Shown: positions 1 through 64,000 of the stretch, piece after piece
How the letters are laid out: each line of letters opens with the position of its first letter
Position numbering within the stretch: the first letter of the stretch is position 1
Source of the DNA: Halolamina litorea
GTDB lineage: Archaea; Halobacteriota; Halobacteria; Halobacteriales; Haloferacaceae
NCBI RefSeq assembly: GCF_026616205.1
Contig: NZ_JANHGR010000001.1
Coordinates: forward strand, 496,001-560,000
Length of the DNA: 64,000 bases
Direction of reading: 5' to 3'
Made by a program: the position numbers and the translations under genes
Notes under the pieces: generated by a model
The model's input: the letters and a program-made list of their open reading frames with translations, nothing else
Told to the model about the DNA's origin: nothing
The model's database searches: none

Positions 1-390
1 TTCCTCTACTCGACCGAGGACGTTTCGACCGTGCTGGACAGCCTCGGTTCCGAGGGCCGGAGCCTCTACGTCAACGCGCTGCTGATCGACTTCGGGTTCG
101 TCGTGACGTTCGCGTTCGGGCTGGGGCTCCCGCTCGCGAACCTCTTGCCGCGGCTCACCGACAACATGGCCGTGCGCTCGTTCGCGCTCGCCCCGGCGGT
201 CGCCGGCGCCCTCGACGCCGTCGAGAACGTCGTGCTGCTCTACGCCATCAACACGTTCCCCGACATGCCCGGCGCGGCGATCAGCGTGGCCAGCATCTTC
301 ACGACGGTGAAGCTGGTGCTCCTGTTCGGTTCGCTGCTGGTGCTGGTCGTCGCGGCGCTGGCCGTCGGCGTCCGCTCGGTGATGAACTGA
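1..390 (+). CDS. Membrane protein, C-terminal part (truncated by window edge)
   Basis: The frame is open from the first base, so the gene begins before the window; 129 residues are visible. Three hydrophobic stretches can be seen (about residues 24-50, 61-84 and 92-125), joined by short polar loops, so this is an integral membrane protein. The motif GALDAVENVVLL in the middle segment resembles small four-helix membrane proteins, but I do not recognise the family. It ends with a TGA 78 nt before the aldolase gene. An internal ATG at 31 is an unlikely start because the preceding codons are in frame and coding-like. Function unknown. Confidence 0.7.
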   Translation, partial: FLYSTEDVSTVLDSLGSEGRSLYVNALLIDFGFVVTFAFGLGLPLANLLPRLTDNMAVRSFALAPAVAGALDAVENVVLLYAINTFPDMPGAAISVASIFTTVKLVLLFGSLLVLVVAALAVGVRSVMN

Positions 391-433
391 ACGCCGGCCC
401 GGCGGCTCCGGGCGGGTCGGTTACCGGAGGAAG

Positions 434-445
434 ATAGCTTTTTGT
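434..445 (+). promoter_or_regulatory. TATA-like element of the aldolase/FBPase pair
   Basis: A T-rich run (tagctttttgtg) in otherwise GC-rich DNA is centred about 29 nt before the aldolase ATG. This is the spacing expected for a leaderless haloarchaeal transcript. No Shine-Dalgarno-like sequence lies before the ATG. Confidence 0.45.
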
Positions 446-468
446 GCTGACTCGCCCGAACCTCGGGC

Positions 469-1290
469 ATGATCCCCGGCGCAACCGACCCAATCTCCCG
501 TGACGGTAAGATGCTGATCCTGGCGTACGACCACGGCCTCGAACACGGTCCCGTCGACTTCGAGGCGGTGCCGGAGTCGATGGACCCCAAGCACGTCTTC
601 GACATCGCGACCCACGACGCGGTCACCGCACTCGCTGTCGGCAAGGGCGTCGCAGAGGCCCACTACCCCGACTACGAGGACGAGGTCAACCTGCTGGCGA
701 AGATCAACGGCACCTCCAACCTCTGGATGGGCGAGCACGACTCGGCGGTCAACTGGAGCGTCGACTACGCGAAGGAACTCGGCGCCGACGCCATCGGCTT
801 CACGCTTTACGGCGGCTCGAACCACGAGGTCGAGATGGCCGAGGAGTTCCGCGACGCACAGGAGGCCGCCCGCCACCGCGACATGGGCGTCGTCATGTGG
901 TCCTACCCGCGCGGGCAGGGCGTCAAGAACGACACCAAGCCAGGAACGATCTCCTACGCGGCCCGACTCGGCCTCGAACTCGGCGCCGACGTGGCGAAGA
1001 TCAAGTACCCCGGCGACCCCGACGCGATGGCCCACGCCTGCGAGGCGGCGGCGTCGACGGACGTGGTCATGTCCGGCGGCTCGAAGGCCTCCGACGAGGC
1101 GTTCCTCACCAACGTGAAGGAGGCGATGGACGCCGGCGCGAAGGGGCTCGCGGTCGGCCGGAACGTCTTCCAGCGCGAGAACCCCGAGGCGCTGCTCGAC
1201 GGCCTGGAGAAAGTCATCTTCCAGGAGGCGTCCGTCGAGGAGGCGCTCGCGGCCGTCGAGAGCCACGGCGCACAGGCCACGCTCGACTGA
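469..1290 (+). CDS. Class I fructose-bisphosphate aldolase (archaeal DhnA/FbaB type)
   Basis: Predicted cytoplasmic TIM-barrel aldolase that splits or forms fructose 1,6-bisphosphate from DHAP and glyceraldehyde 3-phosphate. The 273-residue length fits the archaeal type. Visible motifs: [11 protein letters not shown] (residues 18-28), the Schiff-base segment VAKIKY with the likely catalytic Lys at 177, and the C-terminal phosphate-binding turns SGGSK (202-206) and AVGRN (228-232). The next gene is fructose-1,6-bisphosphatase with a one-base overlap, so the pair makes fructose 6-phosphate from triose phosphates (gluconeogenesis). The related enzyme 2-amino-3,7-dideoxy-D-threo-hept-6-ulosonate synthase belongs to the same superfamily; the FBPase neighbour argues for the aldolase role. 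Confidence 0.88.
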
Positions 1291-2162
1291 TGGCCGACTA
1301 CGAGGCCGTCGACGACGTGATCGAGACGGTCGCCGCCGTCGCGCCCGACGTGCGCGCGGGACTCCCCGGCCGCCGACTGACCGAGGCCGGCGTCGAGAAC
1401 CCCTCCGGCGAGACCGTCACGGCCGCCGACGTCCACGCCGACGAGCTGTTCTTCGAGGCGCTCGGCGCCATCGACGGCGTCGTCGAGTTCGCCAGCGAGG
1501 AGCGCGAAGCGGCCGTCGACGTCGCCGACGGTACCGCGGGCGAGGACGGCCTCGCCGTGGCCATCGACCCACTCGACGGCTCCTCGAACCTCGCGTCGAA
1601 CAACGCGATGGGGACCATCGTCGGCGTCGCCGACGCCCCCCTGCCGGCTGCAGGAACGGACCTCGTCGCCGCGGCCTACGTGCTCTACGGCCCGATCACG
1701 ACGATGACCGTCGCCCGCGAGGGGACGGTGACGACGTACGTGATCGACGGCGGCGAGATGACCGCGGTCGAGGAGGACGTGGAACTGCCCGACGAGCCGG
1801 TCGTCTACGGCTTCGGCGGGCGAGTGCCCGACTGGCCCGACGCGTTCCACGACTACGCCCGCGAGGTCGAGTCGGAGCTCAAGCTCCGCTACGGCGGCGC
1901 GATGGTCGGCGACGTGAACCAGGTGCTCTCCTACGGCGGGATCTTCGCCTACCCCGCACTCGACTCGGCGCCGAACGGCAAACTCCGCCTGCAGTTCGAG
2001 GGCGCACCGATCGCGAAGATCATCGAGGCCGCCGGCGGCGCCTCCTCCGACGGCGAGCGCTCCCTGCTCTCGGTCGAGCCGACGGACCTGCACCAGCGCG
2101 TCCCGGTCCACGTCGGCACCGCGGAGTACGTCGAGCGGCTGGAAGCGGCGCTCGCTGACTGA
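1290..2162 (+). CDS. fbp: Fructose-1,6-bisphosphatase, class I
   Basis: Removes the 1-phosphate of fructose 1,6-bisphosphate, the committed step of gluconeogenesis. The start is the ATG at 1290 that shares its A with the aldolase stop (TGATG), which suggests translational coupling; 290 residues. The family metal/phosphate motif IDPLDGSSN is at about residues 92-100, preceded by the acidic pair in ASEEREA (68-74). [13 protein letters not shown] motif with EAAGG follows near the C-terminus, as in class I FBPases and inositol-phosphatase relatives. The gene is followed by a short tandem repeat and a convergent unknown gene. Confidence 0.92.
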
Positions 2163-2172
2163 CCGACTCCTC

Positions 2173-2255
2173 CGTCAGTCGTCACACCTCCGCGGCTGGC
2201 CGTCGCCGCGTCAGTCGTCACACCTTCGCGGCTGGCCGTCGCCGCGTCAGTCGTC
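2173..2255. repeat. Tandem 36-bp repeat over a stop codon, about 2.3 copies
   Basis: Unit 1 (2173-2208) and unit 2 (2209-2244) are identical except for one base (c at 2189, t at 2225). A third partial copy (cgtcagtcgtc) runs to 2255. The partial copy holds the last codons and the TGA stop (2247-2249, minus strand) of the convergent gene, so each full unit carries a copy of that stop region. It fills the gap between two convergent genes. Confidence 0.9.
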
Positions 2256-2852
2256 CGCCCGCGCGGCTTCGGCTCCGTCGGCGCCGGTGTTCGGCTTCGC
2301 TTCCTCGTCGGCGCCGCAGTGCAGTCGCACGTCGCTCTTCTCGGCGACGACGTAGACGCCGTCGTCGAGCCCCGGCTCAGCGAACGGGTAGTCGCCGTTC
2401 AGCCGCCCCGGCGTTTCGGGGGCGTCCGGAAGCCCGCCAGCGGGTGCGAACGAGCCCAGTGGGTCCTCCGGCGAGCAGTCGTGCCGGTCGAAGAAGGCGT
2501 GGTAGCGCTCGTAGTACGCGGTGGCCTCCTCGGGCGGGAACTCAAGCAGTTCGCCCCAGCCGTGGTTGATGAACGTCCACGTGCCCTGAATGTGGGTGAT
2601 CTCTCGGGCTTGGGACTCCGGGAACCCCTCGTCCAGCGCTTCGAGGTAGGCGTCGATGGCCCCCTCGAACAGCGCCGCAAACAGCGGCCGGCGGGCCGCG
2701 GCGTCCCGAGCGCTGTGTTCGGTGAAGAAGTCGGCGTGCATGCCGACCAGCCACGAGCGCATCCGGTCCGAGACCACCGGGATGTCCCGTTCCAGCACCA
2801 CTTGGGCGGCGTAGTTCCGCCACGTTTGGTAGAGACGCATGTGGGTGACCAC
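2247..2852 (-). CDS. Conserved-looking hypothetical protein
   Basis: A 201-residue soluble, acidic protein with a tryptophan- and aromatic-rich N-terminal half (for example MRLYQTWRNYAAQVVLERD and GTWTFINHGWGELLEF). The C-terminal tail is alanine- and aspartate-rich and looks disordered. I do not recognise a catalytic motif; it resembles small haloarchaeal DUF proteins (possibly DUF6149, not certain). An alternative start is the ATG four codons in (2840). It is divergent from the Tat lipoprotein at 2919 and convergent with FBPase. Its last codons overlap a tandem repeat. Function unknown. Confidence 0.7.
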   Translation of the reverse strand: MVTHMRLYQTWRNYAAQVVLERDIPVVSDRMRSWLVGMHADFFTEHSARDAAARRPLFAALFEGAIDAYLEALDEGFPESQAREITHIQGTWTFINHGWGELLEFPPEEATAYYERYHAFFDRHDCSPEDPLGSFAPAGGLPDAPETPGRLNGDYPFAEPGLDDGVYVVAEKSDVRLHCGADEEAKPNTGADGAEAARADD

Positions 2853-2918
2853 ACGAGCGAGACGGGAGTAACTGGGGGCAACCCGAACGTATTTGGAGTC
2901 GTGAAATCATTCCGACCT

Positions 2919-4253
2919 ATGGACGTTTCACGTCGCCGACTGTTGGCGACACTCGGTGTCGGGAGCGCCGTCGGGACAGCGGGCTGTAGCGGCGTCGACC
3001 GCGCCCGATCGCTCGCCGACGGCGCCATCGGTGGGGACGGGGCCGCACCGCCTTCCGGCGAGCTTTCGGGGTCGATGAGCGACGCGATATACGCGCCCGG
3101 CAGCAGCGTCGACATCGGGCACCGCTTGCTGACCGTCCGGGACGTCGCCTCGCTGCGCGAGCACGACGAAAGCGAGGTGGCCGCGGCACTGATCGACCTC
3201 CCGACGACCAAGGCCGAGAACGGGTACGACCTCGACCCCTCGACCGTCGAGACGTACGGCCGGTACGGCCGCACCGAGATCATTTTGGGCTCGTTCACTC
3301 GCGAGGCGCTGGTCGAGAGCTTCGAGTCCGATAACTGGCAACACAGCGAGACTCACCACGGTATCGACGTGTTCCACCACCCCGAGCAGCCCGAACGCTG
3401 GGCGGCGGGCGGGGGCGACGGCGTCTTGCTGACGACGGGCCGGAACTGGGCGACCCCGCCGGAGGCGTTCATCCGCGCCCACGCCGAGGCGATTGCGGGG
3501 GAGACCGACCGCTACCGCGACGATCCGGACATGGCCGAACTCCTGTCAGTCGTCGGCGGCGGCGACTACGTCGCGGCGGTCACGTCGCCGCCCGACCTCG
3601 GCGACCGACCGCCCCACACCCGCGCCGTCGGGCGAGCGCTCGAAGTCGGTGACGACGGCGTCACGGACACGATGGCGTTCCGCTTCGACGAGTCGGCACC
3701 GAAGAGCCCCCGGCAGTACGCCGAGACGTGGGGCGGGCGCTGGGGCAAGCAGGCCAGCGACGACGGGAGTTCGAACGCGGTCCCGGGCACGGCGGGGCGC
3801 GTCGGCTACTTCTCGGCGAGTCGCCCCGAACGCGCCTTCACCGAGACCGAGGAGGGGGGCGTCGTCGCCGCAATCAAGCAGAACGACCCCGCGGTCATCA
3901 TGGGCGGGCGGGTGAGTCGGCGATTCGCGGAGGCGAACGCGATGGAGGCGCCCGACGTGTCGTTCTCGGCCCGCCGGCTGTCGGACGTCGACGCCGACTG
4001 CGGCGGCGGTTCGAACGTCATCGAACTCACCCACCGGTCGGGGCCGCCGGTGCTCGCACGCCGACTCCGGGCCGTTCTCGCCGGCGCTGAGGAACTGTAC
4101 CGGCTGGATCGGTGTGGCTACGGGTTCGGGGAGGAGATCGTCAGGGGGGCGTCGGTCCGGGTCGGGTTCGAGGCGTCGGACGGGGCGCCGTTCCTCGTCC
4201 TTTGGGACGGTCCGTACGGCACTCGTAAGCGACTTTCAGTCGAGTTCGAGTGA
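2919..4253 (+). CDS. Tat-exported lipoprotein of unknown function
   Basis: Begins MDVSRRRLLATLG with a twin-arginine motif at residues 5-7, a short hydrophobic stretch, and a lipobox GTAGC with Cys23 as the expected lipid attachment site. The mature 420-residue protein should therefore sit on the outer face of the membrane, exported folded by Tat as is usual in haloarchaea. The start at 2919 is chosen because it puts the Tat signal at the N-terminus; the open frame continues upstream without coding character. No enzyme motif is recognised in the body. It is monocistronic and followed by tRNA-Leu. Confidence 0.8.
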   Translation: MDVSRRRLLATLGVGSAVGTAGCSGVDRARSLADGAIGGDGAAPPSGELSGSMSDAIYAPGSSVDIGHRLLTVRDVASLREHDESEVAAALIDLPTTKAENGYDLDPSTVETYGRYGRTEIILGSFTREALVESFESDNWQHSETHHGIDVFHHPEQPERWAAGGGDGVLLTTGRNWATPPEAFIRAHAEAIAGETDRYRDDPDMAELLSVVGGGDYVAAVTSPPDLGDRPPHTRAVGRALEVGDDGVTDTMAFRFDESAPKSPRQYAETWGGRWGKQASDDGSSNAVPGTAGRVGYFSASRPERAFTETEEGGVVAAIKQNDPAVIMGGRVSRRFAEANAMEAPDVSFSARRLSDVDADCGGGSNVIELTHRSGPPVLARRLRAVLAGAEELYRLDRCGYGFGEEIVRGASVRVGFEASDGAPFLVLWDGPYGTRKRLSVEFE

Positions 4254-4333
4254 CCGATCGCGTCGTGATAGGATCGTTTTTGTGTCCGGGTCGCATCGGG
4301 TCGACTGCGACGCGAGTCCGGTCGCGTCACGGC

Positions 4334-4418
4334 GCGCGGGTTGCCGAGCCAGGCCAAAGGCGTAGCGCTTAGGACGCTATCCCGTAGGGGTCCGCCGGTT
4401 CGAATCCGGTCCCGCGCA
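4334..4418 (+). tRNA. tRNA-Leu (anticodon UAG)
   Basis: The acceptor stem GCGCGGG (4334-4340) pairs with CCCGCGC (4411-4417), with discriminator A at 4418. The anticodon stem TAGCG/CGCTA closes the loop CTTAGGA, giving anticodon TAG, read as Leu (CUA). A long variable arm (TCCCGTAGGGGTCC) marks a class II tRNA, as expected for leucine. The T arm is GCCGG-TTCGAAT-CCGGT. CCA is not encoded. A T-run (4420-4423) follows as a likely terminator. The 3' 22 bases are repeated downstream. Confidence 0.95.
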
Positions 4419-4444
4419 TTTTCCGACTCCACTCTCGGGAGTGT

Positions 4445-4498
4445 CGCGAATCTCCTCAGAAGGATTCGCGGCCCAGAGAACGAACAGAGTGAGTTCTC
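4445..4498. repeat. Two small inverted repeats between tRNA-Leu and its partial copy
   Basis: CGCGAATC (4445-4452) pairs perfectly with GATTCGCG (4463-4470), leaving a 10-nt loop. GAGAAC (4476-4481) pairs with GTTCTC (4493-4498). Both lie in the 75-nt spacer between the tRNA and the duplicated tRNA end. Confidence 0.7.
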
Positions 4499-4500
4499 GT

Positions 4501-4529
4501 GGTTCGAATCCGGTCACGCGCATTTTCCG
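4501..4529 (+). repeat. Duplicated 3' end of tRNA-Leu (att-like remnant)
   Basis: This 29-nt segment matches 4397-4425 (T-loop to just past the tRNA end) with one mismatch, at 4516. It lies 104 nt downstream in the same orientation. It lacks a 5' half able to form a tRNA. Direct repeats of a tRNA 3' end are typical attachment-site scars. Confidence 0.8.
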
Positions 4530-4544
4530 TCCGAGCGACCGTGA

Positions 4545-5714
4545 TCACTCGCCGTCGTTCGACCAACTGTTTCGGATCCGCTCGCGAACGCTCTCTCGAA
4601 CCCCCCGGTCCTCCGAGAAGTCACTCAGTCGCATCTGGTCCGAGGACACGCCCTCGTCCTCCTCGTCGGCGCCGAGCAGGCGCGGCAGGGCGGTCTGGCC
4701 GAAGGTGAGCCCGACCACCAGCATGATCGGGGCGAAAAAGAGCCCGTAGAACCCCAACACCACCGGGCCGAGCGTGTACGCGAGCATCAACAGTCCGACG
4801 TGAGTGTTCTCGCCGCTGAGGATCGGGCGCAGCAGGATGTCCGGGATCGTGTCGACGACGACGACGGCGACGACGAGGAACCCCACGATGTAGGGCAGCA
4901 GCGACTGGTCGCCGCCGAGGAGGATCGGCAGCGCGGCGACGGCCGTCAGCGGGAGGTAGACGATCTTCATCCCGACCACCGGGATCAGGCTGGCGATCCC
5001 CGTGAGCGTGCCGGCGAGGGTGGGGTACGGCACCTCCGCCGGCGCGGGGGCGACCGCGTTGTACGCCGTGAAGGCCGCGATGGCGATCAGCGAGATGGCG
5101 ATGACGTTCAACAGGTTCCCGAAGAGCACCGACTCCAGTTCCTCGTCGACGGCCTCCAGGTACTCCCGGATGATCGCCTCGTCGTCGAACCGGAGCAGCC
5201 AGTTCCGGACCCGCCCGCCGTCGATCAGCAGGTAGTAGGTGACGATCACGACGATGAAGAAGTTGAGGAAGAACCCGGAGACGAGGCCGGTGAGCAGTTC
5301 GGCGTGGCCGCTGGCCACCTCGATGAACGGCGTGAGATCGCCGGACTGGTAGGCGCCGTAGAGCCCCTGCAGGGTGAACTCCGGGACGCTGTCAACGCCT
5401 TCGAGCCACCCGACGTTCGTTGAGGCGACGTCGAGCAGGGAGTACTCCGTGACGAACGCGCGAGCCTCGATCAGGAGTAACACGACCGCGTAGCTGAGCA
5501 GTAAGACGAGCGGGATCGCCAGCGACGCGAGCACGGTCACCGCTCGGAGGCGCGCCGGCAGACGGAGCCGCCGGAGGAACTTGAAGTACCGCCGCGTGGA
5601 GTAGTAGAGGAACACCGAGACGGTCAGCGGGGCGACGAAGCGGTACGCGAGCGCGCCGAGTACGGCCATGACGGCGACGCCGAACAGCGCGATAACCGCC
5701 CGTCGTTCGTCCAT
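4545..5714 (-). CDS. AI-2E family transporter (PerM/TqsA type permease)
   Basis: A 389-residue integral membrane protein starting MDERRAVIALFG, with about seven to eight hydrophobic helices. It has the order typical of the AI-2E exporter/PerM family: two N-terminal helices, a long extracytoplasmic region, then a C-terminal bundle containing IASLIPVVGMKIVYLPLT and a PDILLRPILSG motif. The family includes autoinducer-2 exporters and Na+/H+ antiporters, so the substrate is not known here. The start at 5714 is preferred over the upstream in-frame start at 5801, whose Arg/Pro-rich extension is not membrane-like. Divergent from dacZ. Confidence 0.85.
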   Translation of the reverse strand: MDERRAVIALFGVAVMAVLGALAYRFVAPLTVSVFLYYSTRRYFKFLRRLRLPARLRAVTVLASLAIPLVLLLSYAVVLLLIEARAFVTEYSLLDVASTNVGWLEGVDSVPEFTLQGLYGAYQSGDLTPFIEVASGHAELLTGLVSGFFLNFFIVVIVTYYLLIDGGRVRNWLLRFDDEAIIREYLEAVDEELESVLFGNLLNVIAISLIAIAAFTAYNAVAPAPAEVPYPTLAGTLTGIASLIPVVGMKIVYLPLTAVAALPILLGGDQSLLPYIVGFLVVAVVVVDTIPDILLRPILSGENTHVGLLMLAYTLGPVVLGFYGLFFAPIMLVVGLTFGQTALPRLLGADEEDEGVSSDQMRLSDFSEDRGVRESVRERIRNSWSNDGE

Positions 5715-5837
5715 GGTGGGTTCACTCGACCCGCGAATGTAAAGTATCCGGGACGACCGCCGGGCGGGCGCTCGTGGCCGCCGCGGGCCTGACGAACCCA
5801 CAAACCCTTTGATGCGCCGGGAAAACTATCTCTGATA

Positions 5838-6647
5838 ATGTCGACCCCTGCCGATCTCCTCGACGACCTGACGGCTGACTTGGACGCGCTGTTCGTGTTC
5901 TCGCCCAGCAGCGGATTCTACGAACGGTTCGAGGAGAGCGAGGAGGAGGTCGTGGTCGTGGCCCCGGAGAACTCCGTCGACGCGGAGACGTTCGTCGAAC
6001 TCCCCCTCGAGTTCGACAACGTTCGGGACCGCATCCGGTTCGGTATCGAGGGGGCTATCGACCGCGGGATCGTCGACGACGGTGACGACGTGGCCTGCGT
6101 GGTTGGGGTCTTCGGCGACGACTACGACTCCCTGGTCCGGGTTCGCGTCGACGAGTCGATCCACACCGGCATCTACGACCTGTTCGTGAACTCGCGTGCG
6201 GACCCCGGGGTCATCCGTGACGTGTTCGAGGTCGTGATGGAACTCGGCAAGAAGGGCCAGAAGGGCAAGCCAGTCGGCGCGCTGTTCGTCATCGGCGACG
6301 CCGGGAAGGTGATGAACAAGTCCCGCCCGCTCAGCTACAACCCCTTCGAGAAGTCCCACGTCCACGTCGGCGACCCCATCGTGAACGTGATGCTCAAGGA
6401 GTTCTCGCGGCTCGACGGCGCGTTCGTCATCAGCGACTCGGGAAAGATCGTCTCGGCGTACCGCTACCTCGAAGCCGGCGCCGAGGGCGTCGACATCCCG
6501 AAGGGGCTCGGCACCCGGCACATGGCCGGGGCGGCCATCACGCGGGCGACCAACGCGACCTCGATCGTGCTCTCGGAGTCCGACGGGCTGGTTCGGGCGT
6601 TCAAGGGCGGGGAGTTGATTCTGGAACTCGATCCGGAGGACTACTGA
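5838..6647 (+). CDS. dacZ: Diadenylate cyclase DacZ (c-di-AMP synthase)
   Basis: Condenses two ATP into c-di-AMP, a second messenger tied to osmotic balance in haloarchaea. The DAC domain fills the C-terminal half: the catalytic DGA motif lies in LDGAFVISDSG (residues 192-202), and the ATP-contacting GTRHMAGAA segment is at 225-233, a variant of the usual RHR motif. The N-terminal half (1-140) matches the archaeal DacZ regulatory domain; no DNA-binding DisA domain is present. Length 269 fits. It overlaps the next gene, an MscS channel, by one base (TGATG), a pairing that suits a role in osmotic control. Confidence 0.9.
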   Translation: MSTPADLLDDLTADLDALFVFSPSSGFYERFEESEEEVVVVAPENSVDAETFVELPLEFDNVRDRIRFGIEGAIDRGIVDDGDDVACVVGVFGDDYDSLVRVRVDESIHTGIYDLFVNSRADPGVIRDVFEVVMELGKKGQKGKPVGALFVIGDAGKVMNKSRPLSYNPFEKSHVHVGDPIVNVMLKEFSRLDGAFVISDSGKIVSAYRYLEAGAEGVDIPKGLGTRHMAGAAITRATNATSIVLSESDGLVRAFKGGELILELDPEDY

Positions 6648-7453
6648 TGGTGGAGCCGGTGGCGATCCAGTTCGGCTTCGAGCTCGGCGGCCCGCTCGGA
6701 GCGGTCCCGGAGCGGATCTGGCTCGCCTTCGCGGTGTTCCTGCTCTCTGCCGTGCTGGCGTGGGCCGTCGTGAAGGTCAACGCCGGCCTGCTCGAACGGG
6801 CTGGCCTCCCCGAGAGCATCGAGGGGACCGCGTTCGAGCGGACCGCTCGCGGCGTCGGCACCTCGACGGTGGCCATCCTCTCACAGCTCTCGGGCTGGTT
6901 CATCGTGATCCTCGGCGCCATCGTCGCCATCTCCATCGCGGAACCGAGCTACGCGGACCAGTTCTGGTCACAGACGACCGGCTTCCTCCCGAGCCTCTTC
7001 GTCGCGGTGTTGATCCTGATCGTCGGCATCGTCGTCGGCGACAAAGTCGAACTCTTCCTCACCGAACGGCTGCGGAGCGTCAAACTCCCCCAGATCGGGA
7101 TCGTCCCGACCGCGGCGAAGTACAGCGTCTTCTACGTCGCGTTCGTCCTCGCCCTCGACCAGATCGGGGTCGCCACGTTCGCGCTGGTCGTGCTGCTGGC
7201 GCTCTACGCGCTGGCGATCGTCGTCTTCGGCGTCGTCGCCGGCAAACAGATGCTCTCCTCGGCGGCCGCCGGTATCTACCTGTTTCTGAACCAGCCGTAC
7301 GGCATCGGCGATACGGTGAAGATCGGCAACCAGCGGGGTGTCGTACAGGAGATCGACGTGTTCGTCACCCACATCGAGGCCGAGAGCGAGGAGTACGTCG
7401 TCCCGAACGATCGGGTGTTCGACGGCGGCATCGTGATCATTCACGACGACTGA
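6647..7453 (+). CDS. Small-conductance mechanosensitive channel, MscS family
   Basis: A 268-residue membrane protein with about four to five transmembrane helices followed by the short MscS beta domain. The beta domain is seen in FLNQPYGIGDTVKIGNQRG and a following VVPNDRVF segment. It ends soon after the beta domain, so the large cytosolic cage of E. coli MscS is missing or much reduced. Its ATG overlaps the dacZ stop, so the two are almost certainly co-transcribed and translationally coupled. Likely function: pressure relief on hypo-osmotic shock, perhaps gated or tuned through c-di-AMP (inference). Confidence 0.85.
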   Translation: MVEPVAIQFGFELGGPLGAVPERIWLAFAVFLLSAVLAWAVVKVNAGLLERAGLPESIEGTAFERTARGVGTSTVAILSQLSGWFIVILGAIVAISIAEPSYADQFWSQTTGFLPSLFVAVLILIVGIVVGDKVELFLTERLRSVKLPQIGIVPTAAKYSVFYVAFVLALDQIGVATFALVVLLALYALAIVVFGVVAGKQMLSSAAAGIYLFLNQPYGIGDTVKIGNQRGVVQEIDVFVTHIEAESEEYVVPNDRVFDGGIVIIHDD

Positions 7454-7480
7454 GAACATCGGTTCGACCGGTTTCACCGT

Positions 7481-7497
7481 TAAATATTTATTCAACA
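7481..7497 (+). promoter_or_regulatory. Strong AT-rich promoter (TATA) before the 7520/histidine kinase unit
   Basis: The run ttaaatatttattcaac is the most AT-rich stretch nearby. It contains a TATA-like core about 27-32 nt before the ATG at 7520 and an 8-bp palindrome (aaatattt, 7483-7490). It suggests an independent, well-expressed leaderless or short-leader transcript. Confidence 0.55.
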
Positions 7498-7519
7498 GGA
7501 CGTTCCCATAGACACATTC

Positions 7520-8245
7520 ATGCGGGACGATGCAGCGGCCGAACACGCCACGTCTGAGGTCACCGCTGCCGGCCCCGAGGCGGTTTCCGCCGCCGAGTCG
7601 GTGTTGGACGCGTTCTACCAACAGGACCAACGCGAACTCCACCTGATCCGTGGTGACGCCGACGCGGCGATGCGTGCCCAGGAGCGCGCGAACGTCGGCA
7701 TGACCCGAGCGTTCGCCGCCGAGTTTCCGACTATCTCCACGGCGGCCGCCGAACAGGCCGGGACCCGCTTCATGCACGCACTCTACTTACAGGACGAGAT
7801 CGAGAACTGGGAGTACGTCGTCGAACAACGGTCGAACCCAGGAATCGAGGAACTGCTGTTCACCGAGGGATCGGTGCCCGCCGAGACCCGCCAGTCGAGT
7901 GATCCCCGGTGGGACTGCGTCGAGGGCTGCCTCGAGGAGGTCTGTTCGTACACCGGCATCGACCCCGAGTACGCCGTCTGTCAGACGCGGTTCTGGAAGC
8001 TCCACGGCGGCGTCGAGGACTACTGGCGACAGGACGCCCTCGACGCCCACCGGCTGAAGCTCCGGTCGATGATCCCCGGCGCCGCCGAGTCGACGATCGA
8101 GTCGCTGGCCGAGACGTTCGTTGACGGCGTCGCCATCCACGACGACTGGACCCACCAAGACCGCGAGGCCGACCTCGAGCGTGTCCTGGACATGGTCGCC
8201 AACTACTACCAGCGAGTGTTCGACGTTCGGGCGGTCGAGGGATGA
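7520..8245 (+). CDS. Unknown Cys-cluster protein, partner of a histidine kinase
   Basis: A 241-residue soluble, largely helical, acidic protein that I cannot assign to a family. Four cysteines fall within 22 residues (C133, C137, C142, C154) in a region beginning WDCVEGC, which is unusual because haloarchaeal proteins are Cys-poor; histidines at 41, 86, 162, 177, 207 and 212 could also be ligands. Its stop overlaps the ATG of the PAS histidine kinase by four bases (ATGA), so the two are translationally coupled and probably act in one signalling unit. It could be a sensor input protein, a metal or haem binder, or an unusual regulator; all of these are inference. Confidence 0.75.
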   Translation: MRDDAAAEHATSEVTAAGPEAVSAAESVLDAFYQQDQRELHLIRGDADAAMRAQERANVGMTRAFAAEFPTISTAAAEQAGTRFMHALYLQDEIENWEYVVEQRSNPGIEELLFTEGSVPAETRQSSDPRWDCVEGCLEEVCSYTGIDPEYAVCQTRFWKLHGGVEDYWRQDALDAHRLKLRSMIPGAAESTIESLAETFVDGVAIHDDWTHQDREADLERVLDMVANYYQRVFDVRAVEG

Positions 8246-9279
8246 CCGACGACACTGACGACTCGCCGACGCTGATGCCGGAGATGTACCGGCGAGCGTT
8301 CAAACACACCGCCACGCCGGCGCTCATCACCGACGAGTCACTCGCCATTCGCGAGGTGAACGACAGCGGACTCGCGTTCGTTGGCTACGACTTCGAGGAA
8401 CTCGAAGGGCGGTCACCGGCCGCCATCTCCGCCGACGACAGCATCTACGGCGAGATCGTCGAACACCTCCAGCGTGGGGAGTCCTGGCAGGGGACGTTCA
8501 AACTACTCACCGCCGACGGCGACGTGGTCTTCGGGCAGGGGTCGACCTCCGCTATCGAGTTCGACGGAACCGTTCATGGCTACGTTGCCGTCTTCACTGA
8601 CACGACCAAGGAGCGCCGCTACCGCGACGCTTCGGAGGTGCTCGGGCGCCTCCTCCGGCACGACCTCCGGAACGAACTGAACCTCCTCTACGGCCACATT
8701 CAGCGCGCCGAGAACCGCATCGACGACCCCGATGCCCGTGAGTCCCTCCAGCGTGCCAAGGACGGGCTGGCGGACCTCTCCCAGAAGTCCGACCGAGCCC
8801 GGGACCTGCGTGAGGGGCTGGAACGCTCGTGGGACGCCGAGACCGAGCCGATCCGGTTGGACCTGCTGTTGCAGGACTGTATCGTCGCCATCGACGACGA
8901 ACACCGCGAGGCGGAGTTCCACTACGACCGCTTCCCCGAGGTCCGGGTCGCCGCCGACGACCTGCTCTCGATCGTCGTCGAGGCCGTCCTCGACAACGCG
9001 ATCGATCACAACGACGCGTCGACGCCCCGCGTCACCGTCGAGGTCAAGGACGGCGAGGAGACGGTGACGCTGCGGGTCTCGGACAACGGTCCGGGAGTCC
9101 CCCAGGGGCAGGCCGACCTCATCTTCGGCCGCGAAGAGGTCGACCCGCTTCACCACGGTACCGGTATCAGCCTCTTCTTCGCGGACACGGTCGTCTCCAG
9201 TTACGGCGGCGAGATCTGGTGTGCCAACCCCGGCGCCGACGACGGCGCGACCTTCTGTGTCTCGCTCCCCCGGGCCTGA
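8242..9279 (+). CDS. PAS-domain sensor histidine kinase (soluble)
   Basis: A 345-residue cytoplasmic kinase. A PAS domain covers about residues 18-125. The H-box LLRHDLRNELN places the phospho-acceptor at His140. The ATPase domain shows the N box AVLDNAIDH (Asn252), DNGPGVP (281-287) and a G2 motif HGTGISLFFA (305-314). No transmembrane segment is present, so the signal should be intracellular or delivered by a partner. The upstream unknown protein overlaps it by four bases. No response regulator is adjacent; the HalX regulator at 33227 is far away, so its output is unknown. Confidence 0.9.
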   Translation: MTDDTDDSPTLMPEMYRRAFKHTATPALITDESLAIREVNDSGLAFVGYDFEELEGRSPAAISADDSIYGEIVEHLQRGESWQGTFKLLTADGDVVFGQGSTSAIEFDGTVHGYVAVFTDTTKERRYRDASEVLGRLLRHDLRNELNLLYGHIQRAENRIDDPDARESLQRAKDGLADLSQKSDRARDLREGLERSWDAETEPIRLDLLLQDCIVAIDDEHREAEFHYDRFPEVRVAADDLLSIVVEAVLDNAIDHNDASTPRVTVEVKDGEETVTLRVSDNGPGVPQGQADLIFGREEVDPLHHGTGISLFFADTVVSSYGGEIWCANPGADDGATFCVSLPRA

Positions 9280-9294
9280 TCGAGCGGCACCGGA

Positions 9295-9804
9295 CTACTC
9301 CTCGCCGTCCCGCGAGAGCGGCTCCGCGGGCACCCCGGCGACGGTCTCGCCGTCTGGAACGTCCTCGACGACCAGCGAGTTCGCCGCGACCTGCGCGCCG
9401 TCACCGACTTCGACCCCCGGCAACACGATGGCACCGGCGCCGATCATCGCCCGGTCCCCGATCACGACGTCGCCCAGTCGATACTCCTCCTGCAGGAACT
9501 CGTGACAGAGCAGCGTCGCGTCGTAGCCGACGATGGCGTCGTCGCCGAGCGTGATCCGTTCGGGCCAGAACACGTCCGGGGTGGCCTCCAGCCCCCACGA
9601 CACCCCCTCGCCTACGTCGGCGCCGAGACGGGCGAGCAGCCAGTTCTTGACCCGGAGGCTCGGCGACACCCGGATCAGCCAGACGACGACGTAGTTCAGC
9701 GCAACCCGGAGGGGTGACTTGGCGTCGGGCCAGTGCTGGAGGGAGTTCCGCGGGCCGGAGGTGGCGTGGCGTTCCAGCCGGTCGAACCGCGAGCCGTCGC
9801 TCAT
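9295..9804 (-). CDS. Left-handed beta-helix acyltransferase (Maa/LacA-like)
   Basis: A 169-residue protein of the hexapeptide-repeat acyltransferase class. Repeats of the [LIV]-G-X4 type run from about residue 80 to 155 (for example ITLGDDAIVG, VVIGDRAMIGAGAIVLPGV and GAQVAANSLV), and the C-terminus has the usual AGVPAEPL. Enzymes of this fold move acetyl or other acyl groups from CoA to sugars or other small molecules; the substrate is unknown. The N-terminal segment has one amphipathic or hydrophobic stretch (RVALNYVVVWLIRV) as in several sugar acyltransferases. Convergent with the histidine kinase. Confidence 0.85.
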   Translation of the reverse strand: MSDGSRFDRLERHATSGPRNSLQHWPDAKSPLRVALNYVVVWLIRVSPSLRVKNWLLARLGADVGEGVSWGLEATPDVFWPERITLGDDAIVGYDATLLCHEFLQEEYRLGDVVIGDRAMIGAGAIVLPGVEVGDGAQVAANSLVVEDVPDGETVAGVPAEPLSRDGEE

Positions 9805-9923
9805 GGACGGAGTTGGGCGGGGGTGAACAAAACCGCTCGGGGGCGTCGACGGCCCGACGCGACCGCGAGCGCGTTCGCTACTCGGAGTGATAAACGAAGA
9901 AAGTCCGCTGCGAAGAACTGACT

Positions 9924-10118
9924 TTAAAGTCGGGTCAGGTTCGTCGCGCGGGGGCCCTTGTCGGCCTGTTCGATGTCAAACTCAACTTCTTGGCCTTCCT
10001 CGAGGTCAGGGCCGCCCACGTCTTCCATGTGGAAGAAAACGTCGTCGTCCGCGTCCTCAGTCTCGATGAAACCGTAACCGCCCGTATCGTTGAAGAAATC
10101 AACCGTACCGGTTGCCAT
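9924..10118 (-). CDS. cspA: Cold-shock domain protein CspA
   Basis: A 64-residue single OB-fold nucleic-acid-binding protein that acts as an RNA or ssDNA chaperone. RNP1 (GGYGFIE, residues 13-19) and RNP2 (DVFFHM, 26-31) are both intact. The ATG at 10118 gives the canonical N-terminus MATGTVDFF; the longer open frame upstream lacks family similarity. It is monocistronic. Confidence 0.95.
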   Translation of the reverse strand: MATGTVDFFNDTGGYGFIETEDADDDVFFHMEDVGGPDLEEGQEVEFDIEQADKGPRATNLTRL

Positions 10119-10224
10119 TGCAAATGAACTGAGACCCGCCGGCGGGATAACCCTTTCGAGAGAACTACTGGCACGCACCCCCCCACGAACGCTTAAGGCC
10201 CGGCGTGCGCAATCGCTGAACGAC

Positions 10225-10617
10225 ATGGGCACCAAGAGCAAGACAATCTCCTTCCGCGTCGACGAGGACGCCTTCGAGACGCTGCGGGAGATCGCCGAGG
10301 AGCGGGAACTCTCGCTGTCGGCGGTGTTCCGTGACTACGTCGACACCCTCGTGGCCCACGACGGGCAGGTGGATCTGGTCCCGGCGGGCGCCGACGCCGA
10401 GGACGAGGGTGAGGGGTTCCCGCCGCGGGTGGAGGTGCCAAAGAGCTTCATCCGCGAACACGAGCGCCTGGAGCTCGAAGCCGACCACCTGCGCGAGCAG
10501 TTGGAGGAGCACAAACGCTACATCGACTACCTCCGCGAGCAGGCCGAAGCCGAGGACGAGGAGGTCGTCCAACTGGAAGAGCTCGACGGCGACCGGAACT
10601 CCTTCCAGTTGGGTTAG
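10225..10617 (+). CDS. Ribbon-helix-helix-like protein with C-terminal coiled coil
   Basis: A 130-residue protein. Residues 6-45 (KTISFRVDEDAFETLREIAE and following) have the strand-helix-helix pattern of CopG/Arc-type ribbon-helix-helix DNA-binding domains. Residues 75-115 (HERLELEADHLREQLEEHKR and following) are strongly charged with heptad character and probably form a coiled coil. It is likely a dimeric DNA-associated or regulatory protein, though no operator or toxin partner is visible beside it. The ATG at 10225 is chosen because it starts the RHH pattern. Its stop overlaps the convergent gene's stop by three bases. Confidence 0.75.
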   Translation: MGTKSKTISFRVDEDAFETLREIAEERELSLSAVFRDYVDTLVAHDGQVDLVPAGADAEDEGEGFPPRVEVPKSFIREHERLELEADHLREQLEEHKRYIDYLREQAEAEDEEVVQLEELDGDRNSFQLG

Positions 10618-11069
10618 CCCGACAGCTCCCGTTTGGCTTCGCGGGCGCGCCGTGCGGCCTCGCGGTTGCCCTCTACCTCCGCCAGCGACTCGACGGCTTC
10701 CAGTTCGCGGATCGCGCTGTCGAGGAACGAGAGCACGTCGCCGGAGTACGCATAGAGCATGTACTCCGCCGACATCGTGTCGACGATGGCGTCGGGACCG
10801 AGCCCTTGGGCGCGCAGTTCCAGCAGGTACGTGATGAACTTCTCCTCGGGGTGGCCGCAGTAGGGGTTGTTGTCGCAGTCACAGTCGAGGAAGTCCTCCG
10901 CGAAGTCGAGCACCTTCTCCCGGGTCGCCTCGTCGAGTTTCTCCATGCCGTCACCGGTGAACAGCAGGTCCAGCGTCGCCCCCTTGAACGCGCCCTTCGG
11001 GATGGAGCGCTCCAGTTGGGAGGCGATCTGCCGGTGGTTCTTGACGTAGATCTTGTCGGTGATGGCCAC
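10614..11069 (-). CDS. Conserved-looking hypothetical protein with CxC-x5-CxH motif
   Basis: A 151-residue soluble protein. A compact motif LDCDCDNNPYCGHPEEKF holds Cys63, Cys65, Cys71 and His73, which could bind zinc or another metal. The rest is helical and charged, ending in an Arg/Glu-rich helix. I recall similar haloarchaeal proteins of unknown function but cannot name the family with confidence. It is convergent with the RHH-like gene and its start lies about 110 nt from tRNA-His. No function is proposed. Confidence 0.75.
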   Translation of the reverse strand: MAITDKIYVKNHRQIASQLERSIPKGAFKGATLDLLFTGDGMEKLDEATREKVLDFAEDFLDCDCDNNPYCGHPEEKFITYLLELRAQGLGPDAIVDTMSAEYMLYAYSGDVLSFLDSAIRELEAVESLAEVEGNREAARRAREAKRELSG

Positions 11070-11182
11070 TACCGGCGGCTACGTCGTTGGTCGGCAAAAG
11101 CCCCTCGCTCCCCTGAGTCGGCGTGTCACGGGCCCGGGAATGTCGTAACGTATTTCCCTGAAACCGTGGTAGCAATCAGTGT

Positions 11183-11254
11183 GTCCGGGCTGGGGTAGTG
11201 GTATCCTTCAGCCTTGTGGGGGCTGAGACGCGGGTTCAATTCCCGCGCCCGGAC
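11183..11254 (+). tRNA. tRNA-His (anticodon GUG)
   Basis: The acceptor stem TCCGGGC (11184-11190) pairs with GCCCGGA (11247-11253). The extra G-1 at 11183 pairs with C73 at 11254, the histidine identity pair. The anticodon stem CAGCC/GGCTG closes the loop TTGTGGG (anticodon GTG). The T arm is GCGGG-TTCAATT-CCCGC. CCA is not encoded; a short T-run follows. Confidence 0.96.
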
Positions 11255-11326
11255 CTTTTCCGGCGACCGACGCGAGCAGTGAAACGTCCTCACACGGGAA
11301 CTGATACAGGACGTGGAAAGCAGCGG

Positions 11327-11473
11327 TCAGAACCCGAGAAGGACGAACGTGACGTAGTACGTAACGATCCCACCGACGACGAGAAAGGCGGCCGTGATAG
11401 CGACGACGGTCTTTACGAACCGGGGGGTCAGTTCTCCCTCGTCGACGTACTCTACTGTCTCTTTGGGCTCCAT
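11327..11473 (-). CDS. Small single-helix membrane protein (48 aa)
   Basis: A short open frame starts ATG GAG CCC and encodes an acidic N-terminus (MEPKETVEYVDEGEL) followed by one clear hydrophobic helix of about 28 residues (residues 20-47, ending TYYVTFVLLGF). The charged head, single transmembrane helix and haloarchaeal codon bias make it a plausible real small protein. Upstream on the minus strand lies an A/T-rich stretch with several runs of A that could hold its promoter. Function unknown; a regulator of a larger membrane complex is one possibility. Confidence 0.65.
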   Translation of the reverse strand: MEPKETVEYVDEGELTPRFVKTVVAITAAFLVVGGIVTYYVTFVLLGF

Positions 11474-11620
11474 ACGTCAACTTTCGAGGAAAACACGCGG
11501 AAATGCTTTTTGATCGCTAACGTCCCCGGTCGGGCCCCTTGGACACCCGTCCCCGACGGTCCCGGCGCGGATAGGGAAAGAGGGAGCCCGTAGCACGTGG
11601 CACTGGCCCCTGAGCCGCCC

Positions 11621-12805
11621 TTACCGCCCGAACGGGGACACGTCGGGTCCCAGTGTGTCGTTGGCCATCGACCCGCTCTTCTGGATGATGTCGAACGCCG
11701 TCATCAGGTCCGTTCGAGAGACGATCCCACAGAGGTCGCCGTTGGCGTCGACGACCGGCAGCCGCCCCACGCCGTTGCCCTGCATCAGTTCGAAGGCGTC
11801 CATCGCCTCGGTCTCGGGCGTGACGGTGTATATGTCGGTGGCCATCACGTCCTCGACGCGCATCGCGTCACGCTCGACCTCGTCGACCGACTGGGCGTCA
11901 GAGAGCGTCACCATCCCCACCAGTTCGCCGTTCTCGACGACCGGGTAGCCCGTGTGGCGCTCGCGGAACATCCGCGACATCAAGGTGGCGACGGTGTCGT
12001 CCGGTGACACGGTGTGGAGGGCCCCCTTCCCGGTCATCACGTCGTCGACGGCGACGCCGCGGAACGCCGCCTTGAGCACGGTCTGTTGGGCCTCCCCGGC
12101 CGCGCCCATGTAGATAAAGAACGCCAGCGCGAGCAGGTAGAGGTTGATCCCGGTGAACAGCGCGAACAGAGCCAGCAGCACCGCGAACCCCTTGCCGACC
12201 TCGGCGGCGATCTGGGTCGCGCGGGCGTGAGTCCGGGTGCGTGCGAGCAGCGCCCGCAGCACGCGACCGCCGTCCATCGGGAACCCGGGCAGCATGTTGA
12301 ACGCGGCGAGGACGACGTTGGCGAGCATCAGGTAGCCGAGCACGAACGCGAGTATCGGCTGGCCGGAGCCGACGATCAACGAGAAGCCGACGTAGGCGAG
12401 CCCCCCGAGCGCGACGCTCACGACCGGGCCGGCGACGGCCACCTGCAGTTCGACCTTCCAGTCCTCGGGCATCTCGGTGAACTGGGCGACGCCGCCGAGC
12501 AGCCAGAGGGTGATCGAGTCGATCTCGTAGCCGTGGTACATCGCGACGACCGAGTGGCCGAGTTCGTGGAGCAACACGCAGGTAAAGAGGCCGACTGCGG
12601 CGACCGCCCCGAGTGCGAAGGGGGTGAGGCCGCCGGTCAGCGCGCCGGCCTCGATGCCGGCGCCGAAGGTGGGGTTGAGAACGTCGGTCACCAGCGTCCC
12701 CACGTCGCTGCCGATGAGGTACGCGAGCAACGGCAGGATCAGCAGGAACGTGGCGTCGAGCTTGATCGGGATCCCGAAGACGCTCCCGAGTCGGATACCT
12801 CGCAT
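11621..12805 (-). CDS. CBS-domain site-2 protease (M50 family metalloprotease)
   Basis: A 394-residue intramembrane zinc protease of the archaeal CBS-S2P type. The start MRGIRLGSVFGIPI at 12805 gives the usual N-terminus. The zinc-binding HELGH lies at residues 80-84 within a membrane helix, and the second-ligand motif NMLPGFPMDGGR is at about 172-183. The C-terminal part (from about 260) holds two CBS domains that in this family bind adenine nucleotides and gate the protease; YTVTPETEAMDAF belongs to the second. Likely substrates are membrane-tethered regulators, none visible nearby. Confidence 0.92.
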   Translation of the reverse strand: MRGIRLGSVFGIPIKLDATFLLILPLLAYLIGSDVGTLVTDVLNPTFGAGIEAGALTGGLTPFALGAVAAVGLFTCVLLHELGHSVVAMYHGYEIDSITLWLLGGVAQFTEMPEDWKVELQVAVAGPVVSVALGGLAYVGFSLIVGSGQPILAFVLGYLMLANVVLAAFNMLPGFPMDGGRVLRALLARTRTHARATQIAAEVGKGFAVLLALFALFTGINLYLLALAFFIYMGAAGEAQQTVLKAAFRGVAVDDVMTGKGALHTVSPDDTVATLMSRMFRERHTGYPVVENGELVGMVTLSDAQSVDEVERDAMRVEDVMATDIYTVTPETEAMDAFELMQGNGVGRLPVVDANGDLCGIVSRTDLMTAFDIIQKSGSMANDTLGPDVSPFGR

Positions 12806-12859
12806 ACCGTTCAGTTGGGGCGACAGGGTGAAAAAGCCGGCCGCCGCGGCCCGTGCCGC

Positions 12860-12869
12860 CACGGTTTAG
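12860..12869 (+). promoter_or_regulatory. TATA-like element before the cupin gene
   Basis: cggtttagct is centred about 29 nt before the ATG at 12894, the only T-rich patch in this GC-rich 90-nt gap. It fits a leaderless start for the cupin gene. Confidence 0.4.
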
Positions 12870-12893
12870 CTCCTCGGCGTCGAAGCCCGGCGT

Positions 12894-13268
12894 ATGAGCG
12901 ACCCGACTCCCGTAGTGAAGCGCAGCGACGAGATCGAGTACGACGCCGTCGGCGCCGCCGACGGGATGCGGAAGGGCGTCCTCCTCGACGACTCCGACGG
13001 CGCGCCCAACTTTGCCATCCGGCGCTTCGAACTCGACGCCGGCGCCTCGGTCCCCGAACACACCAACGAGGTCGAACACGAGCAGTACGTGCTGGAGGGT
13101 GAGTACGTCGTCGGTATTGGTGAGGAGGAGTACACCGTCTCCGCCGGCGACTCGCTGCTGATCCCGGCGGGTGTCGTCCACTGGTACCGTAACGAGGGCG
13201 ACAAGCCCGGCGCGTTCATCTGTGCGGTTCCGAACGGCGACGACGCGATCGAACTGGTCGAGGAGTAG
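12894..13268 (+). CDS. Cupin-domain protein
   Basis: A 124-residue single-domain cupin. Motif 1 is visible as VPEHTNEVEHEQYVLEGEYV, with metal-ligand His and Glu in the usual places, and motif 2 as SAGDSLLIPAGVVHWYRN, with a third His. Such proteins bind a divalent metal and act as dioxygenases, isomerases or ligand-binding proteins; the substrate cannot be told from sequence. It stands alone between a divergent S2P gene and a convergent zinc-ribbon gene. Confidence 0.88.
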   Translation: MSDPTPVVKRSDEIEYDAVGAADGMRKGVLLDDSDGAPNFAIRRFELDAGASVPEHTNEVEHEQYVLEGEYVVGIGEEEYTVSAGDSLLIPAGVVHWYRNEGDKPGAFICAVPNGDDAIELVEE

Positions 13269-13299
13269 AGACGCGGTCCGTTTTCGCGGTCAGTTTCTT

Positions 13300-13362
13300 C
13301 CCGGTCGACCGTCGCCGGTCAGTCTGTGCCCTGCCCGGCCGACCGTCGCCGGTCAGTCTGCG
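13300..13362. repeat. Tandem 34-bp repeat over a stop codon
   Basis: Two copies of a 34-bp period unit (from 13300 and from 13334) match over 29 bases with two differences. The second copy contains the TGA stop (13353-13355, minus strand) and final codons of the zinc-ribbon gene. Each copy holds a small inverted repeat, GACCG-tcgc-CGGTC. It fills the space between two convergent genes. Confidence 0.85.
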
Positions 13363-13556
13363 TCGACGACGGTGTCGACGCTCCGACCGGCGTCGATCGA
13401 GCGCCGCGTGATCGTCGTGCCGCAGTCTGGACAGGAGAGCGCGAGCCGCGCGCCGAGGTCGGTCGTCGTCTGGGATTCGGTCCAGTCGCCGTCCGGAGGG
13501 CTCCGGTGGCCACAGACCGCACAGAACAGCGTCGTCTTCGAGAGGGAGGTCGTCAT
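13353..13556 (-). CDS. Small zinc-ribbon protein
   Basis: A 67-residue protein with two CxxC knuckles, FCAVCGHR (residues 11-18) and SCPDCGTT (41-48), forming a likely C4 zinc ribbon. Short haloarchaeal zinc-ribbon proteins like this are common and mostly of unknown role; they may bind nucleic acid or partner proteins. It is divergent from the helicase gene and convergent with the cupin. Its 3' end is duplicated in the adjacent tandem repeat. Confidence 0.8.
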   Translation of the reverse strand: MTTSLSKTTLFCAVCGHRSPPDGDWTESQTTTDLGARLALSCPDCGTTITRRSIDAGRSVDTVVDAD

Positions 13557-13679
13557 TACCGGGTTCTACTGGGCCGAGACCCCTAAACGTACTGTGAGGG
13601 GCGCTCTCAGGCGGACAGGCACGGGCTCACACGCCACAGCACCGTGTGGCTGAAGTACCCGTTTCGCCTACGGTCACTC

Positions 13680-15734
13680 GTGTCTCAGCAGGTCGCCCGC
13701 GTCGACACCCTGTTCCTCCACGAGGCCGGCGACGATTTCCTCGTCGCCGTGCTCCGTGACGGCTCCCGGGTGTTCCGCGGCAAACTGGAACTGAAGGAGA
13801 CCGACGCCGGCCCACGCCCGCGGCGGTTCCTGCAGTCCGACGACGACGGCGGGGAGCCCATGCGCCCCGAGGAGTTCGTCGAACTCGCCCGCCGCGCCGA
13901 ACGGATCCGTATCTCCGAACAGACCTCACGCGGGGGCCGCGAGCGCCTGCAGGCGATGCTCGACGGCTACCAACTGGAAGCACTGGCCGTCCGCACCTGT
14001 CGCTACTGTGCCAACGCCGCCCGCTACTCCCCCATCACCGAGGAGACCGCCGTCTCCGCCGATCGGGACTTCATCTGTCAGGACTGCGCCGTCGAGGAGT
14101 TGGAGCGCGAACTCTCCTACAAGGGCCAGTTCACCGGCGCCGCACAGGACCGACTGGAGGAACTCCTGCTCGAAGTCGGCGACCTCGACCGGATCACCGA
14201 CATGCTCAAGGGGGAACTCGACCCCGACCTCACGAAGTTCGACACCATCTCGGCGACGACTGACGAGGTCGACCCGTTCCCCACGAGCGACCTCGACTTG
14301 CACCCGTGGCTCCAGTCCGACGTGGAGGAGCGCTTCGACAGCCTCCTGCCGGTCCAGAGCCTCGCCGTCGAGAACGGCCTCTTCGAGGAGGAGGACCAAC
14401 TGGTCGTCTCCGCGACGGCGACGGGGAAGACCCTCGTCGGCGAACTCGCCGGCGTCGACCGGGCGCTGAAGGGCGACGGGAAGCTACTGTTCCTCGTCCC
14501 GCTGGTCGCGCTGGCCAACCAGAAACACGAGGACTTCGAGGAGCGCTACGGCGACGAACTCGACGTGACGCTGCGCGTCGGCGGGTCCCGCGTGACGGAT
14601 TCGGGGGCGAAGTTCGACCCCGGCGCCGACATCATCGTCGGCACCTACGAGGGGATCGACCACGGCCTCCGGACCGGCAAGGACATGGGCGACATCGGCA
14701 CCGTCGTCATCGACGAAGTCCACAGCCTGAAGGAGGGCGAGCGGGGCCACCGACTCGACGGGATGATCTCCCGGCTCAAACACTACTGCGAGCAGCGCGA
14801 GAAGTCCCGCTCGGGCTACGACGGCGCCCAGTACGTCTACCTCTCGGCGACCGTCGGCAACCCCGAGTGGCTCGCGGAGAACCTCCGGGCGACCCTGATC
14901 GAGTTCGAGGAGCGCCCCGTCCCCATCGAGCGCCACGTCACCTTCGCCGACGGCCGGGAGAAACTCCGGATCGAGGACCGCCTCGTCAGGCGTGAGTTCG
15001 ACAGCAAGTCCTCGAAAGGCTACCGCGGCCAGACGATCATCTTCACCAACTCCCGGCGGCGCTGTCACGAGATCTCCCGGAAGCTCGACTACGCCTCGGC
15101 GCCCTACCACGCCGGGCTGGACTACGGGAAGCGAAAGCAGGTCGAACGGAAGTTCGGCAATCAGGACCTCGCGGCCGTCGTCACCACCGCCGCGCTCGCG
15201 GCGGGTGTGGACTTCCCCGCCTCGCAAGTCGTCTTCGACTCGCTGGCTATGGGGATCGAGTGGCTCTCGGTCCAGGAGTTCTCCCAGATGCTCGGCCGCG
15301 CGGGCCGCCCGGACTACCACGATCAGGGGACGGTCTACCTGCTCGTCGAACCCGACGCCGCCTATCACGGCTCGATGGAGGCGACGGAGGACGAGACCGC
15401 GTTCCGCCTGCTCAAAGGGGAGATGGAGGACGTAGCGACCGTCTACGACGAGGCCGCCGCCGCCGAGGAGACGCTGGCCAACGTCGCCGTCGCCGGCAAG
15501 CTCGCAAAGCGGCTCAACGACCGCATGATCGGCGACGTCCCGACCAAACACGCCATCGGGAAGCTGCTCGAGTGGGGGTTCATCGACGGTTTCGACGCGA
15601 CGCCGCTCGGGCAGGCCGTCACCAGTCACTTCCTCTCGCCCGACGACGCGTTCCGCATCCTCGAAGGCATCCGGAACGACCGCACGCCCTACCAGCAGGT
15701 CGCGGCGCTCGAACTGGCCGATCAGGAGCTGTAG
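13680..15734 (+). CDS. DEAD/DEAH-box superfamily 2 helicase with zinc-binding insert
   Basis: An ATP-dependent nucleic-acid helicase. Motif I is VSATATGKT (about residues 241-249), motif II is DEVH (about 345-348), motif III is SATVGN, and motif VI is QMLGRAGRPDYHD, as in the Ski2/Hel308-like group. Before the helicase core, CRYC (about 106-109) and CQDC form a C4 zinc site. The N-terminal 100 residues are a separate domain starting MSQQVARVDTLFLHEAGDD. The GTG at 13680 is preferred; an in-frame GTG at 13644 would add twelve residues. Its role is likely DNA repair or RNA processing, not resolved by context. Confidence 0.88.
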   Translation: MSQQVARVDTLFLHEAGDDFLVAVLRDGSRVFRGKLELKETDAGPRPRRFLQSDDDGGEPMRPEEFVELARRAERIRISEQTSRGGRERLQAMLDGYQLEALAVRTCRYCANAARYSPITEETAVSADRDFICQDCAVEELERELSYKGQFTGAAQDRLEELLLEVGDLDRITDMLKGELDPDLTKFDTISATTDEVDPFPTSDLDLHPWLQSDVEERFDSLLPVQSLAVENGLFEEEDQLVVSATATGKTLVGELAGVDRALKGDGKLLFLVPLVALANQKHEDFEERYGDELDVTLRVGGSRVTDSGAKFDPGADIIVGTYEGIDHGLRTGKDMGDIGTVVIDEVHSLKEGERGHRLDGMISRLKHYCEQREKSRSGYDGAQYVYLSATVGNPEWLAENLRATLIEFEERPVPIERHVTFADGREKLRIEDRLVRREFDSKSSKGYRGQTIIFTNSRRRCHEISRKLDYASAPYHAGLDYGKRKQVERKFGNQDLAAVVTTAALAAGVDFPASQVVFDSLAMGIEWLSVQEFSQMLGRAGRPDYHDQGTVYLLVEPDAAYHGSMEATEDETAFRLLKGEMEDVATVYDEAAAAEETLANVAVAGKLAKRLNDRMIGDVPTKHAIGKLLEWGFIDGFDATPLGQAVTSHFLSPDDAFRILEGIRNDRTPYQQVAALELADQEL

Positions 15735-15745
15735 CCCCCCTGGCA

Positions 15746-15757
15746 ACCCTTTTCGCC
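15746..15757 (+). promoter_or_regulatory. TATA-like element before the small membrane gene
   Basis: A T-rich patch (acccttttcgcc) lies about 26 nt before the ATG at 15778. Very similar patches precede 16047 and 16338 at the same distance, so each of the three genes may have its own leaderless promoter. Confidence 0.4.
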
Positions 15758-15777
15758 GTTCCACGCGTTCGGTGCCT

Positions 15778-16014
15778 ATGAACGACCTCACCGACGGCGC
15801 CGCCGTCGACGCCGACGAGGCCGGCGACTCCAGCGCGCTGTTCATCGCGATGGGGTTGGCCATCGGCGCCGGGCTCGGCGTCACGTTCGGCACGGTCGTC
15901 GGCTCACTCACCGGCGACCTCGGCTTCTGGATGGCGCTTGGCCCCTCGATCGGGGCCGGCTTCGGCCTCGTCGTCGGGCTCCTCCTCTCGTCGACGGGCT
16001 GGCAGTTCGACTGA
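15778..16014 (+). CDS. Small glycine-rich two-helix membrane protein
   Basis: A 78-residue protein with an acidic N-terminus and two hydrophobic, glycine-rich helices (about residues 21-43 and 48-70) such as FIAMGLAIGAGLGVTFGTVV. The GXXXG-like spacing suggests tight helix packing. It resembles haloarchaeal small membrane proteins of unknown role and the bacterial glycine-zipper type. The ATG at 15778 is preferred over the GTG two codons earlier. It is followed within 33 nt by a related small protein and then by a large permease, so it might be an accessory of that permease (inference). Confidence 0.7.
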   Translation: MNDLTDGAAVDADEAGDSSALFIAMGLAIGAGLGVTFGTVVGSLTGDLGFWMALGPSIGAGFGLVVGLLLSSTGWQFD

Positions 16015-16046
16015 ACGCTTTTCCCCTCCCTCGAACTCCCCTACGT

Positions 16047-16298
16047 ATGAGCAGTGACGAAGCACCCGACGGCGAACCGACCGAAGGCACGTCTCCCGAC
16101 GATATCGCCACCGACGACGCCCCGACCGACGACGGCGACGACGAGATGGACGACGGGCAAGCGATGGCGCTGGGAATGGGGGTGGGGATCGCGCTCGGCG
16201 CGGCGATGGGCACGGCGATGGACGACCTCGCGCTCGGAATGGGCGTCGGTATCGCCCTCGGAGCCGCCTTCGGCGCGGCGTTCTCAGCGCAGGAGTGA
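16047..16298 (+). CDS. Small glycine-zipper protein with internal duplication
   Basis: An 83-residue protein: a 37-residue acidic, disordered head followed by a tandem repeat in which LGMGVGIALGAA occurs twice (about residues 42-53 and 63-74), separated by MGTAMDDLA. Each repeat is a glycine/alanine-rich helix resembling a glycine-zipper motif, which in other systems makes membrane-embedded oligomers. Related in style to the preceding 78-residue protein. Located 40 nt before an SLC13/TrkA-C permease. Function unknown. Confidence 0.7.
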   Translation: MSSDEAPDGEPTEGTSPDDIATDDAPTDDGDDEMDDGQAMALGMGVGIALGAAMGTAMDDLALGMGVGIALGAAFGAAFSAQE

Positions 16299-16337
16299 CC
16301 GGGAACCCGCACCCTTTTGCCGGACGGCGGCGACGCC

Positions 16338-18227
16338 GTGTTCGTGGTAGCGATTTCGCCCGGAGTGCTCGTCGTCGGCCTGATCGTGCTGGCGGCGCTG
16401 GTGCTGTTCGCGACCGAGCCGGTGCCCGTCGACATCACCGCGCTGGGGGTGATGGTGACGCTGATGGTCGTCGAACCGATCAGCGCCCGCCTCGCCGACG
16501 CCGGCCTCATCGCCGCGCCGGTGACGATGATCACCGCCGAACAGGGCATCTCCGGCTTCGCGAGCGCGGCGACCATCACGGTGCTCGCGATGTTCATTCT
16601 CAGCGAGGGCGTCCGTCGGACCGGCATCGTCCAGTCGCTGGGTGCGTTCATCGGCCGCGTTACCGGCGACAGCGAGACCAAACAGCTCGGGGCGATCACC
16701 GGGATCGTCTCGCCGGTCTCGGGGTTCATCAACAACACCGCGGCCGTCGCGATCCTCCTCCCGATGGTCATCGACGTGGCCGACCGCGGGGGCACGTCGC
16801 CGTCGAAGCTCCTGCTCCCGCTCTCGTACGCCTCGATGTTCGGTGGCACCCTCACCCTGATCGGCACCTCGACGAACGTCCTCGCAAGCGACGTGGCCGC
16901 GCGGCTGGCGCAGGCCCCGGAGTACGCGAACACCGACCTCCACGAACTCGGGATGTTCGAGTTCACCGGGCTGGGCGTCGTCGTGATGCTCGTCGGCCTC
17001 GCGTACCTGATGACCGTCGGGCGCTGGCTCACCCCCGCCCGCATCGAGCCCAGCGACGACCTGACCGAGGAGTTCGGCATCGGCGACTACCTCACCGAGG
17101 TGACGGTGCGTGAGGACTCCCCGCTCGTCGGCCGGAAGGTCCGTAACGCCCTCGTGGAGGGCGATTTCGACGTTGACCTGCTCCAACTCATCCGCGACGA
17201 CGAGGTGTTCCTCGAACCGCTCGGCCCCAAGCAGATCCAGGCCGGCGACACCTTCACGCTCCGGACCGACCGCGACACGCTGCTCTCCCTGCTGGACGTG
17301 GAGGGCCTCGACCTCCTCGACGTGCCCGTCGACGAGGCCGAACTCGAACAGGCCGAATCGGGACAGAACCTCGTCGAAGTCGTCGTCGCCCCCGGCTCGC
17401 CGCTGGTCGGCGAGTCGATGACCTCGATCAGTTTCCGGCAGCGCTACAACGCGACCGTGCTGGCGCTCCGACGTGGCCGTGAGGTCGTGCGCCGCCGGAT
17501 GGACGAGATCCCGATGAAGGTCGGTGACACCCTGCTGATCCAGGCACCGACCCAGACCATCGAGCGCATCGAGCGCGAACGGGAGTTCATCCTCGCCGGC
17601 GAGGTCGAACAGCACGACTTCCGCGAGGAGAAGACCGGCCTCGCCATCGGTATCGTCGCCGCCGTCGTCGCCTTAGCGGGGCTGGGGATCCTCCCCATCG
17701 TCGTCTCGGCGCTCGCCGGGTCGCTCGCGATGGTCGTCACCGGCTGTCTCAAGCCCAGCGAGATCTACGAGGCCGTCCAGTGGGACGTGATCCTCCTGCT
17801 CGCGGGCGTGATCCCGCTGGGCATCGCCATCGAGCGCACCGGCGCCGCCTCGCTGCTCGCGGAGGGCGTCGTCGCCTCGTCGGCGATGCTCCCGACCCTG
17901 GGTGTGCTCGCGGTGTTCTACCTGCTCACCGCGCTGCTGACCAACGTGATCAGCAACAACGCCAGCGTCGTGTTGATGATCCCCGTCGCCGTCGAGACCG
18001 CACAGGCCGTCGGCGCCAGCGCCACCGCGTTCCTCTTCGCGGTGATGTTCGCGGCCAGTACGGCGTTCATGACGCCCGTGGGCTACCAGACGAACCTCTT
18101 CGTCTACGGCCCCGGGGGGTACCGCTTCACCGACTACATCCGGGTGGGCGGTCCGCTGCAACTGCTCCTGATGGGCGTGACGACGATCGGGATCGCGGTG
18201 ATGTTCGACATGCCACTGCCGGTGTAG
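16338..18227 (+). CDS. SLC13-type permease with central TrkA-C (RCK_C) domains
   Basis: About 629 residues. Two membrane halves of the divalent-anion:Na+ symporter (SLC13/ArsB-like) superfamily flank two soluble TrkA-C domains in the middle (about residues 250-415; EVTVREDSPLVGRKVRN and VVVAPGSPLVGESM begin them). SNN-type motifs occur in both halves, in SGFINNTAAVAILLP and ISNNASVVLMIPVA. Proteins of this build move sulfate, dicarboxylates or other anions; RCK_C domains bind small ligands and, in related proteins, c-di-AMP. The GTG at 16338 is chosen because a T-rich promoter-like patch lies about 25 nt upstream; a TTG at 16317 is the alternative. Confidence 0.87.
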   Translation: MFVVAISPGVLVVGLIVLAALVLFATEPVPVDITALGVMVTLMVVEPISARLADAGLIAAPVTMITAEQGISGFASAATITVLAMFILSEGVRRTGIVQSLGAFIGRVTGDSETKQLGAITGIVSPVSGFINNTAAVAILLPMVIDVADRGGTSPSKLLLPLSYASMFGGTLTLIGTSTNVLASDVAARLAQAPEYANTDLHELGMFEFTGLGVVVMLVGLAYLMTVGRWLTPARIEPSDDLTEEFGIGDYLTEVTVREDSPLVGRKVRNALVEGDFDVDLLQLIRDDEVFLEPLGPKQIQAGDTFTLRTDRDTLLSLLDVEGLDLLDVPVDEAELEQAESGQNLVEVVVAPGSPLVGESMTSISFRQRYNATVLALRRGREVVRRRMDEIPMKVGDTLLIQAPTQTIERIEREREFILAGEVEQHDFREEKTGLAIGIVAAVVALAGLGILPIVVSALAGSLAMVVTGCLKPSEIYEAVQWDVILLLAGVIPLGIAIERTGAASLLAEGVVASSAMLPTLGVLAVFYLLTALLTNVISNNASVVLMIPVAVETAQAVGASATAFLFAVMFAASTAFMTPVGYQTNLFVYGPGGYRFTDYIRVGGPLQLLLMGVTTIGIAVMFDMPLPV

Positions 18228-18268
18228 CCCGAAACCCTTTACCGGCACAGTCGCGGAGGGAGAGGTGC

Positions 18269-18341
18269 GGGACCGTGGGTTAGTCTGGTATACTTCGGGC
18301 CTTGGGTGCCCGTGACCCCGGTTCGAATCCGGGCGGTCCCA
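18269..18341 (+). tRNA. tRNA-Pro (anticodon UGG)
   Basis: The acceptor stem GGGACCG (18269-18275) pairs with CGGTCCC (18334-18340), with discriminator A at 18341. The anticodon stem CGGGC/GCCCG closes the loop CTTGGGT (anticodon TGG, proline). The T loop is TTCGAAT. CCA is not encoded. A five-T run follows at 18343-18347 as a terminator. Confidence 0.96.
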
Positions 18342-18381
18342 CTTTTTGCCGAGATCCAACGGCGCCTGAGCGGCGGCCGTC

Positions 18382-19521
18382 TCAGACGACGAACCGCTCG
18401 CGGTCGAACCTCGTGAGGCTCTCGGCGCCGTCGGCGGTCACGTGGACCATGTCCTCGACGCGGAGGTAGTACTCGCCGTCGTTCCAGAGCTTCGGTTCGA
18501 GACAGAACACCATCCCCTCCTCCAGTTCGTCGTCGTTATCCGGGCGGAGCCACGGGCTCTCGTGGACCTCGACGCCGATCTGGTGGCCGACGATACCGGT
18601 CTCGTGTCTGTTCCGCAGGTACTCGCCGTAGCCCTCGCGGTCACAGACCTGCTCGACGTAGGGGAAGAGGTCGTCCACGGTCTGTACCTCGTCGCCGATG
18701 GCGTCGATGGTCTCGACGACGGCCGTCATGAGCGCCTCGTAGGCCGACGCGATGTGCTCCGGTGGCTCGCCGAAGTAGACGCTCCGGCCCCAGTCGCTGC
18801 AGTAGCCGTTGTGGACGAACCCCACGTCGAAGGCGATGCTCGTGCCCGACTCCAACGGCTCGTCGGGGTCGTAGTTGAACACCTCGCCGCTGGGCTCGAC
18901 GCCGGTGTGACAGAACCCCGCCGTGCTTGAGAAGCTCACGTCGCTCGCACCCGCCATCCGGCCGCGGTGTTCGATCTCCAAGCCCACCTCGCGCATCGTG
19001 TCGCCGGCCTCGACGTTCTCGACCACGTCGGCCATGATCCGGTCGGTGAGTTCGGCGGCCTCGCGAAGCGCTTCGATCTCCTCGGGCGTCTTGATGGCCC
19101 GCATCGGCCCGACCAACCCCTCGGCGGAGACGAGGTCCGCGTCGGGACACGCCTCGGTGAGCGCGAGCGTGACCGAGCCCTCGGTGTAGTCGCCGACGGC
19201 GACGGTATCGCGGGCGTCGGCGACGTCGTCGATGACCGCTGCGACGGCCGACCCGGGGTCGTCGAACAGCCCCATCCCGCGGACCGCACAGGGCAGGTCC
19301 GACTCCTCGCCGGCGAACGGCCCGGCGAGGAGCACCGGTTCGCCCTCCGCCGGGAGGAACAGCGAGGTCACCCGCGCCCCGAGGTCGGCGTAGCGCCGCC
19401 AGTCGATGCTTGATCCGGTCAGGTACTGCAGGTCGGGACCGGCGCCGAAGACGGCGAAGTCGATGCCCGCGTCCGCGAGTTCGTCCTGTACGGCCGCCTG
19501 TCGGCCTCGATAGTCCATCAT
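18382..19521 (-). CDS. M24 family Xaa-Pro peptidase
   Basis: A cytosolic dimetal aminopeptidase of the creatinase/prolidase fold, about 379 residues. The N-terminal creatinase-like domain is followed by the pita-bread catalytic domain. Metal ligands are visible: Asp in IAFDVGFVHNGYCSDWG, His in GHQIGVEVHE, Glu in VFCLEPKLW and Glu in LRVEDMVHV. It should cleave the N-terminal residue from peptides with proline second. Start codons at 19533, 19521 and 19518 are all in frame; 19521 is a compromise. tRNA-Pro lies just upstream on the other strand. Confidence 0.88.
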   Translation of the reverse strand: MMDYRGRQAAVQDELADAGIDFAVFGAGPDLQYLTGSSIDWRRYADLGARVTSLFLPAEGEPVLLAGPFAGEESDLPCAVRGMGLFDDPGSAVAAVIDDVADARDTVAVGDYTEGSVTLALTEACPDADLVSAEGLVGPMRAIKTPEEIEALREAAELTDRIMADVVENVEAGDTMREVGLEIEHRGRMAGASDVSFSSTAGFCHTGVEPSGEVFNYDPDEPLESGTSIAFDVGFVHNGYCSDWGRSVYFGEPPEHIASAYEALMTAVVETIDAIGDEVQTVDDLFPYVEQVCDREGYGEYLRNRHETGIVGHQIGVEVHESPWLRPDNDDELEEGMVFCLEPKLWNDGEYYLRVEDMVHVTADGAESLTRFDRERFVV

Positions 19522-19597
19522 CGAGCCAACCATTCGATGACGCCCGTAAATAGGTTTCGCGGGTGTCGGCCCCCGAACGCTTGCTCCGTGTCGCGGC

Positions 19598-20281
19598 TCA
19601 GCGCTCTGCCAGCGACCGAACCACGAGCTGCAGAACGTGGACGAACACCCCGGCGACGGCGACGTACAGCCCGACCGACTGCATCGCCGGCCGCCCGCGG
19701 CTCTCCCGGATCTCCCACATCTCGTAGCCCAGTCGCAGCAGGAAGCCGACGAAGATCAGGGCGAAGCCGGCGACGCTCACGATCGGCACGAACGTCCCCA
19801 CGAGGATCGCCCCCAGCCCCCCGAGGAAGGCGTAGGTCGCCCAGCGGCCGTAGTGGTCGAACTGCGTGTCCGAGCGCAGGTAGACGTACGTCCCGATCAG
19901 CGCCGTCATGGCGACGACGATGGCGCCGGTAACCGCCAGTGCGGTGACCCGGACACCCTCCGAGAGGAACGAGAGGACGCCGCCGCCGAAGGCGCCGAAG
20001 GCCAGTTCGAGGACGACGACGCCCGCGAGCGCCATCCCCATCGAGTCGTTCTCGAAGCCGCGCTGGGCGATCATCTGGCCGCCGGTGATGAGCGCGCCGT
20101 AGAGCAGCGCGCCGACGATCCCGACCGAGAAGACGATGCGATTGATCCGTGCCAGCGGCGTCGCCGCCATCACGTACATGACGAGGACGTTCAGCGCCAT
20201 CAGCCCCGTCGCGCCGCCGACGACGCCCCACTCCCGCGTCGAGAGGAGGAACCCCCGTTCGGTGGTCGTCTCGTAGCTCAT
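19598..20281 (-). CDS. Bax inhibitor-1-like seven-helix membrane protein
   Basis: A 227-residue protein with seven predicted hydrophobic helices and short loops, starting MSYETTTERGFLLSTREWG. Length, helix number and the acidic/aromatic ends fit the Bax inhibitor-1/YccA (UPF0005) family, whose bacterial members behave as pH-sensitive calcium leak channels. The conserved paired aspartates of the last helices are not clearly visible, so the assignment is moderate. It could be another small multi-span family. Monocistronic, upstream of the M24 gene in the same direction with a 76-nt gap. Confidence 0.6.
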   Translation of the reverse strand: MSYETTTERGFLLSTREWGVVGGATGLMALNVLVMYVMAATPLARINRIVFSVGIVGALLYGALITGGQMIAQRGFENDSMGMALAGVVVLELAFGAFGGGVLSFLSEGVRVTALAVTGAIVVAMTALIGTYVYLRSDTQFDHYGRWATYAFLGGLGAILVGTFVPIVSVAGFALIFVGFLLRLGYEMWEIRESRGRPAMQSVGLYVAVAGVFVHVLQLVVRSLAER

Positions 20282-20480
20282 GGGGCGGCGTTGGCCCAGC
20301 GCACCGAAAAGCGTTGTCGCCGATGTGTCCCCGTTCTCACGTCGTCCCGGAGCCTCTTGTAGGAGGGCGCGCCAGCCCCGGTATGCCCACCGAGAGCCGA
20401 TGGCCGAAACCGCAAGAAAGCGGCGGCCTCACACCCCAACGGCAACGCTTAACCGTCACCTGTGCCTCCCTCCGCCAAAC

Positions 20481-21902
20481 ATGAGTGCCATCGAGGACGT
20501 CCACGAGGAACTGGACGCCGACGTCTCCGCCGAGGAGTTCGAGGAGATGGTGGCGGAGAAAGTCGAGGAGATGGGTGGCCTCGCGGACGACGAGACGGCG
20601 GCGATGCTCGTGGCCCACGAACTCGAGGACGAGGGCGGGGAGGTCGAGAGCGTCGCCGACATCGAACCCGGCATGGACGACGTGAAGTTCCTCGCCAAAC
20701 TGGTCTCGATCGGCGAGAAGCGCACCTTCGAGCGCGACGGCGACCAGCCAGACGGACAGGTCGTCAACACCGAAGTCGCCGACGAGTCCGGCCGCATCCG
20801 GCTCTCACTCTGGGACGAGATGGCCGAGTCGGCCCTCGAGGAACTGGAGGTCGGCGACGTGCTCCGCATCGCGGGCCGCCCCAAGGAGGGGTACAACGGC
20901 GTCGAAGTGTCGGCGGACAAAGCCGAGATCGACCTCGACGCCGACATCGACGTCTCACTGACCGACACCTACACCGTCGAGGACCTCTCGATGGGGCTCT
21001 CGGACGTGACACTCGTCGGGAAACTACTCGATGTGGACGACGACTACCGCACGTTCGACCGAGACGACGGTTCGGAGGGCCGCGTCGGGAACGTCGCCAT
21101 CGGCGACGAGACCGGCCGGATCCGGGTCACCCTCTGGGACGAGGCGACCGACCTCCTCGACGAACTCGAGGCCGACACCGTCGTCGAAGTCGTCGACGGC
21201 TACGTCCGCGAACGCGACGGGGACCTCGAACTGCACGTCGGCTCCCGTGGCACTATCGAGCCGGTGGACGAGGACGTGGAGTACGTCCCCGACACCGCCG
21301 ACATCGGCTCCGTCGAGATGGGCGACACCGTCGACATCGCCGGCGCGGTGATCGAGACCGACGACAAGCGCACGTTCGACCGCGACGACGGCTCGCAGGG
21401 ACAGGTCCGGAACGTCCGTGTCCGGGACGAAACCGGCGACATCCGGGTCGCGCTCTGGGGCGAGAAGGCCGACCGCGACATCACGCTCGCCGACCGCGTC
21501 GCGTTCACCGACGTGGAGATCCAGGACGGCTGGCAGGACGAACTCGAAGCCTCCGCCGGCTGGCAGTCCACGGTCTCGGTGCTCGACGGCGAGGCCGACA
21601 TCGACGCCGGGGGCGACGACGGCGGCGAGAAGACCCCACCGGCCGCCGATCAGGGCGGGCTCTCCGCGTTCGGCGAGGACGGCGACGGGGCGGACGAACT
21701 CCGCGAAGAGAGCGACGACGCCGGCGCGGGCGAGGAAGTGGAGTTCACCGGCACCGTCGTCCAGTCGGGGAGCCCGGTCGTCCTCGACGCCGGCGGCGAG
21801 ACACGGAGCGTCGAGACGAGCGAGAGCGTCCGCCTCGGCGAGGAGATCACGGTCCGGGGCATCGAACGCGACGGCACCATCGACGCCGAAGAGATCCTCT
21901 GA
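20481..21902 (+). CDS. rpa2: RPA-type single-stranded DNA-binding protein with multiple OB folds
   Basis: A 473-residue replication protein A homologue that coats ssDNA in replication and repair. After an N-terminal acidic helical segment (residues 1-55) there are three OB folds (about 58-155, 165-270, 280-385), each with the same signature: ERTFERDG/YRTFDRDDGS/KRTFDRDDGSQG, then DE(S/T)GRIR-type strands and LWDE/LWGE. A linker rich in Asp and Gly leads to a shorter C-terminal domain starting VEFTGTVVQSG. No zinc finger is seen. The layout matches the stand-alone haloarchaeal RPA2 type rather than the rpa1/rpa3 operon forms; that symbol is by resemblance. The ATG at 20481 begins the conserved part. 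Confidence 0.85.
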   Translation: MSAIEDVHEELDADVSAEEFEEMVAEKVEEMGGLADDETAAMLVAHELEDEGGEVESVADIEPGMDDVKFLAKLVSIGEKRTFERDGDQPDGQVVNTEVADESGRIRLSLWDEMAESALEELEVGDVLRIAGRPKEGYNGVEVSADKAEIDLDADIDVSLTDTYTVEDLSMGLSDVTLVGKLLDVDDDYRTFDRDDGSEGRVGNVAIGDETGRIRVTLWDEATDLLDELEADTVVEVVDGYVRERDGDLELHVGSRGTIEPVDEDVEYVPDTADIGSVEMGDTVDIAGAVIETDDKRTFDRDDGSQGQVRNVRVRDETGDIRVALWGEKADRDITLADRVAFTDVEIQDGWQDELEASAGWQSTVSVLDGEADIDAGGDDGGEKTPPAADQGGLSAFGEDGDGADELREESDDAGAGEEVEFTGTVVQSGSPVVLDAGGETRSVETSESVRLGEEITVRGIERDGTIDAEEIL

Positions 21903-21968
21903 GCGGGGAACTCGGCCCCCCGATTCGGAGGAACACACTTAGGTTTCGCCCACCACTCTCGCTGATCG

Positions 21969-23864
21969 ATGGATCGCTCCGCGTTTCTCGACTCCCTCCA
22001 CCGGGCCGACGACACGGTCCGGACCGTCCTCGCGATCACCGTACTGGGGCTGCTCGCTCGGCTGCCGCTTCTCGGTCAGCGTGTCGCTCACTTCGACGAA
22101 GGCCGCGTCGCCTACTGGGCGCTGAACTACCTCGAGACCGGCGAGATCAGCTATCGCTACATCGTCCACGGGCCGCTGGTCCAGTACGTCGACGCGTGGG
22201 TGTTCGCCGCCATCGGGACGAACGACCTCTCGATGCGCCTGTTCGTCGCGGTCGTCGGCGCCCTCCTCCCCCTGACCGCGCTGCTGTTCCGGGGACGACT
22301 GCGCGACGCCGAGACCGTCATCGTCGCCGGCGTGCTCGCGTTCAACCCGATTCTGCTCTACTACTCCCGCTTTTTCCGCAGCACGATCCTCGTCGCGGCG
22401 TTCATGTTCGCCGCGTTCGGCTTCGGCCTGCGGGCGCTCGACGACGCCCGGCCACGGCTGCTCTACCCCGCGTTCCTCTTCGGCGCGCTCGGGTTCGCCT
22501 CGAAGGAGAACGCCGTTGTCTACCTCATGTGTTGGATCGGTGCCGGCGCGCTGTTGCTCGACTTCTCGCTGATGAGTCCCCGGAGCGCTGATTCCGGACT
22601 GGCGGCCGTCGCCGGGCGACTCCGCCCCTACGTCGACGCCCTCGCCGCCCCCAACCGCTCGACGGACGCGCTGCTGTGGCTCGGCGTCTCGGGACTCTCG
22701 ACTGCCGTGGTGGGGTACGCGGCCGTCGTCGGCTGGGGGGCCATCGCCCTCGCCGCCGCGCTGATCCTGCTGGTCGCGCTGACCGTGCTCGTCGACGTGG
22801 TCCACCCCGACGGCGACGCACTCGAGTGGGGCGGGGCGCTGCTCGGCGCGCTCGGACTCTTCTTCGCCGTCTCGCTGTTCTTCTACGCGCCCCGGGCTCC
22901 CGGCCCGGCCGTGGGGCTCTGGGACGCCGTCCTGAACCCGCTCCGTTTCCCCGCCCTCCTCGACGCGACGTGGGGCGACGTTCGGCCGGGCCTCGAGTAC
23001 TGGTTCGGCGGCAGCGTCGAACCGAAGTGCGGCGAGGAGACGATCATCGGCGGCTACGTCTGCTTCCTGACGGACACCCTCGGCGTGCTGGCGAACTACG
23101 CCATCGTCGTCGTCCCCTTCGCCGTCCTCGGGTTCGTCGTCGCCCGCTACGGCGGCGACGGGCCGCGGCCGCTGGTCATGTTCGCGGGCTACTGGGGGTT
23201 CGTCAGCATCCTCGGCTACCCGCTGGCGACGGACATCCGCGCGGGCTGGATCATGGTCAACGCGGTCGTCCCGCTTTCGATCCCCGCCGCCGTCGCGCTG
23301 GCGATGGTCGCCCGCTGGGGCTGGCAGTCCTTCGCCGAGGAGGACCGCGTCGGGACCGTCCTGACCACCGCGCTCGTACTGCTGGTACTCGGCGCCGTCT
23401 TCGTGCCCGCCGTCTCGGCCTCGTACGTTGAGCCCACCAGCGACGACAACGAACTCGTCCAGTACGCCCAGCCCCAACAGGAGTTCCGCGAGACGTTCGA
23501 CGACATCGGCGCCATCGCGCCGACCCACGAGGGGACCGACCTGTTGGTCTACGGCGACGAACTCGTCGCCGAATCCGGCGGCGGCATGGCTCCACAGTGT
23601 CTCAGACTCGCCCGGGCACTCCCGATCCACTGGTACGTCGCCGCCGACGACGTGGAGGCCGAGTGCGCCTACGACCAGTCGGCGCTCGAAGAGCAGGTCG
23701 CGGCGGACTCCCCGGCGGTCGTGATCGCACACGTCAGCAAGGACGGCGCGCTCACGGCCACACTCGACGGTGACTACGAGCGACGCCAGCACCACCTCCG
23801 GACGATGGGTCGGGAGGTCGTGATCTTCGTCGACGAGGACGCCCTCGCGGAGGCGAACGAATGA
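21969..23864 (+). CDS. Agl23-like GT-C glycosyltransferase (flippase activity-associated, TIGR03663 type)
   Basis: A 631-residue polytopic membrane protein with about twelve hydrophobic helices. The first extracytoplasmic loop contains HFDEGRVAYW, where the acidic pair is the usual catalytic signature of GT-C enzymes such as PMT and ArnT. It matches the archaeal protein family TIGR03663, linked in haloarchaea to lipid-carrier flipping in N-glycosylation (Agl23). The C-terminal 170 residues form a soluble extracytoplasmic domain. The downstream DUF309-type gene overlaps it by four bases. The glycan role is inferred from family only; no other agl gene is nearby. Confidence 0.8.
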   Translation: MDRSAFLDSLHRADDTVRTVLAITVLGLLARLPLLGQRVAHFDEGRVAYWALNYLETGEISYRYIVHGPLVQYVDAWVFAAIGTNDLSMRLFVAVVGALLPLTALLFRGRLRDAETVIVAGVLAFNPILLYYSRFFRSTILVAAFMFAAFGFGLRALDDARPRLLYPAFLFGALGFASKENAVVYLMCWIGAGALLLDFSLMSPRSADSGLAAVAGRLRPYVDALAAPNRSTDALLWLGVSGLSTAVVGYAAVVGWGAIALAAALILLVALTVLVDVVHPDGDALEWGGALLGALGLFFAVSLFFYAPRAPGPAVGLWDAVLNPLRFPALLDATWGDVRPGLEYWFGGSVEPKCGEETIIGGYVCFLTDTLGVLANYAIVVVPFAVLGFVVARYGGDGPRPLVMFAGYWGFVSILGYPLATDIRAGWIMVNAVVPLSIPAAVALAMVARWGWQSFAEEDRVGTVLTTALVLLVLGAVFVPAVSASYVEPTSDDNELVQYAQPQQEFRETFDDIGAIAPTHEGTDLLVYGDELVAESGGGMAPQCLRLARALPIHWYVAADDVEAECAYDQSALEEQVAADSPAVVIAHVSKDGALTATLDGDYERRQHHLRTMGREVVIFVDEDALAEANE

Positions 23865-24508
23865 CCGACCACTCCGCCGAGCCGACGACGGACGACGCCG
23901 TCCGCGCCGGTGTCGCCGCCCACAACGTCGGCGAGTACGACCTCGCTCGCGGCATCTGGGCAGGCGAGACGCCGCTGGCCGCCGCCGACGACCAGCCCCC
24001 CCTCCGGTCGGGGCTCGCGGCGTTCGCAACGGCAGTGTTCGACGGCCGACGCGGGAACTGGGACGCCGCACTCGCGGCGGCCGAGGAAGCGCGCTCGGCG
24101 CTTGCCGACGCCGGGTCCGGGAGCGTCCAGCCTGCCGACGTCGATATCGCCCCGGTTCGCCGCTGGCTGGCGGCGTTCGAGGCGGATCCGGAGTTCGCCG
24201 AGCGCTCGCCGCCGCCCACGCTCATCGTCGACGGCGACCGACCGACGCCCGGTGAACTCCCGCTCTCGGCGGCATCGCTCGTCGCCACCGCCGTCGCGAC
24301 CGGGATCGGCGACGACGCCGAGGTACTGCTCGACGCCGTCCGCTTTGCCGAGGCACACGACCAGCCCGAAACGACGCGCTACGGAACGTTCATCCGGGAC
24401 TACGCGGGCGCCGAGACGGGACAGCGCGGGATCGTCTTCCAGCGACTGTCGGCGCTCGTCGAGCGCGAACGACGCAAGGAAGACGACGTGTCGGGACTGT
24501 TCGGCTAA
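23861..24508 (+). CDS. DUF309-like protein
   Basis: A 215-residue soluble protein overlapping the preceding gene (ATGA). The segment GVAAHNVGEYDLARGIW near residue 20 matches the helical DUF309 signature (N-G-E-Y/F then W); the DUF309 family is helical and of unknown function. The remainder is Ala/Asp-rich and includes an Arg-rich C-terminal helix. Coupled translation with the glycosyltransferase gene suggests a shared transcript, not necessarily a shared function. Its stop overlaps the stop of the convergent MOSC gene by three bases. Confidence 0.65.
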   Translation: MTDHSAEPTTDDAVRAGVAAHNVGEYDLARGIWAGETPLAAADDQPPLRSGLAAFATAVFDGRRGNWDAALAAAEEARSALADAGSGSVQPADVDIAPVRRWLAAFEADPEFAERSPPPTLIVDGDRPTPGELPLSAASLVATAVATGIGDDAEVLLDAVRFAEAHDQPETTRYGTFIRDYAGAETGQRGIVFQRLSALVERERRKEDDVSGLFG

Positions 24509-25326
24509 TCCACGACGGACACGGGATCGCCGACACGGATCGACTGCTCGCGGTACTCCTCGGGGACGTCGGCGATCAGCATCAGCGTGTAGAACTGCTC
24601 GAAGGCGTCACGGTCGGCGAACTCGGGGAACGTCGCCTCCCGCTTTTCGACGAAGCGCTTCCGGAACTCGGGCGTCGGCTCGCCGGTCTCGGGGTCGCGC
24701 TCGGGCACGACACACCGAACACAGGGTGTGACACCCTCGAAGCGAACGTCGCCGGCCTCGAACGCCGGGGCGTCGTCACCGACGAACTGGTCCTCCCAGA
24801 ACGCCGGCACCCCGGATATTTCGACGTTGGCGCGGAGTCGCCGGCGGGCGTTCTCGACACTCATCCCCTCGAACCAGGAGGCGACGGCTTCGAGCGTGGC
24901 CGTGCTGACGACCGAGGGGCCGGCCCCGCGCCGGTCGACGAAGCTCCGATCGGTGTCACGCAGGAGGACGAGGTCCCGGTCGAAGAACGCCGAGAACCAC
25001 GCCGCGGCGGTCTCCCGGTCGGCGTCGAGGTCGAAAGAGTCCCGTTCGCCGTCGGCGGTCTCGACCCTGAGCGTCGCCGTCTCCGGGTCGTACTCGCTGT
25101 CGAGTTCGTGGAAGCGCTCGCTGTGTTTGGCGTTGAACACGCCGTTCGCGTGCGGGCTGCCGTTCTCGATCTCGCCCGGGTCGGCCTCGGCCACGGCCAT
25201 CGCGTCGAACAGCGCGAACTCCCGGTCGCCCGCGAGGACGCCGCTGTCGAGCACTGTCGCGGCGTCCACGTCGGCTCCGGCCAGCCCTTTCACCGGGTAG
25301 AGCCGGATGCCTTCGAGTCGGGCCAT
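24505..25326 (-). CDS. MOSC domain-containing protein
   Basis: A 273-residue protein with an N-terminal MOSC beta-barrel domain (MARLEGIRLYPVKGLAG) and the MOSC core with the conserved cysteine in VTPCVRCVVPERD (about residues 198-210). Related proteins (YcbX, mARC) reduce N-hydroxylated compounds or carry sulfur for the molybdenum cofactor. The ATG at 25326 shares a base with the stop of the upstream azf-type gene (TGATG), so they form a two-gene operon. Whether it uses molybdenum cofactor here is not proven. Confidence 0.85.
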   Translation of the reverse strand: MARLEGIRLYPVKGLAGADVDAATVLDSGVLAGDREFALFDAMAVAEADPGEIENGSPHANGVFNAKHSERFHELDSEYDPETATLRVETADGERDSFDLDADRETAAAWFSAFFDRDLVLLRDTDRSFVDRRGAGPSVVSTATLEAVASWFEGMSVENARRRLRANVEISGVPAFWEDQFVGDDAPAFEAGDVRFEGVTPCVRCVVPERDPETGEPTPEFRKRFVEKREATFPEFADRDAFEQFYTLMLIADVPEEYREQSIRVGDPVSVVD

Positions 25327-26108
25327 CACTCCCCCTTCGGCTCGCCCTCGAAAGTGAACTCCGCGGAGTTGTCCTGTGGGGCGTAGTCGAGGACCGCCTT
25401 GGCCCGGTCGATCGAGTAGTACTTCCGGTCGTTGTCGGAGATGCCGTAGACGATCTCGTAGCCGTAGTCGGCCTGCAGACAGCGGTCGAACAGGTGCGCA
25501 CAGTCCCGGTGGGAGAGCCACATCGCCTGTCCGCGCTCGTACTCCCGCGGCGGGTGACCCTCGGTGAGGTTCCCGATCCGGACACAGACCACGTCGAGGT
25601 CGGCGTGGTCGTGGTAGTAGCGCCCGAGCGTCTCCCCGCTTGCCTTGGAGACGCCGTAGAGGTTCGACGGCCGCGGGAGTTCGGTGCCGTCGAGGCGGTA
25701 GTCGTCGTCGTCCCGGTACATCTCGGGGGTGCGTTCGTCGGTCTCGTAGGCGCCGACGGCGTGGTTCGAGGAGGCGAAGGCGACCTTCTCGACGCCGGCG
25801 TCGACGGCCGCCGAAAAGACGGTCTGGGTGCCGTCGATGTTGTTCGCGAGCACCGAGTCCCACGGCGCGTTCGGCCGAGGATCGCCGGCGAGGTGGATCA
25901 CCGCGCCACAGCCCGCGACGGCCTCGGCGATGGCGGCCTCGTCGGTCACGTCGGCGACGATGGAGGCCGACTCCGGCACGCCGTGTCGGCGCTCCGCGGG
26001 GATCGGCTCCCGGTCGAGCAGTCGCCAGTCGTACTCGTCGGCGAGTCGCGAGAGGATCGCCTGCCCCACGCGGCCGCCAGCACCCGTCAGCAGGACCGGG
26101 TCGTCCAT
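25326..26108 (-). CDS. azf: NAD-dependent glucose-6-phosphate dehydrogenase, archaeal zwischenferment type
   Basis: A 260-residue extended short-chain dehydrogenase. The Rossmann motif TGAGGRVG lies at residues 8-15, and the catalytic YGVSK (Tyr and Lys) occurs mid-protein after PRPSNL. Several stretches (VAFASSNHAVGAYETDERTP, YEIVYGISDNDRKYYSI) closely resemble Haloferax volcanii Azf as I recall it, the enzyme for the first step of the oxidative pentose phosphate pathway. The older annotation for this group is NAD-dependent epimerase. The start at 26108 is chosen because it places the Rossmann motif at the N-terminus. The MOSC gene follows with one shared base. Confidence 0.78.
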   Translation of the reverse strand: MDDPVLLTGAGGRVGQAILSRLADEYDWRLLDREPIPAERRHGVPESASIVADVTDEAAIAEAVAGCGAVIHLAGDPRPNAPWDSVLANNIDGTQTVFSAAVDAGVEKVAFASSNHAVGAYETDERTPEMYRDDDDYRLDGTELPRPSNLYGVSKASGETLGRYYHDHADLDVVCVRIGNLTEGHPPREYERGQAMWLSHRDCAHLFDRCLQADYGYEIVYGISDNDRKYYSIDRAKAVLDYAPQDNSAEFTFEGEPKGE

Positions 26109-26204
26109 TGGGTGGGTATGTGGTGAGGGTGGGTAAATACGGTGCGGTCCGGCCCAGCGGTCGTTCCCGACACGGCTTTCCCGGGTCCCCACCCACTCCC
26201 GGCC

Positions 26205-26555
26205 ATGACTGACGCGCCCACCGACGCCCAGCAAGCCTGCTTCGAGGCCGGCATCAAGTTCGGCTCGCTCTACCACCAGTTCGCGGGCACGCCCGTCTCC
26301 CCCGACAGCACGCGGAGCCTCGAAACCGCCATCGCCGAGTCGATCGAGAACCAACCCTACTGTGAGTCCGTGACCGTCGACGTCCTCGACGACCGCGTCG
26401 CCGACGCCATCGACCACGAGAACGGCTACACCGAACTCACCGGCGCGCTGATGGAAGTCGAGATGCGCATCGAGTACGAGGGCGTCGTCGCCCGCACCCG
26501 GATGGAGATGGAGGACGGCTACCCGCTGATGAAACTTCAGTCAGTCGAACAGTAA
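26205..26555 (+). CDS. mptD: Dihydroneopterin aldolase, archaeal MptD type
   Basis: A 116-residue protein of the archaeal dihydroneopterin aldolase family, which makes 6-hydroxymethyl-7,8-dihydropterin for folate or methanopterin-type cofactors. The N-terminal signature ACFEAGIKFGSLYHQFAGTP is present (about residues 11-30), with VEMRIEYEGVVARTRM near the C-terminus. Length fits the family. No other pterin gene is adjacent. Confidence 0.82.
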   Translation: MTDAPTDAQQACFEAGIKFGSLYHQFAGTPVSPDSTRSLETAIAESIENQPYCESVTVDVLDDRVADAIDHENGYTELTGALMEVEMRIEYEGVVARTRMEMEDGYPLMKLQSVEQ

Positions 26556-26572
26556 TCCGCCGACACGGGCGC

Positions 26573-26643
26573 GGTGAAACTGATACGCCGCTCCCGAGGA
26601 AACCGCACCGTTGGACGATTTCGGCCGGGGTTTCAGTTTCACC
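26573..26643. repeat. Perfect 11-bp inverted repeat upstream of the DUF5790-type gene
   Basis: ggtgaaactga (26573-26583) is the exact reverse complement of tcagtttcacc (26633-26643), separated by 49 nt. The second arm ends about 10 nt before the TATA-like element at 26651-26661. This could be a regulator-binding site pair or a long hairpin. Confidence 0.75.
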
Positions 26644-26650
26644 CCGTGGC

Positions 26651-26661
26651 GACCTTTTTAC
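26651..26661 (+). promoter_or_regulatory. TATA-like element before the DUF5790-type gene
   Basis: gacctttttac lies about 27-35 nt before the ATG at 26686 in GC-rich surroundings. It fits a leaderless or very short leader transcript. Confidence 0.5.
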
Positions 26662-26685
26662 ATGCCGGGTGTGCAAACAGTCCCC

Positions 26686-27105
26686 ATGAGCCAGTCCACG
26701 TTCGACGAGGACGACCTGTTCGGCGAGGCCGCCGCGGAGATGCGCAGCGAGGTCGAGAGCCACCTCGCGGACGCCCGAGCGGCGCTGCCGGGCGCCGACG
26801 CGGTCTGGGAGGTCGAGGCCGACAACGCGCTGGGGGCGTTGAACTCCCTCAAGTCCGCCCTCGACACCGGCGACGCCGCCGACCACCTCCGTGCCGCGAA
26901 GAAACAGTACGTCATGGGCGAGCGCGCCGACGCGTTCGAGGACGCCGACGACCTCGAAGCGGAGATCGAGGAGATGGAGGAGCTACTGGAGGACATCGAG
27001 GACGCCCACGAGGACGTGAGCGACCTCGCCGGTACGCTCCCGGCACTCCGCTCTGCCCTACAGGACGCGGAGGGTGAGGAGGACGACGCGGACGAGGACG
27101 AGTAG
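26686..27105 (+). CDS. DUF5790-type haloarchaeal protein
   Basis: A 139-residue, very acidic protein. Residues 75-110 (ERADAFEDADDLEAEIEEME and following) form a likely coiled coil, and the C-terminal tail is almost wholly acidic. Beginning MSQSTFDEDDLFGEAAAEM, it resembles the haloarchaeal DUF5790 family as I recall it. No catalytic motif. Its stop codon abuts the stop of the convergent creatininase-like gene with no spacer. Function unknown. Confidence 0.7.
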   Translation: MSQSTFDEDDLFGEAAAEMRSEVESHLADARAALPGADAVWEVEADNALGALNSLKSALDTGDAADHLRAAKKQYVMGERADAFEDADDLEAEIEEMEELLEDIEDAHEDVSDLAGTLPALRSALQDAEGEEDDADEDE

Positions 27106-27840
27106 TCAGTCGGTCCGCTCGTCGAGTGCCGCCAACAGGTCCGCGAGCGCCTCGGTCGCCAGTCGTTCCAGCTCTGCCCCCCGCTCGGCGTCGCCCTCCC
27201 CGGGGTCGCCGACGACGCCGTTCTCGCTGAAGCTGTCGCTGTCGTAGGCCAGATTGACGCCCGCCACCCAGTCTCCCCAGCGGTCGCTCCCGTTCTCCCG
27301 GGCGTCGTCAACCCGCTCCTCCCTGACTAGGGCTGGGTGTTCGTGGCGCAGGAGCGCCGTCTCCAACGGGCCGGCGTGGCCCATGTCGCTGCTGTGCTCG
27401 CCCACTGCGTTGAACCACGTGAACGGCGCGACGAGTGCCGTTCCGTCCCTAGTGAGCCGGGCCGCGACCTCCCGCAGCGCGTCGACGTTCCCGCCGTGGC
27501 CGTTGACCAACACGACGCCGTCCGGGCCGTCGCCGGCCGCGAGGCTCTCGACGGTCTCGCGGACGTACGCGCGGAACGTGTCCGGCGACACCCAGAGCGT
27601 CCCGTCGAACGCGCGGTGTTCCTCGCTGACCCCGACCGGGACCGTCGGCCCTACGAGCACGGACTCGTCGGTTTCGCTCTCGTAGGCCTCGGCGCCGGCT
27701 TCGGCGATGGCTTCGGCGGCGAGGCTGTCGGTGCCAAGCGGCGCGTGCGGGCCGTGGCCCTCTGTGGAGCCGACCGGGAGCACCGCGAGGTCGGCGTCGG
27801 CGTCACGAACGTCGGTCCACGTGGCGTCGGCGAGCTGCAT
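27106..27840 (-). CDS. Creatininase/ArfB family amidohydrolase
   Basis: A 244-residue metallohydrolase. The metal-binding N-terminal motif GSTEGHGPHAPLGTD (about residues 23-37) and VLVNGHGGN are the family signatures, and a conserved Glu follows in GPLETALL. In archaea this family includes ArfB, the formamide hydrolase of riboflavin and F420 synthesis, as well as creatininase-like amidohydrolases of unknown substrate. Nothing nearby decides between them. Monocistronic. Confidence 0.82.
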   Translation of the reverse strand: MQLADATWTDVRDADADLAVLPVGSTEGHGPHAPLGTDSLAAEAIAEAGAEAYESETDESVLVGPTVPVGVSEEHRAFDGTLWVSPDTFRAYVRETVESLAAGDGPDGVVLVNGHGGNVDALREVAARLTRDGTALVAPFTWFNAVGEHSSDMGHAGPLETALLRHEHPALVREERVDDARENGSDRWGDWVAGVNLAYDSDSFSENGVVGDPGEGDAERGAELERLATEALADLLAALDERTD

Positions 27841-27978
27841 GGCCGGTGTTGGGGATGGACGGCGCTTGTAGGCTGGGGGTTCGCCCGTCGACGGCGCTCG
27901 GTTTCGAGTCGTCGTCGGCTCGGCACAGCCTCCCTCAGAGCGACACGGCGGTCGCTCTCGGTCGCGTGCCGTGGCTGG

Positions 27979-28545
27979 TTAGAAGAACGTCAGGACCTCG
28001 ATCAGCCCGAGCGTCACGAGCAGCCGACCGACGCTCCCGATGAACGTCGCCAGCGCGAACCGGTAGTAGTCCTCCTCCAGCACCGAGAACGCGTAGATGG
28101 AGAGCGTGTCGGGGAACGTCGGCACACAGAGCGCCAGCGCCAGCCCGCCGTAGCCGTACTTCTTAGCGAGCACGACGACCTTCTTCTCGGACCACTCGAT
28201 GATGTTGAAGCGGGAGCGACGGAGCGCCCGAGTGACTGGCCCGGACTCCTTGGCCTCCTGGCCGATGTGGAACGCGAACACCGAGCCGGCGGCCTTGCCG
28301 AGCCCGGAGACCAGGATGATCGCCGCCAGTCGCCCGTTTTCGCTGAGCCCCAGGTCCAGCGGCGCCGCCAGCACGACCTCGCTGACACCCGGGAGCGCGA
28401 ACGCGATCAGGAACGAGTAGACGAAGATGGCCACGAGGCCGAGCCACCCGGTCGCGCTCTCGATCAGCGGTCCAAGCGGCCCCGCACCGGTCGTGTGCTG
28501 GAGCACCAGCGGGGCGAGCGAGCCGAGACCGGGGACCGGTAACAC
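27979..28545 (-). CDS. VTT/DedA-like (SNARE-associated, YqaA type) membrane protein
   Basis: A 188-residue membrane protein with four to five helices. The core motif FALPGVSEVVLAAPL, then a glycine-rich GLGKAAGSVFAFHIG segment, fits the VTT/DedA superfamily, whose members work in membrane homeostasis and lipid scrambling. The family hallmark arginine-bearing helix is seen around RSRFNIIEWSEKK. It sits 54 nt downstream of the DUF502 gene in the same direction, so both may share a transcript. Confidence 0.8.
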   Translation of the reverse strand: MLPVPGLGSLAPLVLQHTTGAGPLGPLIESATGWLGLVAIFVYSFLIAFALPGVSEVVLAAPLDLGLSENGRLAAIILVSGLGKAAGSVFAFHIGQEAKESGPVTRALRRSRFNIIEWSEKKVVVLAKKYGYGGLALALCVPTFPDTLSIYAFSVLEEDYYRFALATFIGSVGRLLVTLGLIEVLTFF

Positions 28546-28599
28546 ACCAGCACATCCGCCGCCCGCTGACCTAAGTCTTTCAGGTCAGGGCCGCTCCGC

Positions 28600-29256
28600 T
28601 CACTCGCTGCTGGCCGACTCGCCGTCCCGATCCGCCCCGGCCATCGGGACCTCGGGCTCCCCTGATTCACCGAATCCAGCCGAGAGCACGCGGGTCAGCG
28701 CCTCCTCGACGGACTCGTCGGTCTCCTCGTACTCGTCGGGTTTCACTTCGACGACGTAGCCCGTCGTGATGTTCGGGGCGGTGGGCAGGAACAGCACGTC
28801 GCGCCCGTCGGCGGTCGTCTGGCCGGTCTTGAACGCGGTCATCCGCATCCCGTTCCACGGCTCCAGCTTCACGGGCTGTTGGAGGTCGCTGGCACCCGAG
28901 ACGGCCGTCTCGACGGCCAGCTTCGAGGCGTTGTACAGCACCCTGACCCCCGGGAGGCGGTTCACCACGTCGTCGAACAGCCCCTCGGCGATCCGCCCGA
29001 GTTGGGTGCGCATCAGGTAGCCGGCCGCGAGGGTGACCGAGAGGAACAGCCCCAGCGTCAGCCCCAACTCGAGCGCCATCGCCACCGCCTCGGCGGTGAT
29101 CGGTTCGGGGACGAACTGCGGCGGGATACGGTCGGGCGGCACGCTCAGCGGGAGGCCAAGCAGGTGGCCGATCAGCCACCGCAGCACCAACAGGAGCACG
29201 AGGACTGGGAGGACGACGATCAGCCCGCTCGCGAAGTCACGCTTCCACCGGCTCAT
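28600..29256 (-). CDS. DUF502 membrane protein
   Basis: A 218-residue protein starting MSRWKRDFASGLIVVLPVLV, with two transmembrane helices (about residues 9-30 and 55-80) and a soluble C-terminal domain. The family motif RLPGVRVLYNASKLAVE and the later LFLPTAPNITTGYVVEV are both present, as in DUF502 proteins across bacteria and haloarchaea. The C-terminal 35 residues are acidic and probably disordered. Function unknown; possibly membrane-associated, with the VTT-like gene next to it. Confidence 0.85.
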   Translation of the reverse strand: MSRWKRDFASGLIVVLPVLVLLLVLRWLIGHLLGLPLSVPPDRIPPQFVPEPITAEAVAMALELGLTLGLFLSVTLAAGYLMRTQLGRIAEGLFDDVVNRLPGVRVLYNASKLAVETAVSGASDLQQPVKLEPWNGMRMTAFKTGQTTADGRDVLFLPTAPNITTGYVVEVKPDEYEETDESVEEALTRVLSAGFGESGEPEVPMAGADRDGESASSE

Positions 29257-29373
29257 TCGTCCGAACGTGGCCGCCCGAGAAGTAAAGCGCTACCGCTCCC
29301 ATCGTCGTTGTGGCCGCCGAGGGGTCCTCGACGGCCGACCGTTAGGTCCCGGATCGCGCGTGCTCGCGCCGGC

Positions 29374-30213
29374 TCAGACGCCGACGATCGCCCGCAGCGC
29401 GAACAGGGCGTTCTCCTTGCGCTCGCGCACGCGGCGGTAGAAGTACGAGAGCCACTTGTCCCCGTAGGGGGCGTACTGCCAGACCTCCTCGCCCTCGGCG
29501 GCGAGGTCCCGTTGCGCGTCCTCGCGGACCCCCATCAGCATCTGGATCTCGAACTCCCGGCCGTACTCCTCACGGAGGTCACGGGCGTAGTCGATCATCT
29601 CGGGGTCGTGGCTCCCGACGGCGATGTCGCCCTCGTACTCCGCGAACAGCGTCTCGAGGTCCTCTCGGTAACGCTCGTTGACCTTCGACTTCTCCTTGTA
29701 GGACACCTCGGGGGACTCGTCGTAGGCGCCTTTCACCAGTCGGATCTTCCCGGGCACGTCGGCGAGCCGTTCGAGGTCGTCGGCCGTGCGGCGGAGGTTC
29801 GACTGTACACACTGACCGATACCGCCGTCGAACTCCTCGGCGAGCGTCTCGAAGGCGTCGAGGGTGGTGTCGGTGGTGTCGACGTCCTCCATGTCACACC
29901 AGACGAAGACGCCGGCCTCCTGTGCGGCCTCGACGATCGAGCGGAAGTTCGACTCGAAGGTGTCGGCGCCGATGTCGATCCCGATCTGGGAGGGCTTGAT
30001 CGAGATACAGGCGTCGACCTCGCTGTCGGCGATATCCCGGACGAGCGCGCGGTAGGCCTGCGTGTCCGACGCCGCGGCGTTCTCGTCGTGGTAGTGCTCT
30101 CCCAAGAGGTTCAGGATCACGTTCACGTCGTCGGCGTTCTGCTGGGCGACGTGGTCGAGTGCGGTCGCCGGGCTCTCGCCCGCGACGAAGTTGCTGGCGA
30201 TGGGGGGGATCAC
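29374..30213 (-). CDS. Proline dehydrogenase
   Basis: A 279-residue FAD-dependent enzyme that oxidises proline to 1-pyrroline-5-carboxylate at the membrane. The TIM-barrel PRODH hallmarks are seen: ISIKPSQIG, VWCDMEDVDTTD, IRLVKGAYDES with the catalytic-type Lys, GSHDPEMI, EIQMLMGV and the C-terminal substrate motif YRRVRERKENALF. Single-domain form (no P5C dehydrogenase fusion). The partner P5C dehydrogenase is not in the window. It lies downstream of pcc1 with a 24-nt gap and could belong to that transcript. Confidence 0.92.
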   Translation of the reverse strand: MIPPIASNFVAGESPATALDHVAQQNADDVNVILNLLGEHYHDENAAASDTQAYRALVRDIADSEVDACISIKPSQIGIDIGADTFESNFRSIVEAAQEAGVFVWCDMEDVDTTDTTLDAFETLAEEFDGGIGQCVQSNLRRTADDLERLADVPGKIRLVKGAYDESPEVSYKEKSKVNERYREDLETLFAEYEGDIAVGSHDPEMIDYARDLREEYGREFEIQMLMGVREDAQRDLAAEGEEVWQYAPYGDKWLSYFYRRVRERKENALFALRAIVGV

Positions 30214-30237
30214 ACCAGTAGAGTTTCCGTGGGGCCC

Positions 30238-30498
30238 CTAAAACCGTTGGGCTCCGGCCGCCGTAGCCGCTTCGGCCGTCGAGAGCAGACGGCTCCAACT
30301 GCTCGTCCCGGCCCGGAGCGCGACCAGATCGGTCGCTTCGACCGTGACCTCGACGGTTCGCCCGTGACGGCTGAGCGACGCCGTCGCTCGGTCGTCGTCG
30401 ACGCCGCCGACCTCGGGTTCGAGACTCTCGAAGACGCGGTCGGCGCGGTCCGCAGAAGGGTACGAAACGGAGAGCGTCGCGGTGTGGGGCGCCGTCAC
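30238..30498 (-). CDS. pcc1: KEOPS complex subunit Pcc1
   Basis: An 86-residue subunit of the KEOPS complex, which makes the universal t6A37 modification of ANN-decoding tRNAs. Pcc1 gives the dimer interface and contacts the Kae1 catalytic subunit. The small alpha-beta fold is recognised by [22 protein letters not shown] followed by [20 protein letters not shown] (each broken here by a gap). It overlaps the rpoP stop by four bases, within the eL43-rpoP-pcc1 order common in archaea. Confidence 0.88.
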
Positions 30499-30629
30499 TT
30501 CACGTCGACTTCCTTCACGTCGCCGCCGCGTTCCTTCAGGAGGACGCGGTGGCCACAGTAGGGACAGCGCACGCCGCCGTACTCGTCGAGTTCGACGTCG
30601 CGCTTACAGCGGGAGCACTTGTAGCTCAT
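30495..30629 (-). CDS. rpoP: RNA polymerase subunit Rpo12 (RpoP)
   Basis: A 44-residue zinc-ribbon subunit of archaeal RNA polymerase (eukaryotic Rpb12 homologue). Two CxxC pairs are present, YKCSRCKRD (residues 3-11) and RCPYCGHR (21-28), with the usual basic C-terminus. The ATG at 30629 follows the eL43 stop by four bases, and the stop overlaps pcc1. Length fits the family. Confidence 0.94.
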
Positions 30630-30633
30630 GAGT

Positions 30634-30903
30634 CTACTCGCTGTCTTCGGAGAGTGCTGCGCGGATGGATCGCTGGGCCGAGCGGCCGCCGGGCGTCTCC
30701 GGCCGGTAGGCGCCGCCGGTGAAGGTTTCGCCGGTCTCCTCGTTCTTCCAGATGCCGGTACCGATGCGCTTGACGGAGTCGCCGTCGACGCTGGCGTTCT
30801 CCATCGCGCTCTCGATCTCCGAGACGCGTCGCCGCGAGACACGCCCGTAGCGTGCGCCGAATCGGCCGGCGCTGCCGACGGACCGTGACTTCTGTTCAGC
30901 CAT
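30634..30903 (-). CDS. rpl37ae: Large-subunit ribosomal protein eL43 (L37Ae), cysteine-free
   Basis: An 89-residue ribosomal protein recognised by its basic start [20 protein letters not shown] and the conserved GTGIW ... [13 protein letters not shown] core. Members normally have a C4 zinc ribbon around GTGIW; here there is no cysteine at all, and the first pair is replaced by an ASVDGDS stretch and the second by KNEETGE. The length is unchanged, so the fold is probably held without zinc. The gene leads the rpl37ae-rpoP-pcc1 operon. The start MAEQKSRS at 30903 is chosen by family length. Confidence 0.92.
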
Positions 30904-30959
30904 AGTGACCGGCAGTAGCCCCAGTACGCACAAAAACCCTGCGAGTCACGCTGCCCTCG

Positions 30960-31715
30960 TTACTCGTCCTGATACCCCGCCTCGACCAGCGCCTCGTTCA
31001 GCGCCTCCCGGACGCGTTCGCCGGTCTCACGGTCCATCGCCGTCGTCACGACGCGGTTCTCCTGCACGCTGGAGCCGTCACGGATCAGGAGCCGGACGTT
31101 CCCGCTCTCGCCGGCGCGAGTCGCCTTCGCCCGCACCCCACCGCGGGCGCCGCCGCCGCCGGCCTCGATAGGGCCCGGAATCAGCTTCTTCACGTTCGGG
31201 TGGGCGGCGACGGTGTTGACCACGTCCCGGCCGTCGCGGCCGCCGATGAGCGTGGTGTGGGAGCCCCCGAGCTTCTGGTCGGGCGGCGTCTCGACGACCT
31301 CCAGGGTGCGCTCGCCGCGCTGGCTCCGGACCCGCTCGACGGGGTCGTCGTCGGGAACGCGGTAGAACTGGTGGTGGAGTTGGGCGCGACACTCCCGAAG
31401 CGGTTCGCGCGCGCCGGCGGCGTACACCTCCTCGGGGCGCTTGCGCCGGATCTGGTCGGCGACCTTGCCGGCGAAGTTCCGCAGTTCGACGATCTCCGCT
31501 TCGGGGTCCTCCTCGGGTACGGTCGTCACCGTCGTCTCGCCGACGATCTCGGGTTCCGTGTCGTCGTCGGCGTGTTCCGGGGGGTCGCGGAGGAAGGTGA
31601 GCGTCGCGCGCTCGCGCTCGAACGCGACGACGACGGCGTCACAGTTGGCGGTGTCGCAGGCCAGACAGTAGTCGCCCGGCCGATCGAGTTCGGTGCCACA
31701 CCGCCGACAGTCCAT
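30960..31715 (-). CDS. DUF2103 protein with N-terminal zinc ribbon
   Basis: A 251-residue protein. The N-terminus MDCRRCGTELDRPGDYCLACD carries two CxxC knuckles forming a zinc ribbon (written here as two halves CRRC and CLAC, residues 3-6 and 17-20). The core GGSHTTLIGGRDG followed by HPNVKKLIPG is the DUF2103 signature. Basic, glycine-rich segment AGGGGARGGVRAKATRAG suggests nucleic-acid contact. It sits 56 nt upstream of eL43, so it may belong to the same RNA-related cluster. Molecular function unknown. Confidence 0.8.
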   Translation of the reverse strand: MDCRRCGTELDRPGDYCLACDTANCDAVVVAFERERATLTFLRDPPEHADDDTEPEIVGETTVTTVPEEDPEAEIVELRNFAGKVADQIRRKRPEEVYAAGAREPLRECRAQLHHQFYRVPDDDPVERVRSQRGERTLEVVETPPDQKLGGSHTTLIGGRDGRDVVNTVAAHPNVKKLIPGPIEAGGGGARGGVRAKATRAGESGNVRLLIRDGSSVQENRVVTTAMDRETGERVREALNEALVEAGYQDE

Positions 31716-31802
31716 AGCGGGCGGAGGAGCGTGCCGGCCAAAAGGGGCCCGTTTGCGGCCGCCGTCACGGTCACGGCCGACAGTCGGCGGCGGGAGACCG
31801 AC

Positions 31803-33179
31803 TTACAGCGTCGTCGGGTCCGTCTTCAGGTACTCCCGCAGCACCGTCGTCGCGTAACAGCCCGACGGGAGCGCGAACTCGAACGTCAGCGGGTCGTGGG
31901 AGACGGCCATCTCCGTGTCCACGAACACCGCGCGCCGGGTCCCCGTCGACTCGAAGTTCCCGGGGAGGTCGAACAGCTCCGGCTCCAACCCGAGGTCGTC
32001 GAACACCTCGCGCTCGATCTCGCCGGGCTCGCCGTCGGCGAACTCGGTTTCGGTGCCGATCAACGGCGCGGTGACGAACGCCCGACCGCGCTTGCAGTGG
32101 CGGGCAAGCACGTCGACGCGGTTCTCGTCGACGCGCTGGAGGCGGTCCGGGTCGGGCTTCCGGACGGCGTCGATCTCGTTGTCGGCGAAACAGCACACGT
32201 CGCCAGCGACCGGCTCGTGGAACGGGAGCCCGCGGTCGAGGCGTTCGCTCAGGATCCGGTTGAACGCGTAGGACTGAGCGGCGTTGACGAACAGCCGCTG
32301 GAGGTTCGACGGGACCGCTTCGAGCGCGTGGCGCCACGGATCATCCGCCTCGTCCTCGGCGCCGGTGTCGGCGTCGCCGCTCCCGGCCTGCCGCTCGCGC
32401 AGTCGGTGGAGCATCGAGCGCTCGTAGCCCAACTTCCCGGGCATCTCGTCGAGGCAGGCGTCCCAGTCGGGGTCGTCGCTCGCGGCCTGCTCGTCGACGA
32501 ACGCGCGGGCTGCCTGGGTGTCCTCGGGCTCGGTGTCGAAGGGGTTGCCGGCGTAGGCCAGCACGGCCTCGCGCCACTCGCGGCGCAGGACCGCCAGCCC
32601 GACCTCGTGGGTGATCGGTCGACGGCTGCCGAAGCGCTGGTGGCCGAAGACGTTCGGGACGCCGATCCGGTCGGCGTCTGGGTCGCCCGCGAACGCCCGC
32701 AGTTGCTCGGTGATCCCGTCGGCGTTCCCGGGGTTCTCGGGGTCGCGGACGGTGATCTCGAAGGCGTTGCCCGCGAGGTCGCCGTAGGAGAGGTGGCGGC
32801 CGGCACGGCCGACGACCTCGATATCGGCGTCGCGGATCTCCGGGATGTCCGCGGGGTCGGCGTCGTAGACGGAGAAGAGTTGGGTCGTGACCGCGTGTTT
32901 GTCCTTCGTGCCGGCCCAGTCGACCCGCTCGCGGGAGGCGCCGAGGGCGTCGGAGAGGCGCCCCGCGAAGTCGTTGGTGTCCCAGCCCGTCAGCGTCACC
33001 CGAAGGACGAGGTACGGGTAGTCGCCCTCGTCGGCGTCGGCGGGGTTGGTGTCGAACGCTTCGAGTTCGCGCACGCGGAAGTCCTCGGGTCGGTCACGGA
33101 GCCGGCCGCCGACGCCGTCGGCGTCGCTGACGTACCACTCGACGCCGACCGTTCGCTCGCGGGGGTGGGCCTCACGCAT
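31803..33179 (-). CDS. truD: tRNA pseudouridine(13) synthase TruD
   Basis: A 458-residue enzyme that isomerises U13 of tRNA. The catalytic Asp is Asp93 in the family motif GTKDKHAVT, and [11 protein letters not shown] is the second TruD hallmark. The long insert between about residues 180 and 330 is acidic, as in haloarchaeal forms. It lies between the DUF2103 gene and the HalX regulator, all on the minus strand, with short gaps. Length and motifs fit the archaeal TruD group. Confidence 0.94.
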
Positions 33180-33226
33180 CGCCCCGAGCTACCCCGGCTC
33201 CGGAGTTAACGCTGTCCGTCCCGGCC

Positions 33227-33805
33227 TCAGAACGCGGTCTTGGGCTCGTCGCTCTCGATGTCGCCGAGGGCCTTCTTGACCGAGTCGTGGTCCATCTCCA
33301 TCCCGGTGTCCGTCGAGAGCTCCTCGGACTGCTGCTGCAGGCGGGCGTACTCCTCGCTCTCTTCGAGTTCGCTGTCGGGCTTGCGGGACTCCAGTGCGGC
33401 GCGTTTCCGTTCGACGGCGAACCGTTCGGCGACGGCGTCGTCGTACGCTGCGAGGTCCAGTAGCTCCTCGATCGTCCCGATCACTTCCTCACGCGTCACC
33501 GGCTTCGAGAGGTAGTCGTCGAACGGCATCTCCACGATGTCGAAGTTCGGGTCGACCGCCGTCACCATCGCCACGCGGCAGTCGTAGCCGGCCTCGCGCA
33601 TCCGTGAGAGCGCCTCGTCGCCGGAGACGTTCGGCATCCGTCGGTCGAGCAGCACCACGTCGGTCGTCTCGCACACGGCGTCGAGCGCCTCCTCGCCGTT
33701 GTGGGCCGTCTCGATCTGGTACTCGCCGTCGAGCCAGAGCGAGTACGCCTTCGCGACGCTCGGCTCGTCGTCGACGACCAGCACGGAGGGGCGAGTGTCG
33801 TCCAT
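33227..33805 (-). CDS. HalX-domain response regulator
   Basis: A 192-residue haloarchaeal regulator. The receiver domain shows the acidic triad DDE (residues 12-14), phospho-acceptor Asp54 in LLDRRMP, and Lys101 in LSKPVT. The C-terminal helical segment from about residue 125 ([20 protein letters not shown]) is the HalX domain, unique to Halobacteria and often paired with histidine kinases of the RHDLRN type. No kinase is adjacent; the kinase at 8242 has that H-box but is 24 kb away. The ATG at 33805 is preferred over one five codons upstream. Confidence 0.92.
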
Positions 33806-33848
33806 TCGGTCGGAAAACACGACCGACCCGGATAACGCTGGGGGGCCG

Positions 33849-34187
33849 TCAGTACAGAGAGAGGTCGCCGGTGACCTGGTCCACGAGTTCGTCGTCGCCG
33901 GGGCCGATGGCGACCGCCGTGGCCGTCCCCGGATCCAGTTGGGTGTGGCCGGCGTCGCGGATCACCGCGTTCGGGAGGCCCTTGCGCTCGGCCCGGTCGG
34001 CCAGTTCGAACAGTTGGTTCTCGCCGCTGGCTTTCAGGACGACCTTCTTCTGCCCCTCGCCCTTCCACGCCTTGCGCGTCCGCTCGTCGGTGTCCTCGTA
34101 CGCCGAGAGCGAGGCGTGTGCGACCTGTGCGGCCAGCTTGCCGGTTCCCATCCCGATGTCGGTCCGGGCGACGATGGCCTGCTTCAT
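33849..34187 (-). CDS. pth2: Peptidyl-tRNA hydrolase Pth2
   Basis: A 112-residue archaeal/eukaryotic-type enzyme that frees tRNA from stalled peptidyl-tRNA. The N-terminal [20 protein letters not shown] motif with the conserved Lys/Gly segment, then AQVAHAS, KVVLKA and [16 protein letters not shown] are all family signatures. The ATG at 34187 gives the normal length. It is divergent from dcd, with a 130-nt promoter region between. Confidence 0.93.
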
Positions 34188-34283
34188 ACCCGACTCTCCC
34201 CGTGGCGGCGGGAAAGCGCTTCGGGACCGACCGGGGCCTCGCCCGACCGTTCGACCCGTTGGTAGGTTGCCGCCCGGACCGCG

Positions 34284-34295
34284 GTGTTTAGGCAC
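34284..34295 (+). promoter_or_regulatory. TATA-like element before dcd
   Basis: ggtgtttaggca lies about 23-34 nt before the dcd ATG at 34318, with GC-rich flanks. It fits the leaderless promoter spacing seen elsewhere in the window. Confidence 0.4.
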
Positions 34296-34317
34296 CCCCG
34301 GGTACTGCCTGTCGGAT

Positions 34318-34908
34318 ATGATCCTCTCGGACCGCGACATCCTGGCCCGGATGGAGGAGGGTGACCTCGTCGTCGACCCCATCGACGACCTCGACATGCA
34401 GCTACAGCCCGCGAGCCTCGACCTCCGACTCGGCGAGGAGTTCCTCGAGTTCCAGCGAACCAACATCTCCTGTATCCACCCCAACCGCGAGGAGGAGGTC
34501 GGCGAGTACGTCACCGAGACGACTGTCGCCGAGGGCGACGAGTTCATCCTCCACCCCGGGGACTTCGTGCTCGGTACGACCAAGGAGCGCGTCGAGGTGC
34601 CCGCGGACCTGATCGCCACCGTCCAGGGGCGCTCCTCGCTCGGCCGGCTCGCGGTCGTCATCCACGCCACCGCGGGCATCGTCGACCCGGGCTACCAGGG
34701 CCAGATCACGCTCGAACTGTCGAACCTCGGCACCGCGCCGGTCGCGCTCTCGCCGGGGATGCGCGTCTCCCAACTCATCTTCACGGAGCTCTCCTCGGCC
34801 GCCGAGCGGCCCTACGGCGTCGACCGGGACTCGAAGTACCAGAACCAGCAGGGCCCGCAGGCCTCCCGAATCGGCACGGATCCGGAGTTCGCGGGGCGCG
34901 AGGAATGA
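34318..34908 (+). CDS. dcd: dCTP deaminase
   Basis: A 196-residue trimeric enzyme that deaminates dCTP to dUTP for dTMP synthesis (some archaeal forms are bifunctional with dUTPase activity). The beta-barrel motifs are intact: MILSDRDI start, [11 protein letters not shown], the substrate loop [10 protein letters not shown], and ITLELSNLG. Length fits. The start of the next gene (thiamine regulator) overlaps its stop by four bases (ATGA). The pairing is probably just transcriptional. Confidence 0.92.
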
Positions 34909-35816
34909 AGTTCATCGAGGAAGTCGTTGTCGACGCCTTCCTCCCGACCTACCGGGCGATGCTGGCCGAACGGCTCCGCGACCGCGGGCTGACACAGTCG
35001 GCCGTCGCCGACTTGCTCGGGATCAGCCAGTCGGCCGTCTCGAAGTACGCCCACGGCGACGTCGAGGGCCACCCCGACGTGGCCAACGACGAGCGCGTCC
35101 AGGCACTCGCCGACCGCGTCGCCGCGGGGCTGGCCGACGGCACCCTCAGCCGCGTCGGCGCGCTGGTCGAGGCGGAGGTGCTGATCCGGCAGTTGGAGGA
35201 CGGGGACCTCCTCGCACGGCTCCACGAGGAGGCCGTGCCGGAACTCGCCGACGCCGACGCCACGTTCGCGGTCCACGACGTCGATTCGACGCTCCGCACG
35301 GGCGAACAGGTGCTCGCCTCGGTCCGCCGAGGGCTGCGGGTGCTGACCAACGCCTCGGGGTTCGCCGGCTCCATCCCCAACGTCGGCACGAACCTCGTCG
35401 AGTCGCTCCCCGACCCGACCGGGATCGAGGACGTGGCGGCGGTCCCCGGCCGGATCGTCGACGTGAACGGCGTCCCGACGGTCCCCGGCGATCCCGAGTT
35501 CGGCGTCAGCGAGCACGTCGCCGGCGTGTTGCTCTCGGCGCGTGCGGCCGGCGCCGACGCCTCGGCCGCGCTCAACATCGCCTACGACGAGGCGATCCTG
35601 ACCGCCCTCGCCGACGCGGGCTACGAGACCGTCGAGTTCGACTCCGAGATCGAGGGCGACGCCGTCGAGGCGGCCGTCGCCGACGCGAGGCTCGTCGAGG
35701 GCGAACCGTTCGTCCTCTACCAGACCGGCGCCCACGGCGTCGAAGCGATCACCTACGTCCTCGGCCCGGACGCGCCGACCGTCGCGCGGGCGGTCGTCGA
35801 CACGCTCCTGCGGTAG
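34905..35816 (+). CDS. thiR: HTH-ThiN domain regulator (ThiR-like)
   Basis: A 303-residue protein. Residues 15-60 form a helix-turn-helix ([20 protein letters not shown]), and residues about 135-300 a ThiN-type domain ([19 protein letters not shown], and ARVVDTLL-like end). In haloarchaea, HTH-ThiN proteins of this build act as thiamine-responsive repressors (ThiR), whereas ThiN fused to ThiD is an enzyme. No thiamine biosynthesis gene is in the window, which is consistent with a regulator. The start overlaps the dcd stop. An enzyme role cannot be fully excluded from sequence. Confidence 0.82.
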
Positions 35817-35861
35817 CTGGCAACGCTTGGCCTACCGGCGCCGCGGGCCGCCGACGCTCGC

Positions 35862-35871
35862 TTTATCCGCC
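35862..35871 (+). promoter_or_regulatory. TATA-like element before the glutathionyl-hydroquinone reductase homologue
   Basis: gctttatccg is centred about 25 nt before the ATG at 35891, the only A/T-rich patch in this 74-nt gap. It fits a leaderless start. Confidence 0.45.
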
Positions 35872-35890
35872 GCGAGCCCGGCTTTCCAGT

Positions 35891-36886
35891 ATGAACATGC
35901 TCGTCGAGGGGGAGTGGCGGAGAGACGCTTACGAATCCACGAACGAGGACGGTGAGTTCGACCGGCAGGAGACGAGTTTCCGGGACTGGCTCGACGGCGG
36001 CGTCGCCGCCGCGGGCGAGGACCCGAAGTCGACCGAGTTCCCGGCCGAGGGCGGCCGCTATCACCTCTACATCTGTCGGGCCTGCCCGTGGGCCCACCGC
36101 GCGGCGATGGTCCGCCAAATCCGTGGGCTGGAAGACCAGATCACCGTCTCGCTGGTCCAACCCGAACGCTACGACGAGGGCTGGGAGTTCTCCGACGCTC
36201 ACTCTGACCCGCTGGGCGACCGGGAGTTCCTCCGAGAGGTCTACACCGACGCTGACCCCGACTTCACGGGCCGCGTGACGGTGCCCGTGCTCTGGGACAC
36301 ACAGGAGAACACCATCGTCAACAACGAGTCGAGCGAGATCATGCGGATGCTCGACACCGCCTTCGACGGCAACGGCGTGTCGCTCTACCCCGAGGACCTC
36401 CGCGAGGAGATCGACCGGATCGTCGACGCCATCTACGACCCCATCAACAACGGCGTCTACCGCGCCGGCTTCGCGGGCAATCAGGACGCCTACGAGAACG
36501 CCGTCGACGACCTGTTCGACGCGCTCGACCACTGGGAGGGCGTGCTCTCCGAGCAGCGCTACCTCGCCGGCGACGGCGAGCGACTCACCCTCGCGGACGT
36601 GGCGATGTTCGCCACGCTGGTCCGATTCGACCACGTCTACCACACCCACTTCAAGTGCAACCGCCGGGCGATCCACGAGTACCCGAACCTCTGGGGCTAC
36701 ACGAAGGACCTGTACCAGACCCCGGGCATCGCCGAGACGGTGAACGTGGACCACATCACCCGGCACTACTACGGCAGCCACGCCGACATCAACCCCACGC
36801 GCATCGTCGCCGTCGGCCCCGACATCGACTTCACCGAGCCACACAGCCGGGACGAGTTCCGCGGCGAGGCGCCGCTGGTCGAGTAG
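35891..36886 (+). CDS. Glutathionyl-hydroquinone reductase family protein (ECM4/YqjG, Xi-class GST)
   Basis: A 331-residue thiol transferase homologue. The thioredoxin-like domain carries the active-site motif CRACPWAHR, with the likely catalytic Cys65, and TIVNNESSEIMRML for the thiol cofactor site; the C-terminal helical GST domain has GDGERLTLADVAMFATLVRFD and VYHTHFKCN. Family enzymes reduce glutathionyl-quinones. Haloarchaea mostly use gamma-glutamylcysteine instead of glutathione, so that may be the true cofactor (inference). Monocistronic. Confidence 0.9.
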   Translation: MNMLVEGEWRRDAYESTNEDGEFDRQETSFRDWLDGGVAAAGEDPKSTEFPAEGGRYHLYICRACPWAHRAAMVRQIRGLEDQITVSLVQPERYDEGWEFSDAHSDPLGDREFLREVYTDADPDFTGRVTVPVLWDTQENTIVNNESSEIMRMLDTAFDGNGVSLYPEDLREEIDRIVDAIYDPINNGVYRAGFAGNQDAYENAVDDLFDALDHWEGVLSEQRYLAGDGERLTLADVAMFATLVRFDHVYHTHFKCNRRAIHEYPNLWGYTKDLYQTPGIAETVNVDHITRHYYGSHADINPTRIVAVGPDIDFTEPHSRDEFRGEAPLVE

Positions 36887-36903
36887 GCACCACGGAGTAG
36901 TCC

Positions 36904-36917
36904 ACCTGTCGACAGGT
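36904..36917. promoter_or_regulatory. Perfect 14-bp palindrome (possible operator)
   Basis: ACCTGTCGACAGGT reads the same on both strands. It lies 18 nt after the stop of the reductase homologue and 30-43 nt before the ATG at 36947, where a promoter would be. It could bind a dimeric regulator; chance cannot be excluded. Confidence 0.45.
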
Positions 36918-36946
36918 CCATACGGCACCGCTCGAAACGCCGGGGC

Positions 36947-37696
36947 ATGGTCTCCAGTCCCTCCACGACCCAACTGTTCGGCGTCGCGATGCTCGTCGTC
37001 GGCGCCGTCGTCCTCCTGTTCAGCCTCCGGTACGTGTGGCGTGCCGGCCGCGTCTTCCGGTCCCAGTCGGTCACGAGCCTCGCGGGGGTCACACCCGGCT
37101 CGTACGTGCGGGTCGCCGGGGCCGTCGAGGACGGCGACGAGGGGGCGCTGACGGCGCCGTTCTCCGGCCGCGAATCGCTCGTGCTCCGCTACGCCGTCGA
37201 GGAGCGTCGCCTCAGCCCGCTGCTCCTGCCGTGGTTCGTGACGATCCACGAACGCGCCGGCTCGGTCCCGTTCCGACTTCGGACGCCCGCGGCCGCCGTC
37301 GACGTGGTCGAACCGGCCCACACGGTGACCCTCGACCGTGCCACGGTCGCCACCGTCGACGCCGACGAGGACGCCCCCGAGCGGATCGCTCGCTTCGAAC
37401 GCCGTACCGACGCCCTCCCGACGACGACGGCGTGGCGCGACCCACCGGGACCGCTCCGCGGGATCGCTGCCGCGCTCTCGTTCGGGACCCGACGGTACAC
37501 CGAGCAGCGAGCCTCGCCGGGCGACGATGTGACCGTGGTCGGCCGAGTGACCGAGTCGGGCGACCTCGATCCGCTCGTGGTCTCGGACCGGTCCCGTGGC
37601 GCGACGCTCCGCCGGATGGCGGGCACGTCGCTGCTGGGACTCGCCATCGGCGCGTTCGCCGTCGCGATGGGGCTGGTGTTGCTGTTCGTCGCCTGA
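36947..37696 (+). CDS. GIDE-like membrane protein without RING (first of two paralogues)
   Basis: A 249-residue protein with an N-terminal transmembrane helix (about 10-30), a soluble middle domain, and a C-terminal helix (about 225-248). The middle domain contains GSYVRVAGAVEDGD and LTAPFSGRESLVLRY, resembling the beta-rich MULAN/GIDE domain of MUL1-type E3 ligases, but no RING finger or cysteine pairs are present. The same layout and the motif APF(S/T)GR with a following ER are seen in the gene at 42961. Function unknown; the GIDE label is inference from pattern. Confidence 0.7.
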   Translation: MVSSPSTTQLFGVAMLVVGAVVLLFSLRYVWRAGRVFRSQSVTSLAGVTPGSYVRVAGAVEDGDEGALTAPFSGRESLVLRYAVEERRLSPLLLPWFVTIHERAGSVPFRLRTPAAAVDVVEPAHTVTLDRATVATVDADEDAPERIARFERRTDALPTTTAWRDPPGPLRGIAAALSFGTRRYTEQRASPGDDVTVVGRVTESGDLDPLVVSDRSRGATLRRMAGTSLLGLAIGAFAVAMGLVLLFVA

Positions 37697-37738
37697 GGCT
37701 GGCGGAACTGCCTTGTGCCCTCGCACGCACGCTCGGGT

Positions 37739-38893
37739 ATGCCCACGCCGACCGAGCGCGTTCGCGCCTGCGAGCGCTCGAAGATCCGCGTCATGTTCGA
37801 CCTCGCGGAGGCCGCCGACCGCGACCTGGTGCGCCTCGAAGTCGGGGAACCGGACTTCGACACCGCCGAACACGTCGTCGACGCCGCCTGCGAGGCCGCC
37901 CGTACCGGCGAGACCCACTACACGAGCAACGCCGGCCTACCGGAACTCCGTGCGGCCATCTCGGACACCCTCGAACGGGAGTTCGAGGTCGAGTACGACG
38001 CCGACCAACTGACCGTGACCAACGGCGGGATGGAGGCGCTCCACCTCGCCATCCTGGCAACCGTCGAGGACGGCGAGGAGGTGGTGATCCCCTCGCCCTC
38101 GTGGCCGAACTACTGGACCCAGACCCGACTCGCCGACGGCGTCCCCGTCGAGGTGCCGATGGCCGAGGAGACGGGCTACGCCCTCGACGCCGACCGGGTG
38201 ATCGACGCGATGAGCGACGACACCGCGGCGGTGATCCTCTGTTCGCCCTCGAACCCGACCGGACAGGTGTTCGATCCGGAGCCGATGCGCGCGGTCGTCG
38301 AGGCCGCCGCCGACCACGACGCCTACGTCCTCGCCGACGAGGTCTACCTCGGCCTGACGTACGACCGCGACCCGACCGGGCTCGCGGCGCTGACGGGCCA
38401 CCCCGACCACCTCCTCACGATCGGCTCCTGCTCGAAGGCCTACGCGATGACGGGCTGGCGGGTCGGCTGGCTCGGCGGGCCGACCGAACTCGTCGACGAG
38501 GCGACCAAGATCCACGAGAGCACGACCGCCTGTGCGGGCTCAGTCGCTCAGCACGCCGCCATCGCCGCCCTCACCGGACCGCAGGAGCCCGTCGAGGAGA
38601 TGTACGAGGCCTTCGCCGAGCGCCGCGAGTACGTCGCCGAGCGCGTCGCCGACATGGAGGGGGTCTCGGCGCCGACGCCCGACGGGGCGTTCTACGCGTT
38701 CCTCGACGTGGACCTGCCCGGGAGCAGCCTCGAGGTTGCCAAACGACTCCTCCGCGAGCAGGACGTGGTGCTCGCGCCCGGCGACGGCTTCGGCGAGGCC
38801 GGCGAGGGGAAACTCCGGCTCTCCTTCGCGAACTCGCTGGACCGACTCGAGAAGGGACTCGACGGCATCGAGGCGGCGGTCCGCGACGCCTGA
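37739..38893 (+). CDS. Class I/II pyridoxal phosphate aminotransferase
   Basis: A 384-residue fold-type I aminotransferase. VGEPDFDTAEHV, TNGGMEALHLA, PSNPTGQV and ADEVYLGLTY (with the PLP-contacting Asp and Tyr) are present, and the Schiff-base Lys is in GSCSKAYAMTGWR. C-terminal Arg for the substrate carboxylate is in KLRLSFANS. Likely an aspartate- or aromatic-type amino acid transaminase; substrate not decidable. The ATG at 37739 is favoured over one eight codons upstream. Confidence 0.9.
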   Translation: MPTPTERVRACERSKIRVMFDLAEAADRDLVRLEVGEPDFDTAEHVVDAACEAARTGETHYTSNAGLPELRAAISDTLEREFEVEYDADQLTVTNGGMEALHLAILATVEDGEEVVIPSPSWPNYWTQTRLADGVPVEVPMAEETGYALDADRVIDAMSDDTAAVILCSPSNPTGQVFDPEPMRAVVEAAADHDAYVLADEVYLGLTYDRDPTGLAALTGHPDHLLTIGSCSKAYAMTGWRVGWLGGPTELVDEATKIHESTTACAGSVAQHAAIAALTGPQEPVEEMYEAFAERREYVAERVADMEGVSAPTPDGAFYAFLDVDLPGSSLEVAKRLLREQDVVLAPGDGFGEAGEGKLRLSFANSLDRLEKGLDGIEAAVRDA

Positions 38894-38957
38894 GACACGG
38901 ACGGCGCGATGGCCTGCATCCACGCAGTTAAAGCCGCCCACTGCGTAGGTAATCGCC

Positions 38958-39401
38958 ATGGTTGCTGTCGAGATGGCGGCCGACGAGATCGACGCCTTCC
39001 TCCGCGGGGCGGGGGCCGGAACGCTCTCCCTCGCCGACGGCGGCGAGAGCTACGCGATCCCCGAGTCGTTCGGCTACGACGGGGAACACCTCTACTTCCA
39101 GCTGGTGCGGGACGAGGACAGCCGCAAGATGCAGTTCCTCGACGGCACCGGGACTGCGACGTTCACGGTGTGGACCGAGGCGCCGGCCGAAAGCGTCGTC
39201 GCCCGGGGGACGCTCGAGCCGGTCCCGGATGCCGACGTGGTCACGGCGTCGAACGCGATCGCGGAGAACGCCACGGTCCCGACGCTCAACGTCGTCCCCG
39301 ACAGCACGGTCGACAAGTTGGGGATGGAGTACTACCGGCTGGTCCCCGAGGAACTGACCGGGCGGAAGTTCGGCGCCAACCCGGAGTCCCTCGCGGACTG
39401 A
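38958..39401 (+). CDS. Pyridoxamine 5'-phosphate oxidase-like FMN-binding protein
   Basis: A 147-residue split-barrel protein. The FMN-binding pattern of the haloarchaeal PNPOx-like group is visible: AGTLSLADGGESYAIPESFG, YFQLVRDEDSRKMQFL, and a closing YYRLVPEELTGRKFG. Such proteins bind FMN or F420 and reduce or oxidise small molecules; the substrate is unknown. A TATA-like patch (gcagttaaag) lies about 27-32 nt before the ATG. Convergent with the SDR gene. Confidence 0.8.
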   Translation: MVAVEMAADEIDAFLRGAGAGTLSLADGGESYAIPESFGYDGEHLYFQLVRDEDSRKMQFLDGTGTATFTVWTEAPAESVVARGTLEPVPDADVVTASNAIAENATVPTLNVVPDSTVDKLGMEYYRLVPEELTGRKFGANPESLAD

Positions 39402-39420
39402 GCCCGCGCCGGATCGGCCC

Positions 39421-40149
39421 TCACCGCATCAGTTCGCCGCCGTTGACGTGCAGCGTCTCGCCCGTGACGAAGCCGGCGTCCCGCAGGTACGCACAGCCGT
39501 CGGCGATGTCCTCGACCTGTCCGATCCGGCCGACCGGGATCCGTGCGATCTCCTCGGCCATCTCTTCGTCCGTCCGGTCGCTCACCATGTCCGTCTCGAT
39601 GTGGCCCGGCGCGACCGCGTTCACCCGGATGTCGGGCGCGAAGTCCGACGCGTGGCTCTTGGTCAGCGAGAGCAGCGCCCCCTTCGAGGCCGCGTAGTGC
39701 ACCTCGATGGGCGCGCCGGTGAACGCGAGGATCGAGGAGATGTTCACCACCGACGGGTTGTCCGCTGACTCCTCGAGGTACGGGAGCGCGGCCTTCGTGA
39801 CGGTGAACGCGCTGTTGACGTTCACGTCCATGACGCGGTCGAAGTCCTCGGAGGAGAGCTCCGCCGTGTAGACGTGCTGGTCGATCCCCGCGTTGTTGAC
39901 CACGTGATCGACGCCGCCGAAGGCGTCGGCGGCCGTCTCGACCAGTCGCTCGGCACCCGCCGGATCGGACACGTCGGCGCCGACGACGACCGCCTCCTGA
40001 CCGGCCGCCCGGACGCGCTCTGCGGTCTCCTCGGCTTTCGCCTCGCTGGTGTGGTAGTTCACCGCGACGTCGTAGCCGTCGGCGGCGTAGCGTTCGGCGA
40101 CGCCGCGACCGATACCCCGGGACGAGCCGGTGACGATTGCTGCTGGCAC
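39421..40149 (-). CDS. Short-chain dehydrogenase/reductase, FabG-like
   Basis: A 242-residue Rossmann enzyme. TGSSRGIGRG (residues 7-16) binds the nucleotide, NNAG is at about 90, the catalytic Ser is in NISSILAF, and Tyr/Lys in VHYAASKGA. The PGHIETDM motif follows. This group includes 3-oxoacyl-ACP reductase and many sugar or alcohol dehydrogenases, so the substrate is open; archaea have no standard fatty acid synthase, so a FabG role is unlikely as such. Divergent from the molybdopterin oxidoreductase gene. Confidence 0.88.
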   Translation of the reverse strand: MPAAIVTGSSRGIGRGVAERYAADGYDVAVNYHTSEAKAEETAERVRAAGQEAVVVGADVSDPAGAERLVETAADAFGGVDHVVNNAGIDQHVYTAELSSEDFDRVMDVNVNSAFTVTKAALPYLEESADNPSVVNISSILAFTGAPIEVHYAASKGALLSLTKSHASDFAPDIRVNAVAPGHIETDMVSDRTDEEMAEEIARIPVGRIGQVEDIADGCAYLRDAGFVTGETLHVNGGELMR

Positions 40150-40248
40150 GTTCGCTCATTGTCGCTCCGGCACTTGGCTGTCGGGGTGCGGGCGAGGCCG
40201 GCCGGCAGCCGCGACGCACTCTTGCCCGCACGGTCCCATCGCCCCGAC

Positions 40249-41340
40249 ATGGGCCGCTTCCGTGCTCGCGTGCTCCGACTCGCCCCGCCGCCGCGAGCAG
40301 TTGACTGGGCGATCCTCGCCGTCGTCGCCGGCGCCGTCGCCACGGGGCTGCTCGCGTGGACGGGCTGGCTCCCGCAGGGCGTCCTCGTCGACCTCCACGG
40401 GATCATCGGCGTCACGCTGACCGGCCTGCTGGCGTTCAAGTTCGCCCGTGTCGCCCGCCGGGTGACCGACCGCCGGGCGTGGGACCGAACGACGCCGGTG
40501 TCGGTCCTTCTCGGCACCGTGGCCGTCGCCGCCCTCGTCACCGGGGTCTTCTGGAGCCTCGGCGGCAACGTTCCGCTGGGGCCGTGGACGACGCTCAACG
40601 CCCACGTCGGGTTGGGGCTGCTCGTCGTGCCGATACTCCTCGTTCACCTCCGTTCTCGACTCCGGCTCCCCGGCCGAACCGACGCATCGCGGCGGAGTGC
40701 GATCCGCCTCGGCGGACTGCTCGTCGCGGGGACGCTCGCCTGGCGGCTCGGCGAGGCAGTCGCCGGCGTCCGCGGCGTGACGACCCGCGAGACCGGCTCG
40801 AAGCCGACCGGGACGCTGTACGACACCGAGACTGAGGGCGGCTCGTTCCCCGTCACTTCGTGGGTCGCCGACGACCCCGATCCGATCGACCGCGAGACGT
40901 GGACGCTCTCGGTGACGGGGCTGGACGGCGACGGGGCCGAGATGCGATACGGCGACCTGCTCGCGGTCGCTGGCGACGAGCGCCGGGCGACGCTCGACTG
41001 CACGAGCGGCTGGTACACGGTGCAGAACTGGCGGGGGGTCCGCGTCGGCGACCTGCTCGCGGCGGCCGGCGTCGACCCGGACGCCGAGGGAGCCCGTTGG
41101 GTTCGGTTCGTCAGCGTCACGGGCTACCGCTGGAGCCTCCCGCTGGCGGAGGCCAGCGACGCGCTGCTGGCGACGGGCATCGACGCCGCGACGCTCGGGC
41201 ACGGCCACGGCGGGCCGGCACGGCTGGTCGCGCCCGGTCGACGGGGGTTCCAGTGGGTGAAGTGGGTCGAGCGGGTCGAACTCCGGCGTGATCCCGATCC
41301 GGCTCAGTGGCTCGTGACCCTGATCAGCGGCTTCGACTGA
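40249..41340 (+). CDS. Membrane-anchored molybdopterin oxidoreductase (sulfite oxidase/MsrP-like) fused to a four-helix domain
   Basis: A 363-residue fusion. Residues 20-175 hold about four hydrophobic helices with histidines suggestive of a cytochrome b561-like or FdhE/MsrQ-like membrane part. Residues about 190-355 are a sulfite-oxidase-fold molybdopterin domain; the conserved Mo-ligand Cys is in ATLDCTSGWYTVQNW, followed by GVRVGDLLAAAGV and the C-terminal GFQWVKWVERVEL. Likely transfers electrons between a quinone pool and an extracytoplasmic substrate. The Mo cofactor is inferred from the Cys motif. The ATG at 40249 begins the hydrophobic part. Confidence 0.82.
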   Translation: MGRFRARVLRLAPPPRAVDWAILAVVAGAVATGLLAWTGWLPQGVLVDLHGIIGVTLTGLLAFKFARVARRVTDRRAWDRTTPVSVLLGTVAVAALVTGVFWSLGGNVPLGPWTTLNAHVGLGLLVVPILLVHLRSRLRLPGRTDASRRSAIRLGGLLVAGTLAWRLGEAVAGVRGVTTRETGSKPTGTLYDTETEGGSFPVTSWVADDPDPIDRETWTLSVTGLDGDGAEMRYGDLLAVAGDERRATLDCTSGWYTVQNWRGVRVGDLLAAAGVDPDAEGARWVRFVSVTGYRWSLPLAEASDALLATGIDAATLGHGHGGPARLVAPGRRGFQWVKWVERVELRRDPDPAQWLVTLISGFD

Positions 41341-41360
41341 CCCGCGCTGCGCGGGTTTTT
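41341..41360 (+). terminator. Hairpin plus T-run after the molybdopterin oxidoreductase
   Basis: cccgcg-ctg-cgcggg (41341-41355) is a perfect 6-bp stem with a 3-nt loop followed directly by five Ts. It starts at the base after the TGA stop. The same T-run may also serve as the TATA region of the cupin gene that starts at 41385. Confidence 0.6.
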
Positions 41361-41384
41361 GTACCCGCGGCCCCCCGTCCGGCC

Positions 41385-41876
41385 ATGGAACGAGTCGCCG
41401 TCGACGACCTCGAGAACAGCGTGCAGGCCGCCGCGGTGATGCGCGGCCTCACCGAACCGCTGGGGCTGACCGACGTCGCGATCAACCACTACGAACTGGA
41501 GCCCGGCGACTCCTTCGCGTTCGCCTACCACAACCACGAGGTGCAGGAGGAGGTGTTCTACGTCGTCTCGGGGACGGCGACGTTCGAGACCGAATCGGGT
41601 CCCGTCGTCGTCGGCCCTCGGGAAGCGATACGGTTCGACCGCGAGGAGTTCCAACGCGGCTGGAACCGCGGTGACGAGCGGGTCGTCGCGATCGCCATCG
41701 GGGCGCCGCTCGACTACGGCACGCAGGTGAAACTGCGGGACTGTCCCGAGTGTGGCGAAGAGACTGACAACGACCTCGAGCGACCCGAGGGGGAGGACGT
41801 GGTGGTCGCCCGCTGCAAACGCTGTGGCACCGAGACGGGCCGTTGGTACCGCGGGTCGATGGACGAGGTGCCCTGA
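41385..41876 (+). CDS. Cupin-domain protein with C-terminal zinc ribbon
   Basis: A 163-residue fusion. The N-terminal cupin has FAYHNHEVQEEVFYVVSGTA (motif 1, with His/Glu ligands) and a second barrel motif ending RFDREEFQRGWNRG. The C-terminal 50 residues hold two CxxC knuckles, CPECGEE and CKRCGTE, for a zinc ribbon. A cupin plus zinc ribbon in one chain is uncommon and may tether a small-molecule sensor to nucleic acid or protein. The ATG at 41385 is chosen by family. Its stop abuts the stop of the convergent gene. Confidence 0.8.
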   Translation: MERVAVDDLENSVQAAAVMRGLTEPLGLTDVAINHYELEPGDSFAFAYHNHEVQEEVFYVVSGTATFETESGPVVVGPREAIRFDREEFQRGWNRGDERVVAIAIGAPLDYGTQVKLRDCPECGEETDNDLERPEGEDVVVARCKRCGTETGRWYRGSMDEVP

Positions 41877-42158
41877 CTACGCCGAGTCGTCGGTGTCGTC
41901 ACCGTCACCGTCACCGTCGGCGTCGGCGGCCGCCGCCGGCCCGGTCTGTCGGTCCCGGTCGCGCTCCCGGTCGGCGAGGATGGCGAACCCGGGGAGGCCC
42001 ATCCCCATGCCGACGGCGAAGGGGACCCAGAACAGCGGCTCGCCGACGGCCAACAGCGCGAGCGAGAGGACGAACGCCCCGACCACCGAGAAGCCGGCCA
42101 GCCGGTCGAGCCGGTAGCTGCGTGCGCTGTCGCCGTCGGTGCCGGAACGCTCGCTCAT
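41877..42158 (-). CDS. Small two-helix membrane protein
   Basis: A 93-residue protein with a polar N-terminus (MSERSGTDGDSARSYRLDRL), two hydrophobic helices (about residues 22-40 and 43-62), and an acidic, low-complexity tail (DADGDGDGDDTDD). I do not recognise the family. No neighbour suggests a role; it converges on the cupin/zinc-ribbon gene with stop codons touching. Confidence 0.6.
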   Translation of the reverse strand: MSERSGTDGDSARSYRLDRLAGFSVVGAFVLSLALLAVGEPLFWVPFAVGMGMGLPGFAILADRERDRDRQTGPAAAADADGDGDGDDTDDSA

Positions 42159-42389
42159 AGCGGATGCAGGTGGCCGGCGCTCAAAGGTACTGTGTTCCGG
42201 GCTGCGTAGATCCCACCGGAGGGGCGTGACCCCTCCGTCCGTCGCGGTTCCCACAGCGCGACGGCACGCGTTCCGACACCCAGCCGCCCTCCGCGGACTC
42301 GCCGGACACGAGACGTGCTGGGTACCCGGCGTACACGACGGGACCGCTTCAGTTGTTCGCCCGCTATCACGCGATGATAACGTCGCCGA
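42159..42389. other. Intergenic gap, no gene seen
   Basis: This 231-nt stretch is the longest gap in the window. No convincing gene or RNA is seen. It holds one GC-rich hairpin, ggagggg-cgtga-cccctcc (42218-42236), about 150 nt downstream of the PUA gene on its strand and 60 nt upstream of the small membrane gene; it has no T-run. Confidence 0.6.
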
Positions 42390-42869
42390 TCAGACCGAGA
42401 ACTCGTACACGTCGTCACCGACGTGGTGGAGCGACTCGACGACTTTCCCGCTGTCGCCGACCATCTCGTCGCCGTCGACGAGCGCGCGACCGACCGCGAG
42501 CGCCTTGCCGTGGCTCTCCTCGACGATGACGACGAGGTCACCCTCCTCGATGGCCTCGTCGGCCTCGGTGATGCCGGGGCGCATCACGTCGGCGCCGCCG
42601 CTGACGAACGAGACGGCGCCGGCGTCGACGGTGACGACACCCTCGTCGGGCGGGTGGCTGTTGGCCCCCCGGACCGAGAGGAACGGCTCGCCCTCGTAGT
42701 AGAGCACGTCGGGTTCGCCGTCGACGAGCACCACGTCGAAGGTGGTGTCCTCGAGTTCGACCAGTTCGTACGTGTCGGCGTCCAGTTCCACGCCCAGCCC
42801 CTCGCTGAGCGCGTCCTCGATCTCGGCCACGGCGTCGCTGCGGAGGTGGTGGCGGGAGCTGACCTTCAT
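42390..42869 (-). CDS. PUA-domain RNA-binding protein
   Basis: A 159-residue protein. The C-terminal PUA domain is seen in VVTVDAGAVSFVSGGADVMRPG and GKALAVGRALVDGDEM (each a short strand set), the fold shared by tRNA-modifying enzymes and MCT-1-type translation factors. The N-terminal half (MKVSSRHHLRSDAVAEIEDA) resembles the pre-PUA domain found in the archaeal MCT-1-like group. Likely binds tRNA or the ribosome; no partner gene nearby. Confidence 0.82.
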   Translation of the reverse strand: MKVSSRHHLRSDAVAEIEDALSEGLGVELDADTYELVELEDTTFDVVLVDGEPDVLYYEGEPFLSVRGANSHPPDEGVVTVDAGAVSFVSGGADVMRPGITEADEAIEEGDLVVIVEESHGKALAVGRALVDGDEMVGDSGKVVESLHHVGDDVYEFSV

Positions 42870-42960
42870 GTCTCCTCGTGGGCCGTCTCGGGGCATAAAT
42901 CGCCCGCTCCATCCGGCGGTGGCGAACCGCTTTTGCGGGACGCCGCCGACGATGGGCCCG

Positions 42961-43746
42961 ATGCCCCCGCTCTGGCCCGCCGCCTTCCTCCTCGCCGGCG
43001 CCGCCGTCTGGCTCCTCGCCGCCCCGGCGCCGCTGACCGGTCTCCGACTGCTCCGAACGCCCGACCGCTCCGTGAGCGACCTGCTCGGCGACCGCCCGGA
43101 CCGGGCTTGCTTCGTCGGCACCGTCGCCGAAGCCGAGGGCGGCCGCACCGTCGAGGCGCCGTTCACCGGCCGGTCGGCGGTCGCGCTGGCCTACCAAGTG
43201 CTCGAAGAACGAGCCGCCCGCGGCTGGTGGCTGTTTGGCTCCACCCTCTGGCGCCCGACCAGCTTCGAACCCATCGACGGCGGCGCCGTCGCGGGCCAGT
43301 TCCTGCTCGACGACGGCACCGGGACGGTTCGGGTCGACCCCAGCGGCGCGACGTTCCGGCTCGAACCGGACACGACGATACAGGTCGAGGGCGGGGACAC
43401 GCCGCCCGAACGCGTCCGGCGCTACATCGACGCCAACGACGACGTGGACGACGAGGACCTGTCGGTGAGCCTCGGCCCGATCGACTGGGGCGTCGGCGAC
43501 GACCGGCGCTACGTCGAACGGCGCCTCGAACCCGGCGACGAGGTGTTGGTCTGCGGGGCCGCTCGTGACGCCCGCGGCGCCGTCGGCGCCGTGCCAGCCG
43601 TTATCGACGGCGGGTCGCCGTTCCTGCTCGGCGATTCCTCCCGCCGGACGGTCGCTCGGCGGCTGCTGATCGGCGACCTCTTCGGGGTGGCGCTCTCGAT
43701 TTTGCTGATCGCCGTCGGTGTTGGGGCGTACGCCCTCGTCCTCTGA
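42961..43746 (+). CDS. GIDE-like membrane protein without RING (second paralogue)
   Basis: A 261-residue protein with an N-terminal transmembrane helix, a soluble middle domain and a C-terminal helix (about 235-258), the same layout as the gene at 36947. The shared core is CFVGTVAEAEGG followed by VEAPFTGRSAVALAYQV and ER, then a YVERRLEPGDEVLVCG strand pair near the end. No cysteine pairs for a RING. The start at 42961 suits a TATA-like patch (cttttgcgg, 42930-42938) about 27 nt upstream; an ATG at 42952 is the alternative. Function unknown. Confidence 0.7.
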   Translation: MPPLWPAAFLLAGAAVWLLAAPAPLTGLRLLRTPDRSVSDLLGDRPDRACFVGTVAEAEGGRTVEAPFTGRSAVALAYQVLEERAARGWWLFGSTLWRPTSFEPIDGGAVAGQFLLDDGTGTVRVDPSGATFRLEPDTTIQVEGGDTPPERVRRYIDANDDVDDEDLSVSLGPIDWGVGDDRRYVERRLEPGDEVLVCGAARDARGAVGAVPAVIDGGSPFLLGDSSRRTVARRLLIGDLFGVALSILLIAVGVGAYALVL

Positions 43747-43806
43747 GGCGGGGCGAACCGGCCCATCCCCCGAAACGCCTACCTGCCGGCTCCGCCAACG
43801 GTACCC

Positions 43807-45111
43807 ATGAGCGAAACTGACGACGCCCAGGCCCAGGCCGGGACGGCCGAGGGACAGGGGCCCGTGCTGATCTCCGAAGCCCTCTCCGAGCGACTGGCGG
43901 ACAAACGCGACGAGCTGTTCGAGGAGTTCGAACTCCGCGACGAGTTCCCCCCCGCCGTGATGCGCGAGGCCGAACGGCGCATCGAGAACGTCGAACAGGA
44001 GATCCAGGACGAACTCGACGAGCGACGGGACCTCCGGGACCTCACCGCCTGGACCACCGACCCCGCCGACGCACAGGACTTCGACGACGCCATCTCCGTC
44101 GAGGAGCACGACGACGAGTACGTCCTCTACGTCCACATCGCCGACGTGAGCCACTACGTCCACCCGGACTCGCTGATGTGGGAGGAGGCGGTCGAGCGCT
44201 GTAACACGGTCTACCTGCCGGGGTACACGACCCACATGCTGCCGCCCGCGCTGGCGGAGACGGTCTGTTCGCTCGTCCCACAGGAGGACCGACTCGCCCA
44301 CACCGTCGAGATGCACCTCGACCCGGAGACGCTCTCGTTCGACGAGATCGAGATCTACAAGTCCGTCATCAACTCCAACGAGCGCCTGACCTACACGCAG
44401 TGTGAGAACCGCCTCGACGACGAGGACGCGCCGCTGCACGCGGAGAACCGGCTGGCGTTCGAACTCGCCGACCGCATGCACGAACAGCGCAAGGAGGACG
44501 GCTCGCTCGTGCTCAACCCCCGGCGGGACCGCGCCCACACGATGATCGAGGAGTCGATGTTGAAAGCGAACAAGGCGGTCACGCACACGCTGATGTGGGA
44601 CCGCGGCGTCGAGGCGATGTACCGCGTCCACCCCCAGCCCACCCCCGAGCAGTGGAACAAGGCGCTCAAGGAGATCCAGGAACTCGACGGCGTCTCCATC
44701 CCGGGGCAGGCCTGGGACGACCCGCGGAAGGCCGTCAACGCCGCGCTGGAGGAGTCACCCGGCCGCTCGCTCGACAAGATCCAGCGCGCCGTCCTGAAGG
44801 TGATGCCCCGGGCGAAGTACATGAACGACCCCTTCGGCGGTCACCACGCGCTCAACTTCGACATCTACGGCCACTTCACCTCGCCCATCCGGCGGCTGTC
44901 GGACCTGATCAACCACTGGATCGTCCACGAGAACGACGTGCCCGAGGACCTCATCGAACTCTGTGACCGCGCTTCGGACAAGCAGAAGGACGGCGAGACC
45001 GCCGAGCGACTCTACAAGCAGTTCATGCAGGAACAGGGACTAGACCCCCACGCCGTGAACAACCGCGGCGTCGAGGTCGTCGACGCCGAGGACGCCGACC
45101 ACGACGTGTAA
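43807..45111 (+). CDS. rnr: RNase R/II family exoribonuclease (RNB domain only)
   Basis: A 434-residue 3'-5' exoribonuclease consisting almost only of the RNB catalytic domain. The active-site cluster WTTDPADAQDFDDAIS supplies the catalytic aspartates (about residues 85-95), and FTSPIRRLSDLINHW is the second signature. The cold-shock and S1 RNA-binding domains of bacterial RNase R are absent. Haloarchaea keep this minimal RNase R instead of an exosome, so it is probably the main cytosolic RNA-degrading enzyme. Monocistronic. Confidence 0.92.
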   Translation: MSETDDAQAQAGTAEGQGPVLISEALSERLADKRDELFEEFELRDEFPPAVMREAERRIENVEQEIQDELDERRDLRDLTAWTTDPADAQDFDDAISVEEHDDEYVLYVHIADVSHYVHPDSLMWEEAVERCNTVYLPGYTTHMLPPALAETVCSLVPQEDRLAHTVEMHLDPETLSFDEIEIYKSVINSNERLTYTQCENRLDDEDAPLHAENRLAFELADRMHEQRKEDGSLVLNPRRDRAHTMIEESMLKANKAVTHTLMWDRGVEAMYRVHPQPTPEQWNKALKEIQELDGVSIPGQAWDDPRKAVNAALEESPGRSLDKIQRAVLKVMPRAKYMNDPFGGHHALNFDIYGHFTSPIRRLSDLINHWIVHENDVPEDLIELCDRASDKQKDGETAERLYKQFMQEQGLDPHAVNNRGVEVVDAEDADHDV

Positions 45112-45171
45112 GCGGCCGGGGCCAAGGTCGCGGCGACTCCCGGCCCGGCCACGACGCGCTGTTTCTCCCGA

Positions 45172-45657
45172 TCAGTCGTCTGCTCCCGAGTCGGACATCC
45201 CCTTCCGGAGGTAGTGGGCCCCGATGCCGCCGCCGGCGCCGAGTCCCACCCCGACCAGAGCACCGCCGCCGGCCCCGTACCCCACCGAGGTGGCCGAGAG
45301 CTCCGCGACGGGGACGGTTCCGGCGTGGGACGGGGTCATGCCCGCGAGGAGCACGAAGAGGAACGCGCCAGCGACGGCACCGAGGGCGGCGCACCCGAGC
45401 GCCCCGGCGAGGCCGCCACCGGCGATGCTCACGCCCCGTCCGCCGCCACGAACCGCCGCGGCGACGCCGCCGCCGACCGCCGGCCAGCCGAGCAGCGGGA
45501 GAACGAACAGCCACGGCGACAGGCCGCTGCCGATAGCCCGATCCACCAGCAGGCCGACGAGGGGGAGCAGCGCCGCGGTCGGGACGGCCCCGATCACGGT
45601 GACGGTTGCCCCGACCACGACGCCGAGTGCGGTCTTCCGGGTGCTCACGCCTGCCAC
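45172..45657 (-). CDS. Glycine/alanine-rich four-helix membrane protein
   Basis: A 161-residue membrane protein with about four hydrophobic helices, rich in Gly and Ala (GGGVAAAVRGGGRGVSIAGG), and a short charged C-terminus. It starts with GTG at 45657; a second GTG three codons in is possible. No family recognised; it resembles the loosely conserved DUF5518-like haloarchaeal membrane proteins. Convergent with the RNase R gene and divergent from hyuA. Confidence 0.6.
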   Translation of the reverse strand: MAGVSTRKTALGVVVGATVTVIGAVPTAALLPLVGLLVDRAIGSGLSPWLFVLPLLGWPAVGGGVAAAVRGGGRGVSIAGGGLAGALGCAALGAVAGAFLFVLLAGMTPSHAGTVPVAELSATSVGYGAGGGALVGVGLGAGGGIGAHYLRKGMSDSGADD

Positions 45658-45766
45658 CTCGGCTGAGGGGAACTAGAAACCACGGGCCCGGGGGGACGGA
45701 CCGCGAGGGAAACACCCACGTACCACGCCCCATTCCCTCCGAGTAATGCGTCCAACCCCTACGAAC

Positions 45767-45772
45767 GGAGGT
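45767..45772 (+). promoter_or_regulatory. Shine-Dalgarno sequence of hyuA
   Basis: GGAGGT lies five bases before the GTG start at 45778. A clear ribosome-binding site is notable here, as most genes in the window look leaderless, and it fixes the GTG start. hyuB has a weaker one (ggag, 47823-47826) before its ATG. Confidence 0.7.
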
Positions 45773-45777
45773 CCCTT

Positions 45778-47832
45778 GTGACCGACTCGGAGACTCGCGT
45801 CGGCGTCGACATCGGCGGCACGTTCACCGACGTCGTCGCCGTCCGTGACGGCGAGGTCACCGTCACTAAGACGCCGTCGACGCCGGCCAACCCCGAACGG
45901 GGCGTGTTGAACGGGCTCGAAGCGAGCGAGTCAGCGGCGGGCTACGGCCCCGCTGACGTGGCGTTCTTCAGCCACGGGACGACCGTCGCCACCAACGCCG
46001 TGTTGGAGGGGACGTGGGCCGACACCGCCCTCGTCACGACCGAGGGGTTCCGCGACGCCCTCGAGATCGGGCGGCAGGACCGGCCGGACATCTACGACTT
46101 CACCGCCGAGAAGGCCGAACCCGTGGTCCCGCGGGATCGCCGATTCACCGTCCCCGAACGCCTCGACGAGCGCGGGAACGTCCTGCGCGAACTCGACGAG
46201 GACGCCGTGCGGGAGGTGGCCGCCGACATCGCCGCCACCGACGTGAACGCCGTCGCGGTCTGCCTGCTCTTTGCCTTCGAGAACCCCAACCATGAACACC
46301 GCGTGACCGAGATCCTGCGCGAGGAACTGCCCGAGGCCTCCGTCTCGCAGTCGAGCACCGTCCTCCCGGAGATCCGCGAGTACGAACGCAGCGTGACCAC
46401 GAGCCTCAACGCCGCGCTCAAGCCGGTGATGGACAGCTACGTCGGCAACCTCGAACGCGAGGTCCGCGACCGCGGCGTCGACGCCGCGGTGAAGCTGATG
46501 CAGTCAAACGGCGGCCTCATCGACGCCGACGCCGCCCGCGAGCGGCCGGTCAACACCCTGCTTTCGGGTCCTGCCGGCGGCGTGCAGGGCGCGACCCACG
46601 TCGCCGGCCGCGCGGGCTACGACGACCTCATCACGATGGACATGGGCGGCACGTCCTGTGACGTCTCCCTCGTCCAGGACGGCGAGCCGGTCGTCTCGAC
46701 CGACGTGGCCGTCGGCGACTACACCGTCGGCGTCCCCATGATCGACGTCCACACCGTCGGCTCCGGCGGCGGCTCCGTCGCGTGGGTCGACGCCGGCGGC
46801 GCGCTCCGCGTCGGCCCCCGATCCGCTGGCGCCGATCCGGGCCCGATCTGTTACGGCCGCGGCGGCGAGCGGCCGACGACGACCGACGCCCACCTCATGC
46901 TGGGTCGGATCGACCCCGAAGGGTTCCTCCCGGAGGACCGCGACGTCGGCGTCGAGGACGTGCGCGCCGCGTTCGCCGACCTCGGCGACGAACTCGGGAT
47001 GGGGCCGGAGGAGGCCGCACAGGGCGTACTCGACGTTGCCAACGCCAACATGGCCCGTGCGCTGCGTGTCGTCTCCGTCGAGCGCGGCCACGACCCGCGG
47101 GAGTTCGCCCTCGTCGCCTTCGGCGGCGCGGGGCCGCTCCACGCCCCGACGCTGGCGGCCGAACTCGACGTGCCGACGGTGCTCGTCCCCCGGACGGCCG
47201 GGGCGCTCTCGGCGCTCGGACTGCTCATCAGCGACGTGGGCTACGACTACAGCCAGTCGATGGTGCGACCCTTCGAGGCCGTCGACCCCGCGACCGTCGC
47301 CACGGCGTTCGCCGAACTCCGCGCGGAAGGGGACAGCGAACTCGCCGGGGAGAACGTCCGGCCCGAACGCCGGGAGTTCGAGCGCGTCGCGGACCTGCGC
47401 TACGCCGGCCAGTCATTCGAGGTGTCGGTCCCCGTCCCCGAGGGCGAGATCGACGCCGAAGCCCTCGCGGCCGTCGAGGAGCGGTTCCACGACCGCCACG
47501 AGGCACGGTACGGCCACGCCGACCCCACGGAGGCGGTCGAACTGGTCACCCTGCGCCTGCACGCCCGCGGGGTCGTCGACTCGCCGTCGACCGCCGCGGT
47601 CGGGACCGACGGGAGCGTCGCCGACGCCGTCGCCGAGCGCCGCGAGGTCCGCTTCGGCGAGGAGCACTACGACGCGTCGATTTACGACCGGGACCTGCTC
47701 CCTGCCGGCGGCGAGTTCGACGGCCCCGCGGTCGTCGAGGGGCCGGAGAGTACTGTCGTCCTGCGCCCCGGCCAGTCGGCCGAGGTGGCACCCGACGGCA
47801 CGCTGGTCGTGGATACGGGGGTGGAGCGATGA
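45778..47832 (+). CDS. hyuA: Hydantoinase/oxoprolinase subunit A (HyuA)
   Basis: A 684-residue ATP-binding subunit of the N-methylhydantoinase/5-oxoprolinase family. The N-terminus VGVDIGGTFTDVVAV is the actin-like ATPase phosphate-1 motif; DMGGTSCDVSLVQDG is phosphate-2; AGADPGPICYGRGGERPT is the third family signature. Together with HyuB it hydrolyses cyclic amides using ATP; acetophenone carboxylase uses the same subunits, so the exact substrate is unknown. Overlaps hyuB by four bases (ATGA). Start GTG supported by a Shine-Dalgarno. Confidence 0.93.
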   Translation: MTDSETRVGVDIGGTFTDVVAVRDGEVTVTKTPSTPANPERGVLNGLEASESAAGYGPADVAFFSHGTTVATNAVLEGTWADTALVTTEGFRDALEIGRQDRPDIYDFTAEKAEPVVPRDRRFTVPERLDERGNVLRELDEDAVREVAADIAATDVNAVAVCLLFAFENPNHEHRVTEILREELPEASVSQSSTVLPEIREYERSVTTSLNAALKPVMDSYVGNLEREVRDRGVDAAVKLMQSNGGLIDADAARERPVNTLLSGPAGGVQGATHVAGRAGYDDLITMDMGGTSCDVSLVQDGEPVVSTDVAVGDYTVGVPMIDVHTVGSGGGSVAWVDAGGALRVGPRSAGADPGPICYGRGGERPTTTDAHLMLGRIDPEGFLPEDRDVGVEDVRAAFADLGDELGMGPEEAAQGVLDVANANMARALRVVSVERGHDPREFALVAFGGAGPLHAPTLAAELDVPTVLVPRTAGALSALGLLISDVGYDYSQSMVRPFEAVDPATVATAFAELRAEGDSELAGENVRPERREFERVADLRYAGQSFEVSVPVPEGEIDAEALAAVEERFHDRHEARYGHADPTEAVELVTLRLHARGVVDSPSTAAVGTDGSVADAVAERREVRFGEEHYDASIYDRDLLPAGGEFDGPAVVEGPESTVVLRPGQSAEVAPDGTLVVDTGVER

Positions 47833-49658
47833 GCGCCGACCCCGAGGCGGGTGCCACCACCGAGGTCGACCCCGTCACGCTCGAAGTGGTCCGGAACGGC
47901 TGTGTGGCCGTCGCCGAGGAGATGAACGCCAACCTCGTCCGGACGGGCTACTCGCCGAACATCAAGGAGCGCCGGGACTGTTCCTGTGCGCTGTTCGACG
48001 CCCGCGGCGAGATGGTGAGCCAAGCCGAGAACATGCCGGTCCACCTCGGCGCGATGCCGTTCTCAGTCGCGGCGGCCGTCGACGCCTTCGAGGGGGAACT
48101 GGGCCCGGGCGACGCGGTCCTGCTGAACGACCCGTTCCGCGGCGGCGCCCACCTCCCGGACCTCACCCTCGTCTCGCCGGTGTTCGACCCCGAGACACTC
48201 GACAGTGAGGGGGAGCCCCGGCTGATCGCCTACGCGGCCAACCGCGCCCACCACGCCGACATCGGCGGTTCGACGGCGGGCAGCGTCGCCGCCGACTCGA
48301 CGGAGATCTACCAGGAGGGCCTGCGTATCCCGCCGGTCAAACTGTTCGAGGGCGGCGAGGTCAACGAGGACGTACTGGAGATGGTGCTCGCCAACGTCCG
48401 GACGCCCGACGAGCGCCGCGGGGACATCCGGGCACAGGAGGCCGCAAACGAGACCGCCCGCGACCGCGTCCACGGGATGGTCAGTGAGTACGGTGCCGAC
48501 ACGCTCGATGCGGCCTTCGAGGCGGTGAAGGACTACTCAGAGCGCCGGATGCGAAGCGAGATCGAGGACTTCCCCGACGGCGTCTACGAGTTCGCTGACC
48601 TGCTCGACGACGACGGCCGCGGGAACGAGGACCTCCCCGTCGAAGTCGCGGTCACCGTCGACGGCGACGAGGTCGGCGTCGACTTCGCCGGCACGGCGCC
48701 CCAGACCGAGGGGCCGATCAACGCCGTGCTCGCGGTCACCTCCTCGGCGACGTACTACGCCGTCCGGTGTGTGACCGACCCGGACATCCCGCCGAACCAC
48801 GGCTGCTACCGACCGATCACGATCGACGCCCCCGAGCGGAGTCTGGTCAACCCCGAGCCCCCCGCGGCCGTCGTCGGCGGCAACCTCGAAACGAGCCAGC
48901 GCGTGACCGACGTGGTGCTGGGCGCTTTCGCGACGGAGGCGCCCGAGCGCGTGCTCGCGGCCTGTCAGGGAACGATGAACAACGTCACCTTCGGGGGGAC
49001 GGACCCGCGCGGCGCCGACGACACGGACGGCGACGGGAAGCCCTACGCCTTCTACGAGACCCAGGGCGGTGGCTTCGGTGGCCGTGCTGGCAAGGACGGG
49101 ATGGACGGGGTCCACGTCCACATGAGCAACACCATGAACACGCCCGCGGAGGTACTGGAGACGGCCTACCCGCTCCGAGTGCTTCGCTACTCGCTCCGAC
49201 CGGATTCGGGCGGTGCCGGGCAGTTCCGTGGGGGACTGGGCCTCCGTCGGGACATCGAGGTCCGGGGGCACACGGCCCGCTTCAGCCTGCTCGCCGACCG
49301 TCAGCAGAACGCCCCCTACGGGCTGGCGGGTGGCGAGTCGGGCGAGTGTGGCGCCGCCTACCTGTACGAGGACAGCGTCGCCTACGCCGCCGAGGACGAC
49401 GCCGACGTCGACACCGGGGAGAAGCTCCCCCAGAAGTCGGTCCACGACCTCGACCCCGGCAGCGTCGTCAGTATCCGCACGCCTGGTGCCGGCGGCTACG
49501 GTGACCCCGACGAGCGGTCGCCGTCGGCGCTGGCTCGGGACCGCCGGCTGGGGAAGCTCACCGCCGAGGCCGCCCGCGAGCGCTACGCGGTCGATGACCG
49601 GAGCGTGTCGGAGCTCGAGTCCCACGACGACGGGGACCCGTCCGAGTTCGGCGAGTAG
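47829..49658 (+). CDS. hyuB: Hydantoinase/oxoprolinase subunit B (HyuB)
   Basis: A 609-residue catalytic-partner subunit. The family motifs VRNGCVAVAEEMNANLVRTG, SPNIKERRDCSCALFDARGE, LNDPFRGGAHLPDLTL and GGGFGGRAGKDGMDGVH are all seen. The start at 47829 overlaps the hyuA stop. Downstream is a separate small zinc-binding gene with its own promoter. The AB order and tight coupling are typical, and the complex is cytosolic. Substrate unresolved (hydantoin, 5-oxoproline or similar). Confidence 0.93.
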   Translation: MSADPEAGATTEVDPVTLEVVRNGCVAVAEEMNANLVRTGYSPNIKERRDCSCALFDARGEMVSQAENMPVHLGAMPFSVAAAVDAFEGELGPGDAVLLNDPFRGGAHLPDLTLVSPVFDPETLDSEGEPRLIAYAANRAHHADIGGSTAGSVAADSTEIYQEGLRIPPVKLFEGGEVNEDVLEMVLANVRTPDERRGDIRAQEAANETARDRVHGMVSEYGADTLDAAFEAVKDYSERRMRSEIEDFPDGVYEFADLLDDDGRGNEDLPVEVAVTVDGDEVGVDFAGTAPQTEGPINAVLAVTSSATYYAVRCVTDPDIPPNHGCYRPITIDAPERSLVNPEPPAAVVGGNLETSQRVTDVVLGAFATEAPERVLAACQGTMNNVTFGGTDPRGADDTDGDGKPYAFYETQGGGFGGRAGKDGMDGVHVHMSNTMNTPAEVLETAYPLRVLRYSLRPDSGGAGQFRGGLGLRRDIEVRGHTARFSLLADRQQNAPYGLAGGESGECGAAYLYEDSVAYAAEDDADVDTGEKLPQKSVHDLDPGSVVSIRTPGAGGYGDPDERSPSALARDRRLGKLTAEAARERYAVDDRSVSELESHDDGDPSEFGE

Positions 49659-49667
49659 CACCCGGGT

Positions 49668-49675
49668 GCTTATAG
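49668..49675 (+). promoter_or_regulatory. TATA box before the small CxxC gene
   Basis: gcttatag, with core CTTATA, is centred 27 nt before the ATG at 49699. An almost identical element (gcttatac) precedes the next gene at the same distance. Both are close to the haloarchaeal TATA consensus. Confidence 0.65.
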
Positions 49676-49698
49676 TCGCGGCTGGTGAGGGGGCGAGT

Positions 49699-49908
49699 AT
49701 GAGCGACGACGGACCACAGGTGCCCATCCACTGCCCCGACTGTGAGACGACGACGCGCGCCCCCCTCTCGGAACTCGAAACCCGGATCGAGCGCCACAAC
49801 GAGGCGGTCCACGACGGCGAGGACGTCGCCCGCGTGGACCCCGGCGTCGCCGAACAGTTCCAGAAGCTCCTCGTCGAGGACATGGGGCTGCTCGAGGACG
49901 ACGCCTGA
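49699..49908 (+). CDS. Small CxxC protein
   Basis: A 69-residue acidic protein with a single CxxC knuckle (IHCPDCETTT, residues 10-19) and a helical rest (LSELETRIERHNEAVHDGED). A single CxxC suggests a half zinc site completed by dimerisation or by His33/His38. Own TATA box 27 nt upstream. I recognise no family. Located between hyuB and a pilin-like gene. Confidence 0.7.
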   Translation: MSDDGPQVPIHCPDCETTTRAPLSELETRIERHNEAVHDGEDVARVDPGVAEQFQKLLVEDMGLLEDDA

Positions 49909-49917
49909 CCTGGCGAA

Positions 49918-49926
49918 CGCTTATAC
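49918..49926 (+). promoter_or_regulatory. TATA box before the pilin-like gene
   Basis: gcttatacc, with core CTTATA, is centred about 27 nt before the GTG start at 49949. It confirms that GTG as the start of a leaderless message. Confidence 0.6.
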
Positions 49927-49948
49927 CCACGCCGGTCGGCCCTCTACC

Positions 49949-50692
49949 GTGTTCCGTGACCGACGGGGTGTGAGCGAGACGGTCGGCTTCGTCTTCGTCT
50001 TCTCGCTGGTGTTGCTTACCGTCGGGACCGTCTTCACCATCGGCTACGCGGGCCTGCAGGACGCCCGTGACGCCGAGCGGATCAACAACGCCGAGCGTGC
50101 TTTCGACGTCCTCGACGACAACATCGAGGACATCACCGTCCGCGGCGCTCCCAGCCGCGGCACGGAGGTCAGGCTGGCCGAGGCCAGCATCGGGACGGGG
50201 GAGTCGACCCTGCTCAGCGTCTCGGGCTACGAGGGTGGCTCACTGGCGTTCTCGACGGGTAACTACACGCTCGACCCCGTGGTGTACGAGTCCGGCGACA
50301 CCCGGATCCGCTACTCCGGGAACGCGCTGACGCGCATCCAGCCGGCTGGGTCCGTGGCGCTCTCGGAGCCCGATTTCGTCCTCTCGGAGCGCCGCGCGAT
50401 CATCCCCGTCGTCGAACTCTCCGTCGAGGACCGTTCGATCGCCGGCTCGCGGACGGTGCTGATCCGGTCCCAACGCCGGCTCCGAACCGTCGAGGTCGAC
50501 GACACCGACGTGGACCGACTCGAGATCGCGCTCTCCTCGCCGGTGGCCGACCGTTGGGAGTCCTACCTCTCGGGTGCGGGTATGAGCTGTTCGCGCCCCG
50601 GCGGCGCCGACGACCCGCGGGTCGTCTGTGAGACGACGGACCTCGACCGCGTGCAGGTGGTGCACTTCGAACTGGCCGTCACCTTCGGCTGA
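49949..50692 (+). CDS. Type IV pilin-like protein with class III signal peptide
   Basis: A 247-residue protein. The N-terminus MFRDRRGVSETVGFVFVFS is a prepilin signal: a short charged leader, likely cleavage after Gly7, then the hydrophobic pilin helix (to about residue 30). The helix should anchor or assemble the protein, with the C-terminal 210 residues outside as a beta-rich domain. Cysteines at about 211 and 223 could form a disulfide. GTG start set by the TATA box 27 nt upstream. It may be a minor pilin or a related surface protein; no pilus assembly ATPase is in the window. Confidence 0.78.
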   Translation: MFRDRRGVSETVGFVFVFSLVLLTVGTVFTIGYAGLQDARDAERINNAERAFDVLDDNIEDITVRGAPSRGTEVRLAEASIGTGESTLLSVSGYEGGSLAFSTGNYTLDPVVYESGDTRIRYSGNALTRIQPAGSVALSEPDFVLSERRAIIPVVELSVEDRSIAGSRTVLIRSQRRLRTVEVDDTDVDRLEIALSSPVADRWESYLSGAGMSCSRPGGADDPRVVCETTDLDRVQVVHFELAVTFG

Positions 50693-50771
50693 GACCCTCT
50701 GGTCGGTCTACCGGACCGAACTGCCCTCACTGGAGGAGTCGAGTACCGATCGAGGAATCGAAGAACGTAGT

Positions 50772-50842
50772 GGACTCGCTGGGATTTGAACCCAGGGCCT
50801 CTTCCTTGCGAAGGAAGCGATCTACCACTGATCTACGAGCCC
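50772..50842 (-). tRNA. tRNA-Ala (anticodon CGC)
   Basis: On the minus strand the acceptor stem GGGCTCG pairs with CGAGTCC, including the alanine identity pair G3-U70, with discriminator A. The anticodon stem CTTCC/GGAAG closes the loop TTCGCAA (anticodon CGC). The T loop is TTCAAAT. CCA is not encoded. Confidence 0.95.
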
Positions 50843-50981
50843 GCACCCGAATCGATGCGGGGGAACGGTTTGAACGTTGCGCTTCACCCGCGAGTCGGCG
50901 CCGTCGGGCTGTCGTCGTCGGTCGTGACGACCGCGAGCGCCGCCGCTCGTCGGGGTGAGAAAACGTGAGAACGGGGTGGGT

Positions 50982-51296
50982 TCAGTCCTCGAGGACGATC
51001 TCGATCGAGACGTCGTTCGGGACCTGAATCCGCATCAGCTGTCGCAGCGCGCGCTCGTCCGCGTCGATGTCGATCAGCCGCTTGTGGACCCGCATCTCCC
51101 AGTGCTCCCAGGTGGCAGTCCCCTCGCCGTCCGGGGACTTCCGCGAGGGAACGTTGAGCTCCGTCGTCGGGAGCGGGATGGGGCCGGAGAGCGAGACGCC
51201 CGTCTTCTCCGCGATCTCGCGGACGTCGTCACAGATGTCGTCCAGATCCTCCGGGCTCGTGCCGGTGAGTCGGACGCGGGCCTGTTGCTCGGCCAT
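50982..51296 (-). CDS. rps10: 30S ribosomal protein uS10
   Basis: A 104-residue small-subunit protein starting [20 protein letters not shown]. The S10 signature [17 protein letters not shown] and the closing [17 protein letters not shown] strand pattern are present. Its ATG directly follows the EF-1alpha stop without a spacer, so the two are one transcript, as is general in archaea. Confidence 0.95.
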
Positions 51297-52565
51297 CTAT
51301 CGCTCGTCGACGCTGAGGACCTTCCCGGCCGCGATGGTCTGACCCATGTCGCGGATGGCGAAGCTCCCCAGCTCGGGGATCTCGCTCGACGGCTCGATCG
51401 AGAGCGGCTTCTGCGGTCGGATCGTCACGACTGCGGCGTCGCCGGACTTGATGAAGTCCGGGTCCTCCTCGGCGACCTCGCCGGTCGACGGGTTGATCTT
51501 CTGGTCGATGGACTCGACCGTACACGCGACCTGTGCGGTGTGGGCGTGGAAGACCGGAGTGTAGCCGGCGGTGATGACCGACGGGTGCTGCATGACGACG
51601 ACCTGCGCCTGGAACGTCTCGGCGACGCTGGGCGGGTCGTCGGCCGGGCCACAGACGTCGCCACGGCGGATGTCGTCCTTACCGATGCCACGGACGTTGA
51701 ACCCGACGTTGTCACCGGGCTCGGCCTTGGGCACCTCTTCGTGGTGCATCTCGATCGTCTTGACCTCGCCGCCCACGTCGCTGGGCTGGAAGGAGACGTT
51801 GTCGCCGATGTTCATCACGCCGGTTTCGATACGTCCGACGGGGACGGTACCGATACCGGAGATGGTGTAGACGTCCTGGATCGGCAGGCGGAGCGGCGCG
51901 TCCGTCGGCGGCTCCGGCTCCGGCAGGCTGTTGAGGGCCTCGAGGAGCGTCTTCCCGTCGTACCACGGCGTGTTCTCGGAGGCTTCGGAGACGTTGTCGC
52001 CTTCGAAGGCCGAGGTCGGCACGAACGTGGTGTCGTCGGACGCGAAGCTGACCTGGTTCAGCAGGTTGTTGACCTCTTCCTTGACCTGCTTGTAGGTGTC
52101 CTCGCTGTAGTCGACGACGTCCATCTTGTTGACGGCGATGATGAGCTCGTCGATACCGAGCGTCTTCGAGAGGAAGACGTGCTCTCGGGTCTGGGGCGCG
52201 ACACCGTCGTCGGCCGCGACGACGAGCACCGCGTTGTCTGCCTGCGAGGCGCCCGTGATCATGTTCTTCACGAAGTCACGGTGACCCGGACAGTCGACGA
52301 TAGTGAAGTAGTACTCGTCGGTGTCGAACTCTTGGTGGGCGATGTCGATGGTGACACCTCGCTCTCGCTCCTCGGCGAGGTTGTCCATGACGTAGGCGAA
52401 CTCGAAGCCGCCTTTGCCCTTCTCTTCTGCCTCTTCGCGGTGCTGCTCGATGACGTGCTCGGGGACGCTCCCTGTCTCGAACAGCAGGCGCCCGACCATC
52501 GTACTCTTCCCGTGGTCGACGTGGCCGATGACGGCCAAGTTCTGGTGCGGTTTGTCTTCGCTCAT
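51297..52565 (-). CDS. tuf: Translation elongation factor EF-1alpha
   Basis: A 422-residue GTPase that delivers aminoacyl-tRNA to the ribosome. G1 is GHVDHGKST (residues 14-22), G3 is DCPGHRDF, G4 is NKMD. The start [14 protein letters not shown] at 52565 is chosen by family length; the in-frame ATG upstream at 52625 would add a non-conserved extension. It directly precedes rps10. A promoter region of about 125 nt separates it from the hom gene; on the minus strand that region contains a ggtttta TATA-like core. Confidence 0.96.
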
Positions 52566-52690
52566 GGTGGATTCACGCGCTAAAGGCGCTGTGGGGAATC
52601 GTTCGTCAGAACGCCGTAAAACCATTTCGATACGTGGCCCCTAATCCTGCCGCGTACGGCGGTTTGTGCCACTGTACCGTGGTTCCTGCC

Positions 52691-53647
52691 TCAGCGCGGG
52701 GGGAGCCGCCCGACGTCGGCCAGCACTGCCGATGCCGTCTCGGGACCACCCGCGCCCCGTCCCGAGATGTTCAGCCGACCCGCGTGGCCGGTCGCGACCT
52801 GGACGATGTTCTGGGTCCCCGTCACCGCGAGCGTCCCGTTCTCCGGGACCAGTCGCGGCCCGACGCGGACGCCGTCGGGCGTCGCCTCCACGATCAGTCG
52901 GACGGTCCGCCCGTCGTCGGCCGCAAGCGAGAGCGCACTCGTCGGCAGGTCCTCGATTCCCGCGACCTCGGCGTCGGCGAGCGAGATGTCGTCCTCCCCG
53001 CGAGCGTCGCGGAGCACGTTCGCCACGATGACGCCCTTCAGCGCCGCGTCGGTCCCGTCCACGTCGAAGCTCGGGTCCGCCTCGGCGACGCCGAGTTCCT
53101 GTGCCTCCGCGAGCACGTGCTCGTAGCCCAGCCCCTCGGCGGCCATCCGGCTCAGCACGAAGTTCGCGGTGCCGTTGAGCACCCCCTGGACCCGGTCGAC
53201 CCGCTCCGGGCCGAGGTCCTCGATGGTCCGCACCGCCGGGATGGCGCCGCCGACGGTCGCCTCGAAGCGAAGCTCCCCGGCGCTCTCGCGGACGGCCGCA
53301 CGGAGGTCGGCGTAGCGCTCGGCGACGGGCCCCTTGTTCGCGAGCACGACGTGGCGGTCCCGGTCGAGTGCGGCGACCGCGTTCGAAAAGCCCGGTTCGG
53401 CGTCGCCGAGCGTCGTCGGCGTCGCCTCCACGAGCACGTCGTAGTCGGCGTCCAGCAACTCCTCGTGGGACGTCCGGCCGACGACGCCCGTCTCGTCTTT
53501 CTCCGCGAGCACGGCGGCTACGTCCAGCGGTTCTCCCAACGCCGCCCCCGTGGAGTCGGCCAGTCCGACGACCTCGTGGCCGTAATCCTCAGCCAACTCG
53601 ACGACGGCACGGCCGACGGCGCCGACGCCCATTACGGCGAGCTTCAT
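52691..53647 (-). CDS. hom: Homoserine dehydrogenase
   Basis: A 318-residue NAD(P)-dependent enzyme of the aspartate pathway that reduces aspartate semialdehyde to homoserine. The Rossmann motif MGVGAVGRAV is at residues 6-15; VLANKGPVA has the catalytic Lys; GGAIPAVRTIEDL and the NGTANFVLSRM segment match the family. The C-terminal VDGTDAALKGVIVAN and NISGRGAGGPETASAVL complete it. Overlaps the upstream ACT-domain gene by four bases (ATGA), which suggests feedback control through that protein. Confidence 0.93.
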   Translation of the reverse strand: MKLAVMGVGAVGRAVVELAEDYGHEVVGLADSTGAALGEPLDVAAVLAEKDETGVVGRTSHEELLDADYDVLVEATPTTLGDAEPGFSNAVAALDRDRHVVLANKGPVAERYADLRAAVRESAGELRFEATVGGAIPAVRTIEDLGPERVDRVQGVLNGTANFVLSRMAAEGLGYEHVLAEAQELGVAEADPSFDVDGTDAALKGVIVANVLRDARGEDDISLADAEVAGIEDLPTSALSLAADDGRTVRLIVEATPDGVRVGPRLVPENGTLAVTGTQNIVQVATGHAGRLNISGRGAGGPETASAVLADVGRLPPR

Positions 53648-54168
53648 TCGCCCACCCCTAGGGGTTCGACGACGGTCAGGTCCTTCCGCTCGGCGATCGA
53701 CCGAACCGTCTCCAGGGCGGCCGCACGCTCGCCGGACCGTGCGCCGAGTCGGAGGTACGCCGAGGAGACTGCGCTGACGCCTTCGGGGGCAGTCAGGGAG
53801 AGTTCCTCCACCGAGACCGTCGACTCACCCTCGATCTCGCGGAGCGTCCCCGAGAGGTCGGTGTCGACGAGGTGGCCGGTCAACAGGACACGGAACGCCT
53901 CCCCGTAGTACTCCTCGTCGGCGGCGACGACGGTGACGCCGCGGTCACGGAGCCCCTCGACCACGTCCTCGAAGCGGTCCACCTGACAGTCGAGGGCGAC
54001 TTCGACCGGGATTCGGCCCCCCGGCGTCCGGCTCCCCCGCTCGTGGAACACCGAGAGGAGGTTCCCTCCGTTCTCGGCGATGGGTTCGAGCGCGGCCGCC
54101 AACTCCCCCGGCTCGTCGTCGAGTTCGAGTCGCAGCGTGTGTGTGGTGACACCTTCGGGCCGGCTCAT
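53644..54168 (-). CDS. ACT-domain amino-acid-binding protein
   Basis: A 174-residue protein with an N-terminal ACT domain (THTLRLELDDEPGELAAAL, residues about 9-27) and a second ACT-like half from about residue 85. ACT domains bind amino acids. Its gene overlaps hom by four bases, so it is probably an allosteric subunit for homoserine dehydrogenase or a threonine-pathway sensor. In many bacteria the ACT domain is fused to Hom; here it is a separate gene. Confidence 0.88.
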   Translation of the reverse strand: MSRPEGVTTHTLRLELDDEPGELAAALEPIAENGGNLLSVFHERGSRTPGGRIPVEVALDCQVDRFEDVVEGLRDRGVTVVAADEEYYGEAFRVLLTGHLVDTDLSGTLREIEGESTVSVEELSLTAPEGVSAVSSAYLRLGARSGERAAALETVRSIAERKDLTVVEPLGVGE

Positions 54169-54264
54169 GGTCGATGCCTCCTCCCGACGGTTGGGTACAC
54201 ACGGATCACAACCCGAGGGAGCGCCGGGTTCGGTAAAAGCCTTCCCTGAGCGTGCTACTGGGTA

Positions 54265-54290
54265 CCGAAGAAAGAACGGAGAAAGAACGG
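54265..54290 (-). terminator. Pyrimidine-rich tract after EF-2
   Basis: Just past the EF-2 stop on the minus strand, the transcript would read two near-repeats of CCGTTCTTTCT. Archaeal termination usually happens at U-rich tracts. The plus strand shows the same bases as two gaaagaacgg copies. Confidence 0.5.
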
Positions 54291-54305
54291 GAGAAGCCGC
54301 GCTGC

Positions 54306-56495
54306 TTAGAGGTAGTCGATCGACTCGGGCAGTTCGAGCTTCATGCCCTTACGCTCGCGGATCTCCATGATCTTCTCACGCTGGAGGTTGTCGGCCATGA
54401 CGCGGAAGCCGGCGTTCTCCGTGTTCCAGGAGGCACGGCCCTCGGTCGCGCTCCGGATGTCGCTGGAGAAGCCGATCATCTCGCCGACGGGCGCGATGCC
54501 CTCGACGACCATGAGGCCACCCTCCTGGTACATGTCGTCGACGCGGCCACGGCGGCCCTGGATCTCGCCGGACGCCGCACCCATGTGCTCGGACGGAACG
54601 TCGATGCGGACGTTCTGGATCGGCTCCAGCAGGCGGATCTCGCCGTCGATCAACGCGCGGTGAACGGCCTCACGGACTGCGGGGATCACCTGTGCCGGGC
54701 CACGGTGGATGGTGTCCTCGTGGAGTCGGGCGTCGTGCAGTCGGAGCAGCGTCCCCTGCACGGGCTCGGCGGCCAGCGGGCCGTCGTCGAGCGCCTCGGA
54801 GAGCCCCTCGACCACCAGCTCCATCGTCTCGTTGAGGTGCTGGATACCCTTCGTGTCGTCGATCAGGATGTTCGTCCCGTGGATGTGCTCCACGTTCTGG
54901 GACGTGTCCTTGTCCATGCCGGCCTCCTGCAGCGCTTCACGGCGCTCCAGTTCGGGCATGTCCATCGAGACCTCGCCGAGCTGGATCGCGTCGACGATGT
55001 CCTGCCCCATCGGGTGGATGGAGATGTAGAACTTGTTGTGGCGGTTCGGCGAGACCCCTTCGACCTCTCGGGACTCCTCCTGGGGCTGCTCGCGGTAGAC
55101 CACGATGGGCTCACCGGTGTTGACCGGGATGCCCTGCTCCTTCTCGATACGCTGGGTGATCACTTCGAGGTGGAGCTCACCCTGCCCGGAGATGAGGTGC
55201 TCCCCGGTGTCCTCGTTGATCTCGATCTGGATCGTCGGGTCCTCCTTGGCGACCTGCTGGAGCGTCTCGATCAGCTTCGGCAGGTCGTCCATGGTCTGGG
55301 CCTCGACGGACTTCGTGATCACCGGCTCGGAGATGTGCTCGATCGACTCGAACGGCGTCATATCGACTGAGGAGACGGTGGAACCGGCGATAGCGTCGCG
55401 CAGGCCGGTGACCGAGGCGATGTTCCCCGCGGGCACGCGGTTTACTTCCTCACGCTCACTCCCCATGAACAGCCCGACGGACTGGATCCGGTTCTTGCCG
55501 GCGGTGCCGGAGACGAACAGGTCCTGGCCCTTCTCCAGAGTCCCGGAGAAGACACGACCCGTGGCGATCTCGCCGGCGTGGGGGTCCATCGAGATGTCGG
55601 TCACCATGAAGACGACCTCGCCGTCCTCGTTGACCAGCCGCATGTCCTCGGCCAGCTCGGACTCGGCGTCGCCACGCCAGATGCGCGGGACACGGCGGGG
55701 CTGTGCGTCGACGGGGTTCGGGAAGTGCTCACAGACCATGTCGAGCACGACGTCCGAGAGCGGCGTCCGCTCGTGGAGCTCGTCGCGCTTGTCGTTCTGC
55801 TCGAGCTCGATGATGTCCCCGAAGTCCATCCCGGTGCGCTGCATCGACGGCATCGAGACGCCCCACTTGTAGAGCGCCGAGCCGAACCCGACGGTACCGT
55901 CCTCGACGGAGACCGTCCAGTCGTCGTCGATGTCGTCCATCTCCTCGATCATCCCGCGGATGAGTTCGTTCACGTCCGCGATGACGCCGAGCAGTCGCTC
56001 CTGCATCTCCTCCTCGCCTTCCTGCAGTTCGGAGATGAGGCGGTCGACCTTGTTGATGAACAGGGTCGGCTTCACACCCTCACGGAGCGCCTGTCGGAGC
56101 ACCGTCTCCGTCTGGGGCATCGCGCCCTCGACGGCGTCGACCACCACAAGCGCGCCGTCGACGGCACGCATCGCTCGGGTCACGTCGCCACCGAAGTCGA
56201 CGTGGCCCGGAGTGTCGATCAGGTTGATGAGGTGGTTGGTGTCCTCGTACTCGTGGGTCATCGAAACGTTCGCCGCGTCGATGGTGATCCCACGTTCCTG
56301 CTCGTCTTCCTTCGTGTCCATGGCGAGCTGTTCGCCGGCGGTACCCTCGGAGATCATCCCCGCGCCTGCGAGGAGGTTGTCCGAAAGCGTCGTCTTCCCG
56401 TGGTCGACGTGAGCGGCGATGGCGATGTTCCGGATGTTCTCCGGCGTGTCCATCAGTCGCTCACACTCTTGGACGATTTTCTTACGTCGGCCCAT
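54306..56495 (-). CDS. fusA: Translation elongation factor EF-2
   Basis: A 729-residue GTPase that drives ribosomal translocation. G1 [10 protein letters not shown] (about residues 27-36), G2 [14 protein letters not shown]3 [16 protein letters not shown] and G4 NKVDR are clear. The diphthamide-acceptor histidine is in [13 protein letters not shown] near residue 600, and the C-terminus ends SIDYL. Not directly linked to rps7 as in other haloarchaea: four unrelated genes lie between. A perfect hairpin (56548-56564) sits upstream. Confidence 0.97.
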
Positions 56496-56547
56496 TGGCG
56501 TGGGCTACCCGTGGCGGGGTCAAAAGGGTAGTGTTTCGGCAAGCGGG

Positions 56548-56564
56548 GTGTGCCACCGGCACAC
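56548..56564. repeat. Perfect 7-bp hairpin upstream of fusA
   Basis: gtgtgcc-acc-ggcacac is a perfect inverted repeat with a 3-nt loop, between the end of the small membrane gene (stop at 56597) and fusA. It could end the upstream transcript or act in the fusA leader; no T-run follows. Confidence 0.6.
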
Positions 56565-56596
56565 GGGTGTCTGACCCTCGTTGCCGGCCGATCCGT

Positions 56597-57049
56597 TCAC
56601 GCTGATCGCCCGCCGCCGTCGGCGCGGCGCAGGCTCGCCGTCTCGGCGTAGCAGACCGCCACGACGAACAGCGTGACGACGCCGAACAGGCCCAGATGGA
56701 CCGCGAAGAGGTCCCCGGAGCCGTCGGCGACGGCCACGACGGGCCCGACCACCAGCGCCGTCGCGGCCACAACTGCGACGAGGGTGGCACCCCGTCGCTC
56801 CAACGCGAGAGCGGCGCCGGCGACGCCACCGACGGCGGCCCCGACCGCACCAGTCGCGGTCAACACGCCGCTGAGGGGGTTCGACACGACGAACTGCATC
56901 ACGACCGCGACGACCACCGGCACCAGCGCCGGCGTCGCTCGCCGGAGCAGGTAGCCCGTGGCTGCCCGGAGGGTGAGCGGCGACGCCGGCGGGTCGGGGT
57001 CGCCGATGGCCCGAATCCGGTCGTCGAACCGGGTGAGGACGTTGTCCAC
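56597..57049 (-). CDS. Four-helix membrane protein, first of a tandem pair
   Basis: A 150-residue membrane protein with four hydrophobic helices, starting with GTG at 57049. The N-terminus VLTRFDDRIRAIGDPD is polar, and a conserved-looking C-terminal CYAETASLRRADG follows the last helix. The adjacent upstream gene (57082-57510) has the same layout ending GYAEVRRLESPG, so the two probably arose by tandem duplication. Family not recognised. Confidence 0.65.
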   Translation of the reverse strand: MDNVLTRFDDRIRAIGDPDPPASPLTLRAATGYLLRRATPALVPVVVAVVMQFVVSNPLSGVLTATGAVGAAVGGVAGAALALERRGATLVAVVAATALVVGPVVAVADGSGDLFAVHLGLFGVVTLFVVAVCYAETASLRRADGGGRSA

Positions 57050-57081
57050 GAGATCGTGTTGGTGGACCGACCCGTTAACCG

Positions 57082-57510
57082 TTACTCCACGGCCCCGGGC
57101 GACTCCAGTCGACGCACTTCGGCGTAGCCGACGACGGCGCTGAGGCCGGCGGCCACGAGGACCACGAGCGCGGCGGTACGGACGTAGCCCTCGCTCGCGC
57201 CGAGTCCGTCGACGTACGGGCCCAACTGCCCGACCACGGCGATAGTGACCCCGAACGCGACAGCCGCGCGGTACTGGTGATCCAGCGCCCCGAGGACGCC
57301 GGCGACGAACGCTGTCAGCAGCGCGACGCCGGCACCGAGGACAAGCGTCGCCCCGGGGACGCCGACGGTGACGTACTGCCAGCCGGCGACCGCGAGGTAG
57401 AGCGGGAGGCCCTTGGTGATGTCACGGCCCGCGTGGGAGAGCACGTCGCGCGCGGAGAGGGGGAGCGACGGCGCCGGTGCCGCCCACCACTCCTCCAGCC
57501 TGTCGATCAC
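57082..57510 (-). CDS. Four-helix membrane protein, second of a tandem pair
   Basis: A 142-residue membrane protein, GTG start at 57510, with four hydrophobic helices after an amphipathic head (MIDRLEEWWAAPAPSL). The end GYAEVRRLES parallels the neighbour's CYAETASLRR. The pair is separated by 32 nt and probably co-transcribed. It sits inside the translation cluster, where no such genes are usually found. Function unknown. Confidence 0.65.
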   Translation of the reverse strand: MIDRLEEWWAAPAPSLPLSARDVLSHAGRDITKGLPLYLAVAGWQYVTVGVPGATLVLGAGVALLTAFVAGVLGALDHQYRAAVAFGVTIAVVGQLGPYVDGLGASEGYVRTAALVVLVAAGLSAVVGYAEVRRLESPGAVE

Positions 57511-57646
57511 GCCCGCCCTTCCCGGCGCTGCGCCAAAAGTTCCTGCCCTTACTGCATCTCGTACCCGCCATCGAGCAGGCGACCGCCCCCCGCCGTCTCA
57601 CACCCCCGAAACCGTCTTAATCCTCGAAACCGTGGTAGTCATACAC

Positions 57647-58387
57647 ATGGATCTACGACTCCCCGAGAACGGCCCCGCCGAGCCGTTCCTCGGCGCAGCA
57701 GACCTCCTCGAAACCGAGAGTCGGATCGATCTCCCCGTCGAAGTACACGTTCGCGACGACCCCGACGAACGGACGTGGGCCGGTCACTACGAGGACCGAC
57801 ACGTCCTCAACATCTCTCGGCAGGCGGCCACCAGCGCGATGGGTCGGGAACTGGCGCTGCACGAACTCTCACACATGGCCCGCTACGAGCAGAACCACCC
57901 CTCACACCACCAGTCGACGGACGAGGCCATCTTCCTCGCGTTGGCGGGCAAGCGCGTCGAGCGCCGGAAGCTGGCCCACGTCCACCAGCTCGCCAACCAC
58001 ATGAAGGACATCTACGCCGACGACATCACGCTCTCGGTCGCCCCCGGCGCGAAACTGGTGACGTTCCTGGAGTCGCGGCTGGCCGACGCCGTCGCGGACC
58101 GGCCGCCCGTCGTCCCCACGGGGTGGCAGCTCGCCACGCCCGGCTCCGATCCGGAGATCACCGCGGTTAACGCCGGCTTCGCGCTCGCGCTCGTCGAACG
58201 CCACGATCTCGTCGACGACGACCACCGGATCTACGACCTCGCCCACGCCGCGGCCGACGACGCACCCGGGGTCAGCGTCGAACGCTTCGCCGATGCGTTC
58301 CGGTCGCTCTCGGACGACCCGACGGAGAGTGAGTACCGCAAGGCGCTGGTCGACATGACCCGGGAGTACGTCGGCGGTGCCGACTAA
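57647..58387 (+). CDS. DUF5781-type putative metallopeptidase
   Basis: A 246-residue soluble protein. ALHELSHMARYEQNHPSHH carries an HExxH-like metal site (HELSH, about residues 73-77), and DEAIFLALAGKRVERRKLAH follows with a possible third ligand. This resembles haloarchaeal DUF5781 proteins as I recall them, with a zincin-type fold suggested by the motif. The ATG at 57647 lies about 27 nt after a TATA-like cttaatcc (57616-57623). Its stop overlaps the stop of the convergent sugar dehydrogenase gene. Substrate unknown. Confidence 0.75.
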   Translation: MDLRLPENGPAEPFLGAADLLETESRIDLPVEVHVRDDPDERTWAGHYEDRHVLNISRQAATSAMGRELALHELSHMARYEQNHPSHHQSTDEAIFLALAGKRVERRKLAHVHQLANHMKDIYADDITLSVAPGAKLVTFLESRLADAVADRPPVVPTGWQLATPGSDPEITAVNAGFALALVERHDLVDDDHRIYDLAHAAADDAPGVSVERFADAFRSLSDDPTESEYRKALVDMTREYVGGAD

Positions 58388-59733
58388 CGCTCGGTGATCC
58401 GGACCAACACGTCGTCGTACTCCATCGGGAACGGGGCGTTCGCCCGCCCGTCCCGGTTCGACGTGATGGCGTAGAGCGCGCCATCGGGGCCCTCCTCGAC
58501 GTGTCGCACCCGCCCGAGATCGTTCTCCAGCAGGTCGTGACTCGTCACAGTGTAGCCCTCGGACAGCCAGTCGGCGTCCTGTCGGTGGCCCGTCTCCCCG
58601 AGTGCCGGCGGCTCACCATCCGGCGGCGTCAGCGTGAACGACTTGACGCGCTGCTCGGCCAGACAGCCCACAAGCAGGCGGTTGCGAAGCGTCGGCACGC
58701 CGTCGCCGCGGTAGAACGACGACCCCGACGGCGCCCACGTCGTCCCCTCGACCCGGGAACTGGCGATGGGGCGCCCGTAGTCGGTCCCCTCGTACTCGTC
58801 GGGCTGGCGGGCCTCGGGCCAGCCGTACTCGCTCCCGGTCTCGATGGCGTTGAGTTCGTCCGGGCCGGGGCCGTGCTCGTTGACCACCGGCGTCGTATCG
58901 GGGAGCCAACTCAGCCCCTGCGGGTTCCGGTGGCCGACGGAGTACACCCGGGCGTCACCGCCGCTCTCGTTGCCGTCGGCGCCCTCACCCGACGTATCGA
59001 CGCGGAGCGTCTTCCCGGCCAGCGAGTCTGGGTCGGCCGCGAGTTCGCCGCTGCCGGCGTCGCCGGTCGTCATCCAGAGGTAGTTCGCGGGGCCGAACCG
59101 GAGCCGGCCGCCGTTGTGGATGAACGCGTTGGTCCCGACTTTCGCCGGCGCTTCGAGCAGCGTCTCGACCGGCTCGCCGGGGGTCTCGCTGTCGGGGTCG
59201 AACGCCGCCAGCCGAACGACCGGCTCCTCACCGTCGTCGGCGGTGTAGCAGACGTACACCAGCGGTACCTCGGGGTAGTTCGGGTGGACTTCCACACCCA
59301 TCGTCCCGCCCTCGCCGCCGTCGACGAACCAACTCTTCTCGTCGCTGCCCGGCGGCACCGAGCCGCCGTCGATGGAGCCGGCCGGCTCGAACAGCGGCGT
59401 CACCTCGCCGTCCGCGTAGCGCAGCACCTGCCCGGGCCGCTCGGTCAGGAACAGGTCGCCGTTCCCGCCGAAGGAGAGGTCCCACGGGATTTCGAGGGTC
59501 TCGGCCAGCACCTCGACTTCCAACTCCGGCTCGGCGGCGGCGGTCGGCGCCGACCACTCGGGGTCGTAGCCGGCCCACGCCGTCTCGTCGTGGCCGAGGC
59601 GTCGGTCGTACTCCTCGGGACCGTCCTCGTCAGCGGGGTCCTCGTCTCCGATGGCGTCGTCGGGCGTGCTACAGCCCGCGAGGCCGACCGTGGAGAGGGC
59701 AAGCAGCGCGCGGCGGGAGAGCGCGTGATCCAT
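58384..59733 (-). CDS. Soluble PQQ-dependent aldose dehydrogenase-like Tat lipoprotein
   Basis: A 449-residue six-bladed beta-propeller of the glucose/sorbosone dehydrogenase (YliI) family. It starts MDHALSRRALLALSTVGLAG with a Tat motif and a lipobox ending in Cys21, so it should be a lipid-anchored extracytoplasmic protein. Family motifs: LEIPWDLSFGGNGDLFLTER, GGTMGVEVHPNY, and HRNPQGLSW with the catalytic-type His, then GPDGALYAITSNRDGR. Whether it uses PQQ depends on cofactor supply, which is not visible. The ATG at 59733 places the Tat motif correctly; a GTG at 59742 is in frame. Confidence 0.85.
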   Translation of the reverse strand: MDHALSRRALLALSTVGLAGCSTPDDAIGDEDPADEDGPEEYDRRLGHDETAWAGYDPEWSAPTAAAEPELEVEVLAETLEIPWDLSFGGNGDLFLTERPGQVLRYADGEVTPLFEPAGSIDGGSVPPGSDEKSWFVDGGEGGTMGVEVHPNYPEVPLVYVCYTADDGEEPVVRLAAFDPDSETPGEPVETLLEAPAKVGTNAFIHNGGRLRFGPANYLWMTTGDAGSGELAADPDSLAGKTLRVDTSGEGADGNESGGDARVYSVGHRNPQGLSWLPDTTPVVNEHGPGPDELNAIETGSEYGWPEARQPDEYEGTDYGRPIASSRVEGTTWAPSGSSFYRGDGVPTLRNRLLVGCLAEQRVKSFTLTPPDGEPPALGETGHRQDADWLSEGYTVTSHDLLENDLGRVRHVEEGPDGALYAITSNRDGRANAPFPMEYDDVLVRITER

Positions 59734-59810
59734 GATTCTCACTCGACGCGCCCGGAGTAAATTCCTTCTGCCGGCGGGTCTCCGGCCGACCGGCGCCGTC
59801 GCTCGTAGGG

Positions 59811-59845
59811 AAGTGAGAAAACGAAAGAGAGAGAGAGAGAGAACC
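59811..59845 (-). terminator. Pyrimidine tract after rps7
   Basis: The plus strand has an (AG)8 run (59826-59842) preceded by A-rich bases. On the transcribed minus strand this reads as a long TCTCTC... run followed by TTTCGTTTTCTC, just 3 nt beyond the rps7 stop. Such U-rich tracts act as archaeal terminators. It may separate rps7 from downstream genes. Confidence 0.6.
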
Positions 59846-59847
59846 GC

Positions 59848-60489
59848 TTAGCGGGCCGCGGCCGCGACGCGCTCGGTCTCCTCCTTCTGGGAGATCGGGT
59901 ACGCGCTCACGTCGTAGTCGGCGGCGCCGAGTAGCTGCTGGGCGAGCGCCTCCGAGGCGGACGTAGTCGTCTTTCGGGAGGCGTTGAGCGTGCCGACCGC
60001 GATGAACTTCAGCCCCTGGTCGACACGGCGCTGGGGCGCCACGTCGACGGCCTTCGGGACCGAGATCCCGCCGTACTTCAGGCGGACGGTCTCCTCGCGG
60101 GGGGCCGCGTTCTCGACGGCAGTGACGAGAACCTGTGCCGGGTTCTCCTCGCTCTGCTCGTGAACGATGTCGAACGCGTCGCGCACGATGCGCGTCGCCT
60201 TCTGTTTGTCGCCGGTGTTGTCCTCGGTCTGCATGAGGCGGTTGATCAGTCGCTCGACCACGCTGATCTCGGACTTCTCGAACTGCTTGCTCGCGTGACG
60301 GCCCATCGTGTGCGCGATGGGGGTCACGTTGAGGTAGCGCTGGGTCGAGGGGTCGGTGTACTCGATCTCGGAAACGTCCCAGACGCCGAAGAGGTCGGCG
60401 CCCGTCGAGGTCTCCTCCGTCGTCTCCTCGGCTTCGGCTTCGACCTCCTCGGTCTCGGCGTCGGCCTCGGCGGCTTCTTCCTCGCTCAT
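59848..60489 (-). CDS. rps7: 30S ribosomal protein uS7
   Basis: A 213-residue small-subunit protein. The acidic N-terminal extension ([16 protein letters not shown]) is typical of haloarchaea; the S7 core begins at about [14 protein letters not shown] and includes [20 protein letters not shown] and [16 protein letters not shown] (each a short segment). Overlaps the rps12 stop by four bases. A pyrimidine tract follows, so fusA is not on the same direct run. Confidence 0.95.
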
Positions 60490-60914
60490 CGGACGGGTTT
60501 CTCCGCGTTACCGCGAACCAGTTCGATCATCGAGACACCGTTGACCTTCTCGACCTTGTAGTTGACACCCGAGATGTCACCCATCGCACGACCCTTCGAG
60601 CCACCGATCCCGGCGATCGTGACCTCGTCGTGCTCGTCGATGAACGAGATCGCACCGTCACCGGGACAGAACGCGGTGACCTGCTTCCCGTTCTTGATCA
60701 GCTGAACACGGACACACTTTCGGATGGCCGAGTTCGGCTGCTTTGCCTCGATACCGACCTTCTCCAGGACGATCCCGCGCCCCTGGGGGGCACCCTCGAG
60801 GGGGTCGGATTTCTCGCGCAGTCCTCGCTCTCGGCGCGCGTACTCCGAGTCGGACCACCGCCGCTTCTGGCGGTCCTTCTTGAGTTTCCGCGCGGCGTAT
60901 TTGCCGTTCGCCAT
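60486..60914 (-). CDS. rps12: 30S ribosomal protein uS12
   Basis: A 142-residue decoding-centre protein. [20 protein letters not shown] is the archaeal start; the core [18 protein letters not shown] and [14 protein letters not shown] are the S12 signatures. The ATG at 60914 gives family length. It overlaps rps7. A TATA-like cttaag (60938-60943) about 26 nt upstream and a perfect 8-bp inverted repeat (60980-60999) form its promoter area. Confidence 0.96.
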
Positions 60915-60979
60915 ACCCGGACTTTTCGACGGAGCCACTTAAGCGTCCCCTTTCGTGAGGGCGAAACGGCCGGAGAACT

Positions 60980-60999
60980 GATTAGCGGTATCGCTAATC
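60980..60999. promoter_or_regulatory. Perfect 8-bp inverted repeat upstream of rps12
   Basis: GATTAGCG (60980-60987) and CGCTAATC (60992-60999) are exact reverse complements around GTAT. The AT-rich arms stand out in GC-rich DNA, 66-85 nt before the rps12 ATG, upstream of a TATA-like element at 60936-60944. It could be an operator for ribosomal protein expression or a hairpin ending the lipoprotein message; there is no T-run after it. Confidence 0.55.
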
Positions 61000-61014
61000 C
61001 GATCTGAGCCCGTT

Positions 61015-61776
61015 TCACTCACTAGCCGTCGACGGCGTCTCGGTCGCCGTCACGGGAATCTCGGTCGACCACCTGTCGACGCCCCAGTCGAGCCAGACGC
61101 GTGCCTGCTCCTCCCCCCCGTAACGTGTCGTCGTCGGGCTGAGTTCCCGCTCCTCTCCCGGATCGAGCGTCGTCCTCACGAGGTCCGACCCGGACGCTGG
61201 CCCTGACAGGCTCGCCCCGAACGTCCCCGTCCCCTCGCCGTGGTTCGTCACCGTGAACGTGACCGTCACCTCTGTGCGCTGTTCGGGCTCGATCTCGGCG
61301 GGCGAGACCGACGGCTCCCCGACCTCGAAGACGGGCGGCTCGTTCAGCCGGCTGATCGTCTCCGGGGGCAACGTCCGGAACGTCGATCCGCCGAGGCGCA
61401 GTTCCCCCCGCTCGACGGTCCGGTCTTTCGACACCGCGAACACGGCCGTGACGGTGTCGTCCTCCTTTACCGGTTCCCGGGAGGCCCGGTCGACCGCCTC
61501 GCCGTCGAGATAGAGGGTCATGTGATTCCTCGCCCCCCGTTCGAGCCGGACGACGACGTACTGCTGTCCGGCCTTCCGGTGGACGGTCGGATGCGTCCCC
61601 GACAGCAAGTACTGGAAGAAGTCCGCGACCGAGAGTTCGGTGAGTCGTTCCGGCGGGGTTCCCGTTTCGGTCGTCGCCTCGTCGGTCGGCGTCGCCGAAA
61701 GGCAGCCGGCGCTGCCGGCGATGGCTACGACGCTGCCGGCCAACAGCTGACGACGGGAGGGCTTCTGGCGGGCCAC
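61015..61776 (-). CDS. Tat lipoprotein of unknown function inside the str cluster
   Basis: A 253-residue protein. The N-terminus (GTG start) has SRRQLLAGSVVAIAGSAGC: twin Arg, hydrophobic stretch, lipobox Cys25. It should be a lipid-anchored, extracytoplasmic protein. The C-terminal half (EVGEPSVSPAEIEPEQRTEV and later NHGEGTGTFGASL) has the spacing of a CARDB/Ig-like adhesion fold. Located between nusA and rps12, where these genes are normally adjacent. Possibly an insertion. Function unknown. Confidence 0.75.
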   Translation of the reverse strand: MARQKPSRRQLLAGSVVAIAGSAGCLSATPTDEATTETGTPPERLTELSVADFFQYLLSGTHPTVHRKAGQQYVVVRLERGARNHMTLYLDGEAVDRASREPVKEDDTVTAVFAVSKDRTVERGELRLGGSTFRTLPPETISRLNEPPVFEVGEPSVSPAEIEPEQRTEVTVTFTVTNHGEGTGTFGASLSGPASGSDLVRTTLDPGEERELSPTTTRYGGEEQARVWLDWGVDRWSTEIPVTATETPSTASE

Positions 61777-61829
61777 GGCTCTCCTGTCGAACGGTCTGCA
61801 TAAATGCTTCGTGGGGCGGCTGCCCCGAT

Positions 61830-62252
61830 TCAGGCCAACTGCACGTCGTCCACGTCGAAGTGGCGGGCAGCCAGCCGCCGGGCGGTCTCGATCGACTCCC
61901 CGCCGGCGCCGATGGCGACCCCGCGGTCGCCCTGTGGCACCTCGACGTACGCGACCGTGCTGCCACCCTGCGTCGACAGGGTGACGTTGCGCACGGCCGC
62001 GGGCGCGAGGCAGTTCGCGACGAACGCGGCCGGGTCGTCGGCGTCCTCCACGAGGTCGACGCGGGTGTTCAACTGCTCCTCGGCGGCGGCGACGGTTTCG
62101 CCGTCCGGGCCGATGGCCGCGCCCATCTCGCCGGCGGGCACGACGAACACGATCCGATCCTCCTCGACCAGACAGTCAGTCGGCGTGACGCCGGTCGCGT
62201 CGGCGAAGGCGGCGATGTACTGCCGTGCGTCGTCCGACAGCGTGACCGTCAT
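61830..62252 (-). CDS. nusA: NusA-like transcription factor
   Basis: A 140-residue protein with two KH RNA-binding domains: VVPAGEMGAAIGPDGETVA (first GXXG-type GPDG) and GVAIGAGGESIETARRLA (second, GAGG). Archaeal NusA lacks the S1 and N-terminal domains of the bacterial protein. It sits 34 nt after rpo1C in the same direction, as expected. Confidence 0.94.
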   Translation of the reverse strand: MTVTLSDDARQYIAAFADATGVTPTDCLVEEDRIVFVVPAGEMGAAIGPDGETVAAAEEQLNTRVDLVEDADDPAAFVANCLAPAAVRNVTLSTQGGSTVAYVEVPQGDRGVAIGAGGESIETARRLAARHFDVDDVQLA

Positions 62253-62286
62253 CGGCGACCCGCCGTCGACTCGGAGAGCCGACCCA

Positions 62287-63525
62287 TCAGTCGTCGGCGG
62301 ACTTCGGCGTCGACGCCGAGCCCATGCGGAGGTCCACGTCGCCGGTTCCGATCGAGACCGGCTTCCCGACGATCACGTTCTCGATCACGCCGTCGAGGTC
62401 GTCGACCTCGCCGTGGATCGCGGCGTCGAGCAGGTGGTTGACGGTGACCTCGAACGCCGCGCGGGCGAGCACGGAGTCCTTCGACCCCGAGATCCCGTGG
62501 CGACCGATCGACTCGATCGTCCCGCGGTTGGTCATGATGTCCGCCACCAGCATCAGGTGCCGGACGTTCACGTCGTCGAGCCCCTGTTCCTGCAGGGTCT
62601 CCTGGGTCTCGTTGATGATCGTCTCCCGGGCGGCCTCGATCCCGAGCTGTTTGTGGATCTCGTGGATGTTGTTACACGTCGAGCGGCTGGTGTCGACGCC
62701 CTCGATCTCGAGCACGTCGCCGAACGCCGACCCCTCGGTGTAGAGGACGAACTCCTCCTCGTCGCTGTCGTCCATCTCTTCCTTCCGGATGACGACGCGG
62801 GAGACCTCCTCGATCCCCTTGAACACGACTTCGCGGAGCTCTTCGACCAACTGGAGCAGTTCGCGGTAGCTGGGCTGCTCGGGGCCGAAGGCGATGGCGG
62901 TCCCCTTGCGCTTGGTCGCCACCTTGAGTTCGCTCTCGATGGTGTCCTGTATCTCCTCGGCGATGGTGCCCACGTCGTCGTAGGTCGGCCAGCGCTTCTG
63001 GAGCGTCTCCTCGTTCAGGTCGATCGTGACCTGCATGTCCGCGACGTTGGTCGAGACGTTCCCCAGTGCGAGCACCTTCGTCGCCTCGATCTGCCAGACG
63101 ACCTCGCGGGCCTTGTCGCGGTCGGTCGCGTACTCGCCGTCGAGGTGGACCGTCATCGTCGGCGTGTCCGGCGTCTTCCGGGCGTCGACGAGTTCGATCA
63201 GTCGGGGCAGTCCCTGTGTCACGTCGATCTCCGCGACCCCCGCGAAGTGGAACGTGTTCATCGTAAGCTGGGTCCCCGGCTCACCGATCGACTGGGCCGA
63301 CACCGTCCCGACGGGGTCGAGCGCGTCGACGCGGGTCTCGTCGTAGCGGGTGACGACGGCCTTGACGATCTCGTCGATCTGTTCGGGTGTCGCGCCCTCG
63401 TTCTCCTCGATGGCGCCGTAGACCCGGTCCTTCAGTCGCCGCGGGAGGTCGGTCCCCTCGACGAGCGTCTCGGTGTCCTCGTCGATGTGTTCGAAGCTCT
63501 CGGGGAGCGCGTCGGCATCAGTCAT
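62287..63525 (-). CDS. rpoA2: RNA polymerase subunit Rpo1C (A'')
   Basis: A 412-residue large-subunit fragment, the C-terminal part of the beta'-like subunit that is split in archaea. [19 protein letters not shown] is the trigger-loop/bridge-region hallmark and [15 protein letters not shown] a later one; [16 protein letters not shown] is near the end. The start codon overlaps the end of Rpo1N by eight bases. Acts in the active-site cleft. Length fits. Confidence 0.96.
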
Positions 63526-64000
63526 CGCTCACCCCCTGTCCCGCCTTGTTCAGGCCGGGACCGGCGTACTCCGAGATGTTGGTCTCCTCCTGCTTCTCGC
63601 CGAGGAAGCGAGCCTTCTGGTCCTCGCTGCTGAACTCGGCGTCCAGCACGCGCTGGGTGATCGCCTCCACGTCGACGGGGTCGTCCTCGTCGTAGGCGAC
63701 GTTGACCGGCGAGGTGCCGTCCTCGCCGAACTCGAACTGGACGACGGTGCCGGAGGTGTCCCGGACGGTGCCGTCGTACTGCGCTTCCAGTTCCGAGAGC
63801 GCGTTGATGAGGCGGCGCTGGAGGTAGCCGGACTTCGAGGTCCGGACTGCCGTGTCCACCAGCCCCTCGCGGCCACCCATCGCGTGGAAGAAGAACTCAC
63901 GCGGGGTCAGCCCCGAGCGGTAGGAGTTCTCGACGAAGCCGTGGGGCGCCGCCGAGAGGTCGTCGCGCTTGTAGTGGCTGAGGGTGCGGTCCTCGTAGCC
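63518..64000 (-). CDS. rpoA1: RNA polymerase subunit Rpo1N (A'), C-terminal part (truncated by window edge)
   Basis: The end of the N-terminal large-subunit half is visible; the gene continues beyond 64000. The frame is open to the window edge and includes the family segment [20 protein letters not shown] with the [16 protein letters not shown] stretch (given here in two parts), part of the universal bridge-helix region. Stops inside the start of rpo1C (8-nt overlap), showing tight coupling of the split subunit genes. Confidence 0.95.

Follow-up and report, generated by a model that had tools for sequence, protein, structure and literature searches.

Within the window, by which we mean the whole 64,000-nt stretch of Halolamina litorea DNA that was analyzed, a gene for a protein designated here X runs directly into a gene for a soluble PAS histidine kinase (Table 1). 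Both open reading frames and their four-base overlap are present as described by the first-pass annotation, as is the AT-rich stretch 5' of X that it had taken for a promoter. This TATA-like element, ttaaatatttat, ends 28 nt before the X start codon and, judged from its sequence, is compatible with a separate archaeal promoter for X. The surroundings of the pair, which that annotation did not name, consist of dacZ and its operon partner, encoding an MscS-type channel, on the left and a convergent hexapeptide acyltransferase-like gene on the right; the latter forms a conserved border of the X-kinase cassette. An operon of dacZ and mscS2 is reported for all halobacteria (PMC6741144); the authors describe dacZ as essential in Haloferax volcanii and propose for the two genes a putative role in osmotic homeostasis. 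The genes of the H. volcanii operon (HVO_1660-1659) are those that flank the pair in the window, and relative to this operon the X-kinase cassette is an optional downstream insert. The main text of the same paper (PMC6741144) does not mention a histidine kinase.

Table 1. Genes and sequence features at the X-kinase locus (positions within the window).
Feature	Position	Strand	Basis
dacZ (diadenylate cyclase)	5838-6647	+	PF19294 3e-55, PF02457 3.5e-20
MscS-type channel gene, dacZ operon partner	6647-7453	+	PF00924 6e-10
AT-rich TATA-like element ttaaatatttat 5' of X (putative promoter)	about 7480-7491	+	sequence only
Protein X gene	7520-8245	+	ATG start, 241 aa, ORF
Cys142 codon, the only conserved X cysteine	7943-7945	+	X alignment
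ATGA, stop of X and start of kinase	8242-8245	+	4-nt overlap
Soluble PAS histidine kinase gene	8242-9279	+	ATG start, 345 aa, ORF
Kinase PAS domain, about residues 14-128	8281-8625	+	TIGR00229 E 2e-13, PF13426
Predicted phospho-acceptor His140 in LLRHDLRNELN	8659-8661	+	homology to HisKA H-box
Hexapeptide acyltransferase-like gene, convergent	9295-9804	-	PF00132 2e-10

The kinase belongs to a known type. Pfam recognized PAS_9 (PF13426, 2e-8) and HATPase_c (7e-17; 62.4 bits, above the cutoff of 26.4), while HisKA scored 12.9, below its cutoff of 26.9; the LLRHDLRNELN H-box and the motifs of the ATP site are nevertheless kept across the aligned kinases. No transmembrane domain was found among its domain matches, in agreement with the earlier description of the protein as lacking membrane segments; in a census of archaeal kinases, 62% were without transmembrane segments (PMC5847659). 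In domain order, H-box, ATP-binding motifs, and lack of a membrane segment, the window kinase resembles other archaeal soluble PAS/HisKA/HATPase_c kinases. It differs from them in that its clade has a co-inherited, dedicated neighbor of an undescribed family and no recognized response regulator in its neighborhood.

That neighbor, X, had been described as belonging to no nameable family, and the Pfam, NCBIfam, and PDB-sequence searches bore this out. X had no Pfam or NCBIfam match at E ≤ 1 and none beyond chance level in PHROGs, PADLOC, or PDB sequences; matches to DUF7662 (0.03), HEPN (0.17), and a DHH protein (0.92) were at chance level and were discarded. Neither X nor the kinase matched a PADLOC model for anti-phage defense, and a viral or plasmid origin of X was set aside, with no relative in IMG/VR at the sensitivity used or in PLSDB. 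An AlphaFold2 model built on a 14-sequence alignment (pLDDT 90.9, pTM 0.88) contains ten helical segments, and X is thus confidently predicted to be an all-alpha protein. Foldseek returned nothing significant for this model, the best E-values being 0.39 in the PDB and 0.31 in BFVD with low TM-scores; rows for trichodiene synthase, C3PO, and PhoU-like proteins, non-significant in E and low in TM-score, were given no weight. The profile and structure comparisons proposed by the first-pass annotation therefore yielded neither a known family nor a significant PDB fold. Values of dN/dS between 0.12 and 0.44 in nine pairs of relatives indicate that X is under purifying selection, which in most pairs is weaker than that on the neighboring genes.

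True orthologues of X, counted apart from weak matches to distant relatives, were found in 23 of the 170 family genomes searched, the window included, and those of the other genomes are 38-48% identical to the X of the window; the one in G166 is frame-shifted and lies in two pieces. In 22 of these 23 genomes X is directly upstream of a kinase orthologue. This count comprises 18 fully read loci at the dacZ site, all with the order dacZ, mscS, X, kinase, and convergent hexapeptide gene, as well as G035-G037, for which the order dacZ-X-kinase was taken from match coordinates, and the window itself. The exception is a MAG (G161) in which X lies elsewhere and carries an N-terminal CxxC zinc-finger-like stretch; no related kinase was detected in that assembly at E ≤ 1e-55. 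Each of the 40 genomes without X that were examined has dacZ and mscS, with the hexapeptide gene directly next in most of them, and in six species of the same genus X and kinase are both absent, the stops of mscS and the hexapeptide gene being 9-22 nt apart as against 1,841 nt in the window. Among 292 sampled genomes of the class, 20 have a kinase of this clade (E < 1e-85) and 17 of the 20 also have X. In G062 and G063 the kinase is kept at the dacZ site without X, and no X remnant was found there.

Outside the order, the search of 393 phylum genomes gave no member of the X family except on one nanohaloarchaeal MAG contig (Ca. Nanohalalkaliarchaeum, L129:6935-7642), an orphan X that could stem from transfer from a halophilic host or from a binning error. 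Other singular arrangements were seen as well. In G160 (L178:5690-6748), a kinase of this clade is flanked by a prefoldin-like region and a hemC-like gene and has no X with it, and an uncultured Halobacteria MAG (L127:6833-7645) has an X with an N-terminal CPYC...H...H zinc-finger-like extension, adjoining a dihydroneopterin aldolase gene and without a kinase. In Haloferax mucosum (L048:6727-7437) X is broken by an in-frame TGA, and in a Salinigranum-genus genome (L049:6897-7844) it is frame-shifted; the kinase is open in both, so that either decay of X or a sequencing error may be involved.

Constant neighborhood could in principle arise by inertia, X and the kinase being functionally unrelated genes that happen to occupy one locus. 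The whole dacZ-mscS-X-kinase block is indeed co-inherited in Haloferacaceae, and the correlation between X and kinase tree distances (0.91 over 22 pairs; 0.96 over 17 pairs at the dacZ locus) is nearly matched by the correlations with DacZ distances (0.90 and 0.91); shared descent thus explains some of the agreement between the X and kinase trees. However, in Halalkalicoccus, which belongs to another family of the same order, X and kinase are adjacent in five of five genomes with neither dacZ nor mscS alongside. We regard this adjacency at an unrelated place as the strongest evidence that conservation attaches to the pair and not to the locus. Together with the joint absence of X and kinase from loci whose flanking genes stay, it makes simple inertia very unlikely. 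Rather, because the pair stays together even elsewhere in the genome, the helical protein X is probably the dedicated partner of the kinase. Adjacency across haloarchaea had been proposed as a check on the idea that the pair is a signaling module, and it held both in the family and in Halalkalicoccus; joint absence, congruent trees, and one in-frame fusion (below) favor the module as well.

The claim that the two genes are translationally coupled fared less evenly. The ATGA overlap exists in the window and one Halalkalicoccus has the same four-base overlap (X end 7714, kinase start 7711), but coupling is not general, as 50-283 nt separate X from the kinase in the other relatives for which this distance was measured. 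A conserved AT-rich element lies within the spacer in Haloferax and Halogeometricum, and X and kinase may thus be transcribed separately there. In Halogeometricum limi the intergenic stretch is read through in frame to give a single X-kinase ORF of 598 aa; since the GTG start of the kinase is kept, both products are possible. The fusion is confined to this one genome and may also result from an error in sequencing the stop codon. Three Salinigranum loci (L042, L046, and L047) carry a repeated GCCTGGCACGC motif both 5' of X and in the spacer before the kinase, possibly a regulatory site or a small repeat.

The feature of X that had first drawn attention was its cysteines, four of which (positions 133, 137, 142, and 154) fall within 22 residues in the window and had been read as a candidate metal or haem site. 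The first-pass annotation had itself named lack of conservation as the finding that would count against this reading, and among 20 aligned X proteins only C142 is invariant, C133, C137, and C154 each being private to the window sequence. The cluster is therefore not a feature of the family, and the metal or haem reading loses its basis. In a wider alignment, position 142 is Cys in 11 of 11 X proteins and Ala in 24 of 24 distant X-like proteins, so that one cysteine marks the kinase-paired clade. This contrast, and the density of cysteines in the window strain, could still speak for X as a cysteine-based sensor of metal, haem, or redox state, but a lone conserved cysteine cannot form a Cys4 site, and we consider such a sensor highly improbable.

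A different set of invariant residues emerged from the relatives of X. X is connected to a broader haloarchaeal superfamily, which has no Pfam entry and which the first-pass annotation had missed, by weak but significant profile matches (E-values per genome as low as 1.6e-12). When 11 X are aligned with 24 X-like proteins, the invariant residues are D36, F69, D92, E95, Y151, H162, H207, D208, and Y229, and W131 and W159 come close to invariance. Judged by topology, D36, D92, E95, H162, H207, and D208 fall on the C-terminal ends of helices 1, 3, 7, and 9 or close to them, and so could face one end of the helix bundle. Consistent differences also separate X from X-like proteins (Q35/H, Q91/K, R130/D, C142/A, G163/K, H177/Q, and K180/E), a pattern that a change of role would be expected to leave. 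The distant members lie mostly beside non-kinase genes, including DUF7344 helix-turn-helix genes and others, and not beside a kinase of the window type.

Seven distant X-like genes (L051, L053, L054, L062, L063, L064, and L066) recur beside a DUF7344 helix-turn-helix-like gene, an assignment confirmed by Pfam in L051 and made by similar sequence in the remaining loci. The same loci encode secreted proteins whose SRRKALAALGTIG...GLGTSAYFSDQETF leader has a SipW/TasA-like look, and this neighborhood is conserved in haloarchaea without a named function. At three further loci (L165, L166, and L167), from three genera and two families, distant X-like genes and genes for large PAS histidine kinases with several domains are divergently oriented; these may represent one shared locus and were not counted as evidence.

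The invariant Asp, Glu, His, Tyr, and Trp residues, kept in X and the whole X-like superfamily, have the look of an active site. X might accordingly be an enzyme or a metabolite-binding protein that shares a pathway with the kinase without touching it, the kinase sensing the metabolite through its PAS domain or controlling X; the kinase does contain a PAS domain itself and is found in some genomes that lack X. On the other hand, X matched no enzyme family, and a direct partnership accounts better for the tight one-to-one pairing, the agreement of the trees, and the in-frame fusion, which leaves the enzyme reading unlikely, if still to be reckoned with. Conserved histidines (H162, H177, and H207) in an all-helical protein, beside a kinase without a recognized response regulator, could alternatively place X downstream of the kinase, as its target, as an HPt-like phosphorelay intermediate, or as its inhibitor. 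None of 17 X orthologues gave a Pfam match to HPt at E ≤ 5, however, and the roughly ten helices and 241 aa of X contrast with the four-helix HPt bundle. Moreover, X-like proteins that have no kinase neighbor keep H162 and H207 just as strictly. A downstream role thus appears improbable.

We therefore favor, with a probability of about one half, the interpretation that the two proteins constitute a dedicated signaling module in which the PAS kinase is controlled by X, a soluble and all-helical subunit with a sensor or regulatory role. X would bind a small ligand or metal via D36, D92, E95, H162, H207, and D208 and would contact the PAS or dimerization (DHp) region of the kinase, thereby controlling it; the kinase would then phosphorylate an unlinked response regulator. 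Behind this reading stand two intact genes, conserved pairing at two unrelated places, joint absence, congruent trees, fusion, purifying selection, and the helical model. Running counter to a dedicated module are kinases without X (G062, G063, and G160), X without a kinase (G161 and the nanohaloarchaeal MAG), possibly separate transcription in Haloferax and Halogeometricum, the restriction of the fusion to one genome, and the mostly non-kinase neighbors of X-like genes. A parallel exists in two-component systems whose accessory proteins supply input to the kinase or restrain it, in that a separate protein lies beside, and is inherited with, one kinase clade, as X does; X itself is unrelated in sequence to any family searched.

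The location of the pair suggests a link to osmotic state or c-di-AMP, but since in Halalkalicoccus the pair lies apart from dacZ, such a link would be optional. A bolder proposal, which we consider a long shot, is that X defines a new, specifically haloarchaeal sensor fold, helical and binding a ligand or metal, and that within it one clade became the dedicated input subunit of a kinase at the c-di-AMP synthase/MscS locus and conveys osmotic state or c-di-AMP levels into phosphorylation. The X-kinase module itself is real, a conserved combination of a known kinase type with an unnamed helical partner that is not described in the literature searched. None of the libraries searched holds an entry for the X-like superfamily to which this partner belongs, and the PDB shows no close fold. 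The module is testable in Haloferax, for which genetics are established, and species naturally without the pair exist. Many soluble PAS kinases of haloarchaea have no known input, and a constant, separately encoded partner provides a concrete handle on that input.
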